A stretch of DNA of 64,000 nt from Streptomyces sp. NA04227 (GTDB taxonomy: Bacteria > Actinomycetota > Actinomycetes > Streptomycetales > Streptomycetaceae). Position 1 is the stretch's first letter, and the number at the start of each line of letters is the position of its first letter. The notes below the pieces were generated by a model. It made no database searches. It was not told where the DNA came from and saw only the letters and a program-made list of their open reading frames with translations. Below are positions 1 to 64,000 of the stretch, one piece after another. The stretch lies in contig NZ_CP054918.1 of NCBI RefSeq assembly GCF_013364195.1, positions 1,038,501 through 1,102,500 on the forward strand. Reading direction: 5' to 3'. Both the position numbers and the translations under genes were made by a program.

Positions 1-157
1 CGCCCTGCTGGTGGTCGACTGGACCATCGAGGGCACGGGCGCGGACGGGGTGCCGGTACACCTGGAGGGCACCGCGACCGATGTCGCCCGGCGGGGCGTG
101 GACGGGCTGTGGCGTTATGTCATCGACAACCCGTTCGGAACCGTGCCGCCCGCCTGA
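1..157 (+). CDS. 3' end of SnoaL/NTF2-like (SgcJ/EcaC-type) protein, partial
   Basis: The window opens inside a gene whose last 51 codons read in the frame starting at base 2 and stop at TGA 155-157. The fragment has the end of a cystatin-like NTF2 fold typical of SgcJ/EcaC or DUF4440 proteins: an acidic beta strand, then VARRGVDGLWRYVIDNPFG, where the W-R-Y-x-I-D-N-P-(F/Y)-G ending is characteristic. Such proteins are small, often unassigned, ligand-binding or isomerase-like domains. It is followed by a strong hairpin at 219-247 that probably ends its transcript. The start and the N-terminal half lie outside the window, so no finer function can be given. Confidence 0.7.
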   Translation, partial: ALLVVDWTIEGTGADGVPVHLEGTATDVARRGVDGLWRYVIDNPFGTVPPA

Positions 158-218
158 CGTCACGCCTCGCCCCGGCCAGTGGTCTGCCTCCAAGTCAGTG
201 GATCGCCACCAAGACCGA

Positions 219-247
219 GGGCCGGCCCGCGCGCCGCGGGCCGGCCC
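219..247. terminator. Hairpin between convergent genes (rightward side)
   Basis: Perfect 13-bp stem (219-231 with 235-247) and a 3-nt loop, 62 nt after the stop of the NTF2-like gene. No U-tract, as is usual in Streptomyces. Probably terminates rightward transcription. Confidence 0.6.
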
Positions 248-260
248 CTGGTGCCGGGTC

Positions 261-290
261 CCGGTCCGCCCGGGCAAGCGGGCGGACCGG
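261..290 (-). terminator. sprD terminator hairpin
   Basis: Perfect 12-bp stem (CCGGTCCGCCCG at 261-272 with its complement at 279-290), 6-nt loop, beginning 17 nt after the sprD stop on the minus strand. Together with 219-247 it forms a back-to-back terminator pair. Confidence 0.7.
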
Positions 291-307
291 AGTAGGGGTG
301 GGACGGG

Positions 308-1381
308 TCAGCCGATCTCGGCGCCGTAGACGGAGAGCGCCTCGGTCACCGGCTGGAAGAAGGTCTCGCCGCCGGAGGAGCAGTTGCCGCTGCCGCCGGA
401 GGTGAGGCCGAGCGCCTGGTCACCGGCGAACAGCGAGCCGCCGGAGTCGCCGGGCTCCGCGCAGACGTCGGTCTGGATGAGCCCCTCGACCGTGCCCTCG
501 GCGTAGTTCACCGTGGCGTTCAGGCCCGTGACGGTGCCGTCGTGGACCTGGGTGGTGGAGCCGCTGCGGGTGACCTGCTGGCCCTCGGTGGCCTCGGCGG
601 CGCCGGTGATGGGCTGGGTGCTGCCGTTGTAGAGGTCCACCTCGCTGGGGTGCGCGGTGTCGCCCGTGTACTTCACCAGGCCGTAGTCGTCGCCGGGGAA
701 GCTGGAACCGGCGTTCTCACCGATGACCGGGCCGCCCTGGCTCTCCGACCAGCTGCTGATCGCCTCGGTGCAGTGGCCCGCGGTGAGGAAGTGCGGGGCA
801 CCGTCCTTGACGACGTTGAAGCCGAGCGAGCAGCGGCCGCCGCCGCCCCAGATGGCGTCGCCGCCGGCGATCATCGGTTTGAACTCGCCCTTGCTGTGCT
901 TGAGTTCGACCGTGCTGCCGAGGCCCTTGACGACCTCGGTCAGCTTGGCGAGCTCGGCGCCCTTGACCGTACGGTCCGCGGTGACGACGACCTTGTTGGC
1001 CGAGTTGTCGACGGTCCACGCGGTGCCGGGGATGGTGGCCCGGTCCTTGAGCGTGGCGCGGGCGCCGTTCAGCGCGGCGAGCGAGTTCTCCACGACTCTG
1101 GCCTTGGCACCGGCCGACTCGACGGTCTCGGCGGCGTCCTGGTTCAGGACGTTGACGACGAGGTGCCTGCCCTGGGCGTCGTAGTACGTACCCGCGGCGT
1201 CGGCGCCGAGGTCCTTGGTGAGGGAGGAAGCGAGCTTTCCGGCCGCCGTCGCCGAGAGGGAGTCGGCGGTGACATCGCTGTCGGCGTTCGCGGACTGGAC
1301 CGTAAGGCCTGCGACGACCATGGCGGCGACACTGGCACCCGCGATCGCGGCACGCCTGGGGGAAACGCGTCGGTGCTTCAC
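308..1381 (-). CDS. sprD: Streptogrisin D-type secreted serine protease precursor (S1 family)
   Basis: 357-aa preproenzyme, exported and self-processed. The GTG start at 1381 is chosen because AGGAGG lies 6 nt upstream; an in-frame upstream extension lacks a ribosome site. Residues 1-33 are a signal peptide with an arginine-rich N-region and ANA cleavage motif. About 34-170 is an alpha-lytic-type propeptide acting as folding chaperone. The mature protease starts near Ile171 (IAGGDAIWG). The catalytic triad is visible as His203 (TAGHC), Asp232 (DDYGLV) and Ser313 (GDSGG), with paired cysteines typical of streptogrisins. The KHRR N-terminus, long propeptide and terminal AYG/VYGAEIG-type end match my memory of streptogrisin D rather than A, B or C. 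It lies just downstream of sprB in the same orientation but 596 bp away, so is probably a separate transcript. Confidence 0.9.
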
Positions 1382-1787
1382 GTACGTCCTCCTGTGGGGG
1401 GACGGCTCCGGGGTCACGTGGGGTTCGCCCGGAACCGGAAGGCTTATCGGCACGAGCCCGGCACTCGCCCGGTGAACCGAGTAAGTGCCGCGTCCATGCC
1501 AACGGTTGCATCCACTATCCCCATGGCCGTCGGACACCGACAAGCTCCACTTCCGGTCGCGTCACAGGGGGCGCACAGACCCCCGTCCGCCTCATCCGTG
1601 CGCCGGATCGCGCCCACTCCGCCCCTTTCCTCATGCGGGTATCTCCGGGGCTCCGCTCCCGGGCACACCCGGATCGGCCTGTCCTGTTCTGGCCCGTTTG
1701 AAGGGCGAGTTGAGGTCCTGGACACCACCGGGCCCCCACCCCGCCCGCGAACACGCAGCGCGATGTGTCACCATGCGCGCCCCTTCG

Positions 1788-1883
1788 CCCATCGATACGC
1801 CCATCGATACGCACTTCGGTTCGCGCTTCGGTTCGCATTCCGGTTCGCGCTTCAGTACGAACTTCGGTACGAACTTCGCGCGG
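1788..1883. repeat. Imperfect 12-bp tandem array (8 units)
   Basis: Eight consecutive 12-mers. The first two are identical (CCCATCGATACG), the next six drift around CGCTTCGGTTCG. The array ends 18 bp before the sprB terminator stem. Because 12 is divisible by three, it reads as 4-residue repeats in all frames, but no gene is evident. Confidence 0.8.
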
Positions 1884-1900
1884 GCGCGCACACAACGACG

Positions 1901-1935
1901 CGGCCCCCGCGCACCGGATGGGTGCGCGGGGGCCG
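1901..1935 (-). terminator. sprB terminator hairpin
   Basis: Perfect 15-bp GC-rich stem (1901-1915 with 1921-1935) and 5-nt loop, about 43 nt past the sprB stop. No U-tract. Confidence 0.8.
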
Positions 1936-1977
1936 CCCTCACAGGATCAGCCGTACCGAACCGAATTCCGCCGGACG

Positions 1978-2883
1978 TCAGTAGACGCTGACTCCGTAGG
2001 CGCTGAGCGCCTCGGTGACCGGCTGGAAGAAGGTGGTGCCGCCGGAGGAGCAGTTGCCGCTGCCGCCGGAGGTCAGGCCGTACGCGGTGCCGTTGCTGCC
2101 GTAGAGCGGGCCGCCGGAGTCACCGGGCTCGGCGCAGACCGTGGTCTGGATGAGGCCGGAGACGATGTCACCGCCGCCGTAGTTGACGGTCGCGTTGAGG
2201 GCGGTGACCCGGCCGCTGTGCGTACCCGTGGTGGAGCCGTCACGGATGACGGTGGTGCCCACGCTCGGGGTGGCCGCGCGGGTGATGTCCACACCGTTCG
2301 CGGTACCGGGCTTGCTGATGGAGGTGTTGGTGTACCGGACGATGCCGTAGTCGTTGCCCGGGAAGCTGGAGCCCGAGGTGGAGCCGAGCGTGGTGGTGTG
2401 ACCGGAGTTCGACCACCAGGTGCCCGCGCCGTCGGTGCAGTGACCCGCGGTCAGGAAGTACTGGGTCCCGGCGCTGTTGCGGACGTTGAAGCCGAGGGAG
2501 CAGCGCCAGCTGCTCGCGTAGATGGCGTCACCGCCCTGGATCAGCTTGTTGAACTTGCCGGGGGTGCGCTTGACCTGAAGAGCGTCGGCCTTGCTTCCGG
2601 CGTCCTTCTTGATCTGGGCGATCTCCGCCTTGGAGACGGTGCTGTCGACCGTGACGACCACGCGGTTCGTCTTGGCGTCGACGGCCCAGGCGGTGCCCGC
2701 GACGTCGGACTCCAGGACCGAGTCGCTGACCTGGCCGAGCTCGGTCGCGCTGAAGGTGCTCGACTCGTCGGCGTTCGCCGCGGGGATCGCGAGGGCGCCC
2801 ACGGCAACCAGACCGGAGGCGACGGCGATCAGACGGGTACGTCTCGCGACGCCACTGCGGGGGGTAGTGCGCTTCAACCTCAC
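1978..2883 (-). CDS. sprB: Streptogrisin B-type secreted serine protease precursor
   Basis: 301-aa preproenzyme, close in length and sequence to the known streptogrisin B precursor. The GTG start at 2883 has AGGAGG 7 nt upstream. Residues 1-38 are a signal peptide ending in ANA; about 39-114 is a short propeptide with [14 protein letters not shown], typical of the family. The mature enzyme starts near Ile115. Catalytic His148 (TAGHC), Asp178 (NDYGIV) and Ser256 (GDSGG) are all present, as are the disulfide-forming cysteines and the terminal AYGVSVY. It is a chymotrypsin-like extracellular protease that would work with its paralogue sprD on external protein. Genuine streptogrisin B begins its mature part slightly differently (AIYSSTG rather than AIYASSW), so substrate preference is inferred. 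Confidence 0.92.
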
Positions 2884-3496
2884 TGACGTTCCTCCTGGGG
2901 AACTCGGGGGCCCGCGTGGGGTCGGGGCCCGTGAGACGCAGTCGGGAACCGGCGGTTCCGGGTTCCGGATCAGCCGTGCTCCTGACAAGCGCTGCTCGGA
3001 GTATTCGGGCACGGATTGAGCGGCACAAGGCTTACTTTCAGCCGTCTACTCCCGGGCGTCACCGTGCCGAGCACAGGCCACTGAGCTTCCTTGGATCCCG
3101 TTCCGGCACACATCTCACACTGAGTGTTTCTTTCCGGTGAACTCGGCGCCCTGACCACGACCCCATCCCTCACCCACTCAACTCCCTGCTCACAGCGGCC
3201 ATCAGACCTCTGTGGCCCCGTCCGGCGACGGCCGGATCGTCGACAGTCGACGCTCCGGCACCCCGGCGGACCGAGCGGAGCCGCACTCCCCCGCGAAGCC
3301 AACTCCCTTGTTCTTGCGCTGACTTGAAATTAACCCTGTGGCTCGGGTTCTCATCTTGGTGTGCTATGAGACATCGGGTGAAAACCCGGTCGGGAACGGG
3401 CGGATGACGCGTCGGCGACCATTCGCTCCGGCGCCCCTGGCACACGCGCCCCGGCGCGGAGCCCGGCCACCCGGCGCCCCTCGCACGCCCCTTCAC
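2884..3496. other. Gene-free interval upstream of sprB
   Basis: 613 bp with the sprB leader and the region downstream of the ABC permease. It includes an AT-richer patch around 3325-3380 and a small CGGGT/ACCCG hairpin at about 3374-3388 that may lie in the permease 3' end. No convincing coding frame or RNA gene. Confidence 0.6.
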
Positions 3497-4363
3497 CTAC
3501 CGGCGCTGCTCCGCGCCCCGCGCGTAGTACTTCTCGACGTAGTGCTGCCCGACGCTCAGCACCGAGGTGACGACCGTGTACCAGAGGGTGGCGACCAGGA
3601 GCAGCGGGATGACCTGGTAGGTGCGGTGGTAGACGAGTTGCACCGAGTAGAGCAGGTCCTGAACCGCGATCACGCTGATGATCGAGGTGCCCTTGAGCGT
3701 GCCGATCAGCATGTTGCCCGCCGGAGGCACGATGAAGCGCATCGCCTGCGGCAGCACGATCCGCCGCCAGCACCTCAGACGGCCGAAGCCGAGCGCCTGG
3801 GCGGCCTCGATCTGGCCGTGCTCGACGGAGAGGATCCCGCCGCGGACGACCTCGGCCGCGTACGCCGCCTCGTGCAGGGTCAGACCGATGACGGCGATGG
3901 TGACGGGGCCGAGCAGGTCGACCGTTCGGACGCCCAGGATCTGCGGGTACAGCGCCCCGATGTTGAACCAGAACAGCAGCTGGACCAGGATCGGCACCGA
4001 CCGGAACAGCCAGACATAGCCCCAACTCACCGCGCGCAGCACGGGGTTGGCGGACAGTCGCATCACGGCGAGCAGCGCGCCCAGGGCGAATCCGAGTGCC
4101 ATGACGACCGCGGTCAGCCACAGCGAGAGCCACAGCCCGCGCAGCACCGAGGCCGAGGTGAAGTAGTCGCCGACGACGTTCCACTGGAACGCCTCGTTGC
4201 GCACCACGGACTGGACGACTCCGGCCAGCAGGGCGAGCACCACCACGGCGGCGATCCACTGCCCGTAACGGCGGCGCGGGACGACGAGAAGCGGGGAAGG
4301 GTCCAGGGCGCCGGGTGTCTTCCCGGCGGTCGGCCCGGTCTTGTCGAGGGTGTCGAAGGACAT
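3497..4363 (-). CDS. Polar amino-acid ABC transporter permease (HisM/GlnP type)
   Basis: 288-aa integral membrane protein of the His/Glu/Gln/Arg/opine permease family. Hydrophobic segments begin at about residue 30 and again through 70-250. The EAA loop that docks on the ATPase is clear (EAAQALGFGRLRCWRRIVLP). ATG at 4363 is chosen as it precedes MSFDTLDKTG with a weak GGAG; an upstream GTG would add 18 residues. It is divergent from the binding-protein gene at 5056 with a 692-bp gap. No ATPase gene lies nearby, so it must share an ATPase encoded elsewhere or one just outside this arrangement. The substrate cannot be read from sequence; polar amino acids are inferred from family. Confidence 0.88.
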   Translation of the reverse strand: MSFDTLDKTGPTAGKTPGALDPSPLLVVPRRRYGQWIAAVVVLALLAGVVQSVVRNEAFQWNVVGDYFTSASVLRGLWLSLWLTAVVMALGFALGALLAVMRLSANPVLRAVSWGYVWLFRSVPILVQLLFWFNIGALYPQILGVRTVDLLGPVTIAVIGLTLHEAAYAAEVVRGGILSVEHGQIEAAQALGFGRLRCWRRIVLPQAMRFIVPPAGNMLIGTLKGTSIISVIAVQDLLYSVQLVYHRTYQVIPLLLVATLWYTVVTSVLSVGQHYVEKYYARGAEQRR

Positions 4364-5055
4364 GTGAAGGCTCCGAGACGTTCGGTTCGAACGCTGAACA
4401 TGGCGAAGTGCCTTCACACCGGCGGGCCGCGGCGCGCCGTTCGGCCGAGCCCCTCAGCAGGGCCGAACCTTGAGAGTACGGCCGGATCTCGGCGCTCTGT
4501 CAAGGCCGTCCATACTGTGAGCCGGGCGCCCAAGGGGCAGTTGACGCACCCACGGATGCCTGTTCCACTTGTGCCATGCATCCGCGGCAGAGCCTGGTCA
4601 AGCGCTCCCACATCGACTTCGGTCGCGTGTGGTCCGCCTCGTGTCTGATATCTCCGCGAGCCTGACGGCCCGCCCCTTTGACGGCTCGACCCTCCCTAGG
4701 GCCTGACCGTCCGAGCGTTTCCTGCCCGACAGTTCGACTGCCCGAGCCTCTGGTCAGACGGTCCGGTTCGTCCACTCGTACGCAGCCGACGCCCGCCCCA
4801 CTGCCTTTCCTTCTGCCTTCCCCTGCTTTCCCCTGCCTTCACACGCACCGAGCACGGTGCACCCCCTCCCCTCGCGATGCCCGTGCACCGGCCTCCCACG
4901 CCGGTGCGCGCTTTCCCGAACCTCCCTAACCTCTCCAACCTCCCGAACCATCCCGAACGACCCTCACCGATCCCGAACGCCCTTGCCCGCCCGGCGAGTT
5001 CAGCCAAAGCGGGCGGGGCCGCACGGCCGGGCCGTCCCCTGGAGTCACGTCAGCC
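4364..5055. other. Divergent regulatory interval with pyrimidine-rich tracts
   Basis: 692 bp between permease and binding protein. It contains pyrimidine runs at about 4800-4850 (repeats of TTCCCCTGC) and 4918-4985 (repeats of CGAACC/CCTCCCGAAC). No coding frame of normal quality. Presumably carries both divergent promoters; I could not place them. Confidence 0.55.
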
Positions 5056-6018
5056 ATGAAGAGTTTTCTGCGCCCGACGGCGCGCCACACCACGCTGTTC
5101 GCCCTGATCACCGCTGCCACACTGCTGAGCCTGACGGCCTGCTCGGAGGGCGAGGCCGGAGGGCCGGGGGCGGGCGGGCCCGGCGGCGAACCGGGAGCGG
5201 TTCCCACCCAGGACGTGGTGTCCTCGGTCACCAAGGACGAGGCGGCGGCCAGGCTGCTGCCCGCCGAGGTGCGCGAGCGCGGCTCCCTGCGCCTGGCGAG
5301 CAGTGTCGGCGGCACCCCGCCCTCCAGTACCTATCTCCCGGACGGCAGAACGGTCGCCGGTGTCGACATCGACGTGGCGGACGCCGTGGGCAAGGTGCTC
5401 GGCATCAAGCTGAAGCGGGAGGTGGCGAGCTTCGAGGCGATCCTGCCCGCACTCTCCAGCGGCAAGTACGACCTCGGTACGGGCAACTTCGGCGTCACCG
5501 AACCACGCCGCAAGACCATCGACTTCGTCACCTACATCAACGACGGCCAGGCCTTCGCCGCCCGTCAGGACAGCGACTTGGACCGAGTGACGGACCTCAG
5601 GCAACTGTGCGGCCTGACCGTCGCGACGGGCGCGGGCACCACCTTCGAGGCCACCCTGGAGGACAACAAGCACGTCTGCGCCGACGCGGGCGAGAAGGCG
5701 TACGAGGTGAAGACCTATGCCGAGCAGGGCGCGCTCTGGTCGGCACTGCACCAGGGCCGGGCCGACGTGGTGATGAGCACCATCAACGGACTGCGCTACG
5801 CGGTGGCCCAGCAACAGGGACTGAAGTTCCTGAACGAGTACCACCGGCTCGATGTCGGCTTCGCGTTCAAGAAGGGCACCCCGCTGGCGCCCGCTTTCCA
5901 GGCAGCCGTCAACACCCTTATCAAGAACGGCACTTACGAGCGCATCCTGCGCAAGTGGGACACCCAGAAGTCCGCCCTCGACACCTCCCGCATCTCACCG
6001 CCCGAGATCAAGGACTGA
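5056..6018 (+). CDS. Amino-acid ABC transporter substrate-binding lipoprotein (SBP family 3)
   Basis: 320-aa extracellular binding protein anchored by lipidation. A signal peptide is followed by the lipobox LTAC with Cys at about residue 32, then a Gly-rich linker (GGPGAGGPGGEPG). The SBP_bac_3 fold starts near residue 75 (RGSLRLASS) and shows the family motifs G-V-D-I-D-V-A and the hinge through TLIKNGTYERILRKW near the C-terminus. ATG at 5056 is the only start that gives a signal peptide; GGAG lies 11 nt upstream. Divergent from the permease at 3497-4363, with which it is likely to work. No ATP-binding subunit adjoins. Ligand unknown. Confidence 0.9.
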   Translation: MKSFLRPTARHTTLFALITAATLLSLTACSEGEAGGPGAGGPGGEPGAVPTQDVVSSVTKDEAAARLLPAEVRERGSLRLASSVGGTPPSSTYLPDGRTVAGVDIDVADAVGKVLGIKLKREVASFEAILPALSSGKYDLGTGNFGVTEPRRKTIDFVTYINDGQAFAARQDSDLDRVTDLRQLCGLTVATGAGTTFEATLEDNKHVCADAGEKAYEVKTYAEQGALWSALHQGRADVVMSTINGLRYAVAQQQGLKFLNEYHRLDVGFAFKKGTPLAPAFQAAVNTLIKNGTYERILRKWDTQKSALDTSRISPPEIKD

Positions 6019-6062
6019 GGCCGCGGCACCGCCTTGGCGATCCGGTGCCCACCCGCCTCGGT

Positions 6063-7382
6063 TCAGCAACCGCAGTCGCAGCACTCACAGCATTCGCAGC
6101 ACTCACCACAGCTTCCGCAGTCACCGCAGTCGCAGTTGTTGCAGCAGCCCTGACGCGGCTGCCGCGACCAGGGATCCTCGTATTCGTCGGAGCAGCAGAC
6201 CTGGCACGTACAGAAGAGGCCGAGAGCCACCGCGCACCCGGCGAGAAGTCCGCGCCGGGGCCGGTGCGGTGGCCGGGAACCGCCACCACCGCCGCCCCAG
6301 CCGCCGTCGTCCGGTCCGCCGGGTCCGGCCGGGCCGCCCGGCGCGGGCGGGGTGATCAGCGGATTCCCGTAGTTGTCGACGGGCTGGGACCACTCCGTCC
6401 CGGGCGCGGCCCCGGGCATCATCGGCTGCGAACTGCCGTACGCCGCGGGGCCGTAGGAACCGAGGGGCGCGGTGCCGCCGGAGAGCGCGGTGCCGGATGC
6501 GGCCGCGCCCGGCCCGTGGCCGCAGCTCGCCGTGCCGAAGGCGCGGTCGACGGAGCGGCGCAGTTCGTGGACGAGCAGAACGTGGACCAGCTTGCCGCGG
6601 ACGAACTCGGTCTCGCGCAGGGCGAGCCGGATGCCGTGCAGCGCGTCGTCGGCGAGCCTGCGCGCCTCGGCGCGCGAGGTGCCGGTGGCGGTGAGCGGGT
6701 TCCAGGCGCCCGCCGCGGCGTCGGACTCCCTGTCCTCCACGGCGTCGAGGAGATGGGCGAGCCGCCCGAAGAGGCGTCCCGCCTCGGCGAGCGGTGCGGC
6801 GTTGTCCGGCCGCCCGGCGAGCGTCGCGGTGTACGCGAAGGCCGCGGCGGTTGCGGTCTCGGTGGGCTCGGTGACCGTGAGCAGCGGCGTGCCCGGACCG
6901 GCCAGGGCCTCTATTCGGGGCTGGCGGTCCACCGCGTCGAGCAGTACGGCGGTGTCGAAGCCGACGTCGGCGCCGGTGCGCCGCCCCGCGCGGTCCCAGC
7001 CCGAGGCCACCTTGCGCGCGGCCACGGCCAGCGGCCGGCGCGCCAACACCCCGTCCCCGTCGGTGAGATGGTCCCGCATCTTGGCCGAGGCCAGCACCAG
7101 CGAGACCGCGGCCGCCAGCCGGGCGCCCTCGCCGCGCGCCACCGAAGCGGTACGCATCCCGCGCAGCGGACAGGGTCCGGCGGTACGCCTGCCGTCCTCC
7201 ACGCTGCCGGACTGAGCCTCCGTCAGAACCGAGATGAGCAGGCCGTCGTAGTTGGTGACGACCCGTGCGAACTGTCCGTGGTCGCTGCGCAGGGCCAGAC
7301 AGAGTCCGCACAAATGCGCCATCCACTCGGACTTCAGTCCCCCGCCCAACCGGTGCGAGCAGGGCCTGACGATCCCGAACAC
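6063..7382 (-). CDS. DUF5685 family protein with Cys-rich C-terminal tail
   Basis: 439-aa protein matching the DUF5685 family: it starts MFGIVRPCSHRL and has the motif HLCGLCLALRSDHG near residue 25, both conserved in streptomycete members, with a helical middle. Residues about 330-380 are a Pro/Gly linker and the last 30 residues are unusually cysteine-rich, with repeated CECCECC and ending CDCGC, preceded by a short hydrophobic stretch and CTCQVCC. The tail could bind metal ions. The GTG start at 7382 follows GTGGGGGA. It is divergent from sepF (297-bp gap). Function unknown; some members are labelled regulatory, which I cannot support from sequence. Confidence 0.8.
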   Translation of the reverse strand: MFGIVRPCSHRLGGGLKSEWMAHLCGLCLALRSDHGQFARVVTNYDGLLISVLTEAQSGSVEDGRRTAGPCPLRGMRTASVARGEGARLAAAVSLVLASAKMRDHLTDGDGVLARRPLAVAARKVASGWDRAGRRTGADVGFDTAVLLDAVDRQPRIEALAGPGTPLLTVTEPTETATAAAFAYTATLAGRPDNAAPLAEAGRLFGRLAHLLDAVEDRESDAAAGAWNPLTATGTSRAEARRLADDALHGIRLALRETEFVRGKLVHVLLVHELRRSVDRAFGTASCGHGPGAAASGTALSGGTAPLGSYGPAAYGSSQPMMPGAAPGTEWSQPVDNYGNPLITPPAPGGPAGPGGPDDGGWGGGGGGSRPPHRPRRGLLAGCAVALGLFCTCQVCCSDEYEDPWSRQPRQGCCNNCDCGDCGSCGECCECCECCDCGC

Positions 7383-7679
7383 GACGATTCCCCCACGGTC
7401 GTACGATCACTTTCACGGCATCGTAACGAGGGAGCCGTTCACCCGTACGCGCCGCCCGTCACCCGTACGCCGCGAAGAATCATATTTCACTCTCCATCAG
7501 CACCCGTGCCGGGCAAGATCCTTGGGAATGCGGCGAGTGTGACGGACCCTGTGAGGGCGTGTGTGCACCAGTCACGTCACGAAAAGCCCGCACGGCGGCT
7601 ATCTGCTTGGCGTGAGATCCGCATCATGGACCACGATAGGGAAAAGAAACCGGAAGACCGGCTGTGAGAGGAGGCGTCC

Positions 7680-8126
7680 ATGGGATCGGTGCGCAAGGCG
7701 AGTGCCTGGCTCGGCCTCGTCGACGACAACGCCGACGAGCGTTACTACGACGGATACGAAGACGACTCGGCCGAGGGGCCCGAGCAGGTCGAGGCGTGGG
7801 TGACCGACCCGCGGGTGCGGGTCGCGACGGAATCCGCCCAGGAGCACGGGCGCCGGATCGGCACGGTCACTCCGGACAGCTTCCGCGACGCCCGCGGCAT
7901 CGGCGAGCTCTTCCGGGCCGGTGTCCCGGTCATCATGAACCTCACGTCCATGGAGCCCGCCGACGCCAAGCGCGTCGTCGACTTCGCGGCCGGACTGACC
8001 TTCGGACTGCACGGCTCGATCGAGCGTGTCGCGAACCGTGTCTTCCTGCTGACCCCGGCCAACACCGAGATCGTCACCGGACAGAGCTCCGGCCGCGCGT
8101 CCGACGGTTTCTTCAACCAGAGCTGA
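7680..8126 (+). CDS. sepF: SepF-like cell division protein
   Basis: 148-aa cytoplasmic protein. SepF proteins bind the FtsZ tail, tether it to membrane and polymerise. The N-terminus [16 protein letters not shown] is the usual amphipathic membrane-targeting helix, followed by an acidic linker and then the DUF552/SepF core from about residue 58 ([20 protein letters not shown]) to 140, including G-V-P-V-I-M-N-L and D-F-A-A-G-L. AGGAGG lies 5 nt before ATG. It stands alone, away from ftsZ and divIVA, so it is probably one of the extra SepF paralogues known in Streptomyces rather than the ftsZ-linked copy. A compound hairpin at 8127-8189 follows directly. Confidence 0.9.
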
Positions 8127-8189
8127 GCAAGGCCCTCACCCCGGGCGTTCCCGTTTACCGGAACGCGTCGAGTCCGGTGAGGGCCTTGC
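8127..8189. terminator. Compound bidirectional hairpin between sepF and acyl-CoA dehydrogenase
   Basis: Outer 14-bp perfect stem (8127-8140 with 8176-8189) enclosing an inner stem GCGTTCC/GGAACGC (8145-8151 with 8160-8166). It starts at the base after the sepF stop and its right arm lies inside the last codons of the convergent gene. Confidence 0.7.
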
Positions 8190-9345
8190 CCAGTACGAGC
8201 TGGTGCATCTCGACCGTTCCCTCGTAGGTGAGCACCGATTCGAGATTCGTGGCGTGCCGCATCACCGGGTATTCGAGCGAGATCCCGTTCGCGCCGAGAA
8301 TGGTCCGCGAGGTCCGGCAGATCTCGATGGCCTCGCGCACGTTGTTGAGCTTGCCGAAGCTGACCTGCTCGGGGCGCAGGCGGCCGGCGTCCATCCGGCG
8401 GCCCAGGTGGTGGGCGAGCAGAACACCCTTGTGCAGTTCGACGGCCATGTCCGCCAACTTGGCCTGGGTCAGCTGGAATTGACCGATCGGTCGGTCGAAC
8501 TGCTCCCTGGTCCGGGAGTACTCCAGAGCCGACTCGAACGAGGCGCGGGCCGCGCCCATCGCTCCCCAGGTGATGCCGTAGCGCGCGTGGCTCAGACAAC
8601 TCAGCGGTCCGCGCAGCCCGGTGACCTCGGGCAGTACGGCGTCGGCGGGCAACCGCACCTCGTCCAGGACGAGTTCACTGGTGACCGAGGCGCGCAGGGA
8701 CCACTTGTGCTTGATGTCGGGTGCCGAGAAGCCGGGACTGTCGGTGGGCACGACGAAGCCGCGGATGCCCTCGTCGGTCTGCGCCCAGACCACGGCGACC
8801 GCGGACACCGAACCGTTGGTGATCCACATCTTGCGGCCGGTGAGGATCCAGTCCGAGCCGTCGCGCTTGGCGTAGGTGCGCATCGCGGCGGGGTCGGACC
8901 CGTGGTCGGGCTCGGTGAGACCGAAGCAGCCGATGAGTTCGCCCGCGGCCATGCCCGGCAGCCAGCGCTGCTTCTGCTCCTCGGACCCGAAGCGGTGGAT
9001 CGCGTACATGGCGAGGGAGCCCTGCACGGAGACCAGCGAGCGCAGACCCGAGTCGGCGGCCTCCAGCTCCAGACAGGCCAGGCCGTATTGGACGGCGGTG
9101 GCGCCCGCGCAGCCGTAACCCTGCAGGGACATGCCGAGAGCACCCAGCGAGCCGAGCTGCCTGGCAAGACCGCGGATGTCGGGAAGCTCGCCGGACTCGT
9201 ACCACTCGGCGATGTGCGGCAGGACGTTGTCGGCTGCCCAGGCGCGAACGGAGTCGCGGATCGCGAGGTCCTCGGGGCTCAGCAGGTCGTCGATACCGAG
9301 CGGGTCGGCGGGGTTGAAGGGCGGCAGCTTCGAGGGTGCGGACAT
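8155..9345 (-). CDS. Acyl-CoA dehydrogenase, glutaryl-CoA dehydrogenase-like
   Basis: 396-aa FAD enzyme oxidising an acyl-CoA at the alpha-beta position and passing electrons to ETF. ACAD domains in order: helical N-domain (about 20-130), beta-domain with FGLTEPDHGSDP (about 155) and WITNGS, and C-terminal helical domain with RxQFDRPIGQFQL and the ending LTYEGTVEMHQLVLGKALTG. The Glu of YEG sits where glutaryl-CoA dehydrogenase has its catalytic base, and the full-length similarity is to that subgroup, so glutaryl-CoA (lysine/tryptophan breakdown) is the best guess. ATG at 9345 with GGAGG 10 nt upstream. It stands alone. Confidence is high for the family and moderate for substrate. Confidence 0.88.
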   Translation of the reverse strand: MSAPSKLPPFNPADPLGIDDLLSPEDLAIRDSVRAWAADNVLPHIAEWYESGELPDIRGLARQLGSLGALGMSLQGYGCAGATAVQYGLACLELEAADSGLRSLVSVQGSLAMYAIHRFGSEEQKQRWLPGMAAGELIGCFGLTEPDHGSDPAAMRTYAKRDGSDWILTGRKMWITNGSVSAVAVVWAQTDEGIRGFVVPTDSPGFSAPDIKHKWSLRASVTSELVLDEVRLPADAVLPEVTGLRGPLSCLSHARYGITWGAMGAARASFESALEYSRTREQFDRPIGQFQLTQAKLADMAVELHKGVLLAHHLGRRMDAGRLRPEQVSFGKLNNVREAIEICRTSRTILGANGISLEYPVMRHATNLESVLTYEGTVEMHQLVLGKALTGLDAFR

Positions 9346-9368
9346 GGCGGGCGGCCTCCGGCGCGTAA

Positions 9369-9385
9369 AACTAGCAGCGGTAGTT
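9369..9385. promoter_or_regulatory. Possible operator upstream of acyl-CoA dehydrogenase
   Basis: AACTA-N7-TAGTT palindrome about 24 bp upstream of the start codon in an AT-richer patch. It could bind a TetR-type repressor, but five-bp arms are weak evidence. Confidence 0.25.
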
Positions 9386-9463
9386 ACGATGTGTCGTCGA
9401 CGGTACGACGAGCCGGGCACTACGTCCAGATCCCCCCGGTCGGCGCGGGCCGGAGCCCCTCGG

Positions 9464-11245
9464 TCAGCGCAGGGACTCGGCGGTGACAGGGGTGCGTGCC
9501 GACTGCGCGGGCAGCGGGACCTGGGACTTCTGCTGCCCCTCGGCCGGTGCGGCCGCGGCCTCCCGCTCGGCGCGGTCGGCTCCCGGGGCGCGCTTGGTGA
9601 GCCGGGCGCCGGCGGTGTGCTCCGTGCGCTCGGCCTTTTCCGTGGACTCCGCGGGCCCGGCGCACTCGGTGTGTTCCGCGTGCTCGGCGCCCGCGGGGCA
9701 GTCCATGGCCTTCGGCAGCCGCAGCGCGGCCACCGCTCCGAGCAGCAGCAGGACGGCGCTGACCAGGAGCGTGACATGCAACCCGGTCATGAAGGCGTCG
9801 CGCGCCGCCGCCCGCAGCGCCGCGCCCGTGGGGCCACCGAGCCGGTCGGAGACCTCGTAGGCCTCCCCGAGCGAGTGGCTCGCCTCGGCCGAGGCGCCGG
9901 AGGGGACCCCCTCGACCTTGTCCAGACCCGGCGAGTACACGGCGTTCATCACGCTGCCGAGGAGGGCGATACCGATTCCCGCTCCGAGCTGGTACGAGGT
10001 CTCGCCGATCGCGGCCGCCGCGCCCGCCTGGGACTTGGGAGCCTCGCTGAGCATCGACTCGTAGGCGCCGAAGAGGGTGACCTCGATACCGAAGCCGAGC
10101 AGGACGAAACCGAACAGCATCAGCGGTGGATTGTCCTCGCCGCCGATGCCGGTGAGCGTGACCACCGCGGCCGCCGTCAGACAGAACCCCGCGCAGACCA
10201 TGCGGCGTGGCCCGAAACGCTGGAGCAGCCAGGAACCGGCCAGGCCCGCGGCCATGGCGGCGAAGGTGAGCGGCACCAGTCGCAGGCCGGTCTCCAGCGG
10301 GGACAGACCGAGGACGAGCTGGAGGTACTGCGCCGCGATGAGCTGGAGGCCGACGAGCGCGAGGAGGGCGAGGACGATGCAGCCGACCGAGGTGGAGAAG
10401 GCGGGCCGCGCGAACATCGCCAGGTCGATCAGCGGATGCGGACGGCGGCGCTGACGGCGCAGGAAGGCGGCCAGCAGCGCCACTCCGAGGAGCGTCGGCA
10501 GCAGGGTGGCGGGGCTCAGCAGGTCCTCGCCGCCGCCCGCCCGCTTGACGCCCATCACCACGCCGAACAGCCCGGACGCGGCCATCAGTGCCCCGACCAC
10601 GTCCCAGGGCCCTTCCTGCTCGCCGCGGGACTCGGGCAGCAGCGCACGGCCCACGGGCAGGCTCACCAGCATGAGCGGGATGTTGATCAGGAAGACCGAG
10701 CCCCACCAGAAGTGCTCGATGAGGAAGCCGCCGAGCAGCGGTCCGACCGCGGCGCCGACCGCGGCCACGGCGCTCCAGACACCGATGGCCAGGGCCCGTT
10801 CCCTGCGGTCGGGGAAAACCTCTCGCAGGATGGAGAGCGTGGCGGGCATGATCATGGCACCGCCCATACCGAGCAGGGCACGGGCGAGGATCAGGACGAC
10901 CGGGGTGTGCGCGAAGGCGGCCAGCGCGGAGGCGATACCGAACAGGGCGTAGCCGAGCAGCAGCACCCGGCGGCGGCCGATGCGGTCGCCCAGGGTGCCG
11001 AACAGGATCAGCAGCGAGGCGCAGACCAGCGGGTAGCTGTCGACGATCCACAGGAGCTGGACCGAGCTGGGACGCAGGTCCTCGCTCACCGCGGGCACGG
11101 CCACGTGCAGGACGGTGGCGTCCACGGCGACGAGCAGCAGGCTGGCACACAGGACCACGAGGACCAGCCAGCGGTTGGCGCCGTCCTCGTGACGGTGCCG
11201 GGCGGCGGCCGTGAGGCGGGACGTGGCCGTGGTCGTCCCGGACAT
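9464..11245 (-). CDS. MFS drug efflux transporter, DHA2 (14-helix) family
   Basis: 593-aa membrane protein. It begins RWLVLVVLCASLLLVAVDAT and shows DHA2 signatures: motif A-like GDRIGRRRVLLLGYALF (about residue 90) and the helix-5 stretch AVGAAVGPLLGGFL (motif C). Hydrophobic segments continue to about residue 510, consistent with 14 helices. The last ~80 residues are a hydrophilic Glu/Ala-rich tail with no known domain. ATG at 11245 has GGAGG 6 nt upstream. Likely proton-driven export of a toxic compound or antibiotic. No adjoining regulator is seen, which is unusual since many DHA2 pumps have a TetR neighbour. Substrate unknown. Confidence 0.92.
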   Translation of the reverse strand: MSGTTTATSRLTAAARHRHEDGANRWLVLVVLCASLLLVAVDATVLHVAVPAVSEDLRPSSVQLLWIVDSYPLVCASLLILFGTLGDRIGRRRVLLLGYALFGIASALAAFAHTPVVLILARALLGMGGAMIMPATLSILREVFPDRRERALAIGVWSAVAAVGAAVGPLLGGFLIEHFWWGSVFLINIPLMLVSLPVGRALLPESRGEQEGPWDVVGALMAASGLFGVVMGVKRAGGGEDLLSPATLLPTLLGVALLAAFLRRQRRRPHPLIDLAMFARPAFSTSVGCIVLALLALVGLQLIAAQYLQLVLGLSPLETGLRLVPLTFAAMAAGLAGSWLLQRFGPRRMVCAGFCLTAAAVVTLTGIGGEDNPPLMLFGFVLLGFGIEVTLFGAYESMLSEAPKSQAGAAAAIGETSYQLGAGIGIALLGSVMNAVYSPGLDKVEGVPSGASAEASHSLGEAYEVSDRLGGPTGAALRAAARDAFMTGLHVTLLVSAVLLLLGAVAALRLPKAMDCPAGAEHAEHTECAGPAESTEKAERTEHTAGARLTKRAPGADRAEREAAAAPAEGQQKSQVPLPAQSARTPVTAESLR

Positions 11246-11787
11246 GTACTACCTCCCTGATGTTCCTCGCACGCGGCGGGCGTGGGGGACGCTGCGCCCC
11301 GCGGGTTCGCGGTCGGCGGTGCGCCGGGCTTGGGTGGGCCCTGGGCAGCCTGCCTGCGAAAGCGAGTGAGCCGTCAGAGTACGCGAGATCATCACCCTTC
11401 CGCGTGGCGGGCCTCTCACGAAAAGGCCGAGCGAATGTGGCCCCGGCCACTTCCGCACAGGCGGTACGCCCCCGTATGCGCCCCCGGGATCACACCCCGC
11501 ACACGCGGCGATACGTACCACGACGCACCGCGACCGCACCCGGGCAGCGCCCCGGCTCGCCGGGTGACGTACAGGAAAACGCGTACAAATGTCCTGGTGA
11601 ACACCGTGCGGATGACCGATAAATGGGCCTGCCATGAATTCGGGGAAAGATTGCGGGAAGTCGCGTCGCTAAATCGCGGAAACGCTGCCGAATTACTCCG
11701 TCGGTGAGAGCAATGCCACATCACATGGTCATCACAAAGCCTCCGATTCGACGGGGTCACCAGCTCACTCCCTGTAGCTTCGGTTTC
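11246..11787. other. Divergent interval between MFS pump and PAP2 phosphatase
   Basis: 542 bp without a credible gene. The stretch 11575-11780 is clearly lower in GC than the surroundings and probably holds the PAP2 promoter. TAGCTT at 11775-11780, 7 nt before the GTG at 11788, would fit a -10 element for a leaderless transcript. Confidence 0.5.
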
Positions 11788-12828
11788 GTGCGTACCGAAC
11801 GAAACCGCGCCCGGCTCGACCGGGTCTTCGCGCGGCTGGACCGCGAGCCGGAACGGCCGGCTCACATCGAGGTCCCCTCGATGAGCCGGCACCGGGTCGT
11901 GTTCTTCGGCGCGACTCTGGTGTTCTACGCGGCCATCATCGCCGCCGTGGTGGAGACGACCTGGCTGGTGCGCCTGGACTGGCAGGTCATGTTCTTCCGC
12001 CCGTACCAGCAGTGGCCCGAGATCCACGCCTTCCTGGACTACTACGTCGTCCTCGGGCAGCGCGGCCCGACCGCGGTGATGGTGGCGGCCTGGCTGGGCT
12101 GGCGCTCCTGGCGGCAGCACACCCTGCGCCCGCTGCTCGCCCTTGGCACCTCACTGCTGCTGCTCAACGTCACGGTGGGCGCCGCCAAGCTCGGCATGGG
12201 CAGGCTCGGCCCGCACTACGCCACCGTCATCGGCTCCAACGAGATGTGGAAGGACGGCGACATATTTCCTTCGGGACACACTGCCAACGCGGTCGTGACC
12301 TGGGGAATCCTCGCCTACCTCGCCTCCACCCCGCAGGCCAGGCGGTGGCTCTCGGCACTCTCCGCGGTGGTCGCCCTCGGCGTCGGCCTGACCACCGTCT
12401 ACCTCGGTACGCACTGGCTGAGCGACGTCCTGCTCGGCTGGGCCGCCGGACTGCTCATCCTGCTGGCCCTGCCCTGGTTCGAGCCGCTGTTCGCCACCGT
12501 GGAGGCACGGCTGCTGCGGCTGCGCGACCTGGTCCGCGACCGCCGCTTCGCCGCACCGGTCCCGCTCACCCCGGTACCGGCCATGGTCCCGGCGGATCCC
12601 GCCGATCCCGTACCGGCCCGTGGCACGGATGTGGCGGCCCTGGGCACGGACATGGGCACGCGCGAGGGCGCCCGCTATCCGCGGCACGGGCACAGCGCCG
12701 CGCCCGGCGGCCTCCATCCGGTACGCGGCGAGCGCACGCCGGGTGCGCCGACAGGCGGCCGAAGACCCACGCACGGCGACCGGCTGCCGCGCACCAACCC
12801 CTCGGCCCGGCCGGTCACGGGGTCCTGA
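11788..12828 (+). CDS. PAP2-family membrane phosphatase
   Basis: 346-aa polytopic protein with five to six hydrophobic segments. PAP2 motifs are present: K-x6-R-P-like KLGMGRLGP near residue 135, PSGHT (about 169) and, after two helices, the third motif YLGTHWLSDVLLGW with catalytic His. Substrates in the family are phosphatidic acid, undecaprenyl pyrophosphate or similar lipid phosphates. After residue ~245 comes a Pro/Arg/Gly-rich cytoplasmic tail of about 100 residues. GTG 11788 begins the conserved VRTERNRARLDRVFARLD; it lacks a ribosome site and may be leaderless. An in-frame ATG at 11713 would add 25 residues. Confidence 0.88.
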   Translation: MRTERNRARLDRVFARLDREPERPAHIEVPSMSRHRVVFFGATLVFYAAIIAAVVETTWLVRLDWQVMFFRPYQQWPEIHAFLDYYVVLGQRGPTAVMVAAWLGWRSWRQHTLRPLLALGTSLLLLNVTVGAAKLGMGRLGPHYATVIGSNEMWKDGDIFPSGHTANAVVTWGILAYLASTPQARRWLSALSAVVALGVGLTTVYLGTHWLSDVLLGWAAGLLILLALPWFEPLFATVEARLLRLRDLVRDRRFAAPVPLTPVPAMVPADPADPVPARGTDVAALGTDMGTREGARYPRHGHSAAPGGLHPVRGERTPGAPTGGRRPTHGDRLPRTNPSARPVTGS

Positions 12829-12977
12829 GCGCGGGGCGCCACGTGAGAGGCGGGACAGGCGGAGCGCAGGCGCCGTCGGCCGCTCACGGACCGCGGCGGC
12901 GGACGCTCCCGCGACAGCGGTGATCGCCCCGCGACGACACCGGCCGTCTCGGCGGCAACGGACGACGAAAGACGACG

Positions 12978-13020
12978 ACAGGGGCGGGGCCCGGCTTCAT
13001 GAGCCGGGCCCCGCCCCTGT
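12978..13020. terminator. Bidirectional terminator between PAP2 and I78-like genes
   Basis: Perfect 19-bp GC-rich stem (12978-12996 with 13002-13020), 5-nt loop, no U-tract. It lies 150 nt past the PAP2 stop and 48 nt past the stop of the convergent small gene. Confidence 0.85.
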
Positions 13021-13067
13021 GTTCGCCTGTCGTCGCCGGTCCGTGCCCGCACGGGCCCGGCCGGGCC

Positions 13068-13283
13068 TCAGCCCTTCCAGGAGCGGCGTACGACGCCGTC
13101 GGCGACCTCGAAGTTCACTCGGCCCACCAGGTATTCCATGGTGATGAACGCGCCCGGCGGCACGGAGCGGATGGTCGACCAGCCGCGCGCGCGGGCCCGT
13201 TCCTCGGCCTGCTCGGCGTCGAGTCCGACGTACGCCTCGAGGTCGTCGTCGGGTTCCTTGGGCGGGGTGGGGAGGGATGACAT
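13068..13283 (-). CDS. I78-like small peptidase inhibitor (putative)
   Basis: 71-aa protein. After a short acidic head (PPKEPDDDLEAYVGLD) it reads AEERARARGWSTIRSVPPGA, then EYLVGRVNFEVADGVVRR and ends WKG. This order (helix, a loop with PPG, then R-V/L-N-F plus V-x-D-G-V-V) resembles the I78/potato-inhibitor-I fold, where the loop inserts into a serine protease. The family assignment is by pattern only; the usual terminal Cys-Gly of I78 is Lys-Gly here, and no signal peptide is present, so it would act in the cytoplasm. ATG 13283 is preceded by GTGGGC only. Alternative: unassigned hypothetical. Confidence 0.55.
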   Translation of the reverse strand: MSSLPTPPKEPDDDLEAYVGLDAEQAEERARARGWSTIRSVPPGAFITMEYLVGRVNFEVADGVVRRSWKG

Positions 13284-13672
13284 GCGGCCCACGTTAGGTG
13301 GCACGGCGGGCGGACGAAAGGCCGGGGCGGGCGAGCCGGCCCCGGCCACATACACCCAGCGTGACCGATAGCCTTCCCGTCACGCTTGTGTCACAGGTGA
13401 TCAACACGGCTATCCGGGATTGCCGCTTCGCACGGCCGAGCGGTTACCCCACCGGGCGACACCCGGACGGGTTAATTCCGTGGCGGCCCGCCCGGCGGCG
13501 AAAATAACGGCCCGGAATTGCGTGCAAAACTGATTCCGCGTCATCCATTTTCCGGCCGGGAGTAATTCCCGCGAGGCGGACCGCCATCGAACCTTCACCC
13601 CGTTCGCACAGGATCCGCGTCCGACCGGAACTGGCGCTCATCACCCGGCGGCGAGAGGAAGGCGGGCACGCC
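13284..13672. other. Divergent interval upstream of the oxidase gene
   Basis: 389 bp with AT-richer islands at about 13470-13480, 13500-13515 and 13555-13570, a likely promoter zone. No gene or clear operator found. Confidence 0.5.
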
Positions 13673-15397
13673 ATGGGCGCCCCGACCACGGACCGGCCCC
13701 TCACGGACCGGGTTCCCCGGCAGCGGAGCCGCGGCCGCGTCCTCGTGGACTGGCTCACCACGACCGACCACAAGAAGATCGGCCACCTCTATCTCGCCAC
13801 CTCCTTCGGGTTCTTCCTCGTCGGGGGTCTGATGGCCCTGATCATGCGGGCCGAGCTGGCCCGGCCGGGGCTCCAGGGGCTGTCCAACGAACAGTTCAAC
13901 CAGCTTTTCACCCTGCACGGGACGATCATGCTGCTGCTGTTCGCCACCCCGACCTTCGCCGGTTTCGCCAACGAGATCGTGCCGCTCCAGATCGGCGCCC
14001 CCGATGTCGCCTTCCCGCGGCTGAACATGCTCTCGTACTGGCTGTTCCTGTTCGGCGGCCTGATGGTGCTCGGCTCGCTCCTGACGCCCGACGGCGCGGC
14101 CGACTTCGGCTGGTTCGCCTACGCCCCGCTCAACGGGCCCGAACACTCCCCCGGCATCGGCGCAGACCTGTGGATCATGGGCCTCGCGCTCGCCGGTTTC
14201 GGCACGATTCTCGGCTCGGTGAACTTCCTGACCACCATCATCGGAATGCGGGCGCCGGGCATGACCATGTTCCGGCTGCCGATCTTCACCTGGAACGTGC
14301 TTTTCACGACGATTCTCGTACTGATCGCCTTCCCGGTACTCGCCGCCGCCCTGCTCGTCCTCGAATCGGACCGGCGCTTCGGCACCGTGGTCTTCGACGC
14401 GCAGTACGGCGGGGCGCTGCTGTGGCAGCACCTGTTCTGGTTCTTCGGGCACCCCGAGGTGTACATCATCGCGCTGCCGTTCTTCGGCATCATCACCGAG
14501 ATCATCCCGGTCTTCGCCAGAAAGCCGATCTTCGGCTACGTGACCCTGGTCGGCGCGACGATGGCGATCACGGGACTGTCCGCGGTCGTCTGGGCGCACC
14601 ACATGTTCGCCACCGGCGGGGTGCTGCTGCCCTACTTCTCGCTGATGTCCTTCCTGATCGCCGTCCCCACCGGCGTGAAGTTCTTCAACTGGTCGGGGAC
14701 GATGCTCAGGGGCTCGCTCTCCTTCGAGACACCGATGCTCTGGGCGACCGGCTTTCTGGTGTCCTTCCTCTTCGGCGGGCTCACCGGAGTCATCCTGGCC
14801 TCCCCGCCGATGGACTTCCACGTCACCGACACGTACTTCGTCGTCGGGCACTTCCACTACGTCGTGTTCGGCACCGTCGTCTTCGCCATGTTCGCCGGAT
14901 TCCACTTCTGGTGGCCGAAGTTCACCGGCAAGATGCTCGACGAACGGCTCGGGAAGATCCACTTCTGGACCCTGTTCATCGGCTTTCACACGACGTTCCT
15001 GGTGCACCACTGGCTGGGCGCCGAGGGCATGCCGCGCCGCTACGCCGACTACCTGGCCGCGGACGGCTTCACCGCGCTCAACACCCTGTCCACCATCGGG
15101 GCGTTCCTGCTCGGCATCTCCACGCTGCCGTTCCTCTACAACGTCTGGAAGACCGCCAAGTACGGCACCAAGGTGGAGGTCGACGACCCCTGGGGCTTCG
15201 GGCGCTCCCTGGAGTGGGCGACCTCCTGCCCGCCGCCCCGGCACAACTTCGTCGCCCTGCCCCGGATTCGCTCGGAGTCGCCCGCCTTCGACCTGCACCA
15301 CCCGGACATCGCGTACCCCTCGCAGCTGCAGCGGCTGCCGGGCCACGGGCCGGGCGGCGAGGAACCGGGCGGCGACACGTTCGCCGAGCGCGGCTGA
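13673..15397 (+). CDS. ctaD: Cytochrome c oxidase subunit I (aa3-type), stand-alone copy
   Basis: 574-aa, 12-helix heme-copper oxidase core subunit. Visible ligands: the heme-a His in [11 protein letters not shown] (about residue 80), the CuB His and cross-linked Tyr in [14 protein letters not shown] (about 265), the HH pair in VVWAHHMF (about 310) and the two heme ligands in VVGHFHYVV (about 395). The proton-path glutamate of GHPEVY is present. GAGGAAGG lies 9 nt before ATG. No ctaC, ctaE, ctaF or qcr genes adjoin, so this is a second, isolated copy that must borrow partner subunits. The start of the N-terminus ([11 protein letters not shown]) is canonical. Expected product is intact and functional. 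Confidence 0.95.
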
Positions 15398-15412
15398 GCG
15401 CCCCGGCCCGGT

Positions 15413-16255
15413 TCAGCCGATGTCCACCCGCACCGACAGGTCGTTGTCGGCGGTGTAGTACGGAGTGACCCGCGCCCGCGCGCCCGAAGCTCCCGACACC
15501 GCGCCCGGGTAGACGAAGACCGGGCCGCGGTCGGCGATGTCGTCGAGCAGCCGCGCCACCCGGACCCGGGGCCCCGGCTCGCCCTCGGGCAGCAGCCACA
15601 GGTCCCAGACGCCCGCGCCCGCCGCGTCGGTGAGGTCCGCGCTCGGGACGGTCAGCGTGAAGTCGCGCCCGCTGCCGTCGAGTTCGGCGCGTACGACGGG
15701 CTTGGCGGCCTGGCGTCCACAGAGCTCCGCGTGTGCGCGGGCGCCGAGCAGCGTTCCGTGGAGCCGTCCGCGTACGGCCAACCTGCCCTCGGTGAGCACC
15801 AGTTCGGCCGCCTCCGCGTGCGGGGCGCGCCACCAGGAACGCACGCTGAGGTTGCCGTGCTTGGTGGCGTACGGGATGCGCGGGGACACCTGGCCGCCGG
15901 TCGCGTCGGGTTCCCGGTCCACGAGGCGGCGCAGGTCCAGGAGGCCGGGCAGCAGTCGCTCGGGCTCGCGGCCGGGCAGCGCGGCGAAGACGTCCCAGCG
16001 GCCCTCGGCCAGTGCGAGGGTCTCCGGCAGCCGGGCGCTCGGTCGTCCGTCGGCGTCGGGCTCGAACGGCAGCGTGACCTCGGCCGGGTCCTCGGACCCG
16101 CGCAGGCGCAGCAGCAGTTCGGCGCCGGTGGAGCCGGGAGCGTCGAGGACGAAGGTCAGGGTGCCGGATTCGTCGGCGCGGCAGTCGGCGTGCGGCGACG
16201 GGGCGGCGGGCGCCTGCCCGGCGTCGCTGAGGGCGGTGGCGTGCGGGGTGGTCAT
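15413..16255 (-). CDS. Conserved hypothetical protein downstream of glycosyltransferase
   Basis: 280 aa, no signal peptide or membrane helix. It looks like two repeats of a beta-rich domain: each half has a segment beginning with an ordered list of strands (LTFVLDAPGSTGAELLLRLR; LAVRGRLHGTLLGARAHAEL) followed by WDVFAALPG or WDLWLLPEG and then RVARLLDD. This suggests tandem immunoglobulin-like or carbohydrate-binding-like folds. Orthologues in Streptomyces are often labelled transferase, which I cannot confirm. Its ATG overlaps the TGA of the upstream glycosyltransferase by 4 bp (ATGA), so the two are co-translated and likely modify the same glycan. The 15-bp gap to ctaD on the other strand is too short for a terminator. 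Confidence 0.75.
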   Translation of the reverse strand: MTTPHATALSDAGQAPAAPSPHADCRADESGTLTFVLDAPGSTGAELLLRLRGSEDPAEVTLPFEPDADGRPSARLPETLALAEGRWDVFAALPGREPERLLPGLLDLRRLVDREPDATGGQVSPRIPYATKHGNLSVRSWWRAPHAEAAELVLTEGRLAVRGRLHGTLLGARAHAELCGRQAAKPVVRAELDGSGRDFTLTVPSADLTDAAGAGVWDLWLLPEGEPGPRVRVARLLDDIADRGPVFVYPGAVSGASGARARVTPYYTADNDLSVRVDIG

Positions 16256-17508
16256 GCGGTGCGTCCCTTCGCGAGGACGGTACGGCTCAGGTCACGCAGG
16301 GCGAGGGCGCCGCCGAGCAGCGCGCCGCGGGTGCGGTGCAGCGAGCCGCGCATCCGGCCGCCGCCACGCCTGGTGAGGTCCTGGAGCAGGGATTCGAAGT
16401 GTTCGCCGACGCGCTGCGGGTCGAAGCGCTCGGAGTCCCGCAGCGCGGCGGCCGCCATCTCCCGGCGCAGGTCGTCGTCGTTGATGAGTTCGAGCAGACC
16501 GGCGGCGATGGACTTGGCGCTGCCCGGCTTCACCAGACGGCCGTCGACGCCGTCGTCGATGATCTCGCCGGGGCCGTGCGGGCAGTCGGTCGCCACCACG
16601 GGCACCCCGCAGCGCATGGCCTCGACGATGGTCATGCCGAAGGACTCCATGCTGGAGGTGACCGCGGCGATGGAGCCCTTGGCCCACTCCGGCTCTATCG
16701 GGTTGGCCCGGCCCATCAGGAACACATGGTTGTACAGGTCGAGTTGGTCGATCAGGGCGCGCAGCTTGTCCTCTTGCTTGCCCGCGCCGTAGATCCGCAG
16801 CCGCCAGTCCGGCCGGGACTCGCGGACCAGGTCGAAGGCGCGGATCAGCAGGTCGTACCGCTTGACCTTCTCCAGCCGCCCGGCCGCCACGATCAGCTTC
16901 GCCGAGCCGTCGGCCGGGGCGACCTGGGGCGCGGGCACGGAGTTGGGCACCGCCTCGATGCGTACCCCGGGCAGTCGCATGGTGGTGCGGTACGAGCGGG
17001 CGTCGGCCTCGGTGGTCGTGGTCAGGGCGTCCAGGCGAGGGTAGACGGCGGTCAACTGGCGCCGCAGCGCCTTGGAGTGGCTGTCCAGGGTCAGGTGTTC
17101 CTGGCCGATACGGACCGGGCCGGAGCGCGTCTCGCGGGCGAGGTGCACATTGAGCCCGGGCCGGGTGGCGATCACGACATCGGCCTCGACGCTCTTGAGA
17201 TGGGCGGCGATGCGCCGGTCGGTGAGCGCGCTGTACTGCCCGTAGCGTCCCTCCGCACTGGGGAAGACCGAGGCGGGGCGCAGATAGTCGGGGTCCTCCC
17301 CCTCGTATCCCGGGCTGCCCTTGCGGATGTCGACCAGGCTGCGCACCTTCACCCGCGGGTCGTGGGCGAACGTCGGGCGGTCGCGGTGCCGGAAGACCGA
17401 CACGATCTCGACGTCGTGGTGCTGGGCCAGGGTCTCGGCCAGGTTGTAGGTGGTCCGGATGGTGCCACCGATTCCGTACGCATTGTGCAGAAGAAATGAG
17501 ATGTGCAT
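16252..17508 (-). CDS. Family 4 glycosyltransferase (GT-B)
   Basis: 418-aa cytoplasmic enzyme. N-terminal Rossmann half starts MHISFLLHNAYGIGGTIRTT, with the GGT loop common to GT4. The donor-binding C-half has VAAGRLEKVKRYDLLIRAF (about residue 215), then SSMESFGMTIVEAM (the EX7E motif, about 305) and GVPVVATDCPHGPGEII. The reading frame can be extended upstream to 17571 but the conserved start is at 17508. It is the first gene of a two-gene unit with 15413-16255. Donor and acceptor sugars cannot be read; wall polymer (teichulosonic or teichoic-like) or exopolysaccharide synthesis is plausible. Confidence 0.88.
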   Translation of the reverse strand: MHISFLLHNAYGIGGTIRTTYNLAETLAQHHDVEIVSVFRHRDRPTFAHDPRVKVRSLVDIRKGSPGYEGEDPDYLRPASVFPSAEGRYGQYSALTDRRIAAHLKSVEADVVIATRPGLNVHLARETRSGPVRIGQEHLTLDSHSKALRRQLTAVYPRLDALTTTTEADARSYRTTMRLPGVRIEAVPNSVPAPQVAPADGSAKLIVAAGRLEKVKRYDLLIRAFDLVRESRPDWRLRIYGAGKQEDKLRALIDQLDLYNHVFLMGRANPIEPEWAKGSIAAVTSSMESFGMTIVEAMRCGVPVVATDCPHGPGEIIDDGVDGRLVKPGSAKSIAAGLLELINDDDLRREMAAAALRDSERFDPQRVGEHFESLLQDLTRRGGGRMRGSLHRTRGALLGGALALRDLSRTVLAKGRTA

Positions 17509-17929
17509 ACGGCCCCGTAATCGTGTTGTTCGATGCGAATGATCCGGACAGTTCCGGACAGTCCAGCTCATCCGCCTACCGGAAGGTTAGACCTGCGGGT
17601 TCACCGGAAGGTTGGGCTTCATCATGATCTTGTTCCAAGACTGTTTCCTCATTGAGAGGCAACCTTGGGAACTATTCGGTGTTCCCGCTGGTGGGTGAGG
17701 GTTCACGGTTGTTGGTCCGGTTTCCGCCGAACGGGGCACACGAGGTGCTGACGGGCCGTCGGGCCCGGGCGACGACGGCGCCCGCCCGGGCAAGAGGGCT
17801 TGCGCACACCACCGTTCCCGCTCCGACTGTGACGGCCGCGCCCGTGACCCGGACGGTGGATGACCCGTTGTCCTGGAATGAGCCGGGACCCACCCGGCTG
17901 CCGCACGAACCGATTCCGAGGAGCCACCC
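17509..17929. other. Divergent interval upstream of glycosyltransferase
   Basis: 421 bp. Two copies of ACCGGAAGGTT (at about 17578 and 17602) lie 70-100 bp upstream of the glycosyltransferase start, and an AT-richer stretch covers 17615-17690. No gene supported. Confidence 0.5.
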
Positions 17930-18715
17930 GTGCCGCGCATGCTCGACCTCAGCGACGACGTCCGTGCCGAGATCGGTGACCAGGAAGCCGACCGGCTGCT
18001 CACCGGCGGGGACACCCCGGGGAGCTACGACTGCACGTCCTGCCGCACCCCCGGCGACTCGGCGCAAGAAGCCACCAGCACCGTCCTCTTCGTCGGCGAC
18101 GAGACCGCCGTCCTCGCCTTCGCCCACTCCGCGTGCCTGCCCTCGCAGGTGGTCCGGGTCACGGAGGAGGAACTCCAGGGCGCCGTACGGTCCATCACCG
18201 AGAACCAGCCCGGCGCCGGGGCCGGTGCCGATTCCGCACCGCAGCCCGCCGTCCTCGGGGTGACCAGTGGACTCGTCCTGCTCGAGGACGAGTTGCACCC
18301 CGCCCTCGTCGTGGAGCCGACCGGCCCCGTCGCCCGGCCCGGCAGCACCGCGGGCGTCGACGAGTTCCTCCCGCTGGTGATCGACCACGGCTTCCGGCCG
18401 GTACCGGCGCTCACCTCGGTGCCGCCGGTACTGCACGGCTGGTCGGTACTGGTCGCCAACGGCCAGCTGCACTCGGTGCTCCAGCCGGGCACCGACGGCG
18501 GCGCCCCGGTCGCCTGGTGGCAGGCGCACCAGCCGCTCCAGGTCACCGACAGCTGGCGCACCGCGGCCGCCAAGCTCCAGCAGATCCTGGTGTTCACGGC
18601 GCCCGCCGGTTCCATCGGCCGCCAGCCGCGCGAGGACCTGATGCGCCAGGCGCTCGACCGGGCCGCCGCGAACGGGCTGCTCGCGGGCGCGGCGATGCCG
18701 CTCGCGGGTACCTGA
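17930..18715 (+). CDS. Conserved hypothetical protein with N-terminal CxxC
   Basis: 261 aa, soluble, acidic. GTG 17930 has GAGGAG 7 nt upstream. Near residue 32 there is YDCTSCRTPGDS, a CxxC that could bind zinc, followed by a short alpha/beta region (TVLFVGDETAVLAFAHSACLP). After a Gly/Ala linker (about 95-105) a second domain reads LVLLEDELHPALVVEPTG and ends with DLMRQALDRAAANGLLAGA. I do not recognise a named family; close relatives occur throughout Streptomyces as hypothetical proteins. Neighbours give no functional hint. Confidence 0.75.
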   Translation: MPRMLDLSDDVRAEIGDQEADRLLTGGDTPGSYDCTSCRTPGDSAQEATSTVLFVGDETAVLAFAHSACLPSQVVRVTEEELQGAVRSITENQPGAGAGADSAPQPAVLGVTSGLVLLEDELHPALVVEPTGPVARPGSTAGVDEFLPLVIDHGFRPVPALTSVPPVLHGWSVLVANGQLHSVLQPGTDGGAPVAWWQAHQPLQVTDSWRTAAAKLQQILVFTAPAGSIGRQPREDLMRQALDRAAANGLLAGAAMPLAGT

Positions 18716-18851
18716 TGCGGAGCGGCCACCGGGCCCCGTTTCGGCGACGAAACCGGCGCGGTGGCCGCATCCGAAGGACTTGTGGGTCGTTTGCCCTTAC
18801 GTGCACCCCTATGACCCAAGCCGCCGCCCGCTGCCGAGTTCCATCCCGTCC

Positions 18852-19199
18852 ATGCGCCCCGCGCACGACATGACGGCAGCCGTCTCGCCCACGCCGATCT
18901 ACGACGCGCTCTACGCGGAGTACCGAAGGGCGTTCAAGGCCCTTCCGGGTGACCGGAGTGGTGAGGAACACCTGAACTTCCGTGGTTTCTCCGCCGACTT
19001 GACGGATCTGTGGGCCGGACGCCACGACCCGGTGCCCGGCGTGACGCACCACTCGGGCACGTATCAGTGGCCGCAGCCCGCCCGCCGCAAGGGCCGCCAC
19101 CGTACCGACCAGCCCGCCTGGCAGCCGGTCGGCCGCCTGCCGGGCGCCGGTGGGCGGGTGCCCGCGGCGCTGCCGCCCGCGCCGCGCCGCGAACACTGA
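18852..19199 (+). CDS. Small conserved hypothetical protein next to der
   Basis: 115 aa if the ATG at 18852 is used; ATG at 18870 (MTAAVSPTPIYDALYAEYRR) gives 109 aa. Neither has a clear ribosome site. The conserved part is residues 10-55 (YAEYRRAFKALPGDRSGEEH, then NFRGFSADLTDLWAGRHDP), helical and charged. The C-terminal half is basic, Pro/Arg/Gly-rich (ARRKGRHRTDQP) and probably disordered. A basic tail next to the ribosome-assembly GTPase gene might hint at RNA contact, but that is speculation. Ends 46 nt before a shared terminator. Confidence 0.65.
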   Translation: MRPAHDMTAAVSPTPIYDALYAEYRRAFKALPGDRSGEEHLNFRGFSADLTDLWAGRHDPVPGVTHHSGTYQWPQPARRKGRHRTDQPAWQPVGRLPGAGGRVPAALPPAPRREH

Positions 19200-19244
19200 A
19201 CCGCCGTGCGCCGAGGCCTCGGCGCTCCAAACGCCCCCGCACAC

Positions 19245-19285
19245 ACGACGACGGCCGCCCCTGCTGAACGGGCGGCCGTCGTCGT
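19245..19285. terminator. Bidirectional terminator between 18852 gene and der
   Basis: Perfect 16-bp stem (19245-19260 with 19270-19285) and 9-nt loop, 44 nt beyond the der stop and 46 nt beyond the convergent stop. Confidence 0.85.
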
Positions 19286-19328
19286 ACGGTGAGGCGCGGG
19301 CGCGGCCGGTCGGCGCGCGCCGGTGCGG

Positions 19329-20828
19329 TTACTTCTTGCGGCCGCGCTTCTCGCGTACCCGTACCGAGATGTGCAGGGGCGTGCCCTCGAAGCCGAACTC
19401 CTCGCGCAGCCTGCGCTCCACGAAGCGCCGGTAGCCGTGCTCGATGAAGCCCGAGGCGAACAGCACGAAGCGGGGCGGCTTGGTTCCGGCCTGGGTGCCG
19501 AAGAGGATGCGCGGCTGCTTGCCGCCGCGGACCGGGTGCGGGTGGGCGGCGACGAGTTCGCCGAGGAAGGCGTTGAGCCTGCCGGTGGGCACCCGGGTCT
19601 CCCAGCCCGCGAGGGCGGTCTCGATCGCCGGGACGAGCTTTTCCATGTGCCGCCCGGTGCGCGCCGAGACGTTCACCCGCGGCGCCCAGGCCACCTGGGC
19701 GAGCTCGGTCTCGATCTCGCGCTCCAGGTAGTAGCGCCGCTCCTCGTCGAGGGTGTCCCACTTGTTGTACGCGAGGACGAGCGCGCGTCCGGCCTCGACG
19801 GCCATGGTCACGATGCGCTGGTCCTGGATGCTGATCTGCTCCCCGGCGTCGATGAGGACGACGGCGACCTCGGCCTTCTCGACCGCGGCGGCGGTGCGCA
19901 GCGAGGCGTAGTAGTCGGCGCCCTGCTGGAGGTGGACCCGCTTGCGGATGCCCGCCGTGTCGACGAACTTCCAGGTGACACCGCCGAGTTCGATCAGTTC
20001 GTCAACCGGGTCGCGGGTGGTGCCGGCGAGCTCGTTGACGACGACGCGCTCCTCGTTGGCCACCTGGTTCAGGAGGGACGACTTGCCGACATTGGGGCGG
20101 CCGATCAGCGCGATACGGCGCGGGCCGCCGAGAGCCGCGCCGAAGCGCTGCGCGGGCGCCTCGGGCAGTGCTTCGAGGACGGCGTCGAGCATGTCGCCGG
20201 TGCCGCGGCCGTGCAGCGCGGAGACGGGGTGCGGTTCGCCGAGACCGAGGGACCACAGCGCGGTCGCGTCCGCCTCGCCGCTCGGTCCGTCGACCTTGTT
20301 GGCACACAGCACGACGGGCTTGCCCGCCTTGCGCAGCAGGCGCACCACGGCCTCGTCGGTGTCGGTGGCGCCGACCGTGGCGTCCACCACGAACACCACG
20401 GCGTCGGCGGCCTCGATGGCGTACTCGGCCTGGGCGGCCACCGAGGCGTCGATACCGAGGACGTCCTGCTCCCAGCCGCCGGTGTCGACCACCTTGAAGC
20501 GGCGTCCGGCCCACTCGGCCTCGTAGGTGACGCGGTCGCGGGTGACGCCGGGCTTGTCCTCGACGACCGCCTCGCGGCGGCCGATGAAGCGGTTCACCAG
20601 GGTCGACTTGCCGACGTTGGGGCGGCCGACGACGGCGAGGACCGGCAGCGGACCGTGGCCCGCCTCCTCGATGGCGCCCTCGACGTCCTCGAGGTCGAAG
20701 CCCTCCTCGGCGGCCAGTTCCATGAACGCCGTGTACTCGGCGTCGCCGAGTTCGCCGTGGTCGTGCTCCGTGCCCGCGAAGTCCGCCGCAGCGTTCTCGG
20801 CGGACTCGGGCTGGCTGGGGTCGTTCAT
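19329..20828 (-). CDS. der: Ribosome biogenesis GTPase Der (EngA)
   Basis: 499-aa cytoplasmic GTPase needed for 50S maturation. Two tandem G domains are visible: G1 motifs GRPNVGKST (about residue 70) and GRPNVGKSS (about 245), G3 DTGGWE and DTAGIR, G4 NKVD and NKWD. The C-terminal KH-like domain (about 400-490) ends with EKRGRKK. An acidic 60-residue N-terminal extension precedes domain 1, as in other actinobacteria. ATG 20828. It is third in the cmk-acyltransferase-der order; a 69-bp gap separates it from the acyltransferase, so read-through is likely. Its strand ends at the hairpin 19245-19285. Confidence 0.97.
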
Positions 20829-20897
20829 GAAGTCCGTACCTCGTTCATCGTGGTGATCGTGGACCGCGGCGCGGGCGGCCCACTGCTCAAGTGTCGC

Positions 20898-21554
20898 TCA
20901 GCGCCGGGTGAGACGCCGCGCGTTTTCCAGATGGGCGGCGAGCCGCTTCTGGATCCGTACGGTCGCCTCGTCCATCGCCCTGCGGGTGCGCCGCCCGCTG
21001 TGGTCACCGGCCTCGAAGGGCTCCCCGAAGACCAGGTCGATCCGGGTCCGCAGCGGCGGAAGACCGGGGATCAGTCTGCTGCGGGCCCCCGCGCTGCCCA
21101 GTACCGCGACCGGTACGACCGGTGCGCCGCTGCGCACCGCGAAGTAGGCCAGTCCCGAGCGCAGGGACGCGAAGTCGCCCTCGCCGCGGGTGCCTTCGGG
21201 AAATATGCCGAGCACTCCGCCGCCGTCCAGGACCTTCAAGGCCCGGGTGACGGCCGCGCGGTCGGCCGACTCGCGGTCGATGGAGAGCTGTCCGAGACCG
21301 TTGAGGAAGGCTCCCATCGGGCCGCGGAACATCTCCTTCTTTATGAGGAAGTGCACCGGGCGCGGTGAGGAGCCCATCAGGAGCGGGCCGTCCGCGAAGT
21401 TCGAGTGGTTGACGGCGAAGATCAGCGGTCCGGTGGCCGGTACCTTCCAGGCCCCCAGGGTCCGGGGGCGGTAGAGGCCGTGCACCACCGGCACCCCGAG
21501 CCGTCTGCCGAACTCCGCCCCGCGCGCGGACGGCGCAGGGTCGGGAGTGCTCAC
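20898..21554 (-). CDS. plsC: 1-acyl-glycerol-3-phosphate acyltransferase-like protein (PlsC)
   Basis: 218-aa membrane-associated acyltransferase that adds an acyl chain to lysophosphatidate or a related lipid. Motifs: NHSNFAD (the HX4D catalytic block, about residue 46), GQLSIDRE, FPEGTRGEG (about 116) and a V-P-V-A-V-L block. The GTG start at 21554 overlaps the cmk stop by GTGA, so translation is coupled. In mycobacteria cmk and der are adjacent; an acyltransferase between them is typical for Streptomyces. The exact acceptor is inferred; several PlsC paralogues usually exist per genome. Confidence 0.88.
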   Translation of the reverse strand: MSTPDPAPSARGAEFGRRLGVPVVHGLYRPRTLGAWKVPATGPLIFAVNHSNFADGPLLMGSSPRPVHFLIKKEMFRGPMGAFLNGLGQLSIDRESADRAAVTRALKVLDGGGVLGIFPEGTRGEGDFASLRSGLAYFAVRSGAPVVPVAVLGSAGARSRLIPGLPPLRTRIDLVFGEPFEAGDHSGRRTRRAMDEATVRIQKRLAAHLENARRLTRR

Positions 21555-22252
21555 TTCGCGGCCCGCTTCTCCTCGACGAGGGTCACGACACACTCGATGA
21601 CCTGCTGGAGGGTGAGCTCCGTGGTGTCGACCTCGACGGCGTCGCCCGCCTTGGCGAGCGGCGAGGTCTTCCGGCTGGAGTCGGCGGTGTCCCGCTTGAT
21701 CAGGGCCTCGCGGGTGGCCTGGACGTCGGCGCTCTTCATCTCGCTGCTGCGGCGCGCGGCGCGGGCCTCGGGCGAGGCGGTCAGGAAGATCTTCAGGTCG
21801 GCGTCGGGGAGCACGGTGGTGCCGATGTCGCGGCCCTCGACGACGATGCCGCCCGGCGCGGCCGCCGCGATGGCGCGCTGCAGCTCGGTGATCCGGGTGC
21901 GCACCTCGGGCACCGCGCTGACGGCGCTGACCTTGGAGGTGACCTCCGGGGTGCGGATGGGCTGGGCCACATCGGTGCCGTCCACCACGATCGTCGGCGC
22001 GGCCGGGTCGGTGCCGGAGACGATCTCCGGCTTGCCCGCGGCCGAGGCGATCGCGCTGGGGTCCTCGATGTCGATGCCGTTGTTCACCATCCACCAGGTG
22101 ATCGCGCGGTACTGGGCGCCGGTGTCCAGGTAGCTGAGGCCGAGCTGGGCGGCGACGGCCTTGGAAGTGCTCGACTTGCCCGTGCCGGAGGGGCCGTCGA
22201 TGGCGACGATGACGGCCTGGACGGCCTCAGTGGTCTCGGCGGCGGTTTCCAC
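21551..22252 (-). CDS. cmk: (d)CMP kinase
   Basis: 233-aa NMP kinase: CMP or dCMP plus ATP to the diphosphate. P-loop GPSGTGKSSTSK near residue 20, the CMP-specific QYRAITWWM, and IVVEGRDIGTTVLPDADLKIFL with the conserved R-D-I-G-T. The start is set at GTG 22252 because AGGAAGG lies about 11 nt upstream; a GTG at 22264 is abutted by that same site and is less likely. First gene of the cmk-plsC-der unit; a tyrA terminator (22470-22491) lies upstream, so it should have its own promoter in 22260-22460. Confidence 0.96.
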   Translation of the reverse strand: METAAETTEAVQAVIVAIDGPSGTGKSSTSKAVAAQLGLSYLDTGAQYRAITWWMVNNGIDIEDPSAIASAAGKPEIVSGTDPAAPTIVVDGTDVAQPIRTPEVTSKVSAVSAVPEVRTRITELQRAIAAAAPGGIVVEGRDIGTTVLPDADLKIFLTASPEARAARRSSEMKSADVQATREALIKRDTADSSRKTSPLAKAGDAVEVDTTELTLQQVIECVVTLVEEKRAAK

Positions 22253-22469
22253 AGCGAAGGACACCTTCCTGGTACGGGGAGTGAGAGCGCGAACAGGGCG
22301 AGAGAGCCCCGCACAAGGTTACTGGCTCCGCGGGGCGCCTCTTTCACGGCAGGGTCCGCCCCGGGTCCCCCACCGTACTGCGGGCGCTCCCGGCGGGCGT
22401 TGTCGCTGGTCAGCCGAGGCCGGTGGCTGCCGGTGCCGCTGGGGTCGGGCCTTCGCCGTACTCGGCAGT

Positions 22470-22491
22470 GCCGCCGGGTGGGCCCGGCGGC
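22470..22491 (-). terminator. tyrA terminator hairpin
   Basis: GCCGCCGGG (22470-22478), loop TGGG, complement 22483-22491; 20 nt past the tyrA stop. Confidence 0.6.
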
Positions 22492-22511
22492 GCCCGCTCC
22501 CGCCGCCCCGG

Positions 22512-23597
22512 TCAGCCCCGCAGCACCCAGCCCTGCTCGGTGAGTGCGCGGGTGAGCACCGGCACGGCCTTGGGTTCGACCAGGATCTGGACGAGTCCGG
22601 CCTGCTGTCCGGTGGCGTGCTCGATGCGGACGTCCTCGATGTTCACGCCCGCCCGTCCGGCGTCCGCGAAGATCCTGGCGAGCTGGCCCGGCTGGTCGTC
22701 GATGAACACGGCGACGCTCTCGTAGACGCGCGGCGCGGCGCCGTGCTTGCCGGGCACCCGCACCTGGCCCGCGTTCCCGCGGCGCAGCACGGCCTCGACG
22801 CCCGCGGCGCCGCCGGTGCGCTTGTCCTCGTCCGCGGACTGCAGGGAGCGCAGCGCGGCGACCGTCTCGCCGAGGTCCTCGGCGAGCTCGGCGAGCAGGT
22901 CGGCGACCGGTCCCGCGTTGGCGGAGAGGATGTCGATCCACATCCGCGGGTCCGAGGCCGCGATCCGGGTCACATCGCGGATGCCCTGGCCGCACAGCCG
23001 TACCGCCGTGTCCTCGGCGTGCTCCAGGCGCGCGGCGACCAGGCTCGACATCAGGTGCGGCATGTGCGAGACGAGGGCGACCGCGCGGTCGTGCGCCTCG
23101 GCGTCCATCACCACCGGCACGGCCCGGCACAGGGAGACCAGCTCCAGGGCCAGGTTGAGCACCTCGGTGTCGGTCTCCGGGGTCGGCGTCAGCACCCAGG
23201 GGCGGCCCTCGAAGAGTTCGGCGGTCGCGGCGAGCGGTCCTGACTTCTCGCGGCCGGACATGGGGTGGGTGCCGAGGTACCGGCTCAGGTCGGCGCTGCG
23301 TGCGCGCAGTTCCCCGAGCGGTCCGCCCTTGACGCTGGCGACGTCCAGGTAGCCGCGGCCGAGCCCCTTGTCCATGGCCTCGGCGAGGGTGTCGGCGACC
23401 CGGGCGGGCGGTACCGCCACGAGGACCAGGTCGACCGGTACCTCGGGGGCCCGGTCGGTCCCCGCGCCGAGCGAGGCGGCCGTGCCCGCCTGGGCCGGGT
23501 CGTGGTCGGCGAGGTGCACGGTCACGCCGCGCGAGGCGAGCGCGAGGGCGGCCGAGGTGCCGATGAGGCCGGTGCCGATGACGAGCGCGGTTCTCAC
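22512..23597 (-). CDS. tyrA: Prephenate dehydrogenase with C-terminal ACT domain
   Basis: 361-aa NAD(P)-dependent enzyme converting prephenate to 4-hydroxyphenylpyruvate in tyrosine synthesis. Rossmann motif VIGTGLIGTSAALAL starts at residue 6. The catalytic region has THPMSGREKSGP (about residue 135) and VMDAEAHDRAVALVSHMPHL. The ACT regulatory domain begins around residue 285 (VAVFIDDQPGQLARIFADAG), the likely tyrosine sensor. Its GTG overlaps the aroH stop by 4 bp, so chorismate mutase and prephenate dehydrogenase are made together, giving consecutive steps chorismate to prephenate to 4-hydroxyphenylpyruvate. Confidence 0.95.
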   Translation of the reverse strand: MRTALVIGTGLIGTSAALALASRGVTVHLADHDPAQAGTAASLGAGTDRAPEVPVDLVLVAVPPARVADTLAEAMDKGLGRGYLDVASVKGGPLGELRARSADLSRYLGTHPMSGREKSGPLAATAELFEGRPWVLTPTPETDTEVLNLALELVSLCRAVPVVMDAEAHDRAVALVSHMPHLMSSLVAARLEHAEDTAVRLCGQGIRDVTRIAASDPRMWIDILSANAGPVADLLAELAEDLGETVAALRSLQSADEDKRTGGAAGVEAVLRRGNAGQVRVPGKHGAAPRVYESVAVFIDDQPGQLARIFADAGRAGVNIEDVRIEHATGQQAGLVQILVEPKAVPVLTRALTEQGWVLRG

Positions 23598-23956
23598 TGG
23601 GCGATGTCCTTGCGGAGGGAGGCGGCGGCGCCGAGGTAGACGTGCACGAGATCGGCGCGGGGCCGGTCGGACTCGATGTGCGCGAGCAGCCGTACCACCC
23701 GCGGCATGGCGCCCTCGACGTCGATCTCCTGGGCGCAGATCAGCGGCACGTCCACGATGCCCAGCTTGCGGGCCGCGGCGGCCGGGAAGTCGCTGTGCAG
23801 GTCGGGGGTGGCCGTGAACCAGATACTGATCACGTCGTCCGTGCTGAGGTCGTTGCGGTCGAGCACCGCCGTCAACAGCTCGCGGACCTGCTCGCCCATG
23901 TGATCGGCCGCGTCCCGGTCCAGCTGGACAGCGCCTCGCACCGCTCGTACCGCCAC
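23594..23956 (-). CDS. aroH: Chorismate mutase, AroH type
   Basis: 120-aa monofunctional chorismate mutase (chorismate to prephenate). The AroH fold is recognised from MAVRAVRGAVQLDRD at the N-terminus, where the Arg of V-R-G-A is catalytic, and from ISIWFTATPDLHSDFPA and HVYLGAAASLRKD. GTG 23956 has GAGGAG 7 nt upstream. It is first in the aroH-tyrA pair (4-bp overlap). Confidence 0.96.
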   Translation of the reverse strand: MAVRAVRGAVQLDRDAADHMGEQVRELLTAVLDRNDLSTDDVISIWFTATPDLHSDFPAAAARKLGIVDVPLICAQEIDVEGAMPRVVRLLAHIESDRPRADLVHVYLGAAASLRKDIAQ

Positions 23957-24079
23957 GGTCTCGCTCCTCGACTGCGTCGTACGGTATTGCTGGTCAACGG
24001 CCGCCGCGGTCCCCTGTGGACTCGCGTGTCCGCCCTGCCAGGGTAGTCAGCGCGGCGCGTCCGTGTGACGCCGGTCCGG

Positions 24080-25627
24080 TCACTGGACGCTCCGCAGTCG
24101 CACCCGCCGCAGGAAGTCCTCGACCCGGCGTGCGTCGGGCCCGTCCGGCAGCGGGCTGCCCTCCAGCGCGCGGTCGGCCTCCTCGGCCAGGCGGCGCATC
24201 CGGGACTCGACCTCGGGCCAGGCCACCTCGCCGCGTTTGACGGCGAGCAACTCCTCGCGGCGGTCGCCGACGTCGATCACCAGACGCCCGGTGCGCAGCA
24301 GGTCACCGCAGGTGGTCAGGAGTCGCAGCAGGTGCATGGCGTGCTTCCAGCGCGGCGCCCCGTGCACCCGTACGTCCGCCTCCAGCTTCTTGTACTGGCC
24401 CCGCGCGTAGCGGACGAAGGTGTCGTGGGCCTGCCGGGAGAGGAAGGCGCCGCGCAGGTCGAGGAGTTCCTGTCCGGTCTCGTCGAGGTGCTCGACGAGG
24501 GGCGAGTGCAGGCACTCCAGGATGTTCGGGTTGGCGCGCAGGGCCAGCTCGCAGAACCGCTCGATCTCCCAGGAGAACTGCTCCTCGGCCGGGCCCTCGA
24601 CGTGCGTCGGCGGCTTCTCGAACCGCCAGTACAGCGGGGTCGGGGCGACGAAGACTCCCCTGCGGTCGGTGTCGCTGCTCTCCGTCGCCAGGCCGAAGGC
24701 GCGCGAGCCCATCACGCAGGAGTAGACGGTGTGCTTGCCCACGAGGTCGGTGTCGTCGTGCTGCCGCGCGGGGCCGGTGTCGTCCGTGCCATGAGCGTCC
24801 TTCGCGGGTGCCGCCACGCGAACTCGCCGTCCGGCGCCGGGCGGGGCGGCGGGCGTGCGGACGCGGACCACGAGGTCGTGCAGGGCGTCGTGGCCGCCGG
24901 GGGTGTCCGGCAGGGACGAGCGTTCCTGCGCCGCGTCGAGCACCGCGTGCAGCCGTTCGACGTCCGCGCGGACGGTGTCCGGGTCGACCTCGGCCGGGCC
25001 GTGCTCGCGCTCGCTCTTGGCCGCGACGAGGTCGGGCACATAGGCGGGCGCCTCGGGGAGTTCGGCGGCGAGGGTCGGCAGATGCGCCTCGATTCCGCCG
25101 CCGCGCATCAGGTGGATGCCGGTGAGCAGGACCCGCAAGGTGTAGAGCAGCGGCTTGAGTTCACCGGTGCGTTCGAACAGGCGCCACTGGGTCCTGGCGA
25201 AGCCCCGGTAGTGGTGCGCGTGGTGGTGGGTGAGCACCTGCGGGGCCAGCGACACGAGTGCGGCGTGCGCCTCGGTGCTGTGCACGACCAGGGGCGAGAG
25301 CAGCTGTTCCAGGACGTAGCCGTTGCGGCGCAGCATCAGGCGGACGAACTTGCGCAGGTCGTGGGTGACGAGGTCCATCTCCACGCCGTCGCGCTCCCAC
25401 ATCCGCGAGCAGGTCTCCTCGGGTTCGCGCAGGCCGAGGAGTTGGGCCGCCGGGAGCAGGTGCACCCCGCGCATGTCGACGTCGGAGTCGCGGGAGGGGA
25501 ATCCGTACAGATGGGCTCCCGAGGCGGTCGCGAACAGGACGGGGTGGGCCTGTTCGGCGACCACCGCGCCGAGGTCCGCCTCCGGCAGCCCGGCCTTGGT
25601 CAGTACGTCCGTGTCGTCGCGTCTCAC
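24080..25627 (-). CDS. Double RlaP-like nucleotidyltransferase (two fused domains)
   Basis: 515 aa, soluble. Two copies of a polymerase-beta-fold nucleotidyltransferase like RlaP (RNA-repair associated) or YcgL/DUF2204 proteins. Copy 1, about residues 28-240, has ASGAHLYGFPSRDSDVDMRG and a third acidic residue in GVEMDLVTHDLRKF. Copy 2, about 290-500, has MGSRAFGLATESSDTDRRG and EEQFSWEIERFCEL. Each is followed by a helical region with an NP/N-x-LE-x-L-SPLV motif (VLEQLLSPLV; ILECLHSPLV). Single-domain family members are about half this length. The two are joined by a charged linker (about 255-285). GTG 25627 starts 3 nt after the upstream stop, in the coupled operon with DraG-like, NUDIX, NadR-like and PnuC genes. 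Exact substrate, RNA end or nucleotide, is unknown. Confidence 0.85.
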   Translation of the reverse strand: MRRDDTDVLTKAGLPEADLGAVVAEQAHPVLFATASGAHLYGFPSRDSDVDMRGVHLLPAAQLLGLREPEETCSRMWERDGVEMDLVTHDLRKFVRLMLRRNGYVLEQLLSPLVVHSTEAHAALVSLAPQVLTHHHAHHYRGFARTQWRLFERTGELKPLLYTLRVLLTGIHLMRGGGIEAHLPTLAAELPEAPAYVPDLVAAKSEREHGPAEVDPDTVRADVERLHAVLDAAQERSSLPDTPGGHDALHDLVVRVRTPAAPPGAGRRVRVAAPAKDAHGTDDTGPARQHDDTDLVGKHTVYSCVMGSRAFGLATESSDTDRRGVFVAPTPLYWRFEKPPTHVEGPAEEQFSWEIERFCELALRANPNILECLHSPLVEHLDETGQELLDLRGAFLSRQAHDTFVRYARGQYKKLEADVRVHGAPRWKHAMHLLRLLTTCGDLLRTGRLVIDVGDRREELLAVKRGEVAWPEVESRMRRLAEEADRALEGSPLPDGPDARRVEDFLRRVRLRSVQ

Positions 25628-25630
25628 CGC

Positions 25631-26656
25631 TCAAGCGTCCCAGAGCGCTCCCAGCGTCACCAACTGGCTTTCGTACTCGATGCGGTCGGCCCAGTCGTGC
25701 GGCCAGGCGTCCGGGCCGTGGTACGCACCGGCCAGGGCGCCGGTGAGCGCGGCGATCGAGTCCGAGTCGCCCGCGGTGCAGGCAGCCCTGCGCAGGGCCG
25801 TCACGGGTTCGTCGACGAACAGCAGGAAGCACAACAGCGCGGTGGCCAGGGCCTCTTCGGCGATCCAGCCCTCGCCGGTGGCCAGGCACGGGTCGGTCTC
25901 CGGGGAGACGGTGCGCAGCGCGTCCCGGACTCGTTCGAGCGCCGCCAGGCAGTCGTCCCAGCCGCGTGCGACGAAGGCGCCGGGCGAGGCGTCGTGGGAG
26001 CGCGTCCACAGGTCGCCGAGCCAGCGCCGGTGGTACGTGTCCCGGTTGTCGAGCGCGTACGAGCGCAGCCGTCCGACCAGACCGGCGGGGTCGGTGCCGG
26101 TGGCCAGCAGCCGTATCGCGTGGGCGGTGAGGTCGGAGGCGGCGAGCGCGGTGGGGTGGCCGTGGGTGAGCCCGGCCTGCAACTGGGCGGCGCCCGCGCG
26201 CTGTTCGTCGCTCAGGTGCGGCAGCAGGCCGAGCGGGGCGACGCGCATATTGGCCCCGCAGCCCTTGGAGCCGATCCTGCTGGCGTCCTGCCAGGGCAGG
26301 TCGGGGTCGGCGAGCAGTTCGCAGGCCCTCAGACAGGTGTGGCCGGGCGCCCGGTTGTTCTCGGGCGAGACGGACCAGGCGACGAAGGCCTCCCGCAGCG
26401 GCCGGTGCAGGTGCGCGGCGTCGAGCGGGCCGCGGTCGGTCACCTCGCGCAGGGCGTGTCCGAGGGCGAGGGTCATCTGGGTGTCGTCGGTGATGAGGGC
26501 GGGTTCGGGCAGCTCCATCTCGCGCCAGGGGCCGCACTTGGCGAGGATCGCGGGCACGTTGTCGAACTCGGTCGGACAGCCGAGAGCGTCACCGAGGGCG
26601 AGTCCGAGCAGGGAGCCGGTGGCGGCGCGTCCGGCGGTACGGGTGGGCAGGGTCAT
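25631..26656 (-). CDS. ADP-ribosylglycohydrolase (DraG-like)
   Basis: 341-aa cytoplasmic hydrolase that removes ADP-ribose from modified protein or other substrates using two metal ions. Signatures are complete: GSLLGLALGDALGCPTEF near residue 12, the metal-binding ITDDTQMTLAL (about 52), and AGDSDSIAALTGALAGAYHG (about 290), whose aspartates bind the second metal. Length fits family. ATG 26656 shares one base with the preceding TGA (TGATG). Placed between an NrtR-like regulator and a double nucleotidyltransferase, which points to turnover of ADP-ribose derived from NAD. No dinitrogenase reductase genes are nearby, so it is not the nitrogen-fixation DraG. Confidence 0.92.
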   Translation of the reverse strand: MTLPTRTAGRAATGSLLGLALGDALGCPTEFDNVPAILAKCGPWREMELPEPALITDDTQMTLALGHALREVTDRGPLDAAHLHRPLREAFVAWSVSPENNRAPGHTCLRACELLADPDLPWQDASRIGSKGCGANMRVAPLGLLPHLSDEQRAGAAQLQAGLTHGHPTALAASDLTAHAIRLLATGTDPAGLVGRLRSYALDNRDTYHRRWLGDLWTRSHDASPGAFVARGWDDCLAALERVRDALRTVSPETDPCLATGEGWIAEEALATALLCFLLFVDEPVTALRRAACTAGDSDSIAALTGALAGAYHGPDAWPHDWADRIEYESQLVTLGALWDA

Positions 26657-27393
26657 CAGGGTCGTCCTTCCGGTCGCAGAACCGGCGGGTGCAGGGCGGT
26701 GGCCGGGCCCGCGCGGTGCAGGGCGGCGGGTTTGCCGCGGCCGCCGGTGAGCCGGGCGGCGCCGGGGACCTGCTCCACGAAGCCCGGCGTGGCGAGCACC
26801 TTCCGGCGGAAGTTGGGCCGGTCCAGGGCGGTGCCCCACACCGTCTCGTAGACCTGCTGGAGCTCCCCGAGGGTGAACAGCGGCGGGCAGAAGGCGGTGG
26901 CCAGGCAGGTGTACTCCAGCTTGGCGCGGACGCGTTCGCGCGCGTCGGCGAGGATCGTGTCGTGGTCGAAGGCGAGCGGTCCCGCCTCCTCGCAGGGGAC
27001 CCAGTCGGCCCGCGCCGCGTCGCCGCCACCCCGGGGCTCGGGCAGATCGGGCACGAGAGCGGTGTAGGCGACGGAGACCACCCGCATCCGCGGATCGCGG
27101 TCCGGCTCGCTGTAGGTACGCAGTTGTTCCAGGTGCAGGGAGCCGGTCAGCCGCTCGCCGAGCCCGGTCTCCTCGGCGAGTTCGCGGCGGGCCGCCGTCT
27201 CGGCCGACTCGGCGGGCAGCAAGAAGCCGCCGGGCAGGGCGCGTTGGCCCGCGTAGGGCTCTTGCCCGCGTTCCACCAGGAGGACCTGGAGCCGTCCCGA
27301 CCGGACCGTGAACACCGCCAGATCCACGGTGACGGCGAAGGGTTCGAAGGCGTACTTGTCGTAGGCGGGTGGCATCTGCGGATGTGCGCTCAT
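26656..27393 (-). CDS. nrtR: NUDIX hydrolase with winged-helix tail, NrtR-like regulator
   Basis: 245 aa. The N-terminal NUDIX domain carries a perfect box (G-X5-E-X7-REL-X-EE-X-GL at about 50-73: GFLLPAESAETAARRELAEE), so catalysis on ADP-ribose may be retained. The C-terminal domain (about 160-230, FTLGELQQVYETVWGTALDR then NFRRKVL) is the winged helix typical of NrtR, which senses ADP-ribose and represses NAD genes. The ATG overlaps the nadR-like stop by 4 bp. GGGGGAGGG lies 3-4 nt upstream of ATG. A palindrome over the operon promoter at 29259-29281 is the obvious candidate target. Alternative: simple NUDIX pyrophosphatase with a helical tail. Confidence 0.85.
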   Translation of the reverse strand: MSAHPQMPPAYDKYAFEPFAVTVDLAVFTVRSGRLQVLLVERGQEPYAGQRALPGGFLLPAESAETAARRELAEETGLGERLTGSLHLEQLRTYSEPDRDPRMRVVSVAYTALVPDLPEPRGGGDAARADWVPCEEAGPLAFDHDTILADARERVRAKLEYTCLATAFCPPLFTLGELQQVYETVWGTALDRPNFRRKVLATPGFVEQVPGAARLTGGRGKPAALHRAGPATALHPPVLRPEGRP

Positions 27394-28592
27394 GGGCCCT
27401 CCCCCGTCCCAGAGGCTGCCGCCCCGGACGCTGTCGTCGTGGCGGCTGACGTCGTAGCTGCTGACGTCGTGACTGCCGACGTCGAGGCGACCGACGTCGT
27501 AACGGCCGCGGTCCCGGTCAGATCCGGCAGCGGGTCGGTGAAGTGCCAGCCCGCGGCGAGCAGTGCGTCCACGGCGGTCACCGCGGTGGCCAGGCGCTCC
27601 TCGTGACTGCCGCCGAGCATCACGAACGGTCTTGCGGTACGGGTGAGTTCGGCGTGGAAGCGCCCGGTCATCCAGGGGCGCAGTTCCTCGCCGTCGCGCA
27701 GTCCGTCGTCCTCGAAGGGCACGCCCTCGTGATCGGTGAGCAGCCACAGGTGGCGCTGCGTCCGCCCGGCGAGTTCGTCGACGCTGGGGTTGCGGCCCCC
27801 GACGTAGCGCTCGTGCCAGACGGTGGTCGCGAACGCGTCGGTGTCGCAGAACAGGACCGGACCGCCCTCGCCCGCCGCCCGCTCCTCCCGCTCGTTCTGC
27901 CGCTCGGCGATCAGCGGGAACTCCTCGCCTCCCAACTCCACGTCCTCCCAACGGGCTTCGGGCCACCGCTGACGCAACTCCCGAAGCCTGCGCTCGCTGT
28001 GCTCGCGCCCGTACTCGGGCACCCAGCGCGTCCCGGCGAACGCGCCCCCGCGTTCCCGGTAGTGCGCGGCCAGGGCGCGGGCCATCGTCGTCGTACCGCT
28101 GGACTCGGCGCCGAGCACCACCACCCGCCGGGCCAGGCCCGCCCGCACCGGGGGCGCGAGGTGGTGCCAGTGCGCCACCGGGTCGGCGCGTACCGCCGTA
28201 CCGGAGACGGGAAAGGCGCGGCGCTCCGGGTCCACCGGGACGTGCGCGGCGCCGAACCGGCGGGCGAGTTCGGCCCCGTAGGACTCGGAGGTGAAGACGG
28301 CGTCCACCTCGCCCTCGACGCCCTGCCGGAAGATCCGCACATGGGCGTCCCAGATCTCCGGGTCGTCGAGGTCCATCGGGACGTCGTCGACAAGACCGAC
28401 GATCCGGCAGTCCGGGTGGACCGCGCGCATCCACGCGACCCGCTCGGCCAGCGGCACCGACTCCACCGAAGCCGCACAGACCAGCACGGTCAGCTCCGCG
28501 CACCGCGCCCGCGCGGTACGCACCAGATGGTGGTGGCCCGCGTGCGGCGGATAGAACTTGCCGAGGACCAGGCCGTGGCGGTGACGCCTCAT
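27390..28592 (-). CDS. nadR: NadR-like bifunctional NMN adenylyltransferase / ribosylnicotinamide kinase
   Basis: 400 aa. N-terminal nucleotidyltransferase domain with GKFYPPHAGHHHLVRTA (HxGH motif at residue 10-20) and, near 160, the VSGTAVRADP variant of the ISSTxxR motif; this makes NAD from NMN and ATP. The second domain (about 185-360) is a P-loop kinase, with VVLGAESSGTTTMARALA: the usual GK(S/T) lysine is replaced by Thr. The last ~40 residues are Thr/Ser/Ala-rich repeats coded by a 15-bp tandem array (27433-27507). No helix-turn-helix repressor domain, unlike the E. coli NadR. ATGA overlap with pnuC upstream. Whether kinase activity survives the P-loop change is open. Confidence 0.85.
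   Translation of the reverse strand: MRRHRHGLVLGKFYPPHAGHHHLVRTARARCAELTVLVCAASVESVPLAERVAWMRAVHPDCRIVGLVDDVPMDLDDPEIWDAHVRIFRQGVEGEVDAVFTSESYGAELARRFGAAHVPVDPERRAFPVSGTAVRADPVAHWHHLAPPVRAGLARRVVVLGAESSGTTTMARALAAHYRERGGAFAGTRWVPEYGREHSERRLRELRQRWPEARWEDVELGGEEFPLIAERQNEREERAAGEGGPVLFCDTDAFATTVWHERYVGGRNPSVDELAGRTQRHLWLLTDHEGVPFEDDGLRDGEELRPWMTGRFHAELTRTARPFVMLGGSHEERLATAVTAVDALLAAGWHFTDPLPDLTGTAAVTTSVASTSAVTTSAATTSAATTTASGAAASGTGEGP
27433..27507. repeat. 15-bp tandem repeats in the nadR-like 3' end
   Basis: GACGTCG recurs every 15 bp (27448, 27463, 27478, 27493) with a variant at 27433. It encodes a 5-residue Thr-Ser-Ala-type repeat in the C-terminal tail. Confidence 0.8.
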
Positions 28593-29248
28593 GCCATCGC
28601 CCCCGCCGTCCGCGCGCCGGGCACCAGGTCCCGCCGCCAGTCGCGCAGCCCCACGCAGCACAGGGCGAGGAAGCCCACGTAGAGCAGCGAGGTCAAGTAC
28701 AGCTCCTTGTACGCGTACAGCGGTACGTAGACCACGTCGGCGGCGATCCACAGCCACCAGGACTCCAGGCGTTTACGGCACTGGCCGTAGGTCGCCATCA
28801 GCGAGAGCCCCGTGGTCAGCGCGTCCCAGAACGGCACGGTGGAGTCGGTCTGCCGGTCGAGCAGCACGGTCAGGGCGAGGGTGCCCACCACCCCCGCCGC
28901 GCACAGCCACAGCCATTCGGTACGGCTCGTACGGCCGACCTCCTGTCCTGGGGAGCCCGGGCCACCCCCGTGGGTCCAGGTCCACCAGCCGTACGCGGCA
29001 AGGGAGATGAAGACGATCTGGAGACCGGCGTCGGCGTACAGGCCGGAGTCGGTGAACAGCAGGACGAACAGCAGGTTGTTGGCGATACCGATCGGCCAGT
29101 TCGCCGTCCGCTGCCGCGCCACGAGCCAGACGCACAGCGCCCCGCTCCCGAAGCCGAGCACCTCGGTCCAGCTGACCGGGGTGTCGAGCAGGGTGAAGAG
29201 CGGCTGCCGCAAGGGATCGAGAACGCCCGAGAGACTCGCGAGACTCAC
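28589..29248 (-). CDS. pnuC: Nicotinamide riboside transporter PnuC
   Basis: 219-aa membrane protein that facilitates nicotinamide riboside uptake. Seven hydrophobic stretches are visible. PnuC hallmarks: WPIGIANNLLFVLLF with the N-N pair, W-W-T-W in YGWWTWTHGG, and WWLWIAADVVYVPLYAYKEL, where WLWI-x-x-D is a family signature. GTG 29248 is chosen because AAGGAGG lies 5 nt upstream; the longer frame from 29269 would begin inside that ribosome site. It is the first gene of the five-gene operon and overlaps nadR by 4 bp. Family function is well known; substrate is supported by the NadR neighbour. Confidence 0.93.
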   Translation of the reverse strand: MSLASLSGVLDPLRQPLFTLLDTPVSWTEVLGFGSGALCVWLVARQRTANWPIGIANNLLFVLLFTDSGLYADAGLQIVFISLAAYGWWTWTHGGGPGSPGQEVGRTSRTEWLWLCAAGVVGTLALTVLLDRQTDSTVPFWDALTTGLSLMATYGQCRKRLESWWLWIAADVVYVPLYAYKELYLTSLLYVGFLALCCVGLRDWRRDLVPGARTAGAMA

Positions 29249-29258
29249 GCCCGCCTCC

Positions 29259-29281
29259 TTAATAGTCACTCAGACCATAAA
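29259..29281. promoter_or_regulatory. Palindrome over the pnuC promoter, candidate NrtR operator
   Basis: Arms TTAATAGTC and GACCATAAA separated by ACTCA; the arms match in 7 of 9 positions when one is reverse-complemented. It overlaps the putative -10 and start site and touches the pnuC ribosome site (29254-29260). Confidence 0.6.
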
Positions 29282-29303
29282 GGGGCGTGGTGTTCTCACG
29301 CAA
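29274..29303 (-). promoter_or_regulatory. Putative pnuC operon promoter
   Basis: On the minus strand TTGCGT (29303-29298), 18 nt, TATGGT (29279-29274). The start would fall near 29267, about 18 nt before GTG. AT-rich compared with its surroundings. Confidence 0.45.
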
Positions 29304-29365
29304 GCCTCTTTCGGGGGTGGTGGGCGGGGCGGCGGTTCGGTGAAGTGCCTTGGCTGGGTGAGGGG

Positions 29366-29467
29366 TTGGCGGGTTGGAGGTTGGCGGGTTGGAGGTTGGC
29401 GGGTTGGCGGGTTGGCGGGTTGGCGGGTTGGCGGGTTGGCGGGTTGGCGGGTTGGCGGGTTGGCGGG
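29366..29467. repeat. Perfect short tandem array upstream of pnuC operon
   Basis: Two copies of a 15-mer (TTGGCGGGTTGGAGG at 29366 and 29381) are followed by nine exact copies of the 8-mer TTGGCGGG (29396-29467). The + strand is G-run rich and could form a quadruplex. Eight is not a multiple of three, so it is not coding. Confidence 0.95.
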
Positions 29468-29518
29468 GTAACAGCGGCGCGGTACGAGTGGTGGCGGTAC
29501 GGGCGGCGGGTACGCGAG

Positions 29519-29569
29519 AACGGCGGCGGCCGGTGCCGGGAGAGTTCCCGTGCACCGGCCGCCGCCGTT
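29519..29569 (-). terminator. rluB terminator
   Basis: Perfect 18-bp stem (29519-29536 with 29552-29569) extended by an inner CGGGA/TCCCG. It lies 77 nt past the rluB stop. Confidence 0.85.
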
Positions 29570-29645
29570 GTGCGGCCGCGGAGGGCCGCCGTAGTCCTGG
29601 GAGGGGCGCGCCGCCGAGGCCGCGCCGCCCGCTACCCGTCGCGCC

Positions 29646-30752
29646 CTACAGCTCGACCTCGCGCATCAGCATGCCGACCTCGGTGTTGGACATCCTGCGC
29701 AGCCAGCCGGACTTCTGGTCGCCGAGAGTGATGGGTCCGAAGGCGGTACGGACCAGCTTCTCGACCGGGAAGCCCGCCTCGGCGAGCATGCGGCGCACGA
29801 TGTGCTTACGGCCCTCGTGCAGGGACACCTCGACGAGGTAGTTCCGGCCGGTCTGCTCGATCACCCGGAAGTGGTCGGCGCGGGCGTAGCCGTCCTCGAG
29901 CTGGATGCCGTCCTTGAGCTGCTTGCCCAGGTCGCGCGGGATCGGGCCGTAGATCGCCGCGACATAGGTCTTGCGCACGCCGTACTTGGGGTGGGTCAGG
30001 CGGTGTGCGAGCTCACCGTGGTTGGTGAGCAGGATGATGCCCTCGGTCTCGGTGTCGAGACGCCCGACGTGGAACAGACGCGTCTCGCGGTTGGTGACGT
30101 AGTCGCCGAGGCACTGGCGCCCCTCCGGGTCCTCCATCGTGGAGACCACGCCCGCGGGCTTGTTCAGCGCGAAGAACTGGTACGACTGCGTGGCGACGGT
30201 CAGGCCGTCCACCTTGATCTCGTCGTTCTCCGGGTCGACCCGCAGGCCCTGCTCCACCACGATGGCGCCGTTGACCTCGACCCGAGCCTGCTCGATCAGC
30301 TCCTCACAGGCGCGCCGCGAACCGTATCCGGCCCGGGCCAGCACCTTCTGGAGCCGCTCGCCCTCCTGCTCGGCACCCGGGAACGTCTTGGGCAGCTTGA
30401 TGTCCTTCTTGCCCGCGTACCGCTCGCGGTTGCGCTCCTCGGCCCGCGTCTCGTACTCCCGCGAGCGGGCCGGGGCGCTGCGCTGGTCGCGCTGCTGCGG
30501 CTGCTTCGGGCCGCCCTTGGCACCGCCGCGCGCGGTGGTGCCCCGGCCCTTGCGCCCGCCCTCGCCGGACTGACCGCCCGAGCCGCCGGAGCCGCCCACG
30601 TCGTAGCGGCGCTCCTCGGGGCGCGGGCGACCGGCACGCTTCTGCTTGTCGTCGCGTGATCCTCCCGTCTTCGACCGGGAGGTGCCGCCACCTGCCCCTC
30701 GGTTGTCGCGGCCGCTGTCGCCGGCCCTGCTGTTCTTGCCGCTGCTTCGCAT
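29646..30752 (-). CDS. rluB: 23S rRNA pseudouridine synthase, RluB/RsuA family
   Basis: 368 aa. Residues 1-120 are a basic, Gly/Arg/Lys-rich disordered region (TTARGGAKGGPKQ and similar) not found in E. coli RluB but common in actinobacteria. An S4 RNA-binding domain runs from about 128 (ERLQKVLARAGYGSRRACEE) to 185, then the catalytic domain with GRLDTETEGIILLTNHGE, where the Asp is the pseudouridine nucleophile, and HEGRKHIVRRM. Last gene of the scpA-scpB-rluB unit; its ATG shares one base with the scpB stop. The order scpA-scpB-rluB-cmk-der is that of M. tuberculosis, except that here an operon is inserted before cmk. Confidence 0.93.
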   Translation of the reverse strand: MRSSGKNSRAGDSGRDNRGAGGGTSRSKTGGSRDDKQKRAGRPRPEERRYDVGGSGGSGGQSGEGGRKGRGTTARGGAKGGPKQPQQRDQRSAPARSREYETRAEERNRERYAGKKDIKLPKTFPGAEQEGERLQKVLARAGYGSRRACEELIEQARVEVNGAIVVEQGLRVDPENDEIKVDGLTVATQSYQFFALNKPAGVVSTMEDPEGRQCLGDYVTNRETRLFHVGRLDTETEGIILLTNHGELAHRLTHPKYGVRKTYVAAIYGPIPRDLGKQLKDGIQLEDGYARADHFRVIEQTGRNYLVEVSLHEGRKHIVRRMLAEAGFPVEKLVRTAFGPITLGDQKSGWLRRMSNTEVGMLMREVEL

Positions 30753-31441
30753 CAGTGATCCGTCTTGTCGTATGCGTCCTCGGAATCCGGTGCGTCCGGA
30801 TCGAACGACGGCACGCCCTCCTGCGTCTCGGCCTCGATCGCCTCCGCCTCCGGGAGGAAGGGCGCGAGCTCCGGCAATTCGTCCAGGCCGCGCAGGCCCA
30901 TCCGCTCCAGGAAGTAGTTCGTCGTCGTGTACAGGATCGCACCTGTTTCGGGTTCCGTGCCCGCCTCCTGGATCAGCCCGCGCTGCAACAGGGTCCGCAT
31001 CACGCCGTCACAGTTGACCCCGCGGACCGCCGAGACCCGCGATCGGCTCACCGGCTGGCGGTACGCGACCACCGCCAGCGTCTCCAGTGCCGCCTGGGTG
31101 AGCCGCGCCTGCTGACCGTCCAGGGCGAAGCCCTCCACGGCCGCCGCGTACTCGGGCCGGGTGTAGAACCGCCACCCCCCGGCCACCAGCCGGAGCTCGA
31201 ATCCGCGCCCCTGCACCGTGTACTCGTCGGCCAGCTCACGCAGCGCGTCCGCGACCTTGCGGCGCGGCCGCTGGAGCAGTTTGGCCAGATGCTCCTCGGT
31301 GGCCGGCTCGTCCACCACCATCAGTACGGCCTCCAGGGCGGGCTTCAGCTCGAGGTCCGCCACGGCGGCGCCGGGCACCGGGCCCGCCGCAGCGTCCTCG
31401 TCGGGCGCACCGACGGCGCCGCCGGCACTCGGGCTGGTCAT
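30752..31441 (-). CDS. scpB: Segregation and condensation protein B
   Basis: 229-aa kleisin-associated subunit of the Smc-ScpAB condensin. Two winged-helix domains are seen: about residues 32-95 (ALEAVLMVVDEPATEEHLAK) and 105-180 (RLTQAALETLAVVAYRQPVS then VRGVNCDGVMRTLLQRGLI, a ScpB signature). The acidic C-terminal tail after about 195 is probably disordered. ATGA overlap with scpA. Confidence 0.96.
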   Translation of the reverse strand: MTSPSAGGAVGAPDEDAAAGPVPGAAVADLELKPALEAVLMVVDEPATEEHLAKLLQRPRRKVADALRELADEYTVQGRGFELRLVAGGWRFYTRPEYAAAVEGFALDGQQARLTQAALETLAVVAYRQPVSRSRVSAVRGVNCDGVMRTLLQRGLIQEAGTEPETGAILYTTTNYFLERMGLRGLDELPELAPFLPEAEAIEAETQEGVPSFDPDAPDSEDAYDKTDH

Positions 31442-32802
31442 ACGGGCTCCTCGGTGGGGGTGGTCGGGGCGGGCTCGGCAGCGGGAGCGGTCGGGGCGGG
31501 CTTGTCCTTGTCCCTGCCCTTGTCCTTGCTCTTGTCGCCCTCGGCGGGCTTGCTCTCCTGGTCGAACTCGTCGGTGACGCGTACCTGCGTGTCCTCGGCC
31601 CCGGTCCAGCGGACCATCAGCTCGCCGAGTGCCTCCTCCTGCTCCAGGGCCACCGCCTTCTCCCGGTAGAGCTCCAGGAGGGCGAGGAACCGCGCCACCA
31701 CGGTCAGGGTGTCCCCGGCGTCCTCGATCAGCGTGCGGAAGCTGGCCTCGCCGACGGTCCGGAGCAGGTCCACCACCAGCGCGGCCTGTTCCCGGACGCT
31801 GACCAGTGGGGCGTGGATGTGGTCGACGTACACCTGCGGCTTGGCCCTCGGCTGCATCGCCTTCACGGCGAGCTTCGCGAACCCCTCGGCGCCGATGCTG
31901 ATGACCACCTCGGGCAGCAGCTCCGCGTGGTGCGGCTCCAGGCCGACCGTACGGGGATGGCGGCGGGCCTCCTCTTCGAGCCGGGCGCTGAAGATGTCGG
32001 CGATCTGCTTGTACGCGCGGTACTGCAGGAGCCGCGCGAACAACAGGTCCCGCGCCTCCAGGAGCGCCAGGTCGGCCTCGTCCTCCACCTCGGCGGCGGG
32101 CAGCAGCCGGGCGGCCTTCAGGTCGAGCAGGGTCGCGGCCACGACCAGGAACTCGGTGGTCTGGTCGAGGTCCCAGTCCGGGCCCATCGCCCGGATGTAC
32201 GCCATGAACTCGTCGGTGACCTTGGACAGCGCCACCTCGGTCACATCGAGCTTGTGCTTCGAGATGAGCTGGAGCAACAGGTCGAACGGCCCCTCGAAGT
32301 TGGCGAGCCGGACGGTGAACCGGCCGTCGTCCGGGGCCTCTTGGCGTGGTGGGGCTTCCTGAGGTTCCTGGCCTTCCTGGGTTTCCGGGACTCCCTGGGC
32401 CTCCGGAACCTGGGCTTCCGGGGCGTTCTCTGGCGCCTGGGAGTCCGGCTCGCCCTCCAGCGCTCCGGCGAGCGAACTCCCCGTGTTCTGCGGGGGGTTG
32501 GGGTCGGCTTCGGGAGCGGCGGGCGCGAGGACGGCTTCCGCGTCGAGATCGGCAACGGGCGGGTCGAGCGCGGTCCCGGACTCGGACAGACCCGGCTCGG
32601 GCTCGGGTTCCGACAGCTCGGGCTCGGACAGCTGGGAATCGGGCTCGGGGAGCGCGGGCGCAGGCACCGACGCAGGCATGAGGTCGGGCTCGGGCTCGGC
32701 CTCACCCCCCGGGCGTACCACCGGAGCCGCGCCCGGCCCCCGGCCCAGGCTGCGACGGCGGCCGCGGGAGGGCTGGGCGGGCTGCTCGTCGGAGGTCGGC
32801 AT
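31438..32802 (-). CDS. scpA: Segregation and condensation protein A (kleisin)
   Basis: 454 aa, long for ScpA (usually 230-280). The kleisin core starts near residue 160 (VRLANFEGPFDLLLQLISKH, a diagnostic motif) and includes VAATLLDLKAARLLP and, at the C-terminal winged helix, VARFLALLELYREKAVALEQ near residue 375. Residues 1-155 are Pro/Glu/Ser-rich with repeats such as SEPELSEPEPEP and PETQEGQEPQEA, and the last 45 are Lys/Asp/Pro-rich; both are likely disordered. The ATG at 32802 has only a weak ribosome site, so an internal start nearer the core cannot be excluded. smc lies elsewhere. Upstream hairpin 32909-32934 separates it from the ParA pair. Confidence 0.93.
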   Translation of the reverse strand: MPTSDEQPAQPSRGRRRSLGRGPGAAPVVRPGGEAEPEPDLMPASVPAPALPEPDSQLSEPELSEPEPEPGLSESGTALDPPVADLDAEAVLAPAAPEADPNPPQNTGSSLAGALEGEPDSQAPENAPEAQVPEAQGVPETQEGQEPQEAPPRQEAPDDGRFTVRLANFEGPFDLLLQLISKHKLDVTEVALSKVTDEFMAYIRAMGPDWDLDQTTEFLVVAATLLDLKAARLLPAAEVEDEADLALLEARDLLFARLLQYRAYKQIADIFSARLEEEARRHPRTVGLEPHHAELLPEVVISIGAEGFAKLAVKAMQPRAKPQVYVDHIHAPLVSVREQAALVVDLLRTVGEASFRTLIEDAGDTLTVVARFLALLELYREKAVALEQEEALGELMVRWTGAEDTQVRVTDEFDQESKPAEGDKSKDKGRDKDKPAPTAPAAEPAPTTPTEEPV

Positions 32803-32908
32803 GGTGGTCCAGGGTGCGGGGGGTGTACGGGGCGGTGCCCGGCGGGTTCTCGACGGGGCGGAACGGGCGACGGGCGGGCAGGCTATCGCCTCCCGCCCCG
32901 GCCGCGGG

Positions 32909-32934
32909 GGACCCGCCCTCGCTCAGGCGGGTCC
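32909..32934 (-). terminator. Terminator after the ParA-RHH pair
   Basis: GGACCCGCC (32909-32917), 8-nt loop, complement 32926-32934; 14 nt past the stop of the RHH protein gene. Confidence 0.6.
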
Positions 32935-32947
32935 GCCGGTGCGTGCC

Positions 32948-33526
32948 TCAGCGCCCGCGCAGCCGCCGTACGAGAATGCTCGCTTCCCCGCGCGACTCCA
33001 GGTCCGCGAGGACCACCGCGACCGCCTCGCGGACGATCCGGCCGCGGTCGACCGCGAGGCCGTGCTCGCCGCGCAGTACGAGCCGGGCGTGTTCGAGGTC
33101 CATCAACTCCTCGGCGGAGACGTAGACCGTGATCTTCTCGTCGTGCCGCTCACGGCCGCTCGGCCTGCGCGGGGCCGCCCGGCCGCCGCCCTGACGGCGA
33201 CGGGCGCCGGAAGCGGCGTCGCCCTCGGCGGCGGTCCGCTGCGTCTTGCGGCGTGCGCCGCCGCGCGGTCCGCCCTCCTCGCCGTGGCCCGCGGAACTGT
33301 CCCGGGTGTCCGCGGACTCGCCGTCGCCCTCGGCCGTCGCGTGCTCGGGGCTCGCGGCGTCCTCGGAGCCCGCGGGGTCCTGCCGCTCGTCGGCGGCGTT
33401 CGGGTCGCTCTCCCCCGCGGGTGCCGGGACCCGCGGTTCACCGTTGACCTGGCGCTTGGGGCTGGACGCCTGCAGCGCCGTCCCCCCGGTGGTGCGGAAC
33501 AGCTCGTCGGCTCCGGGCAGACTCAC
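32948..33526 (-). CDS. ParA-linked protein with C-terminal ribbon-helix-helix-like domain
   Basis: 192 aa. The GTG at 33526 overlaps the parA stop (GTGA); a GTG four codons earlier is possible. Residues about 20-125 are polar, low-complexity and rich in Ala, Glu, Gly and Arg, ending with a basic patch (RRRQGGGRAAPRRPSGRER). The C-terminal 65 residues read EKITVYVSAEELMDLEHARL then VDRGRIVREAVAVVLADLES: a beta strand and two helices like a CopG/MetJ-type ribbon-helix-helix. This would make it the DNA-binding partner of the adjacent ParA. Family not otherwise recognised. Conserved with parA in streptomycetes, to my knowledge. Confidence 0.75.
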   Translation of the reverse strand: MSLPGADELFRTTGGTALQASSPKRQVNGEPRVPAPAGESDPNAADERQDPAGSEDAASPEHATAEGDGESADTRDSSAGHGEEGGPRGGARRKTQRTAAEGDAASGARRRQGGGRAAPRRPSGRERHDEKITVYVSAEELMDLEHARLVLRGEHGLAVDRGRIVREAVAVVLADLESRGEASILVRRLRGR

Positions 33527-34692
33527 TCGGCGTGACACCGGGCGAGCACCTCCCTGGCGAGCTGGCGATAGGCGGCGGCGCCGACGGAGTTCGAGGCGTA
33601 CGTGGTGATCGGCTCACCGGCGACCGTGGTCTCCGGGAAGCGGACGGTACGGCCGATCACGGTGTGGTAGACGTGATCGTCGAACGCCTCGACCACCCGC
33701 GCGAGCACCTCACGGCTGTGCACCGTGCGCGAGTCGTACATCGTGGCGAGGATGCCGTCGAGCTCCAGGTCGGGGTTGAGCCGCTCCTGGACCTTCTCGA
33801 TCGTCTCGGTCAGCAGCGCCACTCCGCGCAGCGCGAAGAACTCGCACTCCAGCGGGACGATCACCTTGTGGGCCGCCGTGAGGGCGTTGACGGTCAGCAG
33901 GCCGAGCGAGGGCTGACAGTCGATCACGATGTAGTCGTAGTCCGACATCAGCGGCTTCAGCGCCCGCTGGAGGGTGGACTCGCGCGCGACCTCGGAGACG
34001 AGCTGGACCTCGGCCGCCGACAGGTCGATGTTGCTCGGCAGCAGGTCCATGTTGGGCACGGCGGTCTTCAGGAGCACCTCGTCCGCCGCCATGTTCCGCT
34101 CCATGAGCAGGTTGTAGACGGTGAGGTCGAGCTCCATCGGGTTCACACCGAGACCGACCGACAGGGCACCCTGCGGGTCGAAGTCGACGAGCAGCACCCG
34201 GCGGCCGTACTCGGCGAGCGCGGCACCCAGGTTGATGGTCGAGGTGGTCTTGCCGACCCCGCCCTTCTGGTTGCACATCGCGATGATCTTGGCGGGCCCG
34301 TGGTCGGTCAGCGGGCCCGGGATGGGGAAGTACGGCAAGGGGCGTCCCGTGGGGCCGATGCGTTCACGCCGCTGGCGGGCGGCGTCGGGCGCGAGGGTTG
34401 CCGCGTACTCGGGATCGGGCTCGTACTCCGCGTCCGGATCGTAGAAGTGACCCTCGGGCACCTCTTCGTAGTCTGCGAGGTGACGGGTTGCCGATGGGGT
34501 GTCCCCGCTGCGGTCCGGGACCATGGCGTTCACGTGAGGGCCATCCATGCTCTGGTGTGCTGGTGTCGGGATCGGGCGGTCGGGAAAGGCGTGGACAGCG
34601 ACGGAGCCGACACCTTCGAGCCCGGCGGGATGCTGGTCCCGCTGCGGCATTCCTGGTTGACCACCCCCGGGAGCAAATGTCGACTCATTCAC
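33523..34692 (-). CDS. parA: ParA-family chromosome-partitioning ATPase
   Basis: 389-aa cytoplasmic Walker ATPase. Residues 1-130 form a polar extension; then AKIIAMCNQKGGVGKTTSTI (deviant Walker A, about 132), VLLVDFDPQGALSVGLG (Walker A') and YIVIDCQPSLGLLTVNAL (Walker B). Orthologous in position to M. tuberculosis Rv1708, next to scpA; distinct from the oriC-linked ParA, and no parB adjoins. AAGGAGG lies 11 nt before GTG 34692. The 4-bp overlap with the RHH protein suggests a two-component unit. It may act on ScpAB/condensin loading or on another cargo; the exact role is not settled. Confidence 0.9.
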   Translation of the reverse strand: MNESTFAPGGGQPGMPQRDQHPAGLEGVGSVAVHAFPDRPIPTPAHQSMDGPHVNAMVPDRSGDTPSATRHLADYEEVPEGHFYDPDAEYEPDPEYAATLAPDAARQRRERIGPTGRPLPYFPIPGPLTDHGPAKIIAMCNQKGGVGKTTSTINLGAALAEYGRRVLLVDFDPQGALSVGLGVNPMELDLTVYNLLMERNMAADEVLLKTAVPNMDLLPSNIDLSAAEVQLVSEVARESTLQRALKPLMSDYDYIVIDCQPSLGLLTVNALTAAHKVIVPLECEFFALRGVALLTETIEKVQERLNPDLELDGILATMYDSRTVHSREVLARVVEAFDDHVYHTVIGRTVRFPETTVAGEPITTYASNSVGAAAYRQLAREVLARCHAE

Positions 34693-35081
34693 AAGTCGTC
34701 TTACCTCCTTGGTGACCAGGAAACTTCTAGACAGGTCAGCGTGGCACCATGCCGACGTTTGGCGACTCTATGGCGTGTCACCACTCCGCAGCAACACAAT
34801 CCACGGGACCCGACTCGATGTGTCGAAGCCTCAACACCCTTCTGTCAAGGGCAAGTGGTGCCCGTCGGCGACGAATTCCGGGTGTACGAATCGGTCGAAG
34901 CCTTACGTTCGAGGCGAGTTGAGCGTGCCGTGGTCGAACACCGCAGAACGGGTCGCACAGTGACGCGATACACACGCATGTGTGTACGGCAGAGCACACC
35001 GACATGCGTACGGCCGGACCTCGTATCAAGGTCCGGCCGTACGCGTGGTGTTGACGGGTCCGGGTTGACGGACCCGCCGAA
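34693..35081. other. Interval between ald and parA
   Basis: 389 bp with lower GC. It holds the parA leader, a palindrome at 34969-34986 (arms TACACAC and GTGTGTA) and the ald terminator at 35006-35044. No gene supported. Confidence 0.6.
35006..35044 (-). terminator. ald terminator
   Basis: Perfect 16-bp stem (35006-35021 with 35029-35044), 7-nt loop; 38 nt past the ald stop. Confidence 0.85.
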
Positions 35082-36197
35082 CTAGCCGAGCAGGGTGTCA
35101 AGTTCGACGTGCTCCAGGCCGTGGGCCTCGGCGACCTCGCGGTAAACCACCTTGCCGTCGTGCGTGTTGAGGCCCTTGGCCAGCGCCGGGTCGCGGCGCA
35201 GCGCCTCCACCCAGCCGCGGTCGGCGAGCTCGACCACGTACGGGAGGGTGGCGTTGGTCAGGGCGTAGGTCGAGGTGTTGGGCACCGCGCCGGGCATGTT
35301 GGCCACGCAGTAGAAGACCGAGTTGTGCACCGGGAAGGTCGGCTCGGCGTGGGTGGTCGGACGCGAGTCCTCGAAGCAGCCGCCCTGGTCGATCGCGATG
35401 TCGACAAGGACACTCCCGGGCTTCATCCGCGAGACCAGCTCGTTGGTGACCAGCTTCGGGGCCTTGGCGCCGGGGATGAGTACGGCGCCGATGACGAGGT
35501 CGGCCTCCAGGCAGGCGCGCTCCAGCTCGAAGGTGTTGGACATGACGGTCTGGATCTTGGTGCCGAAGATCCGGTCCGCCTCGCGCAGCTTGTTGATGTC
35601 CCGGTCGAGCAGGGTCACATGGAAGCCCATGCCGATCGCGATCTGCGCCGCGTTCCAGCCGGAGACGCCACCGCCGATGACAACGGCCTTGCCCGCGGCG
35701 ACACCGGGCACGCCGCCCGGCAGCACACCGCGTCCGCCCGCGGGACGCATCAGGTGGTACGCGCCCACCTGCGGGGCGAGCCGGCCGGCGACCTCGGACA
35801 TCGGGGCGAGCAGCGGCAGCGCGCGGTTGGTCAGCTCCACCGTCTCGTAGGCGATGGCGGTGGTGCCGGAGCCGAGGAGGGCGTCCGTGCACTCGCGGGA
35901 GGCGGCCAGGTGCAGGTAGGTGAAGAGCGTCTGGTCCTTGCGGAGCCGGTGGTACTCCTCGGCGATCGGCTCCTTGACCTTGAGCAGCAGGTCCGCCGTC
36001 GCCCAGACCTCGTCGGCCGTGTCCAGGATCCGCGCACCCGCGGAGACGAACTCGTCGTCCGCGATCGAGGAACCGAGTCCGGCCTCGCGCTCGATGACGA
36101 CCTCATGGCCGTGCCGGACGAGCTCGTGCACCCCGGCGGGGGTGATGGCGACACGGAACTCGTTGTTCTTGACCTCGCGGGGGATACCGACCTTCAC
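35082..36197 (-). CDS. ald: Alanine dehydrogenase
   Basis: 371-aa NAD-dependent enzyme interconverting L-alanine and pyruvate plus ammonia. Start [20 protein letters not shown], where Arg15 binds substrate, with catalytic Lys75 (LLLKVKEP) and His96 (YLHLAASR). The NAD-binding motif is [20 protein letters not shown] (about 172). Asp269-type motif [19 protein letters not shown] is intact. GTG 36197 gives the usual 371-aa length; GTG 36206 is possible. Stand-alone, with its own terminator and a tandem 9-bp repeat upstream (36279-36296) that may bind a regulator. Confidence 0.96.
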
Positions 36198-36641
36198 GTC
36201 GATCACGGTCCTTGGCTCAGGGGGTTCATGTGGGGGGTGCCCCCCGTACAAACCCTATTCCTTGGGGATGAGGCGGGAATACACCGCATACACCGCGTGA
36301 AACCGCGGCGGAGCCAGTCTAATGAAGGATTTCCCTCTGTCTAGCCTTCCATTGCAATAATCTTCATCCGATCGACCATGAGTTTCCTAGGCGGAGGATC
36401 GGGTTCCACGGGTGTCCCGACCTCGCCCGAGCGGCCCCGGGGCGGCAGCGCCCGGTCACGGAGCGTCCGCCGCCGCAGGTGGGCCCGTGCGCGCTCGCCC
36501 GCGCGACCCGCGGCCCGGCCCGCGTCACCCCGGCACCCGCCCGTTCACTCTCCGGCACGGCCTGTCCACCCGGGCCGCTCCGGCCTGGGTCGGCAGGATG
36601 GCGACGGCCCACGCTCACCCTCCACGGAAGGTCCCGACCCG
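36198..36641. other. Divergent interval between ald and EF-hand gene
   Basis: 444 bp. The part 36275-36400 is AT-rich and likely has the ald promoter; it contains a direct tandem 9-mer ATACACCGC at 36279-36287 and 36288-36296. The 36400-36640 part is GC-rich without a supported gene. Confidence 0.5.
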
Positions 36642-37169
36642 GTGAACAACGAGTTCTTCGCACGCAAGATGGACCTGCGCTTCGACACCTTCGACGCCGA
36701 CAAGGACGGCGTCATCAGCAGGGACGACTTCGTCCGGATGGGTTCGCGCGTCCTGGAGGCGTTCGGGCTCGCCGCGGACTCCCCGAAGGGCAGGGCCGTA
36801 CTCGACGGGGGCGACCGCTTCTGGGAGAACCTGGCCGGGGCGGCCGACACCGACCTGGACGGCACACTCACCCGCGAGGAGTTCCGGCGCGGGGCCACCG
36901 AGTTGCTGCGCGGAACCCCCCAGGGCTTCGCCCAGACCGCACGGCCCTGGACGGAAGCGGTCATCGCGGCCGCCGACACCGACGACGACGGACGGCTCAG
37001 CAGCGACGAGTACAGCGGCATGCTGCGCGCCATGGGCGCGGACGAGGAAGCGGTCAGGAACATCGCGTCCCACGTCACGGACCCGAACAACTCGGTCTCG
37101 ACCGACGCGGTACTCCGCGCGGCACTGAGCTTCTACACGAACGACAAGCCCGCCGCTCCGGCCACCTGA
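36642..37169 (+). CDS. EF-hand calcium-binding protein (calerythrin-like)
   Basis: 175-aa cytoplasmic calcium-binding protein. EF-hand loops: DADKDGVISRDD (about residue 16), DTDLDGTLTREE (about 71) and DTDDDGRLSSDE (about 115) have canonical D-x-D-x-D-G spacing. A fourth loop, DPNNSVSTDAVL, is degenerate. The spacing and size match calerythrin, a sarcoplasmic-type protein found in actinobacteria. GTG 36642 has GGAAGG 10 nt upstream. Convergent with the NB-ARC/TPR gene. Likely a calcium buffer or sensor; targets unknown. Confidence 0.9.
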   Translation: MNNEFFARKMDLRFDTFDADKDGVISRDDFVRMGSRVLEAFGLAADSPKGRAVLDGGDRFWENLAGAADTDLDGTLTREEFRRGATELLRGTPQGFAQTARPWTEAVIAAADTDDDGRLSSDEYSGMLRAMGADEEAVRNIASHVTDPNNSVSTDAVLRAALSFYTNDKPAAPAT

Positions 37170-37204
37170 GCCTTCGGGACGCGAGCCGGCCGGTCCGGGC
37201 TTCC

Positions 37205-37238
37205 GGGCCACGCGGCCCGGTTCGCCGGGGCGTGGCCC
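37205..37238. terminator. Hairpin between EF-hand and NB-ARC/TPR genes
   Basis: GGGCCACGC (37205-37213) pairs with GCGTGGCCC (37230-37238). Position between convergent stops suggests bidirectional termination. Confidence 0.5.
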
Positions 37239-37256
37239 CGGGAAACCCGGCGGCCT

Positions 37257-39806
37257 TCAGGAGTTCGCCGGTCCCGGAGGCTCCGTTACGTCGTCCTCGG
37301 CACGGCTCGCCCCGGCCGGGTCCTGCTCACCACGGCCCAGTTCTGCTCGCCCCAGTTCTCCAGGGCCCCGCTCTCCCGGGCACTTCCGCTGTTCCTCAGG
37401 GGTCTCGTACGGCGACACCTCGGACAGGTCGGACGGGGAGAACGCCTCCGACGAGGAGAGCGCATCCGACGAGGAGCGCGCACCCTCGGGTCCGGGCCGC
37501 TCAGCGTCCGGCTCCGGCTCTCCAACTCCCGCCGGACCGGCTTCCGTTCCTGGGCCGACTCCGGCTTCCGCTCCTACGGCAGGGGCCACTTCCTCGCCCG
37601 CGCCCGCATCCGGGCCCGCGCCTGTACCCACATCCGGGCCCGCGTCCCTGTCCTCGTCGCCACTGACGCCTTCGCCGACTTCGACTCCCCCGGCCTCCCC
37701 CACCACCGACCGCATCGACGGTTCCGGTTCTGTCCCCGTCCCTGCCTCCACCCCCGACTCCGTCCCCGACTCCCCGCCAGACTCCCCCCGCCCCCGGCCC
37801 TCCGGCGCCAGCATCCGCTCCGCCACCGCCCGGTGGAGCCCGGCCGCCGCGGGGTCGCCGAGGCGGTCCAAGAGATCGGCGAGCTGAAACTGCAGACCGG
37901 CCTGGAGGCCCGTGTCGCCGACGCCGCGCGCCCGCTCCACCGCCTCGTGACAGGTACGCAGCGCCTCGGTGCCCTCGCCCGCCGACACCTGCACCCGGGC
38001 CAGCTCGCCGAGGGCGCGGGCCTGGGCCGGAACGTCCCGTACCCGGCGGTGGCCCGCGGCCGAGGCGCGCCAGCTCCGCTGGGCCGGTGCGTACTGACCG
38101 CCGCTGGCGAGCACCGAGCCGATCCGGCCGTGCAGAACGGCGGCCTCGGCGCTCTCGTTGCGCGACTGACACTGGGCGAGGGCCCGGCCGTACCAGTCCG
38201 CGGCGCGCTGCCAGTCGCCGAGGGCCTCGTGCGCGGAGCCGATGCACTCGGTGGCACGGGCGACTGCGTGCGGATCGCGCGCGGCGCGGGCCGCGTCCAG
38301 TGCGTCGCGGTAGCGGTCGAGGGCGGCCTCGGTGCGCCCCGAGCGCGCATCGAGGTCCGCCAGACCGAGCAGGGCGGCCGCCGCTTCCGCGTGCAGGCCT
38401 CGCCGCCCGGCGACTTGGTGCAGGAGGTCGTACAGGGCGTAGAGGTCGTCGGCCGTGCTCTCGGTGCCGTGGTGCGCGGCGAGGGCCTGGAGCAGTGCGG
38501 AGGCGAGCCGCCGGGCGAGGGTGTCGAGCTGTCCGTCCGCCACCGCGCTGCGGGCGGCGGCGAGCAGCGCGGGCCTGCGTACGGTGAGCCAGCGGGCGGC
38601 CGCCTCGGTGGAGGGGAAGCGCTGCGCGCCCGGCTGTTGCGCGAGCTGTGTCCTGGCCGGTGATCCCTCGGGCTCGGCGAGAATCCGGCAGGCGTGCAGC
38701 AGTCGTACGGTCCGCTCCAGCATCCGGGCCCGGGCCAGCTGGAGTTCGGCCGCGCGGTCGTGCACGGTGCCGAGCTGTCGCAGGTGCGGCACCAGGCAGC
38801 CGGGGATCTCGTACTGCGCGAGATCGCCGGGCAGCCGGCGCAGCAGACCGGTCGCGGTGAAGTCGTCGAGTGCCTCGGCCGCGTCGGACACCGAGCACCC
38901 GATGAGCGCGGAGGCGGTCTGGGTGTCGACGGTCCCGCCGGGTGCCAGGCACAGGCTCCGCAGAGCGCGGGCGGCGGGCACCGGCAGGCTCTCGTAGACG
39001 TGGCGGAACACCCGGGCCAGCGCGGTCCGTTCGGTGACCTCGCCGTGCAGCCGCCGCGCGAGGTCGGAGACCGAGGCCTGCGGGCGTACGGCGAGCCACC
39101 CGCCCGCGAGGGTCAGTGCGGCGGGCTGTCCCGCGCACTCCTCGACCAGTGCCTCGGCGGCCCTCGGGTCGACGGTGATGCGTACGCTGCCGGTGAACCG
39201 GGACAGGAACGTGAGCGCCGCTTGGGTGTCCAGGCCGCCGAGGGCGCAGGGGCGGACGTCGGGGATGCCGGTGAGCGGGCCCCTGGCGACCGCGACGGCC
39301 AGGCAGTCCGGGGCGTCCGGCAGCAGGGCGTCGACCTGGTCGGCGCCCACGGTGTCGTCGAGCAGCAGCACCGCCCGGCGCCCGGCGAGCGCGGCGCGCA
39401 GTGCCTCGGTGAGTTCGTCCTCGTCGGCGCCGGGCGGGGCCGTCCGGCCGAGGGCGTCGAGGAGTTCGCGGGCCGCCCGCGCCACCGGGACCGCGCTGCC
39501 GTCGGCTTCGGCGAGTCGTGTGTACAGCACGCCGTCGGGGTAACCGTCCGCGACCTCGGCGGCCAGCGCGCGGGCGAGCGCGGTGCGGCCGGAGCCCGGC
39601 TTGCCCGCGATGAGCAGGACCCGGGCGCGGGGCGCCTTGCGGCCGGTGAGGGTGTCGAGTCCGGTACGGGCGATGTCGGCGTGGAGCTCCTTCAACTCCC
39701 GCGTACGGCCGAGGAATTGATCTTCCGTCACCGCGAAGTCGGACTGCGGTTCCCGCGGTGCGCCGGGCAGCTGCGGGCCCCGGATGTCCACCGCCTGATC
39801 CGTCAC
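37257..39806 (-). CDS. NB-ARC-type P-loop NTPase with TPR and long disordered tail
   Basis: 849 aa. Domains in order: NTPase about 25-330 with LIAGKPGSGRTALARALA (Walker A with Arg where Lys is usual) and AVLLLDDT (Walker B-like); winged helix-like region about 270-330; helical TPR-like repeats about 430-650 (GLADLDARSGRTEAALDRYR and ARATECIGSAHEALGDWQRA are recognisable units). From about 655 to the end is a Gly/Glu/Pro/Ser-rich tail of nearly 200 residues. It resembles the AfsR-type STAND architecture without the N-terminal SARP DNA-binding domain. GTG 39806 has GGGAG 8 nt upstream. Probable signal-transducing ATPase; no target can be named. Confidence 0.75.
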   Translation of the reverse strand: MTDQAVDIRGPQLPGAPREPQSDFAVTEDQFLGRTRELKELHADIARTGLDTLTGRKAPRARVLLIAGKPGSGRTALARALAAEVADGYPDGVLYTRLAEADGSAVPVARAARELLDALGRTAPPGADEDELTEALRAALAGRRAVLLLDDTVGADQVDALLPDAPDCLAVAVARGPLTGIPDVRPCALGGLDTQAALTFLSRFTGSVRITVDPRAAEALVEECAGQPAALTLAGGWLAVRPQASVSDLARRLHGEVTERTALARVFRHVYESLPVPAARALRSLCLAPGGTVDTQTASALIGCSVSDAAEALDDFTATGLLRRLPGDLAQYEIPGCLVPHLRQLGTVHDRAAELQLARARMLERTVRLLHACRILAEPEGSPARTQLAQQPGAQRFPSTEAAARWLTVRRPALLAAARSAVADGQLDTLARRLASALLQALAAHHGTESTADDLYALYDLLHQVAGRRGLHAEAAAALLGLADLDARSGRTEAALDRYRDALDAARAARDPHAVARATECIGSAHEALGDWQRAADWYGRALAQCQSRNESAEAAVLHGRIGSVLASGGQYAPAQRSWRASAAGHRRVRDVPAQARALGELARVQVSAGEGTEALRTCHEAVERARGVGDTGLQAGLQFQLADLLDRLGDPAAAGLHRAVAERMLAPEGRGRGESGGESGTESGVEAGTGTEPEPSMRSVVGEAGGVEVGEGVSGDEDRDAGPDVGTGAGPDAGAGEEVAPAVGAEAGVGPGTEAGPAGVGEPEPDAERPGPEGARSSSDALSSSEAFSPSDLSEVSPYETPEEQRKCPGERGPGELGRAELGRGEQDPAGASRAEDDVTEPPGPANS

Positions 39807-39978
39807 GGGCCACGCTCCCGTCGCACTGCGCACCTTGGGCCGACGGAATTCCGCCCGGCCATTGTCCGAGCCTAGTTCACTCTCTGCTACGGACGGTGCG
39901 GAGCGCGGCGGCCGCTTCGCTCGTTCGGATCAGCCGATGGTCACACCGTCCGGCCGGAAGATGTTCGGGCCGAGGTGT

Positions 39979-40605
39979 TCAGGCGGGGAAGGGCCGCGCG
40001 GACCACGGTGCTTCGGCGCGGCGCAACGACTCGACGCCGTCGCCCGCCCGGACCGCGGTGAGCGAAAGCACGCCGAGGGCAAGGCAGTTGTTCTGCAGAT
40101 CGCCCGCGAGCACGGACCGTACGAGTTCGGCGAGCGGTACCCGTGCGATCTCCATGTCCGCCTCCTCCTCGGCCACTTCGAAGCGCTCGCCCTCGGCCTC
40201 GGACAGGTCACGGGCGAGGAAGATACGCACGGCCTCGTCGCAGCCGCCGGGCGTGGGGTAGACGTCGGTGAGCACCCGCCAGTCCTCCGCCTTGACGTGC
40301 GCCTCTTCGTAGAGCTCGCGCTGGGCGGCGTGCAGCGGGTTCTCGCCGGGCACGTCGAGCAGTCCGGCGGGGATCTCCCAGAGCTTGCGGCGTACGGGGT
40401 GGCGGTACTGGCGGATCACCAGGACCCGGTCGTCCTCGTCGACGGCGAGCGCGGCGACCGAGCCTGGGTGCACCTGGTAGTCGCGGCGGACCACCGAGCC
40501 GTCCGGCATGACCACGTCGTCGGTGCGCACCGAGGTCTTCTTGCCGGTGAAGGGGGTCGCGCTCGCGCTGATCTCCCACTCCTCAGCGGTGTCCTTGATC
40601 CCCAT
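39979..40605 (-). CDS. NUDIX hydrolase, ADP-ribose pyrophosphatase type
   Basis: 208-aa enzyme hydrolysing ADP-ribose to AMP and ribose-5-phosphate. The box reads AGLLDVPGENPLHAAQREL then YEEAHV, with one extra residue between the Gly and Glu as in the M. tuberculosis homologue Rv1700; the upstream IRQYRHPVRRKLWEIPAG is the substrate-loop signature of ADPRases. ATG 40605 has GGAGG 8 nt upstream. Downstream of pyrG with about 100 bp between, the same order as in mycobacteria. Its ADP-ribose activity links it to the NAD-related operon 12 kb away. Confidence 0.9.
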   Translation of the reverse strand: MGIKDTAEEWEISASATPFTGKKTSVRTDDVVMPDGSVVRRDYQVHPGSVAALAVDEDDRVLVIRQYRHPVRRKLWEIPAGLLDVPGENPLHAAQRELYEEAHVKAEDWRVLTDVYPTPGGCDEAVRIFLARDLSEAEGERFEVAEEEADMEIARVPLAELVRSVLAGDLQNNCLALGVLSLTAVRAGDGVESLRRAEAPWSARPFPA

Positions 40606-40653
40606 GCCGAAGTCCTCCCAGACGACCCACAACTGTCCGGCGCGATACGCGAA

Positions 40654-40685
40654 CCGGGGTGCGCGCCCTGCGGCGCACACCCCGG
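40654..40685 (-). terminator. Imperfect hairpin between pyrG and the NUDIX gene
   Basis: CCGGGGTGCGC pairs with GCGCACACCCCGG with a two-base bulge. May be a partial terminator or processing site; the two genes could still be co-transcribed. Confidence 0.35.
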
Positions 40686-40705
40686 CAACGTTATCCCGGT
40701 CCTGC

Positions 40706-42382
<1,677 letters not shown>

Positions 42383-42859
42383 GGCCAAGAGGGGGCTCCC
42401 GTGGTCGCGGTCTGGAGTGCGGCGCGGGCCCGGCTTTCAGGCGCTCGACAGCGTGCTCTGATCACTTGGGGCGGTGCCGCTGCGGTCGGGGGCCTCGCCC
42501 ACCGGTCCACGGGCTACCAGGGTAACAGCGACCGGGAGGGTCTGCTTCCGGCCACGCTCCGCGCACGCAATGCCGCGCAAGTCACCCACCGGCCGCCCGT
42601 TCGGCGCACCCAGGTTGCCGAAGACGGTGCACGGAACCTTCAAGTCGGACGTATCCTGCTCGGACCACTCGCCGACGAGCACGGGACCCGGGCACGTGGC
42701 GCGCCCTGAACCGGGTGTCCGAGTGACGCGGGGAACGCCGCTGCCACGAGCCGCGTCTTTCTCCCAAAGAGCTCATGAGCTGGCGATTCACACAGAATCC
42801 TTGACCCGCACTGCAAGGCCCCCGAGCGGGCACCGTGGCCGTTTTGACTGGAGATGTAC
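42383..42859. other. Divergent interval between pyrG and GH15
   Basis: 477 bp. The half nearest GH15 is AT-richer (42740-42860). Frames here are shadows. No operator recognised. Confidence 0.5.
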
Positions 42860-44662
42860 GTGGCCGGGCGCATCGAGGACTACGCACTTATCGGAGACAT
42901 GCAGACCGCCGCGCTGGTCTGCCGGGACGGCACGGTCGACTGGCTGTGCCTGCCCCGCTTCGACTCGCACGCGGTCTTTGCGGGACTGCTGGGCACCGAG
43001 GAGCACGGCTTCTGGAGACTGGGACCGGCGCCTGCGCACGGCTCGGATCCGGCCGCTGCCACACGGCGCAGCTACCGCGGCGACTCCCTGATCCTGGAAT
43101 CGGAGTGGGACACTCCGCGGGGCACGGTCAGAGTGACCGATTTCATGCCTCCGCGCGACGGAGCACCGCAGCTGGTGCGCATCGTCGAGGGCGTCACCGG
43201 CCGGGTGCCGATGCGCTCCGCGCTGCGGATGCGTTTCTCGTACGGCCGGATCGTGCCGTGGGTGCACAAGGTCGACGGCCGTACGGTCGCCGTCGCGGGC
43301 CCCGACTCGGTGTGGCTGGACACCGGTGTGGACACGTACGGCGAGGACCTCACCACGTACGCGGACTTCACCGTCTCGCCCGGGGAACGGATCGCCTTCA
43401 CGATCTCCTGGCAGCCCTCGCACCACGAGCCGCCGCCGCTGCCGGAGCCGGAGCAGTCGCTCGACGCGACCTTGGACTTCTGGCGCGAGTGGACCGACCA
43501 GTGCACGTACCACGGGCCCTATCGGGAGGCCGTGATCCGCTCGCTGGTGACCCTGAAGGCGCTGACCTACGCGCCGACCGGCGGCATCGTCGCCGCCCCC
43601 ACCACCTCGCTGCCCGAGGAGATCGGCGGGCTGCGCAACTGGGACTACCGCTACACCTGGCTGCGCGACGCCGCCATCACGCTCTCCTCGCTGCTGCGCA
43701 CCGGCTACCGGGACGAGGCGAGCGCCTGGCGCGAGTGGCTGCTGCGTGCGGTGGCGGGCGACCCGGAGAACCTGCAGATCATGTACGGGATCGCCGGTGA
43801 GCGTGAGCTCGGCGAGGCGGAACTGGACTGGCTGCCCGGCTACGAGAATTCGACCCCGGTCCGGGTCGGCAACGGCGCCGCGCACCAGCTCCAACTGGAC
43901 GTCTACGGCGAGGTCACCGAGGCGCTGCACCTGGCGCACATGACGGGCCTGGCCCGCAACGACCACGCCTCGCTGCTCCAGATCAGGCTGATCCGGCACC
44001 TGGAGGACCACTGGAACGAGCCGGACGAGGGCATCTGGGAGGTGCGCGGCCCGCGCCGCCACTTCGTGCACTCCAAGGTGATGGCCTGGGTCGCGGTCGA
44101 CCGCACCATCAAGCTCATCGAGTCCGGGGACGCGGAGGGACCGCTGGAGAAGTGGCGCGAACTGCGCGACGAGATCCACCGTGACGTCTGCGAGAAGGGC
44201 TACGACCCGGAGCGCAACACCTTCACCCAGTCCTACGGTTCGCGGGAACTGGACGCCTCGCTGCTGCTCATCCCGCAGATGGGCTTCCTGCCGCCCGACG
44301 ACAAGCGGGTCATCGGCACCATCGAGGCGATCCAGCGGGAGCTGTCCACCCCGGACGGGTTCATCATGCGCTACCCGACCTCCGGCGAGGAGGAGGGTGT
44401 GGACGGTCTGTCCGGCGACGAAGGCGCCTTCCTGGCCTGCTCGTTCTGGATGGCCGACGACCTCGCGATGATCGGCCGGGTCGACGAGGCCCGCAAGCTG
44501 TTCGAGCGGCTGCTCGCCCTGCGCAACGACCTCGGGCTGCTCGCCGAGGAGTGGGACCCGGTGCTCCAGCGCCAAGTGGGCAACTTCCCGCAGGCGTTCA
44601 GCCATGTCCCCCTGATCGACACGGCGCTGCGGCTCACGGCGTCGGGGGCGTACGGCGGCTAG
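42860..44662 (+). CDS. GH15 glycoside hydrolase (glucoamylase/trehalase type)
   Basis: 600-aa cytoplasmic enzyme, no signal peptide. N-terminal beta domain (MAGRIEDYALIGDMQTAALV and VDWLCLPRFDSHAVF) leads to the (alpha/alpha)6 barrel. Substrate/catalytic motifs: GGLRNWDYRYTWLRDAA (about residue 255), YENSTPVRVGNGA (about 330) and LAEEWDP (about 565), whose Glu is the general base. In actinobacteria this GH15 form includes trehalase as well as glucan 1,4-alpha-glucosidase, and I cannot choose from sequence. GTG 42860 has GGAG 6 nt upstream, whereas ATG 42854 abuts it. In mycobacteria no such gene occurs at this place. Confidence 0.9.
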   Translation: MAGRIEDYALIGDMQTAALVCRDGTVDWLCLPRFDSHAVFAGLLGTEEHGFWRLGPAPAHGSDPAAATRRSYRGDSLILESEWDTPRGTVRVTDFMPPRDGAPQLVRIVEGVTGRVPMRSALRMRFSYGRIVPWVHKVDGRTVAVAGPDSVWLDTGVDTYGEDLTTYADFTVSPGERIAFTISWQPSHHEPPPLPEPEQSLDATLDFWREWTDQCTYHGPYREAVIRSLVTLKALTYAPTGGIVAAPTTSLPEEIGGLRNWDYRYTWLRDAAITLSSLLRTGYRDEASAWREWLLRAVAGDPENLQIMYGIAGERELGEAELDWLPGYENSTPVRVGNGAAHQLQLDVYGEVTEALHLAHMTGLARNDHASLLQIRLIRHLEDHWNEPDEGIWEVRGPRRHFVHSKVMAWVAVDRTIKLIESGDAEGPLEKWRELRDEIHRDVCEKGYDPERNTFTQSYGSRELDASLLLIPQMGFLPPDDKRVIGTIEAIQRELSTPDGFIMRYPTSGEEEGVDGLSGDEGAFLACSFWMADDLAMIGRVDEARKLFERLLALRNDLGLLAEEWDPVLQRQVGNFPQAFSHVPLIDTALRLTASGAYGG

Positions 44663-44702
44663 CCGAGGCCTGCGCCCGCACGGACAGAACCGGACAGAAC
44701 CG

Positions 44703-44741
44703 GTCCCGGCTCCCGTACAACTCGCGTACGGGAGCCGGGAC
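44703..44741. terminator. Bidirectional terminator between GH15 and lipase
   Basis: Perfect 16-bp stem (44703-44718 with 44726-44741) and 7-nt loop, 41 nt past the GH15 stop. Confidence 0.85.
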
Positions 44742-44749
44742 TTGTCGGT

Positions 44750-46078
44750 TCAGGAAGCGGCGTCGAACTCCCTGGCCACCTGCGGAACGGCCTCGAGGAC
44801 CGTCCCGTAGTGGTCGAGCGTGCCCATGTCGGTGAGCTTCTGGTCGGCGCCGCGGGCCGTCAACTGGCCTTGGCAGTGCAGGGAGTTGGCGTACGGGACG
44901 TCCTTGTCGCCCGGTGCGTGGAACAGGTGCACCGGGACGTCGGGCCGCCAGTCACAGGTGTTGTCCATCTCCGTGAGCTTTTCCCGCAGCTCCCCGGTGG
45001 GGGTGCGGATCTTTCGCAGAAAGTCCTCGGTGAACAGGTCCTTGGAGGTCTTTGGCAGTGCGGCCGCGATCTGCGGCGCCTTGTGGTTGCCGTCGAAGAG
45101 GGTCTCGATCTCCTTGCCGTACGGGGCACGGAAGGCCTCGTCGGGTTTCTCGTAGAGGCCGTACAGCCTGTTCCACGCGGTGCTGAAGTAGGCCAGGTAG
45201 AGCGACGAACGGGCGACCTTGTCGTCGGCCGCGGCGGCCTCGAAGCCACTGAGGTCGAACGGTCCGGCGATCGGGGCCAGGGCGGCCGGCCGGAAGTACG
45301 GGTCGACGCCGTCGTGCAGGGCGCGGCCGACCAGCATCGTGGCGGGCCCGCCCTGCGAGAAGCCGCTGATGAACACGCGCCGGCCGACGTCGCGGCCGTC
45401 TCGCCGGGCGAACTCCCGGGCGGCGCGCAGGGCGTCGACCGAGGCGGTCACGGTCGCCTTCGGGTGGCCGTAGGGGTGGATTCCGGGGCCCTTGCCCAGG
45501 CCCAGGTAGTCCGGGGCGGACACCGCGCGGCCGGTCGAGGCGAACAGCAGGGCGGCGGCCCGGTCGGCGGACTCGTCGTTCACCGAGGCGACTTCGCCCC
45601 GGTACACCTCGGTGCCGTGCAGCCAGGACACGGCCCGCAGTTCGCGTGCGTCGTTCTTGGGCAGTACGACGAGTTGGCTGGCCGTGGTGGGTTCGCCGTC
45701 GGTGCCGACGGTGCGGTACACGATCCGGTGAGCGCGGACGCCGTGGCGGACCTGCGCCGGGTCCATGCCGGTCCCGGTCAGCAGGGCGGCGACCTGTTCG
45801 GCGTCCAGGTCCGCGACGGGCGTCGCCGAGACGATCTCGCCGCGCTCCCCGGACTTCCCTTCACCCGGCGGCTGGTGGGTGGCCGAAGGGCCTGGCGGTT
45901 TGTCGCGCGTTTCGTTGTGCGTTTGGTTGTGCGTTTCGTTGTGCTGTTCGTTGCTCCCTTCGTCGCCGCAGCCGGTCGCGAGGAGCGCGGTGAGGGCGCA
46001 GGTCAGGGCGAGGGCGGCGGTCGCGGATGCGCGTACGGCGGTCTTCGGACGGCGTGTTGAACGCTGGTGAATGATCAT
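44750..46078 (-). CDS. Secreted lipoprotein lipase/esterase (alpha/beta hydrolase)
   Basis: 442 aa. Signal peptide with lipobox LLATGCG, the lipidated Cys near residue 38. A linker with Asn-His-Glu/Gln-Thr repeats (HNETHNQTHNETRD) and Pro-Ser follows. The catalytic domain (about 85-440) has GFSQGG (nucleophile Ser, about 255) and PVHLFHAPGDKDVPY near 390, as in PF03583-type secretory lipases, and HG in WLHGTEVYRG that could supply the oxyanion loop. ATG 46078 is chosen to yield the signal peptide. Substrate unknown; extracellular triglyceride or ester. Convergent with GH15, separated by a strong hairpin. Confidence 0.88.
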   Translation of the reverse strand: MIIHQRSTRRPKTAVRASATAALALTCALTALLATGCGDEGSNEQHNETHNQTHNETRDKPPGPSATHQPPGEGKSGERGEIVSATPVADLDAEQVAALLTGTGMDPAQVRHGVRAHRIVYRTVGTDGEPTTASQLVVLPKNDARELRAVSWLHGTEVYRGEVASVNDESADRAAALLFASTGRAVSAPDYLGLGKGPGIHPYGHPKATVTASVDALRAAREFARRDGRDVGRRVFISGFSQGGPATMLVGRALHDGVDPYFRPAALAPIAGPFDLSGFEAAAADDKVARSSLYLAYFSTAWNRLYGLYEKPDEAFRAPYGKEIETLFDGNHKAPQIAAALPKTSKDLFTEDFLRKIRTPTGELREKLTEMDNTCDWRPDVPVHLFHAPGDKDVPYANSLHCQGQLTARGADQKLTDMGTLDHYGTVLEAVPQVAREFDAAS

Positions 46079-46148
46079 GGTGCGACTCTGCCGTTCCAGG
46101 CGCCTTCGGCACACTGGGGCAGCCGCCCGAGTCGACAGGGGGTTGGCC

Positions 46149-47339
46149 CTACCTCCGGGCCGGTCGCGGAGGTTCCGCTTGGCCGGTCAACTCGTCGTAG
46201 ACACTGAGTACTTGGGCGACCATGTCGTCCTCGGTGGGCCAACTCCGGGTCTGCGTACGTGCGGTGAGCCTGAGGGCTGCGCGGCGGCGCGGCTCACAGA
46301 GCAGGGCGGTGACCGCGGCCGCCAGCGCGCCCGGGTCGTCCGGAGGCACCAACTCCGCTGCCGCGCCGACCAGTTCACTCATCCCCGGGGAGGCCGCGAC
46401 CACCAGCGGCACCTGGGCGAGCAGTGCTTCCCGGGCGAGGACCGAGGGCACCTCGCGGCTGTGCGGTACGAGGACGACGTCCGCCGCGGCGAGCAGCTCC
46501 CGGACATCCGTGCGGCGACCGAGCAGCCGTACCGGCAGGTCCTCGCGCGCGATACGCCGCTGGAGCGCGGCCCACAGCGGGCCCTCCCCCGCGACGAGGA
46601 GCAGTGGCTGCGGCGCCAGGGGGCGCCAGAGTCCGGCCGCGTCGAGGAGCGTGTCGTGCCCTCGGCCCGCCTGGAGGGCGGCCACGGTCAGGAGCAACGG
46701 GCGGCCCACGGCGCCCAGTTCGGCCCGGGTCTTCTCGGCGTCGGTGCGCTGCTCGGCCTCGGTGCGCTGCCGCGCGAGGGACGGCTCGGCGGGTTCCGGG
46801 ACGTGCGGGTCGGCGGGCTCGGCGCCGGGGAAGGCCGCGAGCGAACCGAGGCGTGCGTCGCGCGCGCCCCGGGCGCGGGCCCGGTCCACGAGTTCCGGCG
46901 AGGTGGCCAGGACGACCGAGGCCGCACGGGCGACCCTGCGCTCCATGAGCTGCTGGAGCCGGGCCCTGGCGCCGCTCGACGGAGCCCCGGCGTGCCAGGT
47001 GACCACCATCGGCACGGTGCGCGCGCCGAGCGCGAGCCGGGCCCTGGCCGCCGCGTGCAGTCCGTGCGCGTGCACCAGGTCGGCCGTGGCACAGGCCTGC
47101 CGCAGCGCGGCGAGCGCCGCCGGGTCGCCACGCCGGGGCACCGGCACATGCCGCGCCCCCAAGTCACCGAAGCGGTGCAGGAGTTCGGCCTCGCGCGGCG
47201 CGCACACCGTGACGCTCACCCCGCGCGCCACCAGACCGCCCACCAGCGCACGCACCTGCGCCCCACTGCCCGCGCTGCGACCGCCGAGCACCTGCACGGT
47301 GTGCAACGGCGCGGTGCCGCGCGGCGCGACGGTGCTCAC
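46149..47339 (-). CDS. GT4 glycosyltransferase
   Basis: 396-aa cytoplasmic enzyme. N-half: VQVLGGRSAGSGAQVRALVG (GSG loop) and DLVHAHGLHA. C-half: LLTVAALQAGRGHDTLLDAA, then SREVPSVLAREALLAQVPLV where the second Glu of EX7E is present (E-V-P-S-V-L-A-R-E). GTG 47339 has GAGGA 9 nt upstream; the frame stays open upstream to 47606 across the YDx-type repeat (47403-47483), which is probably not part of the protein. In mycobacteria and corynebacteria this interval has steA/steB; here it has this GT. Sugar donor and target unknown. Confidence 0.85.
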   Translation of the reverse strand: MSTVAPRGTAPLHTVQVLGGRSAGSGAQVRALVGGLVARGVSVTVCAPREAELLHRFGDLGARHVPVPRRGDPAALAALRQACATADLVHAHGLHAAARARLALGARTVPMVVTWHAGAPSSGARARLQQLMERRVARAASVVLATSPELVDRARARGARDARLGSLAAFPGAEPADPHVPEPAEPSLARQRTEAEQRTDAEKTRAELGAVGRPLLLTVAALQAGRGHDTLLDAAGLWRPLAPQPLLLVAGEGPLWAALQRRIAREDLPVRLLGRRTDVRELLAAADVVLVPHSREVPSVLAREALLAQVPLVVAASPGMSELVGAAAELVPPDDPGALAAAVTALLCEPRRRAALRLTARTQTRSWPTEDDMVAQVLSVYDELTGQAEPPRPARR

Positions 47340-47692
47340 TGGGCGCTGTTCCTCGTTTCGTGGGCCGCCCGGCCCGGGGACGGGACCGACGGCAGGCGCT
47401 GGTACGACAGATACGACGGGTACGACAGATGCGACGGATATGACACGGACAACGCGTACGACTCCTACGACCCGTACGACACGGCAGGACCGGCCGGGGA
47501 CGGCATTTGGGCCCGTGGGCACAGAATGCCAGGCCCAGGCGGTCACCGGGGCGTCATGGCGGAGTCGCGACCGCGTCCCCGGGGTGAGCGCAGGGTGTCG
47601 CTCCACCTGAAAGGGGGAAGCGGGAACGGACGTTGACGGACGGCGGCGCGGTGCTGCGGCGGAGCCGGAGCTCCCCGCGCCGGGACAGCTCG
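47340..47692. other. Interval upstream of the GT gene
   Basis: 353 bp with the 9-bp tandem array 47403-47483 and no supported gene. The recN 3' end borders it at 47693. Confidence 0.6.
47403..47483. repeat. 9-bp tandem array (9 units)
   Basis: Nine consecutive 9-mers built on TACGACNNN, the first, third, seventh, eighth and ninth closest to consensus. On the + strand it would encode Tyr-Asp-X repeats; on the minus strand Val-rich. No ribosome site or codon bias supports translation. Confidence 0.85.
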
Positions 47693-49423
47693 TCAGGCGT
47701 CGGACCGCGCCGCGGCGAGCAGTTCCTCCGCGTGGGCACGGGCCGTTTCGGAGTCCTCCTGGCCGGCCAGCATGCGCGAGAGTTCGCGTACGCGCTCCTC
47801 GCCGTCGAGGACCTTCACCCCGGACCGGGTCACCGAACCGTCGTTGGTCTTCTCGACCAGCAACTGCCGGTCGGCGAAGGCGGCGACCTGGGGAAGGTGG
47901 GTGACCACGACGACCTGCGCGGACTTGGCGAGGCGGGCGAGCCGCCTGCCGATCTCGACCGCCGCCTTGCCGCCGACGCCCGCGTCCACCTCGTCGAAGA
48001 GATAGGTGGGTACCGGGTCGGTGCCCGCGAACACCACCTCGACGGCGAGCATCACCCGGGACAGCTCACCGCCCGAGGCGCCCTTGGCGATCGGCCGGGG
48101 CGGCGCGCCGGGGTGCGGGGCGAGCAGCAGCTCGACCTCGTCGACCCCGCTCGGGCCGTAGGCGACCGTCCTGCCGTCGACCTCCACGCCGTCCGGTGCC
48201 TCGGTCTGGCGGAGCTCGAAGGAGACCCTGGCGTGCGGCATGGCCAGGGAGGCGAGTTCCTCGGTGACGGCCGCCGCGAAGCGTTCCGCGGCCGCCCGGC
48301 GCACCTGGGTCAACTCCTGTGCCAGGGCGCCGAGTTCGCCGTGCAGTGCGTCGCGTTCGGCGGCGAGTTCGCCGATCCGGTCGTCGTCCGAGTCGAGTTC
48401 GCCCAGGCGGGCCGCGCTCTGCTCGGCCCAGGTGAGGACGGCCGTGATGTCCTCGCCGTACTTGCGGGTCAACTGGCCGAGCGCGGCCCGGCGTTCCTCC
48501 ACCGCCGCGAGCCGCAGCGGGTCGGCGTCCAAGTCGTCGGCGTATCCGGCGAGTTCACCGGCCACGTCCCCGAGCAGGATGCCGATCTCGCCGATGCGGT
48601 CGGCCAGGTCGGCGAGCGAGGGGTCGTGCGAGCGGACCGCCTCGACGGCCCGGTGGGCGCCCGCGACCAGCGTGTTGGCGTCGACGCCCTCGGGGTCCTC
48701 GGGGTTGCCCGCCAGCGCCGCGTGGGCGGCGGTGGCGGCGGAGGCGAGTGCCTCGGCGTGGCCGAGCCGCTCGGCCTCGGCGGCCAGTTCGGTGTCCTCG
48801 CCGGGGCGTGGCTCGACGGCGGCGATCTCCTCCAGGCCGAACCGCAGATGGTCGGCCTCCTGCGCGCGCTCGCGGGCCCGGGTGGTGATCTCGTCGAGTT
48901 CCCCGGTGACGGTGCGCAGCCGGCGGTAGGCCGCCGTGTACTTGGCGAGCGGCCCGGTCACCGCGTCGCCCGCGTACCGGTCGAGCGCCTGCCGCTGGCG
49001 GGAGAGCTTCAACAGGCCCTGCTGGTCGGTCTGGCCGTGCACGGCCACGAGTTCGTCGGCGAGTTCGCCGAGTACGCCGACGGGCACCGAGCGCCCGCCG
49101 AGATGGGCGCGGGAGCGGCCCTCGGCGGAGACGGTTCTGCTGATCAGCAGCGAGCCGTCGTCGAGTTCGGCACCGGCCTCCTCGGCACGCACCGCGGCCG
49201 CCGCGCCCTCGGGCACGGTGATCCGGCCCTCGACCACGGCCGACTTCGCGCCGATCCGCACCAGGGCGGGGTCGGCGCGGCCGCCGAGGAGCAGCCCAAG
49301 GCTGGTCACGACCATCGTCTTGCCCGCCCCGGTCTCACCGGTGACGGCGGTGAATCCGGGCGACAATTCGACGACCGCGTCGTCGATGACTCCGAGCGAC
49401 CGTATCCGCATCTCCTCCAACAC
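47693..49423 (-). CDS. recN: DNA repair protein RecN
   Basis: 576-aa SMC-like ATPase for double-strand break repair. N-terminal VTGETGAGKTMVVTSLGLLL (Walker A, about residue 27), a central coiled coil (about 155-360) and the C-terminal LSRVMLAVEVVF (signature LSxG/E-like GGELSR) with FDEVDAGVGG (Walker B) and VTHLPQVAAFAD. GTG 49423 has AAGG 8 nt upstream; GTG 49429 is an alternative. It is in the tlyA-nadK-recN order seen in mycobacteria; the 169-bp gap before it holds a weak hairpin. Confidence 0.95.
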   Translation of the reverse strand: MLEEMRIRSLGVIDDAVVELSPGFTAVTGETGAGKTMVVTSLGLLLGGRADPALVRIGAKSAVVEGRITVPEGAAAAVRAEEAGAELDDGSLLISRTVSAEGRSRAHLGGRSVPVGVLGELADELVAVHGQTDQQGLLKLSRQRQALDRYAGDAVTGPLAKYTAAYRRLRTVTGELDEITTRARERAQEADHLRFGLEEIAAVEPRPGEDTELAAEAERLGHAEALASAATAAHAALAGNPEDPEGVDANTLVAGAHRAVEAVRSHDPSLADLADRIGEIGILLGDVAGELAGYADDLDADPLRLAAVEERRAALGQLTRKYGEDITAVLTWAEQSAARLGELDSDDDRIGELAAERDALHGELGALAQELTQVRRAAAERFAAAVTEELASLAMPHARVSFELRQTEAPDGVEVDGRTVAYGPSGVDEVELLLAPHPGAPPRPIAKGASGGELSRVMLAVEVVFAGTDPVPTYLFDEVDAGVGGKAAVEIGRRLARLAKSAQVVVVTHLPQVAAFADRQLLVEKTNDGSVTRSGVKVLDGEERVRELSRMLAGQEDSETARAHAEELLAAARSDA

Positions 49424-49520
49424 GGACACGACCTTACGAGGTCCGGCGCCCGCTGTGCGACGGGCCCCGGGCTACGGGTACGAAGACGCAGGTGACGGCC
49501 GTGCGCACGGGAGGGGGGTC

Positions 49521-49540
49521 ACCCGCCTGAGTGGGCGGGT
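49521..49540 (-). terminator. Weak hairpin after NAD kinase
   Basis: ACCCGCC (49521-49527) pairs with GGCGGGT (49534-49540). About 53 nt past the NAD kinase stop. Could attenuate read-through into recN. Confidence 0.3.
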
Positions 49541-49592
49541 CCCGACCGGGCGGCGGCGAGCGCCTCGTCCCGGCGACGTACCTCCGTGCCGT

Positions 49593-50498
49593 CTACTGCG
49601 GCGCCCCGCGCCAGCCCGACACCGGCAGCGCGAACTTGGCGACGAGCCGGTCGGTGAACGAGGCGTGGTGCAACCGTGCGAGGCGTACCGGGACGGCGCC
49701 CCGGCGTACCTCCACCCGCGCCCCGGCGGGCAGTTCGACGGTACGGCGCCCGTCGCACCACAGCACGCCGTGCGGGGTGTGCGGCTGGACCTCCACGGCG
49801 AGCACCGAATCGGGCGAGGTGACCAGGGGCTTGGCGAACAGGGCGTGCGCGCTGATCGGGACCATCAGGAGGGCCTCGACCTCCGGCCAGACCACGGGTC
49901 CGCCCGCGGAGAAGGCGTACGCGGTCGAACCGGTGGGCGTCGCGCAGACGATTCCGTCGCAGCCGAAGCCGGACACCGGCCGCCCGTCGATCTCCAGGAC
50001 GACTTCGAGTATCCGCTCGGGCGAGACCTTCTGCACCGCGGCCTCGTTCAGCGCCCAGTCCCGGTGGACCACATCGCCGTTGCTGTGCACGACGATGTCG
50101 ACGGTCATCCGCTCCTCCACCTCGTAGGCGCGGCTGACCACCCGGTCGACCACCTTGTCGAGGTCGTCGCGTTCGGCCTCGGCGAGGAAGCCGACCCGGC
50201 CGAGGTTCACCCCGAGCATCGGCACCCCGGAGGCGCGGGCGAATTCGGCGCCGCGCAGCAGGGTGCCGTCGCCGCCGAGAACGATGAGCAGTTCACAGCC
50301 GTCCAGGGCCCCGGGGGTCGCCTCGGCGACGAGTTCGACACTGGCCGGCAGCGGCAGATCGCACGCCTCCGACTCCAGTACGCGCACGCCGAGCCCGGAA
50401 CGCAGCAGTCCCTGGACCACGAGTTCGGCGCTGCGGACGGCCGCCCGCCGTCCGGTGTGGGCGAGCAGGAATACGGTACGAGCTCGGTTCTCGGTCAA
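49593..50498 (-). CDS. nadK: NAD kinase
   Basis: 301-aa enzyme phosphorylating NAD to NADP. Key motif LIVLGGDGTLLRGAEFARA (GGDGT, about residue 70) and GFLAEAERDDLD; the second motif is GIVCATPTGSTAYAFSAGGP near 185. The TTG start at 50498 overlaps the tlyA stop (TTGA) with GGAGG 7 nt upstream, an uncommon but well-placed start. Second in tlyA-nadK. Together with pnuC and nadR it extends the NAD theme of this window. Confidence 0.96.
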   Translation of the reverse strand: MTENRARTVFLLAHTGRRAAVRSAELVVQGLLRSGLGVRVLESEACDLPLPASVELVAEATPGALDGCELLIVLGGDGTLLRGAEFARASGVPMLGVNLGRVGFLAEAERDDLDKVVDRVVSRAYEVEERMTVDIVVHSNGDVVHRDWALNEAAVQKVSPERILEVVLEIDGRPVSGFGCDGIVCATPTGSTAYAFSAGGPVVWPEVEALLMVPISAHALFAKPLVTSPDSVLAVEVQPHTPHGVLWCDGRRTVELPAGARVEVRRGAVPVRLARLHHASFTDRLVAKFALPVSGWRGAPQ

Positions 50499-51310
50499 CG
50501 TGGCCCCTCCGCGACGGCACGGTCAACGTCTGCCGGGTCCAGCTCGGGAGCACCGGCGCACAGCCACAAAAAGTACTCGACGTTGCCGGAGGGACCGGGC
50601 AGCGGGCTGGCCGTCACGCCTCGCACTCCGAGCCCAAGTGCCCAGGCCTGCTGGGCGACTTGGCGTACCGCCTCGGCCCGCAGCTCGGGACTGCGTACGA
50701 CACCGCCGCTGCCCAGCCGCTCCCGGCCCACCTCGAACTGCGGCTTCACCATCAGCACCAGATCGGCGTCCGGGGCGACGCAGCGCACCAGGGCGGGCAG
50801 CACCAGACCGAGCGGGATGAAGGAGAGGTCGCCGACGACCAGGTCCACCGGGACCGCGCCGATGTCCGCCAGCGTGAGCTCGCGCACGTTCGTACGGTCC
50901 TTGACCGTCACCCGGTCGTCGCTCTGCAGGGACCAGGCGAGCTGTCCGTAGCCGACGTCCACCGCGACCACATGGGCCGCCCCCGCGCGCAGCAGAACGT
51001 CCGTGAAGCCGCCCGTGGACGCGCCCGCGTCGAGCGCGCGCCGCCCGGGGACGACGAGCCCGCGGGGGACGAAGGCCGCGAGGGCGCCCGCGAGTTTGTG
51101 CCCGCCGCGCGAGACGTACTCCGGGTCGTCGTCGTCCTTGGTGACCACGATCGCGGCGCTGGTCTCCACCTGGGTGGCCGACTTGCTCGCGGTGGTGCCG
51201 CCGACGGTGACCCGTCCCGCGGCGATCAGCTGGGCGGCGTGCTCGCGTGAGCGGGCGAGCTTCCGGCGGACCAGCTCGGCGTCGAGGCGGCGGCGTGCCA
51301 CTCCTGCCAC
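50495..51310 (-). CDS. tlyA: rRNA 2'-O-methyltransferase TlyA
   Basis: 271 aa. N-terminal S4 domain (RRRLDAELVRRKLARSREHA; residues 6-65) then a Rossmann methyltransferase fold with ALDAGASTGGFTDVLLRAGA (SAM motif, about 92) and the catalytic K-D-K-E set in KD of VTVKDRTNVREL, DLSFIPLGLVLP and KPQFEVG. It methylates cytidines of 16S and/or 23S rRNA. GTG 51310 has AGGAG 11 nt upstream. Orthologous in place to Rv1694. Confidence 0.95.
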   Translation of the reverse strand: MAGVARRRLDAELVRRKLARSREHAAQLIAAGRVTVGGTTASKSATQVETSAAIVVTKDDDDPEYVSRGGHKLAGALAAFVPRGLVVPGRRALDAGASTGGFTDVLLRAGAAHVVAVDVGYGQLAWSLQSDDRVTVKDRTNVRELTLADIGAVPVDLVVGDLSFIPLGLVLPALVRCVAPDADLVLMVKPQFEVGRERLGSGGVVRSPELRAEAVRQVAQQAWALGLGVRGVTASPLPGPSGNVEYFLWLCAGAPELDPADVDRAVAEGPR

Positions 51311-51375
51311 GTTCGGTTCAGCTCCTGTGTCCGTGCCCGGGTTGCCCCGGCCTGGCGTGTCCCGGATTCCGGCTG

Positions 51376-51870
51376 TCAGCGGCCGTGTCCGTGCGGCGGG
51401 GGTCCCGGTGCGGGCGGCCCCGGCCTGCTGTCGAGGGCGGTCAGGGTGTCCCGCAGTCCGCGGTGCACATCCTCGTACACCGCCAGATGGTCGTCGGTGC
51501 CGAGGTGGTCCGCGTCGCCCAGCCGGGCGAGGTGCGTATCGACCTCGGCGTTCCCCGTCTGCTGCCGTTCCACGTCGAGCGGCGCGGGGGCCGATGGATC
51601 GTACTCCGGCTCGGCGGGGAGCTGCGGCTCGGCCCCGGTCGGGGAATCGGATTCGGCCGGTGACTCGGATCTGGCCGGTGACTCGTGACCGGCCGCCTCG
51701 GGACCCGGGCCCGCCGCCGTGTCCGTGTCCGTACCCATGCCCGTGCCGGAGTGCACCTCCGCGTCCGAGCCCGGGTGCGCCGACGCGTCCGCGGCTACGT
51801 GCCCGCCCGCGTGCGCGCCGGGGAGCGTGCCTGTCTCCGGCCGGTCCGGGCTCGCCATGGTGTCGCTCAT
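51376..51870 (-). CDS. Small conserved protein upstream of tlyA
   Basis: 164 aa. The first ~100 residues are Pro/Ser/Glu/Ala-rich and low-complexity. A conserved motif occupies about 107-145: NAEVDTHLARLGDADHLGTD then HLAVYEDVHRGLRDTLTALD. In M. tuberculosis a small conserved protein (Rv1693) occupies the same place before tlyA. No function known. The ATG at 51870 has no ribosome site, and a TAGCGT sits 7 nt upstream, as expected for a leaderless transcript. Shares the symmetric promoter region with the SCP2 gene. Confidence 0.7.
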   Translation of the reverse strand: MSDTMASPDRPETGTLPGAHAGGHVAADASAHPGSDAEVHSGTGMGTDTDTAAGPGPEAAGHESPARSESPAESDSPTGAEPQLPAEPEYDPSAPAPLDVERQQTGNAEVDTHLARLGDADHLGTDDHLAVYEDVHRGLRDTLTALDSRPGPPAPGPPPHGHGR

Positions 51871-51875
51871 GCCCA

Positions 51876-51905
51876 GACGCTACCGCGCGGGGCTGCGGTA
51901 GCGTC
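51876..51905. promoter_or_regulatory. Symmetric divergent promoter
   Basis: Perfect 11-bp inverted repeat (51876-51886, GACGCTACCGC; complement 51895-51905). Each arm contains TAGCGT facing outward, with GACGCT 17 nt behind it, positioned about 7 nt before the start codons of 51870 (minus) and 51913 (plus). Suggests two overlapping leaderless promoters. Confidence 0.55.
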
Positions 51906-51912
51906 GAGCGCG

Positions 51913-52260
51913 ATGGCCACGATCGAGGAGTGCCGGGCCGCGCTGGAGCGGCTCTCGGACAGCATGGCCGCGGCCAAGGGCGCCGCGGGCCGGGCCGCCG
52001 CGCTGGACCGCTCGCTGAGCTGCCACCTCACCGACCTCGACATGAGCCTGCTCGGCCGTCTGCGGGCGCGCCGCGTCGACGTGGCCGAAACCGTGCCGGG
52101 GCCGCCGCCCCGAAAGGCGCAGATCCGCCTCGCCACGACCAGCGACGACCTGGTCGCCATGATCGACGGCGAACTCCACTTCGCCAAGGCCTGGGCCTCG
52201 GGCCGGGTGAAGGTGGAGGCGCCCCTACGGGACCTGCTGCGCCTGCGGGGGCTGCTGTGA
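51913..52260 (+). CDS. SCP2 sterol-binding domain protein
   Basis: 115-aa small protein. The SCP2 fold is recognised from HLTDLDMSLLGRLRARRVDV and, in the core, AQIRLATTSDDLVAMIDGEL followed by FAKAWASGRVKVEA, the hydrophobic lipid-binding tunnel region. Residues 1-30 are helical. The ATG has no ribosome site and lies 8 nt from a -10-like TAGCGT, so it may be leaderless. Orthologues are usual near tlyA in streptomycetes. Lipid ligand unknown. Confidence 0.85.
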   Translation: MATIEECRAALERLSDSMAAAKGAAGRAAALDRSLSCHLTDLDMSLLGRLRARRVDVAETVPGPPPRKAQIRLATTSDDLVAMIDGELHFAKAWASGRVKVEAPLRDLLRLRGLL

Positions 52261-52350
52261 ACGGCCCCCTTGGAGCGCCGTGTTGAACGCCGGTTCCACG
52301 CGCTACTCGCTACCCGCTGCCCTCCCCGGTGACCGCTGCCCCGCCGACCG

Positions 52351-53163
52351 TCAGACGCCCTTGCCCACCGCCGCCGTACGCGCCGCGCGCGCCGCGGGCA
52401 CGACCAGCGGGGTCCCGGTCTCCGGATCCTCGATGACCTGGCACCGCAGGCCGAACACCTCCTCGACGAGCTGTGCGGTGACGATGTCGCCGGGCGCGCC
52501 CTCCGCGACGACCCGGCCCTCCCGCAGCGCGATCAGATGGGTGGCGTAACGGGCTGCGTGATTGAGGTCGTGGAGTACGGCCACGAGGGTCCGGCCCTGC
52601 TCCTCGTGCAGTTCGGCGCACAGGTCCAGGACGTCGATCTGGTGCTGGATGTCGAGATAGGTGGTGGGCTCGTCGAGCAGCAGCAGGGGCGTCTGCTGGG
52701 CGAGCGCCATGGCGATCCACACCCGCTGGCGCTGCCCGCCGGAGAGCTCGTCCACCTGCCGCCGGGCGATCGCCTCGACACCGGTGGCGGCCATCGACTC
52801 GCGGACGACCTGCTCGTCCTGGCGGGACCACTGGCGCAGCAGCCCCTGGTGCGGATACCGGCCGCGGGCGACCAGATCGCCGACGGTGATGCCGTCCGGG
52901 GCGATGGAGGACTGCGGCAGCAGACCGAGGGTGCGCGCGGCCTGCTTGGCCGGTACGGACTGGATGACCTGCCCGTCCAGGAGGACCCGCCCCCGGCTCG
53001 GCTTGAGCATCCGGGCCAGCGCGCGCAGCAGGGTCGACTTGCCGCAGGCGTTGGGTCCCACGATGACGGTGAAGGAGTTGTCGGGGATCTGCACCGAGAG
53101 CCGCTCGGCGATGACGCGCTGGTCGTAGCCGAGGGTCACGTCGTCGGCGATCAGCCGGTTCAC
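52351..53163 (-). CDS. Siderophore ABC transporter ATPase (FecE type)
   Basis: 270-aa ATP-binding subunit. Walker A GPNACGKSTLLRALARM (about residue 36), Q-loop LLPQSS, signature LSGGQRQRVWIAMALAQQ, Walker B PLLLLDEPTTYLD and H-loop HDLNHA are all intact. Similar to FepC/FhuC. GTG 53163 has AGGAG 9 nt upstream. Last gene of a permease-permease-ATPase operon under an iron box at 55385-55403. No binding protein adjoins. Confidence 0.94.
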   Translation of the reverse strand: MNRLIADDVTLGYDQRVIAERLSVQIPDNSFTVIVGPNACGKSTLLRALARMLKPSRGRVLLDGQVIQSVPAKQAARTLGLLPQSSIAPDGITVGDLVARGRYPHQGLLRQWSRQDEQVVRESMAATGVEAIARRQVDELSGGQRQRVWIAMALAQQTPLLLLDEPTTYLDIQHQIDVLDLCAELHEEQGRTLVAVLHDLNHAARYATHLIALREGRVVAEGAPGDIVTAQLVEEVFGLRCQVIEDPETGTPLVVPAARAARTAAVGKGV

Positions 53164-53178
53164 TGCGGCACGCTCCTG

Positions 53179-53214
53179 TTCGGGGTCGGGTTCGGGGTCG
53201 GGTTCGGGGTTGGG
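53179..53214. repeat. G-rich 12-bp repeats between permease and ATPase
   Basis: Three near-identical 12-mers TTCGGGGTCGGG, TTCGGGGTCGGG and TTCGGGGTTGGG, continued by GTCGGGG runs to about 53222. G-runs on the + strand (the template strand for this operon) could fold as a quadruplex. Confidence 0.75.
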
Positions 53215-53311
53215 GTCGGGGGGTGTTCGGGACGTAGGGGGCGGTGACGGTGAGCGGCGTACGGGAGGGTCGGCCGAACCCTTGACGGCCGCCCCTCCCC
53301 CGTACGGCCGT

Positions 53312-54340
53312 TCATATCCGCCCCGTCCGGCGCTCGGTGACGAGCAGCCAGATCAGATACGCGCCGCCGAGGACCCCGGTGAGCACGCCGACCGGCAACT
53401 GGTCGGCGCCGAAGACCCGTTGGGACGTCAGGTCGGCGCCGACGAGCAGGGCGGCGCCCATGACGGTGGCGGGGCCGAGGTTGGGTCCGGGCGCCCGGGT
53501 GAGCCGCTTGGCGAGCTGGGGCGCGGTGAGGGCGACGAAGCCGACCGGACCGGCCGCGGCGGTCGCACCGGCGGTGAGCACGACCGCGGCGAGCATCAGC
53601 AGCATGCGGGTGCGTTCGACACGTATCCCGAGCGCCCCGGCGCAGTCGTCGCCCATTTCGAGCATCCGCAGCGCGCGGCCCCCGCCGAGTGCCAGGGGTA
53701 CGAGCACCGCGCACAGCGCGCACAGCGGCCAGACCTGGTCCCAGCCGCGGCCGGAGAGCGAACCGGTCATCCAGACCAGGGCGCGGGCGGCGTCCACCAG
53801 GTCGGCCTTGGTGAGCAGATAGCCGTTGACGGCGGTGACCATGGCGCAGACGCCGATGCCGACCAGGACCAGACGGTAGCCGTGGACCCCGCGCTTCCAG
53901 GCGAGTACGTAGATGGCGAGGCCGGTGACCAGTCCGCCGACGAGCGCGCCGCCCGCGACCTGGAGGGAGGTGCCGCCGAACAGCACGATGACGACGAGCG
54001 CGCCCGCCGTGGAGCCCTGGCCTAGACCGAGGATGTCGGGGCTGCCCAGCGGATTGCGGGACAGGGACTGGAAGATGGCGCCGCCGAGGCCGAGCGCGGA
54101 CCCGACCAGGAGGGCGACCAGGACCCGCGGCAGCCGCAGGTCGTTGACGACGAACTCCTGGCCGGTGCTGCCGTTGCCGAGCAGGGTACGGATCACGTCG
54201 GCGAAGCCGATGGGGTAGTCGCCGGTGCCGATGAGGACGACGCTCACCGTGAGCGCGGCGGCGAGCAGACCGGTGACGACCACCGTGCTGCGTATGTCGA
54301 GCCTCAGCGAGTAACCGGCGCGGGTGCGGATCGACTTCAC
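53312..54340 (-). CDS. FecCD-family siderophore permease
   Basis: 342-aa membrane protein of the BtuC/FecCD type, with about ten hydrophobic stretches. Signatures: LRLPRVLVALLVGSALGLGG (about residue 65), SRNPLGSPDILGLGQG and GPVGFVALTAPQLAKRLTR, which carries the ATPase-contact loop. GTG 54340 overlaps the stop of the upstream permease (GTGA). The gap of 148 bp to the ATPase contains the G-rich repeat. Confidence 0.94.
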   Translation of the reverse strand: MKSIRTRAGYSLRLDIRSTVVVTGLLAAALTVSVVLIGTGDYPIGFADVIRTLLGNGSTGQEFVVNDLRLPRVLVALLVGSALGLGGAIFQSLSRNPLGSPDILGLGQGSTAGALVVIVLFGGTSLQVAGGALVGGLVTGLAIYVLAWKRGVHGYRLVLVGIGVCAMVTAVNGYLLTKADLVDAARALVWMTGSLSGRGWDQVWPLCALCAVLVPLALGGGRALRMLEMGDDCAGALGIRVERTRMLLMLAAVVLTAGATAAAGPVGFVALTAPQLAKRLTRAPGPNLGPATVMGAALLVGADLTSQRVFGADQLPVGVLTGVLGGAYLIWLLVTERRTGRI

Positions 54341-55380
54341 AGCTGCGCCATCCTCTGCCGCCGTACGAGCAGGACGAAGACCGGTCCGCCGATCACCGCG
54401 GTGACGATGCCGACCTGGAGTTCCGCGGGCCGCGCGATCACCCGGCCGAGCACGTCGGCGCCGAGCAGCAGCACCGGCGAGAGCACCGCCGAGTACGGCA
54501 GGATCCAGCGCATGTCCGGGCCGGTCAGGCCGCGTACGACATGCGGGATCATCAGGCCGACGAAGGCGATGGGGCCGCAGGCGGCGGTGGCCGCACCGCA
54601 CAGCAGGGTGGCCGCGACCATGGCCAGGGCGCGGGTGCGGCCGAGCCGGGTGCCGAGCGCCTTCGCGGTGTCGTCGCCCAGGGCGAGGGCGTTGAGCGGG
54701 CGGGCCAGGGCGAGGGCGAGCAGGGTGCCGAGCGCGAGGAAGGGCAGGACCTGGGTCAGGGTCTCGTCATTGGCGTACGAGAGCGAACCGACCGTCCAGA
54801 AGCGCATTTTGCCCAGTGCGGCATCGTCGACGATCATCACGGCCTGGAGATAGCCGGACAGGGCCGCGGTCAGCGCGGTGCCCGCCAGGGCGAGCCGGAC
54901 CGGTGTCGCGCTGCGGCTGCCGCCGAGGGCGTAGACGAGGACCCCGACCGCCGCGGCTCCCGCGAAGGCGAACCAGACGTAGCCGCGCAGCGAGGTGACG
55001 CCGAGGAAGGTGATGGCGGTGACCACCGCGGCCGAGGCTCCGGCGTTGATGCCGAGCAGTCCGGGGTCGGCGAGCGGATTGCGGGTCAGCGCCTGGAGCA
55101 CGGCTCCGGCGAGTCCCAGCGCCGCTCCGGCGAGCAGCCCGAGCGCGGTGCGCGAGAGCCGCTCACCGACCACGACGTCGCTGAAGGTGCCCGAATCCTG
55201 GAAGAGGCCGTGCCAGACCTGGTCGAGCGAGAGCGGTTTGGCGCCGACGGCGACACTCGTGAGCGCGAGAACGGCCAGTACCGCGACGGCCGCGAGCAGA
55301 CCGGCGCCGCGTATCGCGCCTCGGGCGCGGGGCACGACGGGGCTCGCCGTGCGCTGTTCGGGAGGACCTTCAACCAACAC
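54337..55380 (-). CDS. FecCD-family siderophore permease
   Basis: 347-aa membrane protein, first of the operon. Signatures: RLSRTALGLLAGAALGLAGA (about 75), TRNPLADPGLLGINAGAS and GPIAFVGLMIPHVVRGLTGP. GTG 55380 has no ribosome site; TAACCT 6 nt upstream would place the start of transcription at the GTG, i.e. leaderless. The iron box 55385-55403 covers this promoter, so expression is expected in low iron. The two permeases would form a heterodimer with the ATPase at 52351-53163. Confidence 0.94.
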   Translation of the reverse strand: MLVEGPPEQRTASPVVPRARGAIRGAGLLAAVAVLAVLALTSVAVGAKPLSLDQVWHGLFQDSGTFSDVVVGERLSRTALGLLAGAALGLAGAVLQALTRNPLADPGLLGINAGASAAVVTAITFLGVTSLRGYVWFAFAGAAAVGVLVYALGGSRSATPVRLALAGTALTAALSGYLQAVMIVDDAALGKMRFWTVGSLSYANDETLTQVLPFLALGTLLALALARPLNALALGDDTAKALGTRLGRTRALAMVAATLLCGAATAACGPIAFVGLMIPHVVRGLTGPDMRWILPYSAVLSPVLLLGADVLGRVIARPAELQVGIVTAVIGGPVFVLLVRRQRMAQL

Positions 55381-55384
55381 AAGG

Positions 55385-55403
55385 TTAGGTTAGCCTACCC
55401 TGC
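55385..55403. promoter_or_regulatory. Iron box (DmdR/IdeR-type operator)
   Basis: The 19-mer starting TTAGGTTAGCCTA matches the known consensus (TTAGGTTAGSCTAACCTAA) in 16 of 19 positions. It lies over the -10 of the siderophore permease promoter, 5 bp from the start codon. Confidence 0.85.
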
Positions 55404-55468
55404 TTTACGGGGGGGGGTGGGTGGTCGGCCGCAGTCACCTCAGCAGTAACGGCAGCCGCCTGGGGATT

Positions 55469-55492
55469 CGGTCCCACCGGCGGGTGGGACCG
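55469..55492 (-). terminator. HAD phosphatase terminator
   Basis: CGGTCCCACC (55469-55478), loop GGCG, complement 55483-55492; 36 nt past the HAD stop. Confidence 0.65.
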
Positions 55493-55527
55493 GCCTCGCA
55501 CCCACCGGCCGCCCCGCCCTCACCCCC

Positions 55528-56556
55528 TCAAAGCCCCAGCCGCGCCAGCGCCTTGCCCGCGTCCCCGCGCCACGCGTCCTCACCCCCGGCGCTCCAGGCC
55601 GCCGCGCACAGCGCCCGCAACCCGTCCAACGGCGCACCCTCCCCCGCCAGTTCGAGCCCGTCGGAGGAAGTGCTCGCGGTCCAGCCACCACAGGTGAACC
55701 GGCCCTCGCCGCCGCCGACTTCGGGCTGCGGCCCGAGCAGGCCGCGCAGATCGGCGTCGACGTACGTGGGCCGGTGCGCGGGCACCGCCGCGAGGAGCTG
55801 TGCGGCGTCGGTCACGCCGGTGAGGACGAGCAGGGAGTCGACGCCGCCGTTGAACGCGCCCTCGATGTCGGTGTCCAGACGGTCCCCGATCACCAGCGGC
55901 CGCCGTGCGCCGGTGCGCAGCACGGTCTCCCGGTGCATCGGCGGCAACGGCTTTCCCGCCACCTCGGGTTCGGCCCCGGTGGCGATCCGTACCACCTCGA
56001 CCGCAGCCCCGTTGCCCGGGCCGATACCGCGTGCGCCGGGGATGGTCAGATCGGTGTTCGAGGCGAACCACGGCACCCCGCGCGCCACCGCGTACGAGGC
56101 CTCCGCGAAGCGGGACCAGGGCAGTTCGGGCCCGCCGTATCCCTGCACCACCGCGGCGGGATCGTCGTCCGCGGAGTCGACCGGAACGAGCCCGCGCTCG
56201 CGCAGCGCCACCCGCAGCCCCTCGCCGCCGATGACCAGCACCCGCGAACCGGCCGGAATCCGCTCGGCGATGAGCCGGGCCACCGCCTGCGCCGAGGTGA
56301 TCACGTCCTCCGCGCCGGCGGGGACGCCGAGTTCGGTGAGGTGCCGGGCCACCGCGTCGGGAGTGCGCAGCGCGTTGTTCGTGACGTACGCCAGGTGCAT
56401 GCCGTGCGCGCGGGCCTCGGCCAGCGACCCCACCGCGTGCGCGATGGCGGCACCGCCCGCGTACACCACACCGTCCAGGTCGAGCAGGGCCGTGTCGTAC
56501 GCCCTGTCGAGGGGCTCGGCGCTGCCTGCGGGCCGCGTCCTGACAGGGTGGTTCAT
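55528..56556 (-). CDS. HAD-IIA phosphatase (G3P-phosphatase-like)
   Basis: 342-aa cytoplasmic phosphatase. Motif I LLDLDGVVYAGG (nucleophile Asp, about residue 21), motif II TNNALRTP, and motif IV IGDRLDTDIEGAFNGG with metal-binding aspartates. The HAD-IIA cap lies between. Equivalent in place to M. tuberculosis Rv1692, a glycerol-3-phosphate phosphatase, so that activity is the best guess. ATG 56556 (MNHPVRTRPAG); a GTG at 56586 is possible. It ends 36 nt before its terminator. Confidence 0.9.
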   Translation of the reverse strand: MNHPVRTRPAGSAEPLDRAYDTALLDLDGVVYAGGAAIAHAVGSLAEARAHGMHLAYVTNNALRTPDAVARHLTELGVPAGAEDVITSAQAVARLIAERIPAGSRVLVIGGEGLRVALRERGLVPVDSADDDPAAVVQGYGGPELPWSRFAEASYAVARGVPWFASNTDLTIPGARGIGPGNGAAVEVVRIATGAEPEVAGKPLPPMHRETVLRTGARRPLVIGDRLDTDIEGAFNGGVDSLLVLTGVTDAAQLLAAVPAHRPTYVDADLRGLLGPQPEVGGGEGRFTCGGWTASTSSDGLELAGEGAPLDGLRALCAAAWSAGGEDAWRGDAGKALARLGL

Positions 56557-56627
56557 GGTGTTCTCGTTCCTCTCGACGTCGCTCACCCGCTCATCTTCCC
56601 CGCCGTGAACGCACATACGATGCACGG

Positions 56628-57914
56628 ATGACGAACGCAAGTCCGCCAGCCACTCCGCACCCCCGTGGTCTCGAACTCACCCCGTTCCGAGGCCTCCGCT
56701 ACGACCCCGACCGGGTCAGCTCCCTCTCCGCGGTGACCTCGCCCCCGTACGACGTGGTGGTACGTCCCGACGGTCTGCACCATCTCGAATCGGCCGACCC
56801 GTACAACATCGTCCGTCTCATCCTGCCGCAGGCCGCCGACCCCTCGGCGCGCGGCGAGCAGGCCGCCGGGACGCTCAACCGCTGGCTCGCGGAGGGCATC
56901 CTGGCCGCCGACGAGACGCCGGGCTTGTACGTCTACGAACAGCGCACCGGAAGTCTCCTCCAGCGCGGAGTGATCGGCGCGCTGCGGCTCTCGCGCCCCG
57001 AGGAGGGCGTGGTCCTGCCGCACGAGGACGTCATGGACGCGGTCGTCGCCGACCGTGCCGCGCTGATGGGCGCCACGGCCGCGAACCTCGAACCGCTGCT
57101 GCTCTCCTACCGCAGCGACGGCGCCGCCTCCGCGACCGCCGAGGTCATCGAGCGCACCGTGACCCGCGAGCCGGTACTTCGGACCACCACCGAGGACGGC
57201 GTTCGCCACTCGCTCTGGCCGGTGACCGAGACCGCCGAACTCACCGCCGTCCAGGCCGATCTCGCCCGTCACCAGGCACTGATCGCCGACGGCCACCACC
57301 GCTGGGCGACCTATCTGCGGCTGCGCGAGGAACGCCGGGGCCCCAGCCCCTGGGACTTCGGCCTCGTCCTGCTCGTGGACACCGCCCGCTACCCCCTTCA
57401 GGTACGCGCCATCCACCGGCTGCTGCACCAACTACCCCTGTCGCAGGCGCTGTCCGCGCTCGACGGCGCGTTCCGGGTCCGCACCCTCGGCCGGGACCTG
57501 GCGGCGGCACAGCGCGCCCTCGCCGAGGCCGTGACCGAGGGCAACGCCTTCGTCCTGACCGGCGACGGCACCTTCCACCTCGTCGACCGGCCCGACCCGG
57601 CGCTCCTCGCGGACACCGTCCCGACCGGCTTCCCCGAGGCCTGGCGCACCCTCGACGCGACGGTCCTGCACTCGACCCTGCTCGACCACGTCTGGCGCAT
57701 CCCCGACACCCCCGAACGCATCGGCTACATCCACGACCCCGTCGCCACCGTCGCCAAGGCCGAACACGACGGCAGTACGGCGGTCCTGATGCACCCCGTC
57801 GACGAGGACGTCGTACGCGAGCTCGCCCAGCAGGGCGTCACCATGCCCCGCAAGTCCACCTCGTTCGGACCGAAACCGGCGACTGGGCTGGTGTTGCGGA
57901 GCCTTGGGGTGTGA
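56628..57914 (+). CDS. DUF1015 family protein
   Basis: 428-aa soluble protein. N-terminus GLELTPFRGLRYDPDRVSSL and VTSPPYDVV are the DUF1015 start signature, and the family motif IADGHHRWATYLRLREE occurs at about residue 220; the end has MPRKSTSFGPKPATGLVLRS, also conserved. Family function is unknown. ATG 56628 is preceded by TACGAT 6 nt upstream, suggesting a leaderless transcript; no ribosome site. Divergent from the HAD gene (71 bp between). A 24-bp-stem terminator lies downstream. Confidence 0.9.
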   Translation: MTNASPPATPHPRGLELTPFRGLRYDPDRVSSLSAVTSPPYDVVVRPDGLHHLESADPYNIVRLILPQAADPSARGEQAAGTLNRWLAEGILAADETPGLYVYEQRTGSLLQRGVIGALRLSRPEEGVVLPHEDVMDAVVADRAALMGATAANLEPLLLSYRSDGAASATAEVIERTVTREPVLRTTTEDGVRHSLWPVTETAELTAVQADLARHQALIADGHHRWATYLRLREERRGPSPWDFGLVLLVDTARYPLQVRAIHRLLHQLPLSQALSALDGAFRVRTLGRDLAAAQRALAEAVTEGNAFVLTGDGTFHLVDRPDPALLADTVPTGFPEAWRTLDATVLHSTLLDHVWRIPDTPERIGYIHDPVATVAKAEHDGSTAVLMHPVDEDVVRELAQQGVTMPRKSTSFGPKPATGLVLRSLGV

Positions 57915-57996
57915 GGGAGAGGCTGATGACCGCGCCCTGCGGGTGAGTTGTACGGGAGGGGCCGCCGGGGTCGACAACTGTGCTTGTAGGGCTGGG

Positions 57997-58022
57997 CATT
58001 TGTCGATCAGGGGACTTGTCGG
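57997..58022. repeat. 26-bp direct repeat, copy 1
   Basis: CATTTGTCGATCAGGGGACT followed by TGTCGG; the partner at 58077-58102 matches in 23 of 26 positions, 80 bp away. Confidence 0.8.
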
Positions 58023-58076
58023 GTACGGGACCCTTCCCGCAAAGCACCTTTCCGGCACGGCACTGGCCCGGCACGG

Positions 58077-58102
58077 CACTTGTCGATCAGGGTATTTGTC
58101 GG
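58077..58102. repeat. 26-bp direct repeat, copy 2
   Basis: Partner of 57997-58022. Confidence 0.8.
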
Positions 58103-58130
58103 TGGCGGACGTCGCCGCTGAGGGAACTCG

Positions 58131-58183
58131 CCGGAACGAATCTCGCCCGGAGGCATTGAGCCTCCGGGCGAGATTCGTTCCGG
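58131..58183 (+). terminator. Terminator with 24-bp stem
   Basis: Perfect 24-bp inverted repeat (58131-58154 with 58160-58183) around a 5-nt loop, the longest stem in the window. About 216 nt past the DUF1015 stop and also downstream of the convergent TPR gene. Confidence 0.85.
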
Positions 58184-58189
58184 GCGCGG

Positions 58190-58227
58190 GCTGAGGGGGA
58201 AGCCGGGTGACGGGCCTTCCCCTCAGC
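58190..58227 (-). terminator. Bulged hairpin after the TPR gene
   Basis: GCTGAGGGGGAAG pairs with CTTCCCCTCAGC (one bulged base); 11 nt past the stop. Confidence 0.55.
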
Positions 58228-58237
58228 CGTGGGTGAG

Positions 58238-60634
58238 TCAGTCCTGCGGGTCGGTGCCGCGGTCGGCGGCTTCGGGGGCCTGGCCGTTGTCGGCCTCCTC
58301 CGCCTCCGCTTCCGCGTCGTCCTTGTCCTCGTCCTCGTCCTCGTCCGTCGTGACGGTCTCGGCAGCCTCAGCGGTGGCTTCGTCTGTCGCGGGAGCTTCG
58401 TCGGTCACGGTGACTTCGTCGGCCACGTGCGCCGCCTCATCGGTGACTGCCGCCTCGTCGTCGGCCGCCGTCTCATCGTCGGCCGCTGCCTCGTCGACGG
58501 GCGCCGCGTCATGCGGCCCTGCGGCCTCGTCCCTCGTCGCCGTCCCGCCGGACCCCGCCTCGTCCTCGTCCATGGCGTCCATGAACTCGATCCCGTCCAG
58601 CTCGGCGAGCCGGTCGGAGGCGTCGGTGGTGCCGTCCTTGTCGGACTCCACCGCCTTCGCGAACCACTCGCGTGCCTCGCTCTCGCGGCCCGCCTCCAAC
58701 AGGACGTCCGCGTAGGCGTACCGCAGCCGTGCGGTCCAGGGCTGTACGGACGACGACGCCAGCTCGGGACTCTGCAGCGTGACGATGGCCGCGTCCAGCT
58801 GGTCCATGTCCCGTCGCGCACCCGCCGCGACGAGCCGCATCTCGACCTGGCCCGCCTTGTCGAGCTTGTGCACCTCCGGCGCACCGGCCATGTCGAGCGC
58901 CTTCTCCGGTCGACCGAGCCCACGCTCGCAGTCCGCCATCACGGGCCACAGATCGGTGTTGCCGGTCATCCGGCGCGCCGCCCTGAACTCCGCCAGCGCC
59001 TCGCTGTACTTCTGATTCGCGTACGCCGCGAACCCGGCCGCCTCACGTACGGCGGCGACTCGCGAGGCCAGCCGCAGCGCGACCCGCGAATAGCCGTACG
59101 CGCCCTCGGGGTCCTCGTCGATCAGACGGGCCACCATCACCAGGTTCCTGGCGACGTCCTCGGCAAGGGTCTTGGGCAGGCTCAGCAACTCCTGCCGTAC
59201 GTCCTTGTCGATCTCCTCGCCCGTGACGTCCTCGGGGATGGGCAGCCGCTTGACGGGCTCGCGCTCCCGATCACGGTCACGGTCGTCCCGGCGGTACCCG
59301 CCGCCGCGTCGGTCGTCCCTGCGGTCGTCGCGGCGGTCGTCACCACGGCGGTCGTCCCGTCCCCGGAACCCACCGGACCGGCCGCGCTCGTCGTCACGCC
59401 GGAAGCCGCGGCCACGGTCGTCCCGGTCCCGGTCCCGGAAGCCTCCACCGCGAGGAGCGTCGCGCCGGTCGTCACGGCGGTCGTCCCGCCGGTCGTCGCG
59501 CCTGTCATCGCGCCGGAAGCCACCGTGGTCGCCACGGCCACCGCGGTCGCCGTCCCTGCGGTCGTCCCGCCGGAAGCCTCCGCCACGGCCCTCGTCGCGC
59601 CGGTCGTCACGGCGGTCGTCGCGGCGGAAACCCTGCCGGTCGCCATCGCGCCGCTCGTCACGCCTGTCGTCCCGGCGGAAGTCCCGGCGGTCGCTGTCCC
59701 TGCTGTCCCTGCGGTCGTCGCGCCGGTCGTCCCTGCGGTCGTCGCGCCGGAACCCACCTCCGCGATTGTCCTCACGCCTGTCGTCGCGCCGGAAGCCTCC
59801 GCCGCCGCCACGACTGTCATCGCGCCGGAAACCGCCGGACTTACGGTCGTCGTCCCTGCGGTACCCGCCCCCGCGGTTGTCGTCCCGCTGGAAGCCGCCG
59901 CCCTCGTCCCGCCGGAACGACGGCCGCTCGTCGCGCCGTTCGTCCCTCGGGAACCGGCCGCCCGGACGGTCGTCACGACGGAAGCCGGGACGGTCGTTGC
60001 GCTCGTCACGACGGAACCCGCCACCACGGCTGTCGCCCCGACTGTCGTCACGTCGGAAGCCGCCACGGTCGTCCCGGCGGTCACCCCGGTCGTCACGACG
60101 GAAGGAAGAACGGTCGTCGTCACGACGGGGCGCCGGACGGTCGTCACGGCGGTCGTCACGGCGGAAGGGGGGCCGTCCGCCCTCTCTACGGAAGCCTCCA
60201 CCGCCACCGCCCCGACTGTCGTCACGTCGGAAGCCACCACGGTCGTCCCGGCGGTCACCCCGGTCGTCACGACGGAAGGAAGAACGGTCGTCGTCACGAC
60301 GGGGCGCCGGACGGTCGTCCCCACGGTCGTCACGGCGGAATCCACCGCCGCGATTGTCGTCGCGACGGAATCCTCCGCCTCGGTTGTCGTCGCGGCGGAA
60401 CCCGCCGCCACGGTTGTCGTCACGACGCCCGTAGCCGCCACGATCGCGGTCACGGTCGTCGCGGCGGCCCTCGCCGCCGCCGTCACCGGAGCGTCGGCCA
60501 CGGTCCCTGTCGTCCCGACGGCCGTATCCACCACGGTCGTTGGGACGACCGCCCGGGCGGCCCGCACCACGGTCCCCACTGTCCCGGCGGCGCTCGTCGC
60601 GCCCGGGTCGGTCCTCGGGAGAGTTGGTGGACAT
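58238..60634 (-). CDS. TPR protein with long RDD/RGG-repeat N-terminus
   Basis: 798 aa. Residues about 10-455 are low-complexity repeats dominated by Arg, Asp and Gly (units such as GGFRRDDNRG, RRDDRRDDRR and GDRGGRGDHGG). The C-terminal part (about 470-680) is helical TPR-like: LLSLPKTLAEDVARNLVMVA, EALAEFRAARRMTGNTDLWP and YAYADVLLEAGRESEAREWF. The last ~120 residues are acidic (DEDEDEDKDD), so the protein is strongly bipolar in charge. ATG 60634 has AGGAG 5 nt upstream. The TPR part matches the Rv1691 position in mycobacteria. The RGG/RDD region suggests RNA binding or phase separation; unproven. Immediately downstream of an rRNA operon terminator. Confidence 0.85.
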   Translation of the reverse strand: MSTNSPEDRPGRDERRRDSGDRGAGRPGGRPNDRGGYGRRDDRDRGRRSGDGGGEGRRDDRDRDRGGYGRRDDNRGGGFRRDDNRGGGFRRDDNRGGGFRRDDRGDDRPAPRRDDDRSSFRRDDRGDRRDDRGGFRRDDSRGGGGGGFRREGGRPPFRRDDRRDDRPAPRRDDDRSSFRRDDRGDRRDDRGGFRRDDSRGDSRGGGFRRDERNDRPGFRRDDRPGGRFPRDERRDERPSFRRDEGGGFQRDDNRGGGYRRDDDRKSGGFRRDDSRGGGGGFRRDDRREDNRGGGFRRDDRRDDRRDDRRDSRDSDRRDFRRDDRRDERRDGDRQGFRRDDRRDDRRDEGRGGGFRRDDRRDGDRGGRGDHGGFRRDDRRDDRRDDRRDDRRDAPRGGGFRDRDRDDRGRGFRRDDERGRSGGFRGRDDRRGDDRRDDRRDDRRGGGYRRDDRDRDREREPVKRLPIPEDVTGEEIDKDVRQELLSLPKTLAEDVARNLVMVARLIDEDPEGAYGYSRVALRLASRVAAVREAAGFAAYANQKYSEALAEFRAARRMTGNTDLWPVMADCERGLGRPEKALDMAGAPEVHKLDKAGQVEMRLVAAGARRDMDQLDAAIVTLQSPELASSSVQPWTARLRYAYADVLLEAGRESEAREWFAKAVESDKDGTTDASDRLAELDGIEFMDAMDEDEAGSGGTATRDEAAGPHDAAPVDEAAADDETAADDEAAVTDEAAHVADEVTVTDEAPATDEATAEAAETVTTDEDEDEDKDDAEAEAEEADNGQAPEAADRGTDPQD

Positions 60635-60703
60635 GGTGACTCCTGTCTTCGGTACCGCAATCATTCTCGCGCAGCCGACTATCGGACGCGCGTCCTGGAA
60701 TAC

Positions 60704-60750
60704 AAAAAAGGACCTGTGGTCCCAGCGTGAACGCTGGGACCACAGGTCCT
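60704..60750 (-). terminator. rRNA operon terminator
   Basis: Perfect 19-bp stem (60709-60727 with 60732-60750), TTCA loop in the transcript, and an A6 run on the + strand at 60704-60709 that reads as a U-tract in the minus transcript. A canonical intrinsic terminator just after the 5S gene. Confidence 0.92.
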
Positions 60751-60758
60751 CAAAGATT

Positions 60759-60877
60759 GTTCGGCGGCGTCCTACTCTCCCACAGGGTCCCCCCTGCAGT
60801 ACCATCGGCGCTGAAAGGCTTAGCTTCCGGGTTCGGAATGTAACCGGGCGTTTCCCTCACGCTATGACCACCGAAAC
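60759..60877 (-). rRNA. rrf: 5S ribosomal RNA
   Basis: About 119 nt. Recognised from the 5' end GTTTCGGTGGTCATAGCG (minus strand), the core AAACGCCCGGTTACATTCCG and the 3' end GTAGGACGCCGCCGAAC. Complete and of Streptomyces type. Followed by the terminator 60704-60750 and preceded by a 136-bp spacer to 23S. Ends are approximate to a few bases. Confidence 0.95.
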
Positions 60878-61013
60878 CCTTTCAGACCCCTGCGAGAAAT
60901 CAGCAGGGAAAGAACAGGGCAGCGAACAAGCACACTCTTCAATTAAGTAGTGAAACTGTTCAGCCAGCACAACTGTTCGTTGTCTGGGAACTACACAGTG
61001 GACGCGAGCAACT

Positions 61014-64000
<2,987 letters not shown>

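Follow-up and report, generated by a model that had tools for sequence, protein, structure and literature searches.

What might a set of adjacent genes for NAD salvage, ADP-ribose removal and RlaP-type nucleotidyltransfer do together on the minus strand of our window, the whole 64,000-nucleotide stretch analysed from Streptomyces sp. NA04227? The first-pass annotation had answered that five genes form a self-contained module tying NAD supply to RNA repair. Part of this stands, namely the NrtR, DraG and RlaP types, which hold by profile (Pfam), and the likely single unit; self-containment, the role given to NadR and the conservation of all five genes do not. Our preferred reading, to which we give a probability of about 0.4, is that this Streptomyces operon encodes the NrtR-type NUDIX regulator that represses it and serves the end-processing of damaged RNA.

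Organization of the operon

ORF and Pfam results agree with the leftward order first proposed, pnuC, nadR, NUDIX/NrtR, DraG/ARH and RlaP-RlaP, and with its junctions. Neighboring genes overlap by 4 bp (ATGA) between pnuC and nadR (28589-28592) and between nadR and nrtR (27390-27393), and by 1 bp (TGATG) between nrtR and draG (at 26656); a 3-nt gap (25628-25630) separates draG from rlaP-rlaP. From these overlaps, and from the single operator found ahead of whichever gene is first, transcription as one unit is likely. A generic scan for intrinsic terminators gave nothing above chance. No PADLOC model was matched by any of the five proteins, and a known defence system was rejected on that ground. 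Pfam matched none of them to a transferase family.

The pnuC gene (28589..29248) encodes a nicotinamide riboside/NMN transporter (PF04973, NMN_transporter, 1.7e-58; TIGR01528, 105.1 bits for a cut-off of 42.45). Its start is more likely the GTG at 29246-29248, behind AAGGAGG; the longest ORF (28589-29269) would overlap the operator. The nadR-like gene (27390..28592) combines an NMN adenylyltransferase with a P-loop kinase domain (Pfam CTP_transf_like, 7.7e-5, and AAA_28, 7.4e-29; the NCBIfam NadR model stayed below its cut-off), and a solved NadR, 9x6f, matches it over residues 5-303. What we take to be the HIGH-type nucleotidyltransferase motif reads GKFYPPHAGH in 11 of 12 aligned NadR sequences and GRFCPPHAGH in the other (L151). 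All 12 lack the Walker A lysine, having GAES[ST]G[TA]TT where 9x6f has GTESSGKTT, presumably the Walker A motif of the nicotinamide riboside kinase. The idea that this NadR makes NAD from nicotinamide riboside is therefore not supported.

The regulator (26656..27393) carries a NUDIX domain (PF00293, 2.4e-20) with an intact Nudix signature and an NrtR winged helix (PF21906, NrtR_WHD, 9.4e-14), both domains scoring over the cut-off. Because it reaches only 133 bits against NF050029 (NCBIfam), for a cut-off of 400 bits, we do not claim NrtR equivalog identity. According to the available passages of PMC6800001, NrtR family members regulate NAD genes, and ADP-ribose or a relative is the ligand that makes MsNrtR release DNA. 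The operon resembles such regulons in its NUDIX and winged-helix domains, in the palindrome at its own operon and, in a subset of loci, in the NAD salvage genes for PnuC and NadR. It differs in that the operator precedes DraG and RlaP genes, in the Nudix signature, which is degenerate in MsNrtR, and in the site itself, the mycobacterial operator being GTTTTCGA-N7-TCGAAAAC (PMC6800001).

The draG product (25631..26656) is a putative DraG/ARH ADP-ribosyl hydrolase (ADP_ribosyl_GH, 3.8e-64). In its TDDT and GDSDS motifs, D57, D58 and T59, and G296, D297, S298 and D299, are conserved at at least 97% over 93 alignment rows; the acidic residues are presumably the metal-site acids, after DraG and ARH3. 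Sequence family and acidic motifs are shared with R. rubrum-type DraG (2woe) and ARH3, but the operon's putative hydrolase has no transferase partner. By synteny, we take SCO1766 to be its S. coelicolor orthologue. The accessible text of PMC5087735 lists SCO1766 as uncharacterised, and the same word is used there and in PMC9411070 for the S. coelicolor DraG homologues; the S. coelicolor ARH SCO5809 is described as stripping ADP-ribose placed on RNA 5'-phosphate by the Tpt1/KptA-like SCO3953 (PMC11833690).

The last ORF (24080-25627) matches PF10127 (RlaP, 5.1e-86) in two stretches, both over the cut-off. With the boundary between the halves chosen in this analysis, RlaP-N (SGAHLYGF..DSDVD type) spans 24803..25627 and RlaP-C (GSRAFGL..SDTD type), fused to it in frame, spans 24080..24802. 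Conserved in the alignment are S36, G37, D49 and D51 of RlaP-N and G32, S33, D44 and D46 of RlaP-C, GS/DxD residues that we take to be the Pol-beta motif. The 'double' nucleotidyltransferase of the first-pass annotation is therefore confirmed as to its two RlaP halves, but it is a fusion of genes that are separate and convergent elsewhere: among 150 genomes the fusion was seen only in NA04227. This fusion, together with the frequent pairing, suggests that the two RlaPs form a heterodimer. RlaP has a role that is predicted only, according to the part of PMC7824862 available.

A conserved operator at the promoter

A palindrome, TTTATGGTCTGAGTGACTATTAA, lies at 29259..29281 (minus strand) and covers the operon promoter; 100 shuffles gave 0 matches. 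It overlaps a putative -10 element, TATGGT (29274-29279), and a putative -35 element, TTGCGT (29298..29303), stands 18 nt before the latter. A generic scan for sigma-70 promoters reported none at the operon start and nothing above chance; a TTG hexamer is found 17-18 nt before TAT[AG]GT in 73 of the 77 upstream regions with a core site.

The operator is present in 90 of 94 Streptomyces loci, always ahead of the first operon gene. Allowing up to 3 mismatches, 112 sites were found in 1.48 Mb, all at most 300 bp before that gene (nrtR for 94 sites, pnuC for 12, draG for 6). Each of the 84 loci with a detectable nrtR has the operator, and the 4 operator-less loci are all among the 10 where nrtR was undetected. 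The other 6 of these 10 keep it before draG, which points to use of the site by another protein or else to remnant loci. We predict that the operon's own NrtR binds the palindrome.

In the NA04227 genome the operator is unique (one site with at most 3 mismatches to TTTATRGTCNNNNTGACTATTAA). As this sole site is the operon's own, a regulon shared with hen1-pnkp was rejected. No operator was found within 600 bp upstream of the convergent rlaPC in the 94 loci, and co-regulation of rlaPC with the operon in other Streptomyces was rejected accordingly; RlaP-C would come under the operator in NA04227 only through the fusion.

Conservation in Streptomyces

In the 94 loci nrtR-draG-rlaPN forms the core and occupies one fixed position, with rluB on one side and aroH/tyrA on the other; rlaPN was undetected in 5. 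The pnuC and nadR genes are an optional insert at the operon front, found in just 11 of 94 loci, so the five genes are not the conserved set. Genome-wide, nadR occurs in 51 of 150 Streptomyces genomes and adjoins nrtR or draG in 48 of the 51 (hand count). Eleven of the 150 retain this module's RlaP but have no complete draG orthologue, defined as a match with E below 1e-50. The genes are thus adjacent in more than a handful of near kin, but within this survey nrtR, draG and rlaP were linked in no genus other than Streptomyces except for one strain labelled Kitasatospora (L118), and ten family f17 genomes examined outside Streptomyces showed neither nrtR nor draG beside RlaP genes. Since nrtR-draG-rlaPN recurs at one syntenic Streptomyces site behind one conserved operator, the arrangement is more than chance.

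On this genomic evidence, what is new here is the conserved operator, the nrtR-draG-rlaPN core with its optional pnuC-nadR, the RlaP fusion and the Deinococcus context of the RlaP pair. A literature search over titles, abstract starts and passages returned no description of nrtR-draG-rlaP-pnuC-nadR together; an earlier report is possible.

A possible link to RNA end repair

Three Deinococcus plasmids carry two adjacent RlaP ORFs after hen1, with an intact pnkp behind them in two. Identity to the operon's RlaP pair is 46-53% in the two aligned, and in D. gobiensis the first is of RlaP-C type and the second of RlaP-N type, so that both types of our operon follow hen1 there. An RNA ligase gene stands beside RlaP in Deinococcus loci L004 and L005, and in one actinobacterium (L074) a stretch of 11 kb holds RlaPN, RlaPC, Pnkp and Hen1. 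In NA04227, by contrast, hen1-pnkp lies elsewhere and without this operator (C1:2921388-2925607; Pnkp, 1359 bits, adjoining Hen1_L, 368 bits); the RlaP operon contains neither hen1 nor pnkp, nor an RNA ligase gene beside RlaP, Pnkp being 1.86 Mb away. A KptA match (1.4e-46) is likewise encoded away from the operon. With Pnkp-Hen1 and the NAD-using KptA megabases away, self-containment of the module is not supported.

Co-occurrence was analysed in 296 genomes of the class, 67 of which have both RlaP and Pnkp, 11 RlaP only, 21 Pnkp only and 197 neither. A strong Pnkp meant a best place E below about 1e-179, partial matches included (88 genomes, compared to 82 over the curated cut-off); one of the 11 (G161) has the RlaP pair and a Pnkp match of only 4.7e-5. 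The odds ratios were 57.1 for RlaP-Pnkp and 35.8 for RlaP-KptA, or 41.1 and 19.6 without Streptomyces. A gas-vesicle control, the single family used in statistics that ignore kinship, also gave 15.9 with RlaP, 17.0 with Pnkp and 11.6 with KptA (12.0, 15.8 and 5.3 without Streptomyces). Among the 28 Streptomyces of the sample, the counts in the same order were 22/1/0/5 for RlaP-Pnkp and 21/2/4/1 for RlaP-gas vesicle. Because the control co-occurs with both partners, much of the raw RlaP-Pnkp association may reflect phylogeny or genome size, and we rejected co-occurrence as proof of the link. In the 150 Streptomyces genomes, RlaP and Pnkp were distributed 123/5/10/12, Pnkp being retained in 10 of 22 genomes without RlaP; DraG and Pnkp occurred together in 114, Pnkp alone in 19, DraG alone in 8 and neither in 9, so that RlaP tracks Pnkp better than DraG does. 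The earlier association of RlaP with RNA end repair is supported by the Deinococcus hen1-rlaP-rlaP(-pnkp) operons and, as weakened by the control, by Pnkp co-occurrence. For the operon itself, such a link is plausible.

Under the preferred reading, a rise of ADP-ribose or related products from NAD-consuming reactions would make the NUDIX regulator leave the promoter operator, as the biology of NrtR suggests. Once the operon is derepressed, DraG would strip ADP-ribose from modified ends or proteins, and the RlaP pair, as two different Pol-beta-type nucleotidyltransferases, may jointly restore nucleotides lost from broken RNA. The separately encoded Pnkp-Hen1, whose in vivo substrates the available part of PMC4411300 states to be unknown, could then act in trans to heal, methylate and seal the RNA. 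Roughly one Streptomyces genome in three has nadR behind the same operator, accompanied by pnuC in the loci that were examined, and NAD precursor capture would be co-induced there. With DraG and RlaP tied to a single repressor of the NAD-metabolite type, whose operator is precisely placed, and with Pnkp-Hen1 in the same genomes, all of them can be put to one simple genetic test in Streptomyces laboratory strains. Together with the Deinococcus relatives of the RlaP pair, which lie inside a known RNA-repair operon, this allows a connection of NAD metabolism with RNA repair to be tested.

In a more specific version, which we consider unlikely, ADP-ribose signals RNA damage as an alarm: its products would be released by KptA/Tpt1 and by further end processing that uses NAD, the NrtR paralogue would sense them, and a hydrolase de-ADP-ribosylating RNA ends would be switched on, with an obligate heterodimeric RlaP rebuilding ends for Pnkp-Hen1 and NAD precursors captured in a third of species. 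If true, such a system would amount to an RNA repair regulon under metabolite control, in which a natural gene fusion exposes the heterodimer.

Competing explanations

It is somewhat improbable, in our estimate, that the operon represents, in Streptomyces, the ARG-centric conflict systems proposed in 2022 (PMC9503650). The hydrolase, under its Nudix-HTH repressor, would then reverse the ADP-ribosylation that phages or toxins impose on the host's macromolecules, chiefly its proteins, with the RlaPs as accessory effectors or repair enzymes and NAD supply as replenishment. In the relevant part of that source, an ARG with Nudix/HTH and no coupled transferase is the template, more than 42% are said to have a repressor of the Nudix or WYL kind, and actinobacteria are named; our operon has the same hydrolase and one-component repressor, Pfam finds no transferase among its five proteins, and DraG has distant phage relatives in 26 records. 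The RlaP pair, PnuC and NadR, however, are not named in its section 3.8, and the frequent parts, a rhodanese or other phosphatase (a little over 55%) and a chaperone, neither of them obligatory, are absent from the five genes. Also against it, the locus occupies one fixed rluB-aroH/tyrA site instead of turning over fast, and PADLOC gave no matching model.

We regard as quite unlikely a NAD-homeostasis regulon, in which an NrtR paralogue controls salvage through PnuC and NadR and clears ADP-ribose while the RlaPs are passengers through vertical inheritance of the site. The regulatory habit of the NrtR family (as far as PMC6800001 was available), the adjacency of nadR to nrtR or draG and the operator before pnuC wherever pnuC is first all speak for it. 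Yet pnuC-nadR is optional, the commoner nrtR-draG-rlaPN has no NAD-synthetic step, and the NadR kinase is without its Walker A lysine. Moreover, NA04227 encodes a second NrtR paralogue (C1:6525026-6525781, about 62% identical), and among the matches listed, many of the 150 Streptomyces genomes have a match about as similar.

That there is no functional unit, the genes having been assembled at the rluB-tyrA site and retained there through descent, is very improbable given the overlapping stops and starts, the single operator before nrtR, pnuC or draG, whichever is first, and the in-frame fusion of two partners, even though nearly all linkage evidence comes from one genus and the gas-vesicle control reveals heavy phylogenetic confounding.

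A phage origin of the operon was rejected, as phage relatives are all distant: DraG is 29-41% identical to its relatives, RlaP has 114 records, all below 60% identity and none covering 80% of the query, and NadR has 580, with 29-33% identity in the best 15 of 580.

Organization of the operon and its relatives

The window corresponds to C1:1038501-1102500 of a single-contig genome of 7.89 Mb, whose closest named relatives in a genome scan belong to Streptomyces. When read in the sequence, the five minus-strand open reading frames of the operon (window 24080-29303) and their junctions agree with the first-pass annotation. The families it named also agree with Pfam: PnuC, a NadR-like protein, NUDIX with an NrtR winged helix (nrtR), an ADP-ribosyl glycohydrolase (draG) and RlaP in two stretches, designated RlaPN and RlaPC. 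By Pfam, a type I chorismate mutase gene (here named aroH) and the prephenate dehydrogenase gene tyrA lie downstream of the operon, and a pseudouridine synthase gene (here named rluB) lies upstream.

The window proteins were aligned to 94 loci. Eighty of these are the best of 538 confirmed loci in a genome scan and are biased to close relatives; the other 14 are Streptomyces loci from an evenly drawn sample of the actinobacterial class, picked for a strong or decayed module RlaP. Eight Streptomyces of the class sample (L065-L072), whose sole RlaP is a more distant one encoded elsewhere, were excluded from the counts. Judged by length, L041/L140 and L042/L120 appear to be the same contig twice, so that about 92 loci are distinct. 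Identity to the window proteins, over the best piece, was 52 to 85%. The most frequent order, encountered at 65 loci, was rluB, nrtR, draG, rlaPN, rlaPC (on the opposite strand), aroH, tyrA. PnuC and NadR were both present at 11 loci, and PnuC without NadR at one; by protein alignment, nrtR was undetected at 10 loci and rlaPN at 5. These gene orders indicate that, of the five-gene set first proposed, nrtR-draG-rlaPN is the recurrent unit, whereas pnuC-nadR is an optional front insert and the RlaP pair usually consists of two convergent genes, rlaPC being a neighbour of the unit. Additional RlaPC fragments were found at L087, a truncated contig. At L073 (genome G123), rlaPC is in three pieces, rlaPN was not found and the pnkp of the genome is also decayed; nrtR and draG match there over most of their length.

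The double RlaP was used as a query against 150 Streptomyces genomes (the window's own and 149 further), a fused match being expected near the top of the ranked places. Among the matches listed, the window's own genome was the only one to have both halves in a single frame. There, rlaPC is on the strand opposite to the usual one and is joined in frame to rlaPN by a linker of about 35 residues, whose third-position GC is somewhat lower (0.83 versus 0.93 and 0.96). The fusion of two usual neighbour genes is an argument, if not a proof, that RlaPN and RlaPC may form a heterodimer.

A palindromic operator upstream of the operon

The palindrome TTWATRGTC-N5-GACYATWAA is common to the operon upstream regions. 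Allowing at most three mismatches, it was present at 90 of the 94 loci and absent before rlaPC at all of them. In 1.48 Mb, 112 sites were found, all at most 300 bp before the first operon gene (nrtR 94, pnuC 12, draG 6). All 84 loci with nrtR had the operator, and the four operator-less loci all belong to the 10 without detected nrtR; the other six retain the site before draG (L041, L093, L140, L147, L150 and L159, of which L041 and L140 are apparently one contig). This distribution (84/84 versus 6/10) implies that the operator accompanies nrtR, although some loci retain the site without a local nrtR; at these, a second NrtR perhaps acts in trans.

In 73 of 77 regions with a core site, a TTG hexamer lies 17-18 nt 5' of TAT[AG]GT, and the operator thus covers the putative -10 element. 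The window operator (29259-29281, minus strand, by palindrome match) is the sole site in its whole genome at up to three mismatches, with 0 occurrences in shuffled sequence. Its position suggests that the longest pnuC reading frame begins too early, and that GTG 29246-29248, behind AAGGAGG, would be a better start. We consider the operon and its switch well supported. Just 5' of the promoter, between rluB and pnuC, an array of an 8-bp unit (GGGTTGGC; 13.4 copies, 91% matches) occupies 29363-29467; its length is possibly variable.

A possible link to RNA-end repair

RlaP is described as an RNA ligase-associating Pol-beta whose predicted role is to put back missing nucleotides ahead of ligation (PMC7824862). 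The association of RlaP-type proteins with RNA end repair, already suggested in the first pass, is upheld by the hen1-rlaP-rlaP(-pnkp) order of Deinococcus. On three plasmids of this genus, hen1 is followed by two adjacent reading frames related to the two RlaP halves (mean identity 46-54%; per half 46-53% for D. gobiensis and D. ficus). An intact pnkp stands behind the pair in D. gobiensis, where the RlaP-C type precedes the RlaP-N type, and in D. ficus; in D. taeanensis only remnants follow (L003, 9641-9908). In one other actinobacterium (L074), RlaPN, RlaPC, Pnkp and Hen1 are within 11 kb, unrelated genes being interspersed. On this contextual evidence, the likeliest interpretation links the operon to RNA-end repair. 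The window's own genome encodes Pnkp (1359 bits), with Hen1 before it, and the NAD-using RNA 2'-phosphotransferase KptA; Pnkp-Hen1 and KptA are each megabases away from the operon, which speaks against a self-contained module.

Co-occurrence was counted as both / first only / second only / neither. Over the 296 genomes of the class sample, the counts for RlaP with a strong Pnkp were 67/11/21/197 (odds ratio 57.1; 45/10/21/192 without Streptomyces), and those for RlaP with KptA 45/33/8/210 (35.8). For RlaP with gas vesicle protein, taken as an unrelated accessory family, the counts were 49/29/21/197 (15.9). The RlaP-Pnkp association is above this control; since the control also co-occurs with RlaP, much of the association may be due to shared ancestry or genome size.

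Among the 150 Streptomyces genomes, any RlaP and Pnkp over the cut-off gave 123/5/10/12, the 128 RlaP-positive genomes including 18 with only a distant RlaP. In the five with RlaP alone, Pnkp was in draft fragments (G296, G391), decayed (G123, G389) or absent (G370); of the 12 with neither, one (G344) has a partial Pnkp at the end of a contig. The association was weaker for the DraG orthologue and Pnkp (114/8/19/9), and a full draG orthologue was lacking in 11 genomes that retain the module RlaP. Both observations speak against the tight single module initially envisaged.

AlphaFold models of the RlaP halves (mean pLDDT 77.4 and 80.5) have the strands and helices of a nucleotidyltransferase domain, then a helical bundle. 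The top fold matches of RlaPN were HalB, which we take to be a nucleotidyltransferase, and aminoglycoside nucleotidyltransferases; one HalB structure entry is a complex with oligodeoxyadenylate. RlaPC had weak matches only, the first being ANT(4') (E 0.033). A substrate cannot be read from these modelled folds.

Other relatives were also encountered. The distant RlaP of L065-L072 is a third type, with 33-37% identity to the C half. In 18 of the 150 Streptomyces genomes it is the sole RlaP, matched at E 1e-13 to 1e-27, and each of these genomes has a full Pnkp. In Gordonia phage Daredevil (L007, 4986-7054), a gene annotated as nucleotidyltransferase, a relative of the C half, is immediately 5' of an RNA ligase gene. 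A Proteus mirabilis record (L006, 5965-7780) has two adjacent co-directional reading frames with about 30% and 37% identity to the two halves.

NAD genes, regulator and DraG

NadR matches were found in 52 of the 150 Streptomyces genomes (strong in 51), and by hand reading of match positions 48 of these 51 genomes carry nadR beside nrtR or draG (exceptions G101, G337 and G432). In the 12 sequences aligned (the window's and 11 orthologues), the adenylyltransferase motif is retained; the kinase Walker A lysine, present in the best solved relative, is replaced in all 12. This replacement puts in doubt the proposal that NadR makes NAD from nicotinamide riboside, and with it the salvage of this compound by the operon. 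NAD salvage is a real, yet optional and partly doubtful, part of the operon.

The regulator keeps its Nudix signature at 97% or more in 84 rows of the alignment, in contrast to MsNrtR, whose motif is reported as degenerate and inactive (PMC6800001); judging from these residues, the regulator may have retained the ability to hydrolyse its ligand. The window's own genome also encodes, at G000:C1:6525026-6525781, a second NrtR, a paralogue with about 62% identity, and many of the 150 Streptomyces genomes give similar matches.

The nearest published idea, in the sources as far as consulted, is the system centred on an ADP-ribosyl hydrolase (ARG) and controlled by a Nudix or WYL repressor, for which a role in reversing ADP-ribosylation by viruses has been proposed (PMC9503650). 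The operon has the core of this system as described there, but neither its phosphatase nor its chaperone; the RlaP pair and the NAD genes are additions. We file it as a meeting point of the ARG-centric system, NrtR regulons and the RlaP/Pnkp/Hen1 repair set; no earlier description of the nrtR-draG-rlaP-pnuC-nadR combination was found in the literature searched, the coverage of which was incomplete.

By sequence, the solved structures nearest to the operon's DraG are DraG (2woe) and ARH3 entries. From synteny, its S. coelicolor orthologue should be SCO1766, and SCO1767 is presumably the nrtR gene of this operon in that species. The literature counts SCO1766 among the uncharacterised homologues of DraG (PMC5087735, PMC9411070). 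Another S. coelicolor hydrolase of this type, SCO5809, takes off the ADP-ribose that the Tpt1/KptA-like SCO3953 attaches to RNA 5'-phosphate ends (PMC11833690); by analogy, RNA ends are no more than a fair candidate substrate for the operon DraG. SCO1767, annotated in the study concerned as a DNA hydrolase, was up by log2 1.92 and 1.81 on under- and over-expression of topoisomerase I, respectively; both tables also include dnaE2, dinP and uvrA, and the second recA and lexA as well (PMC6637917).
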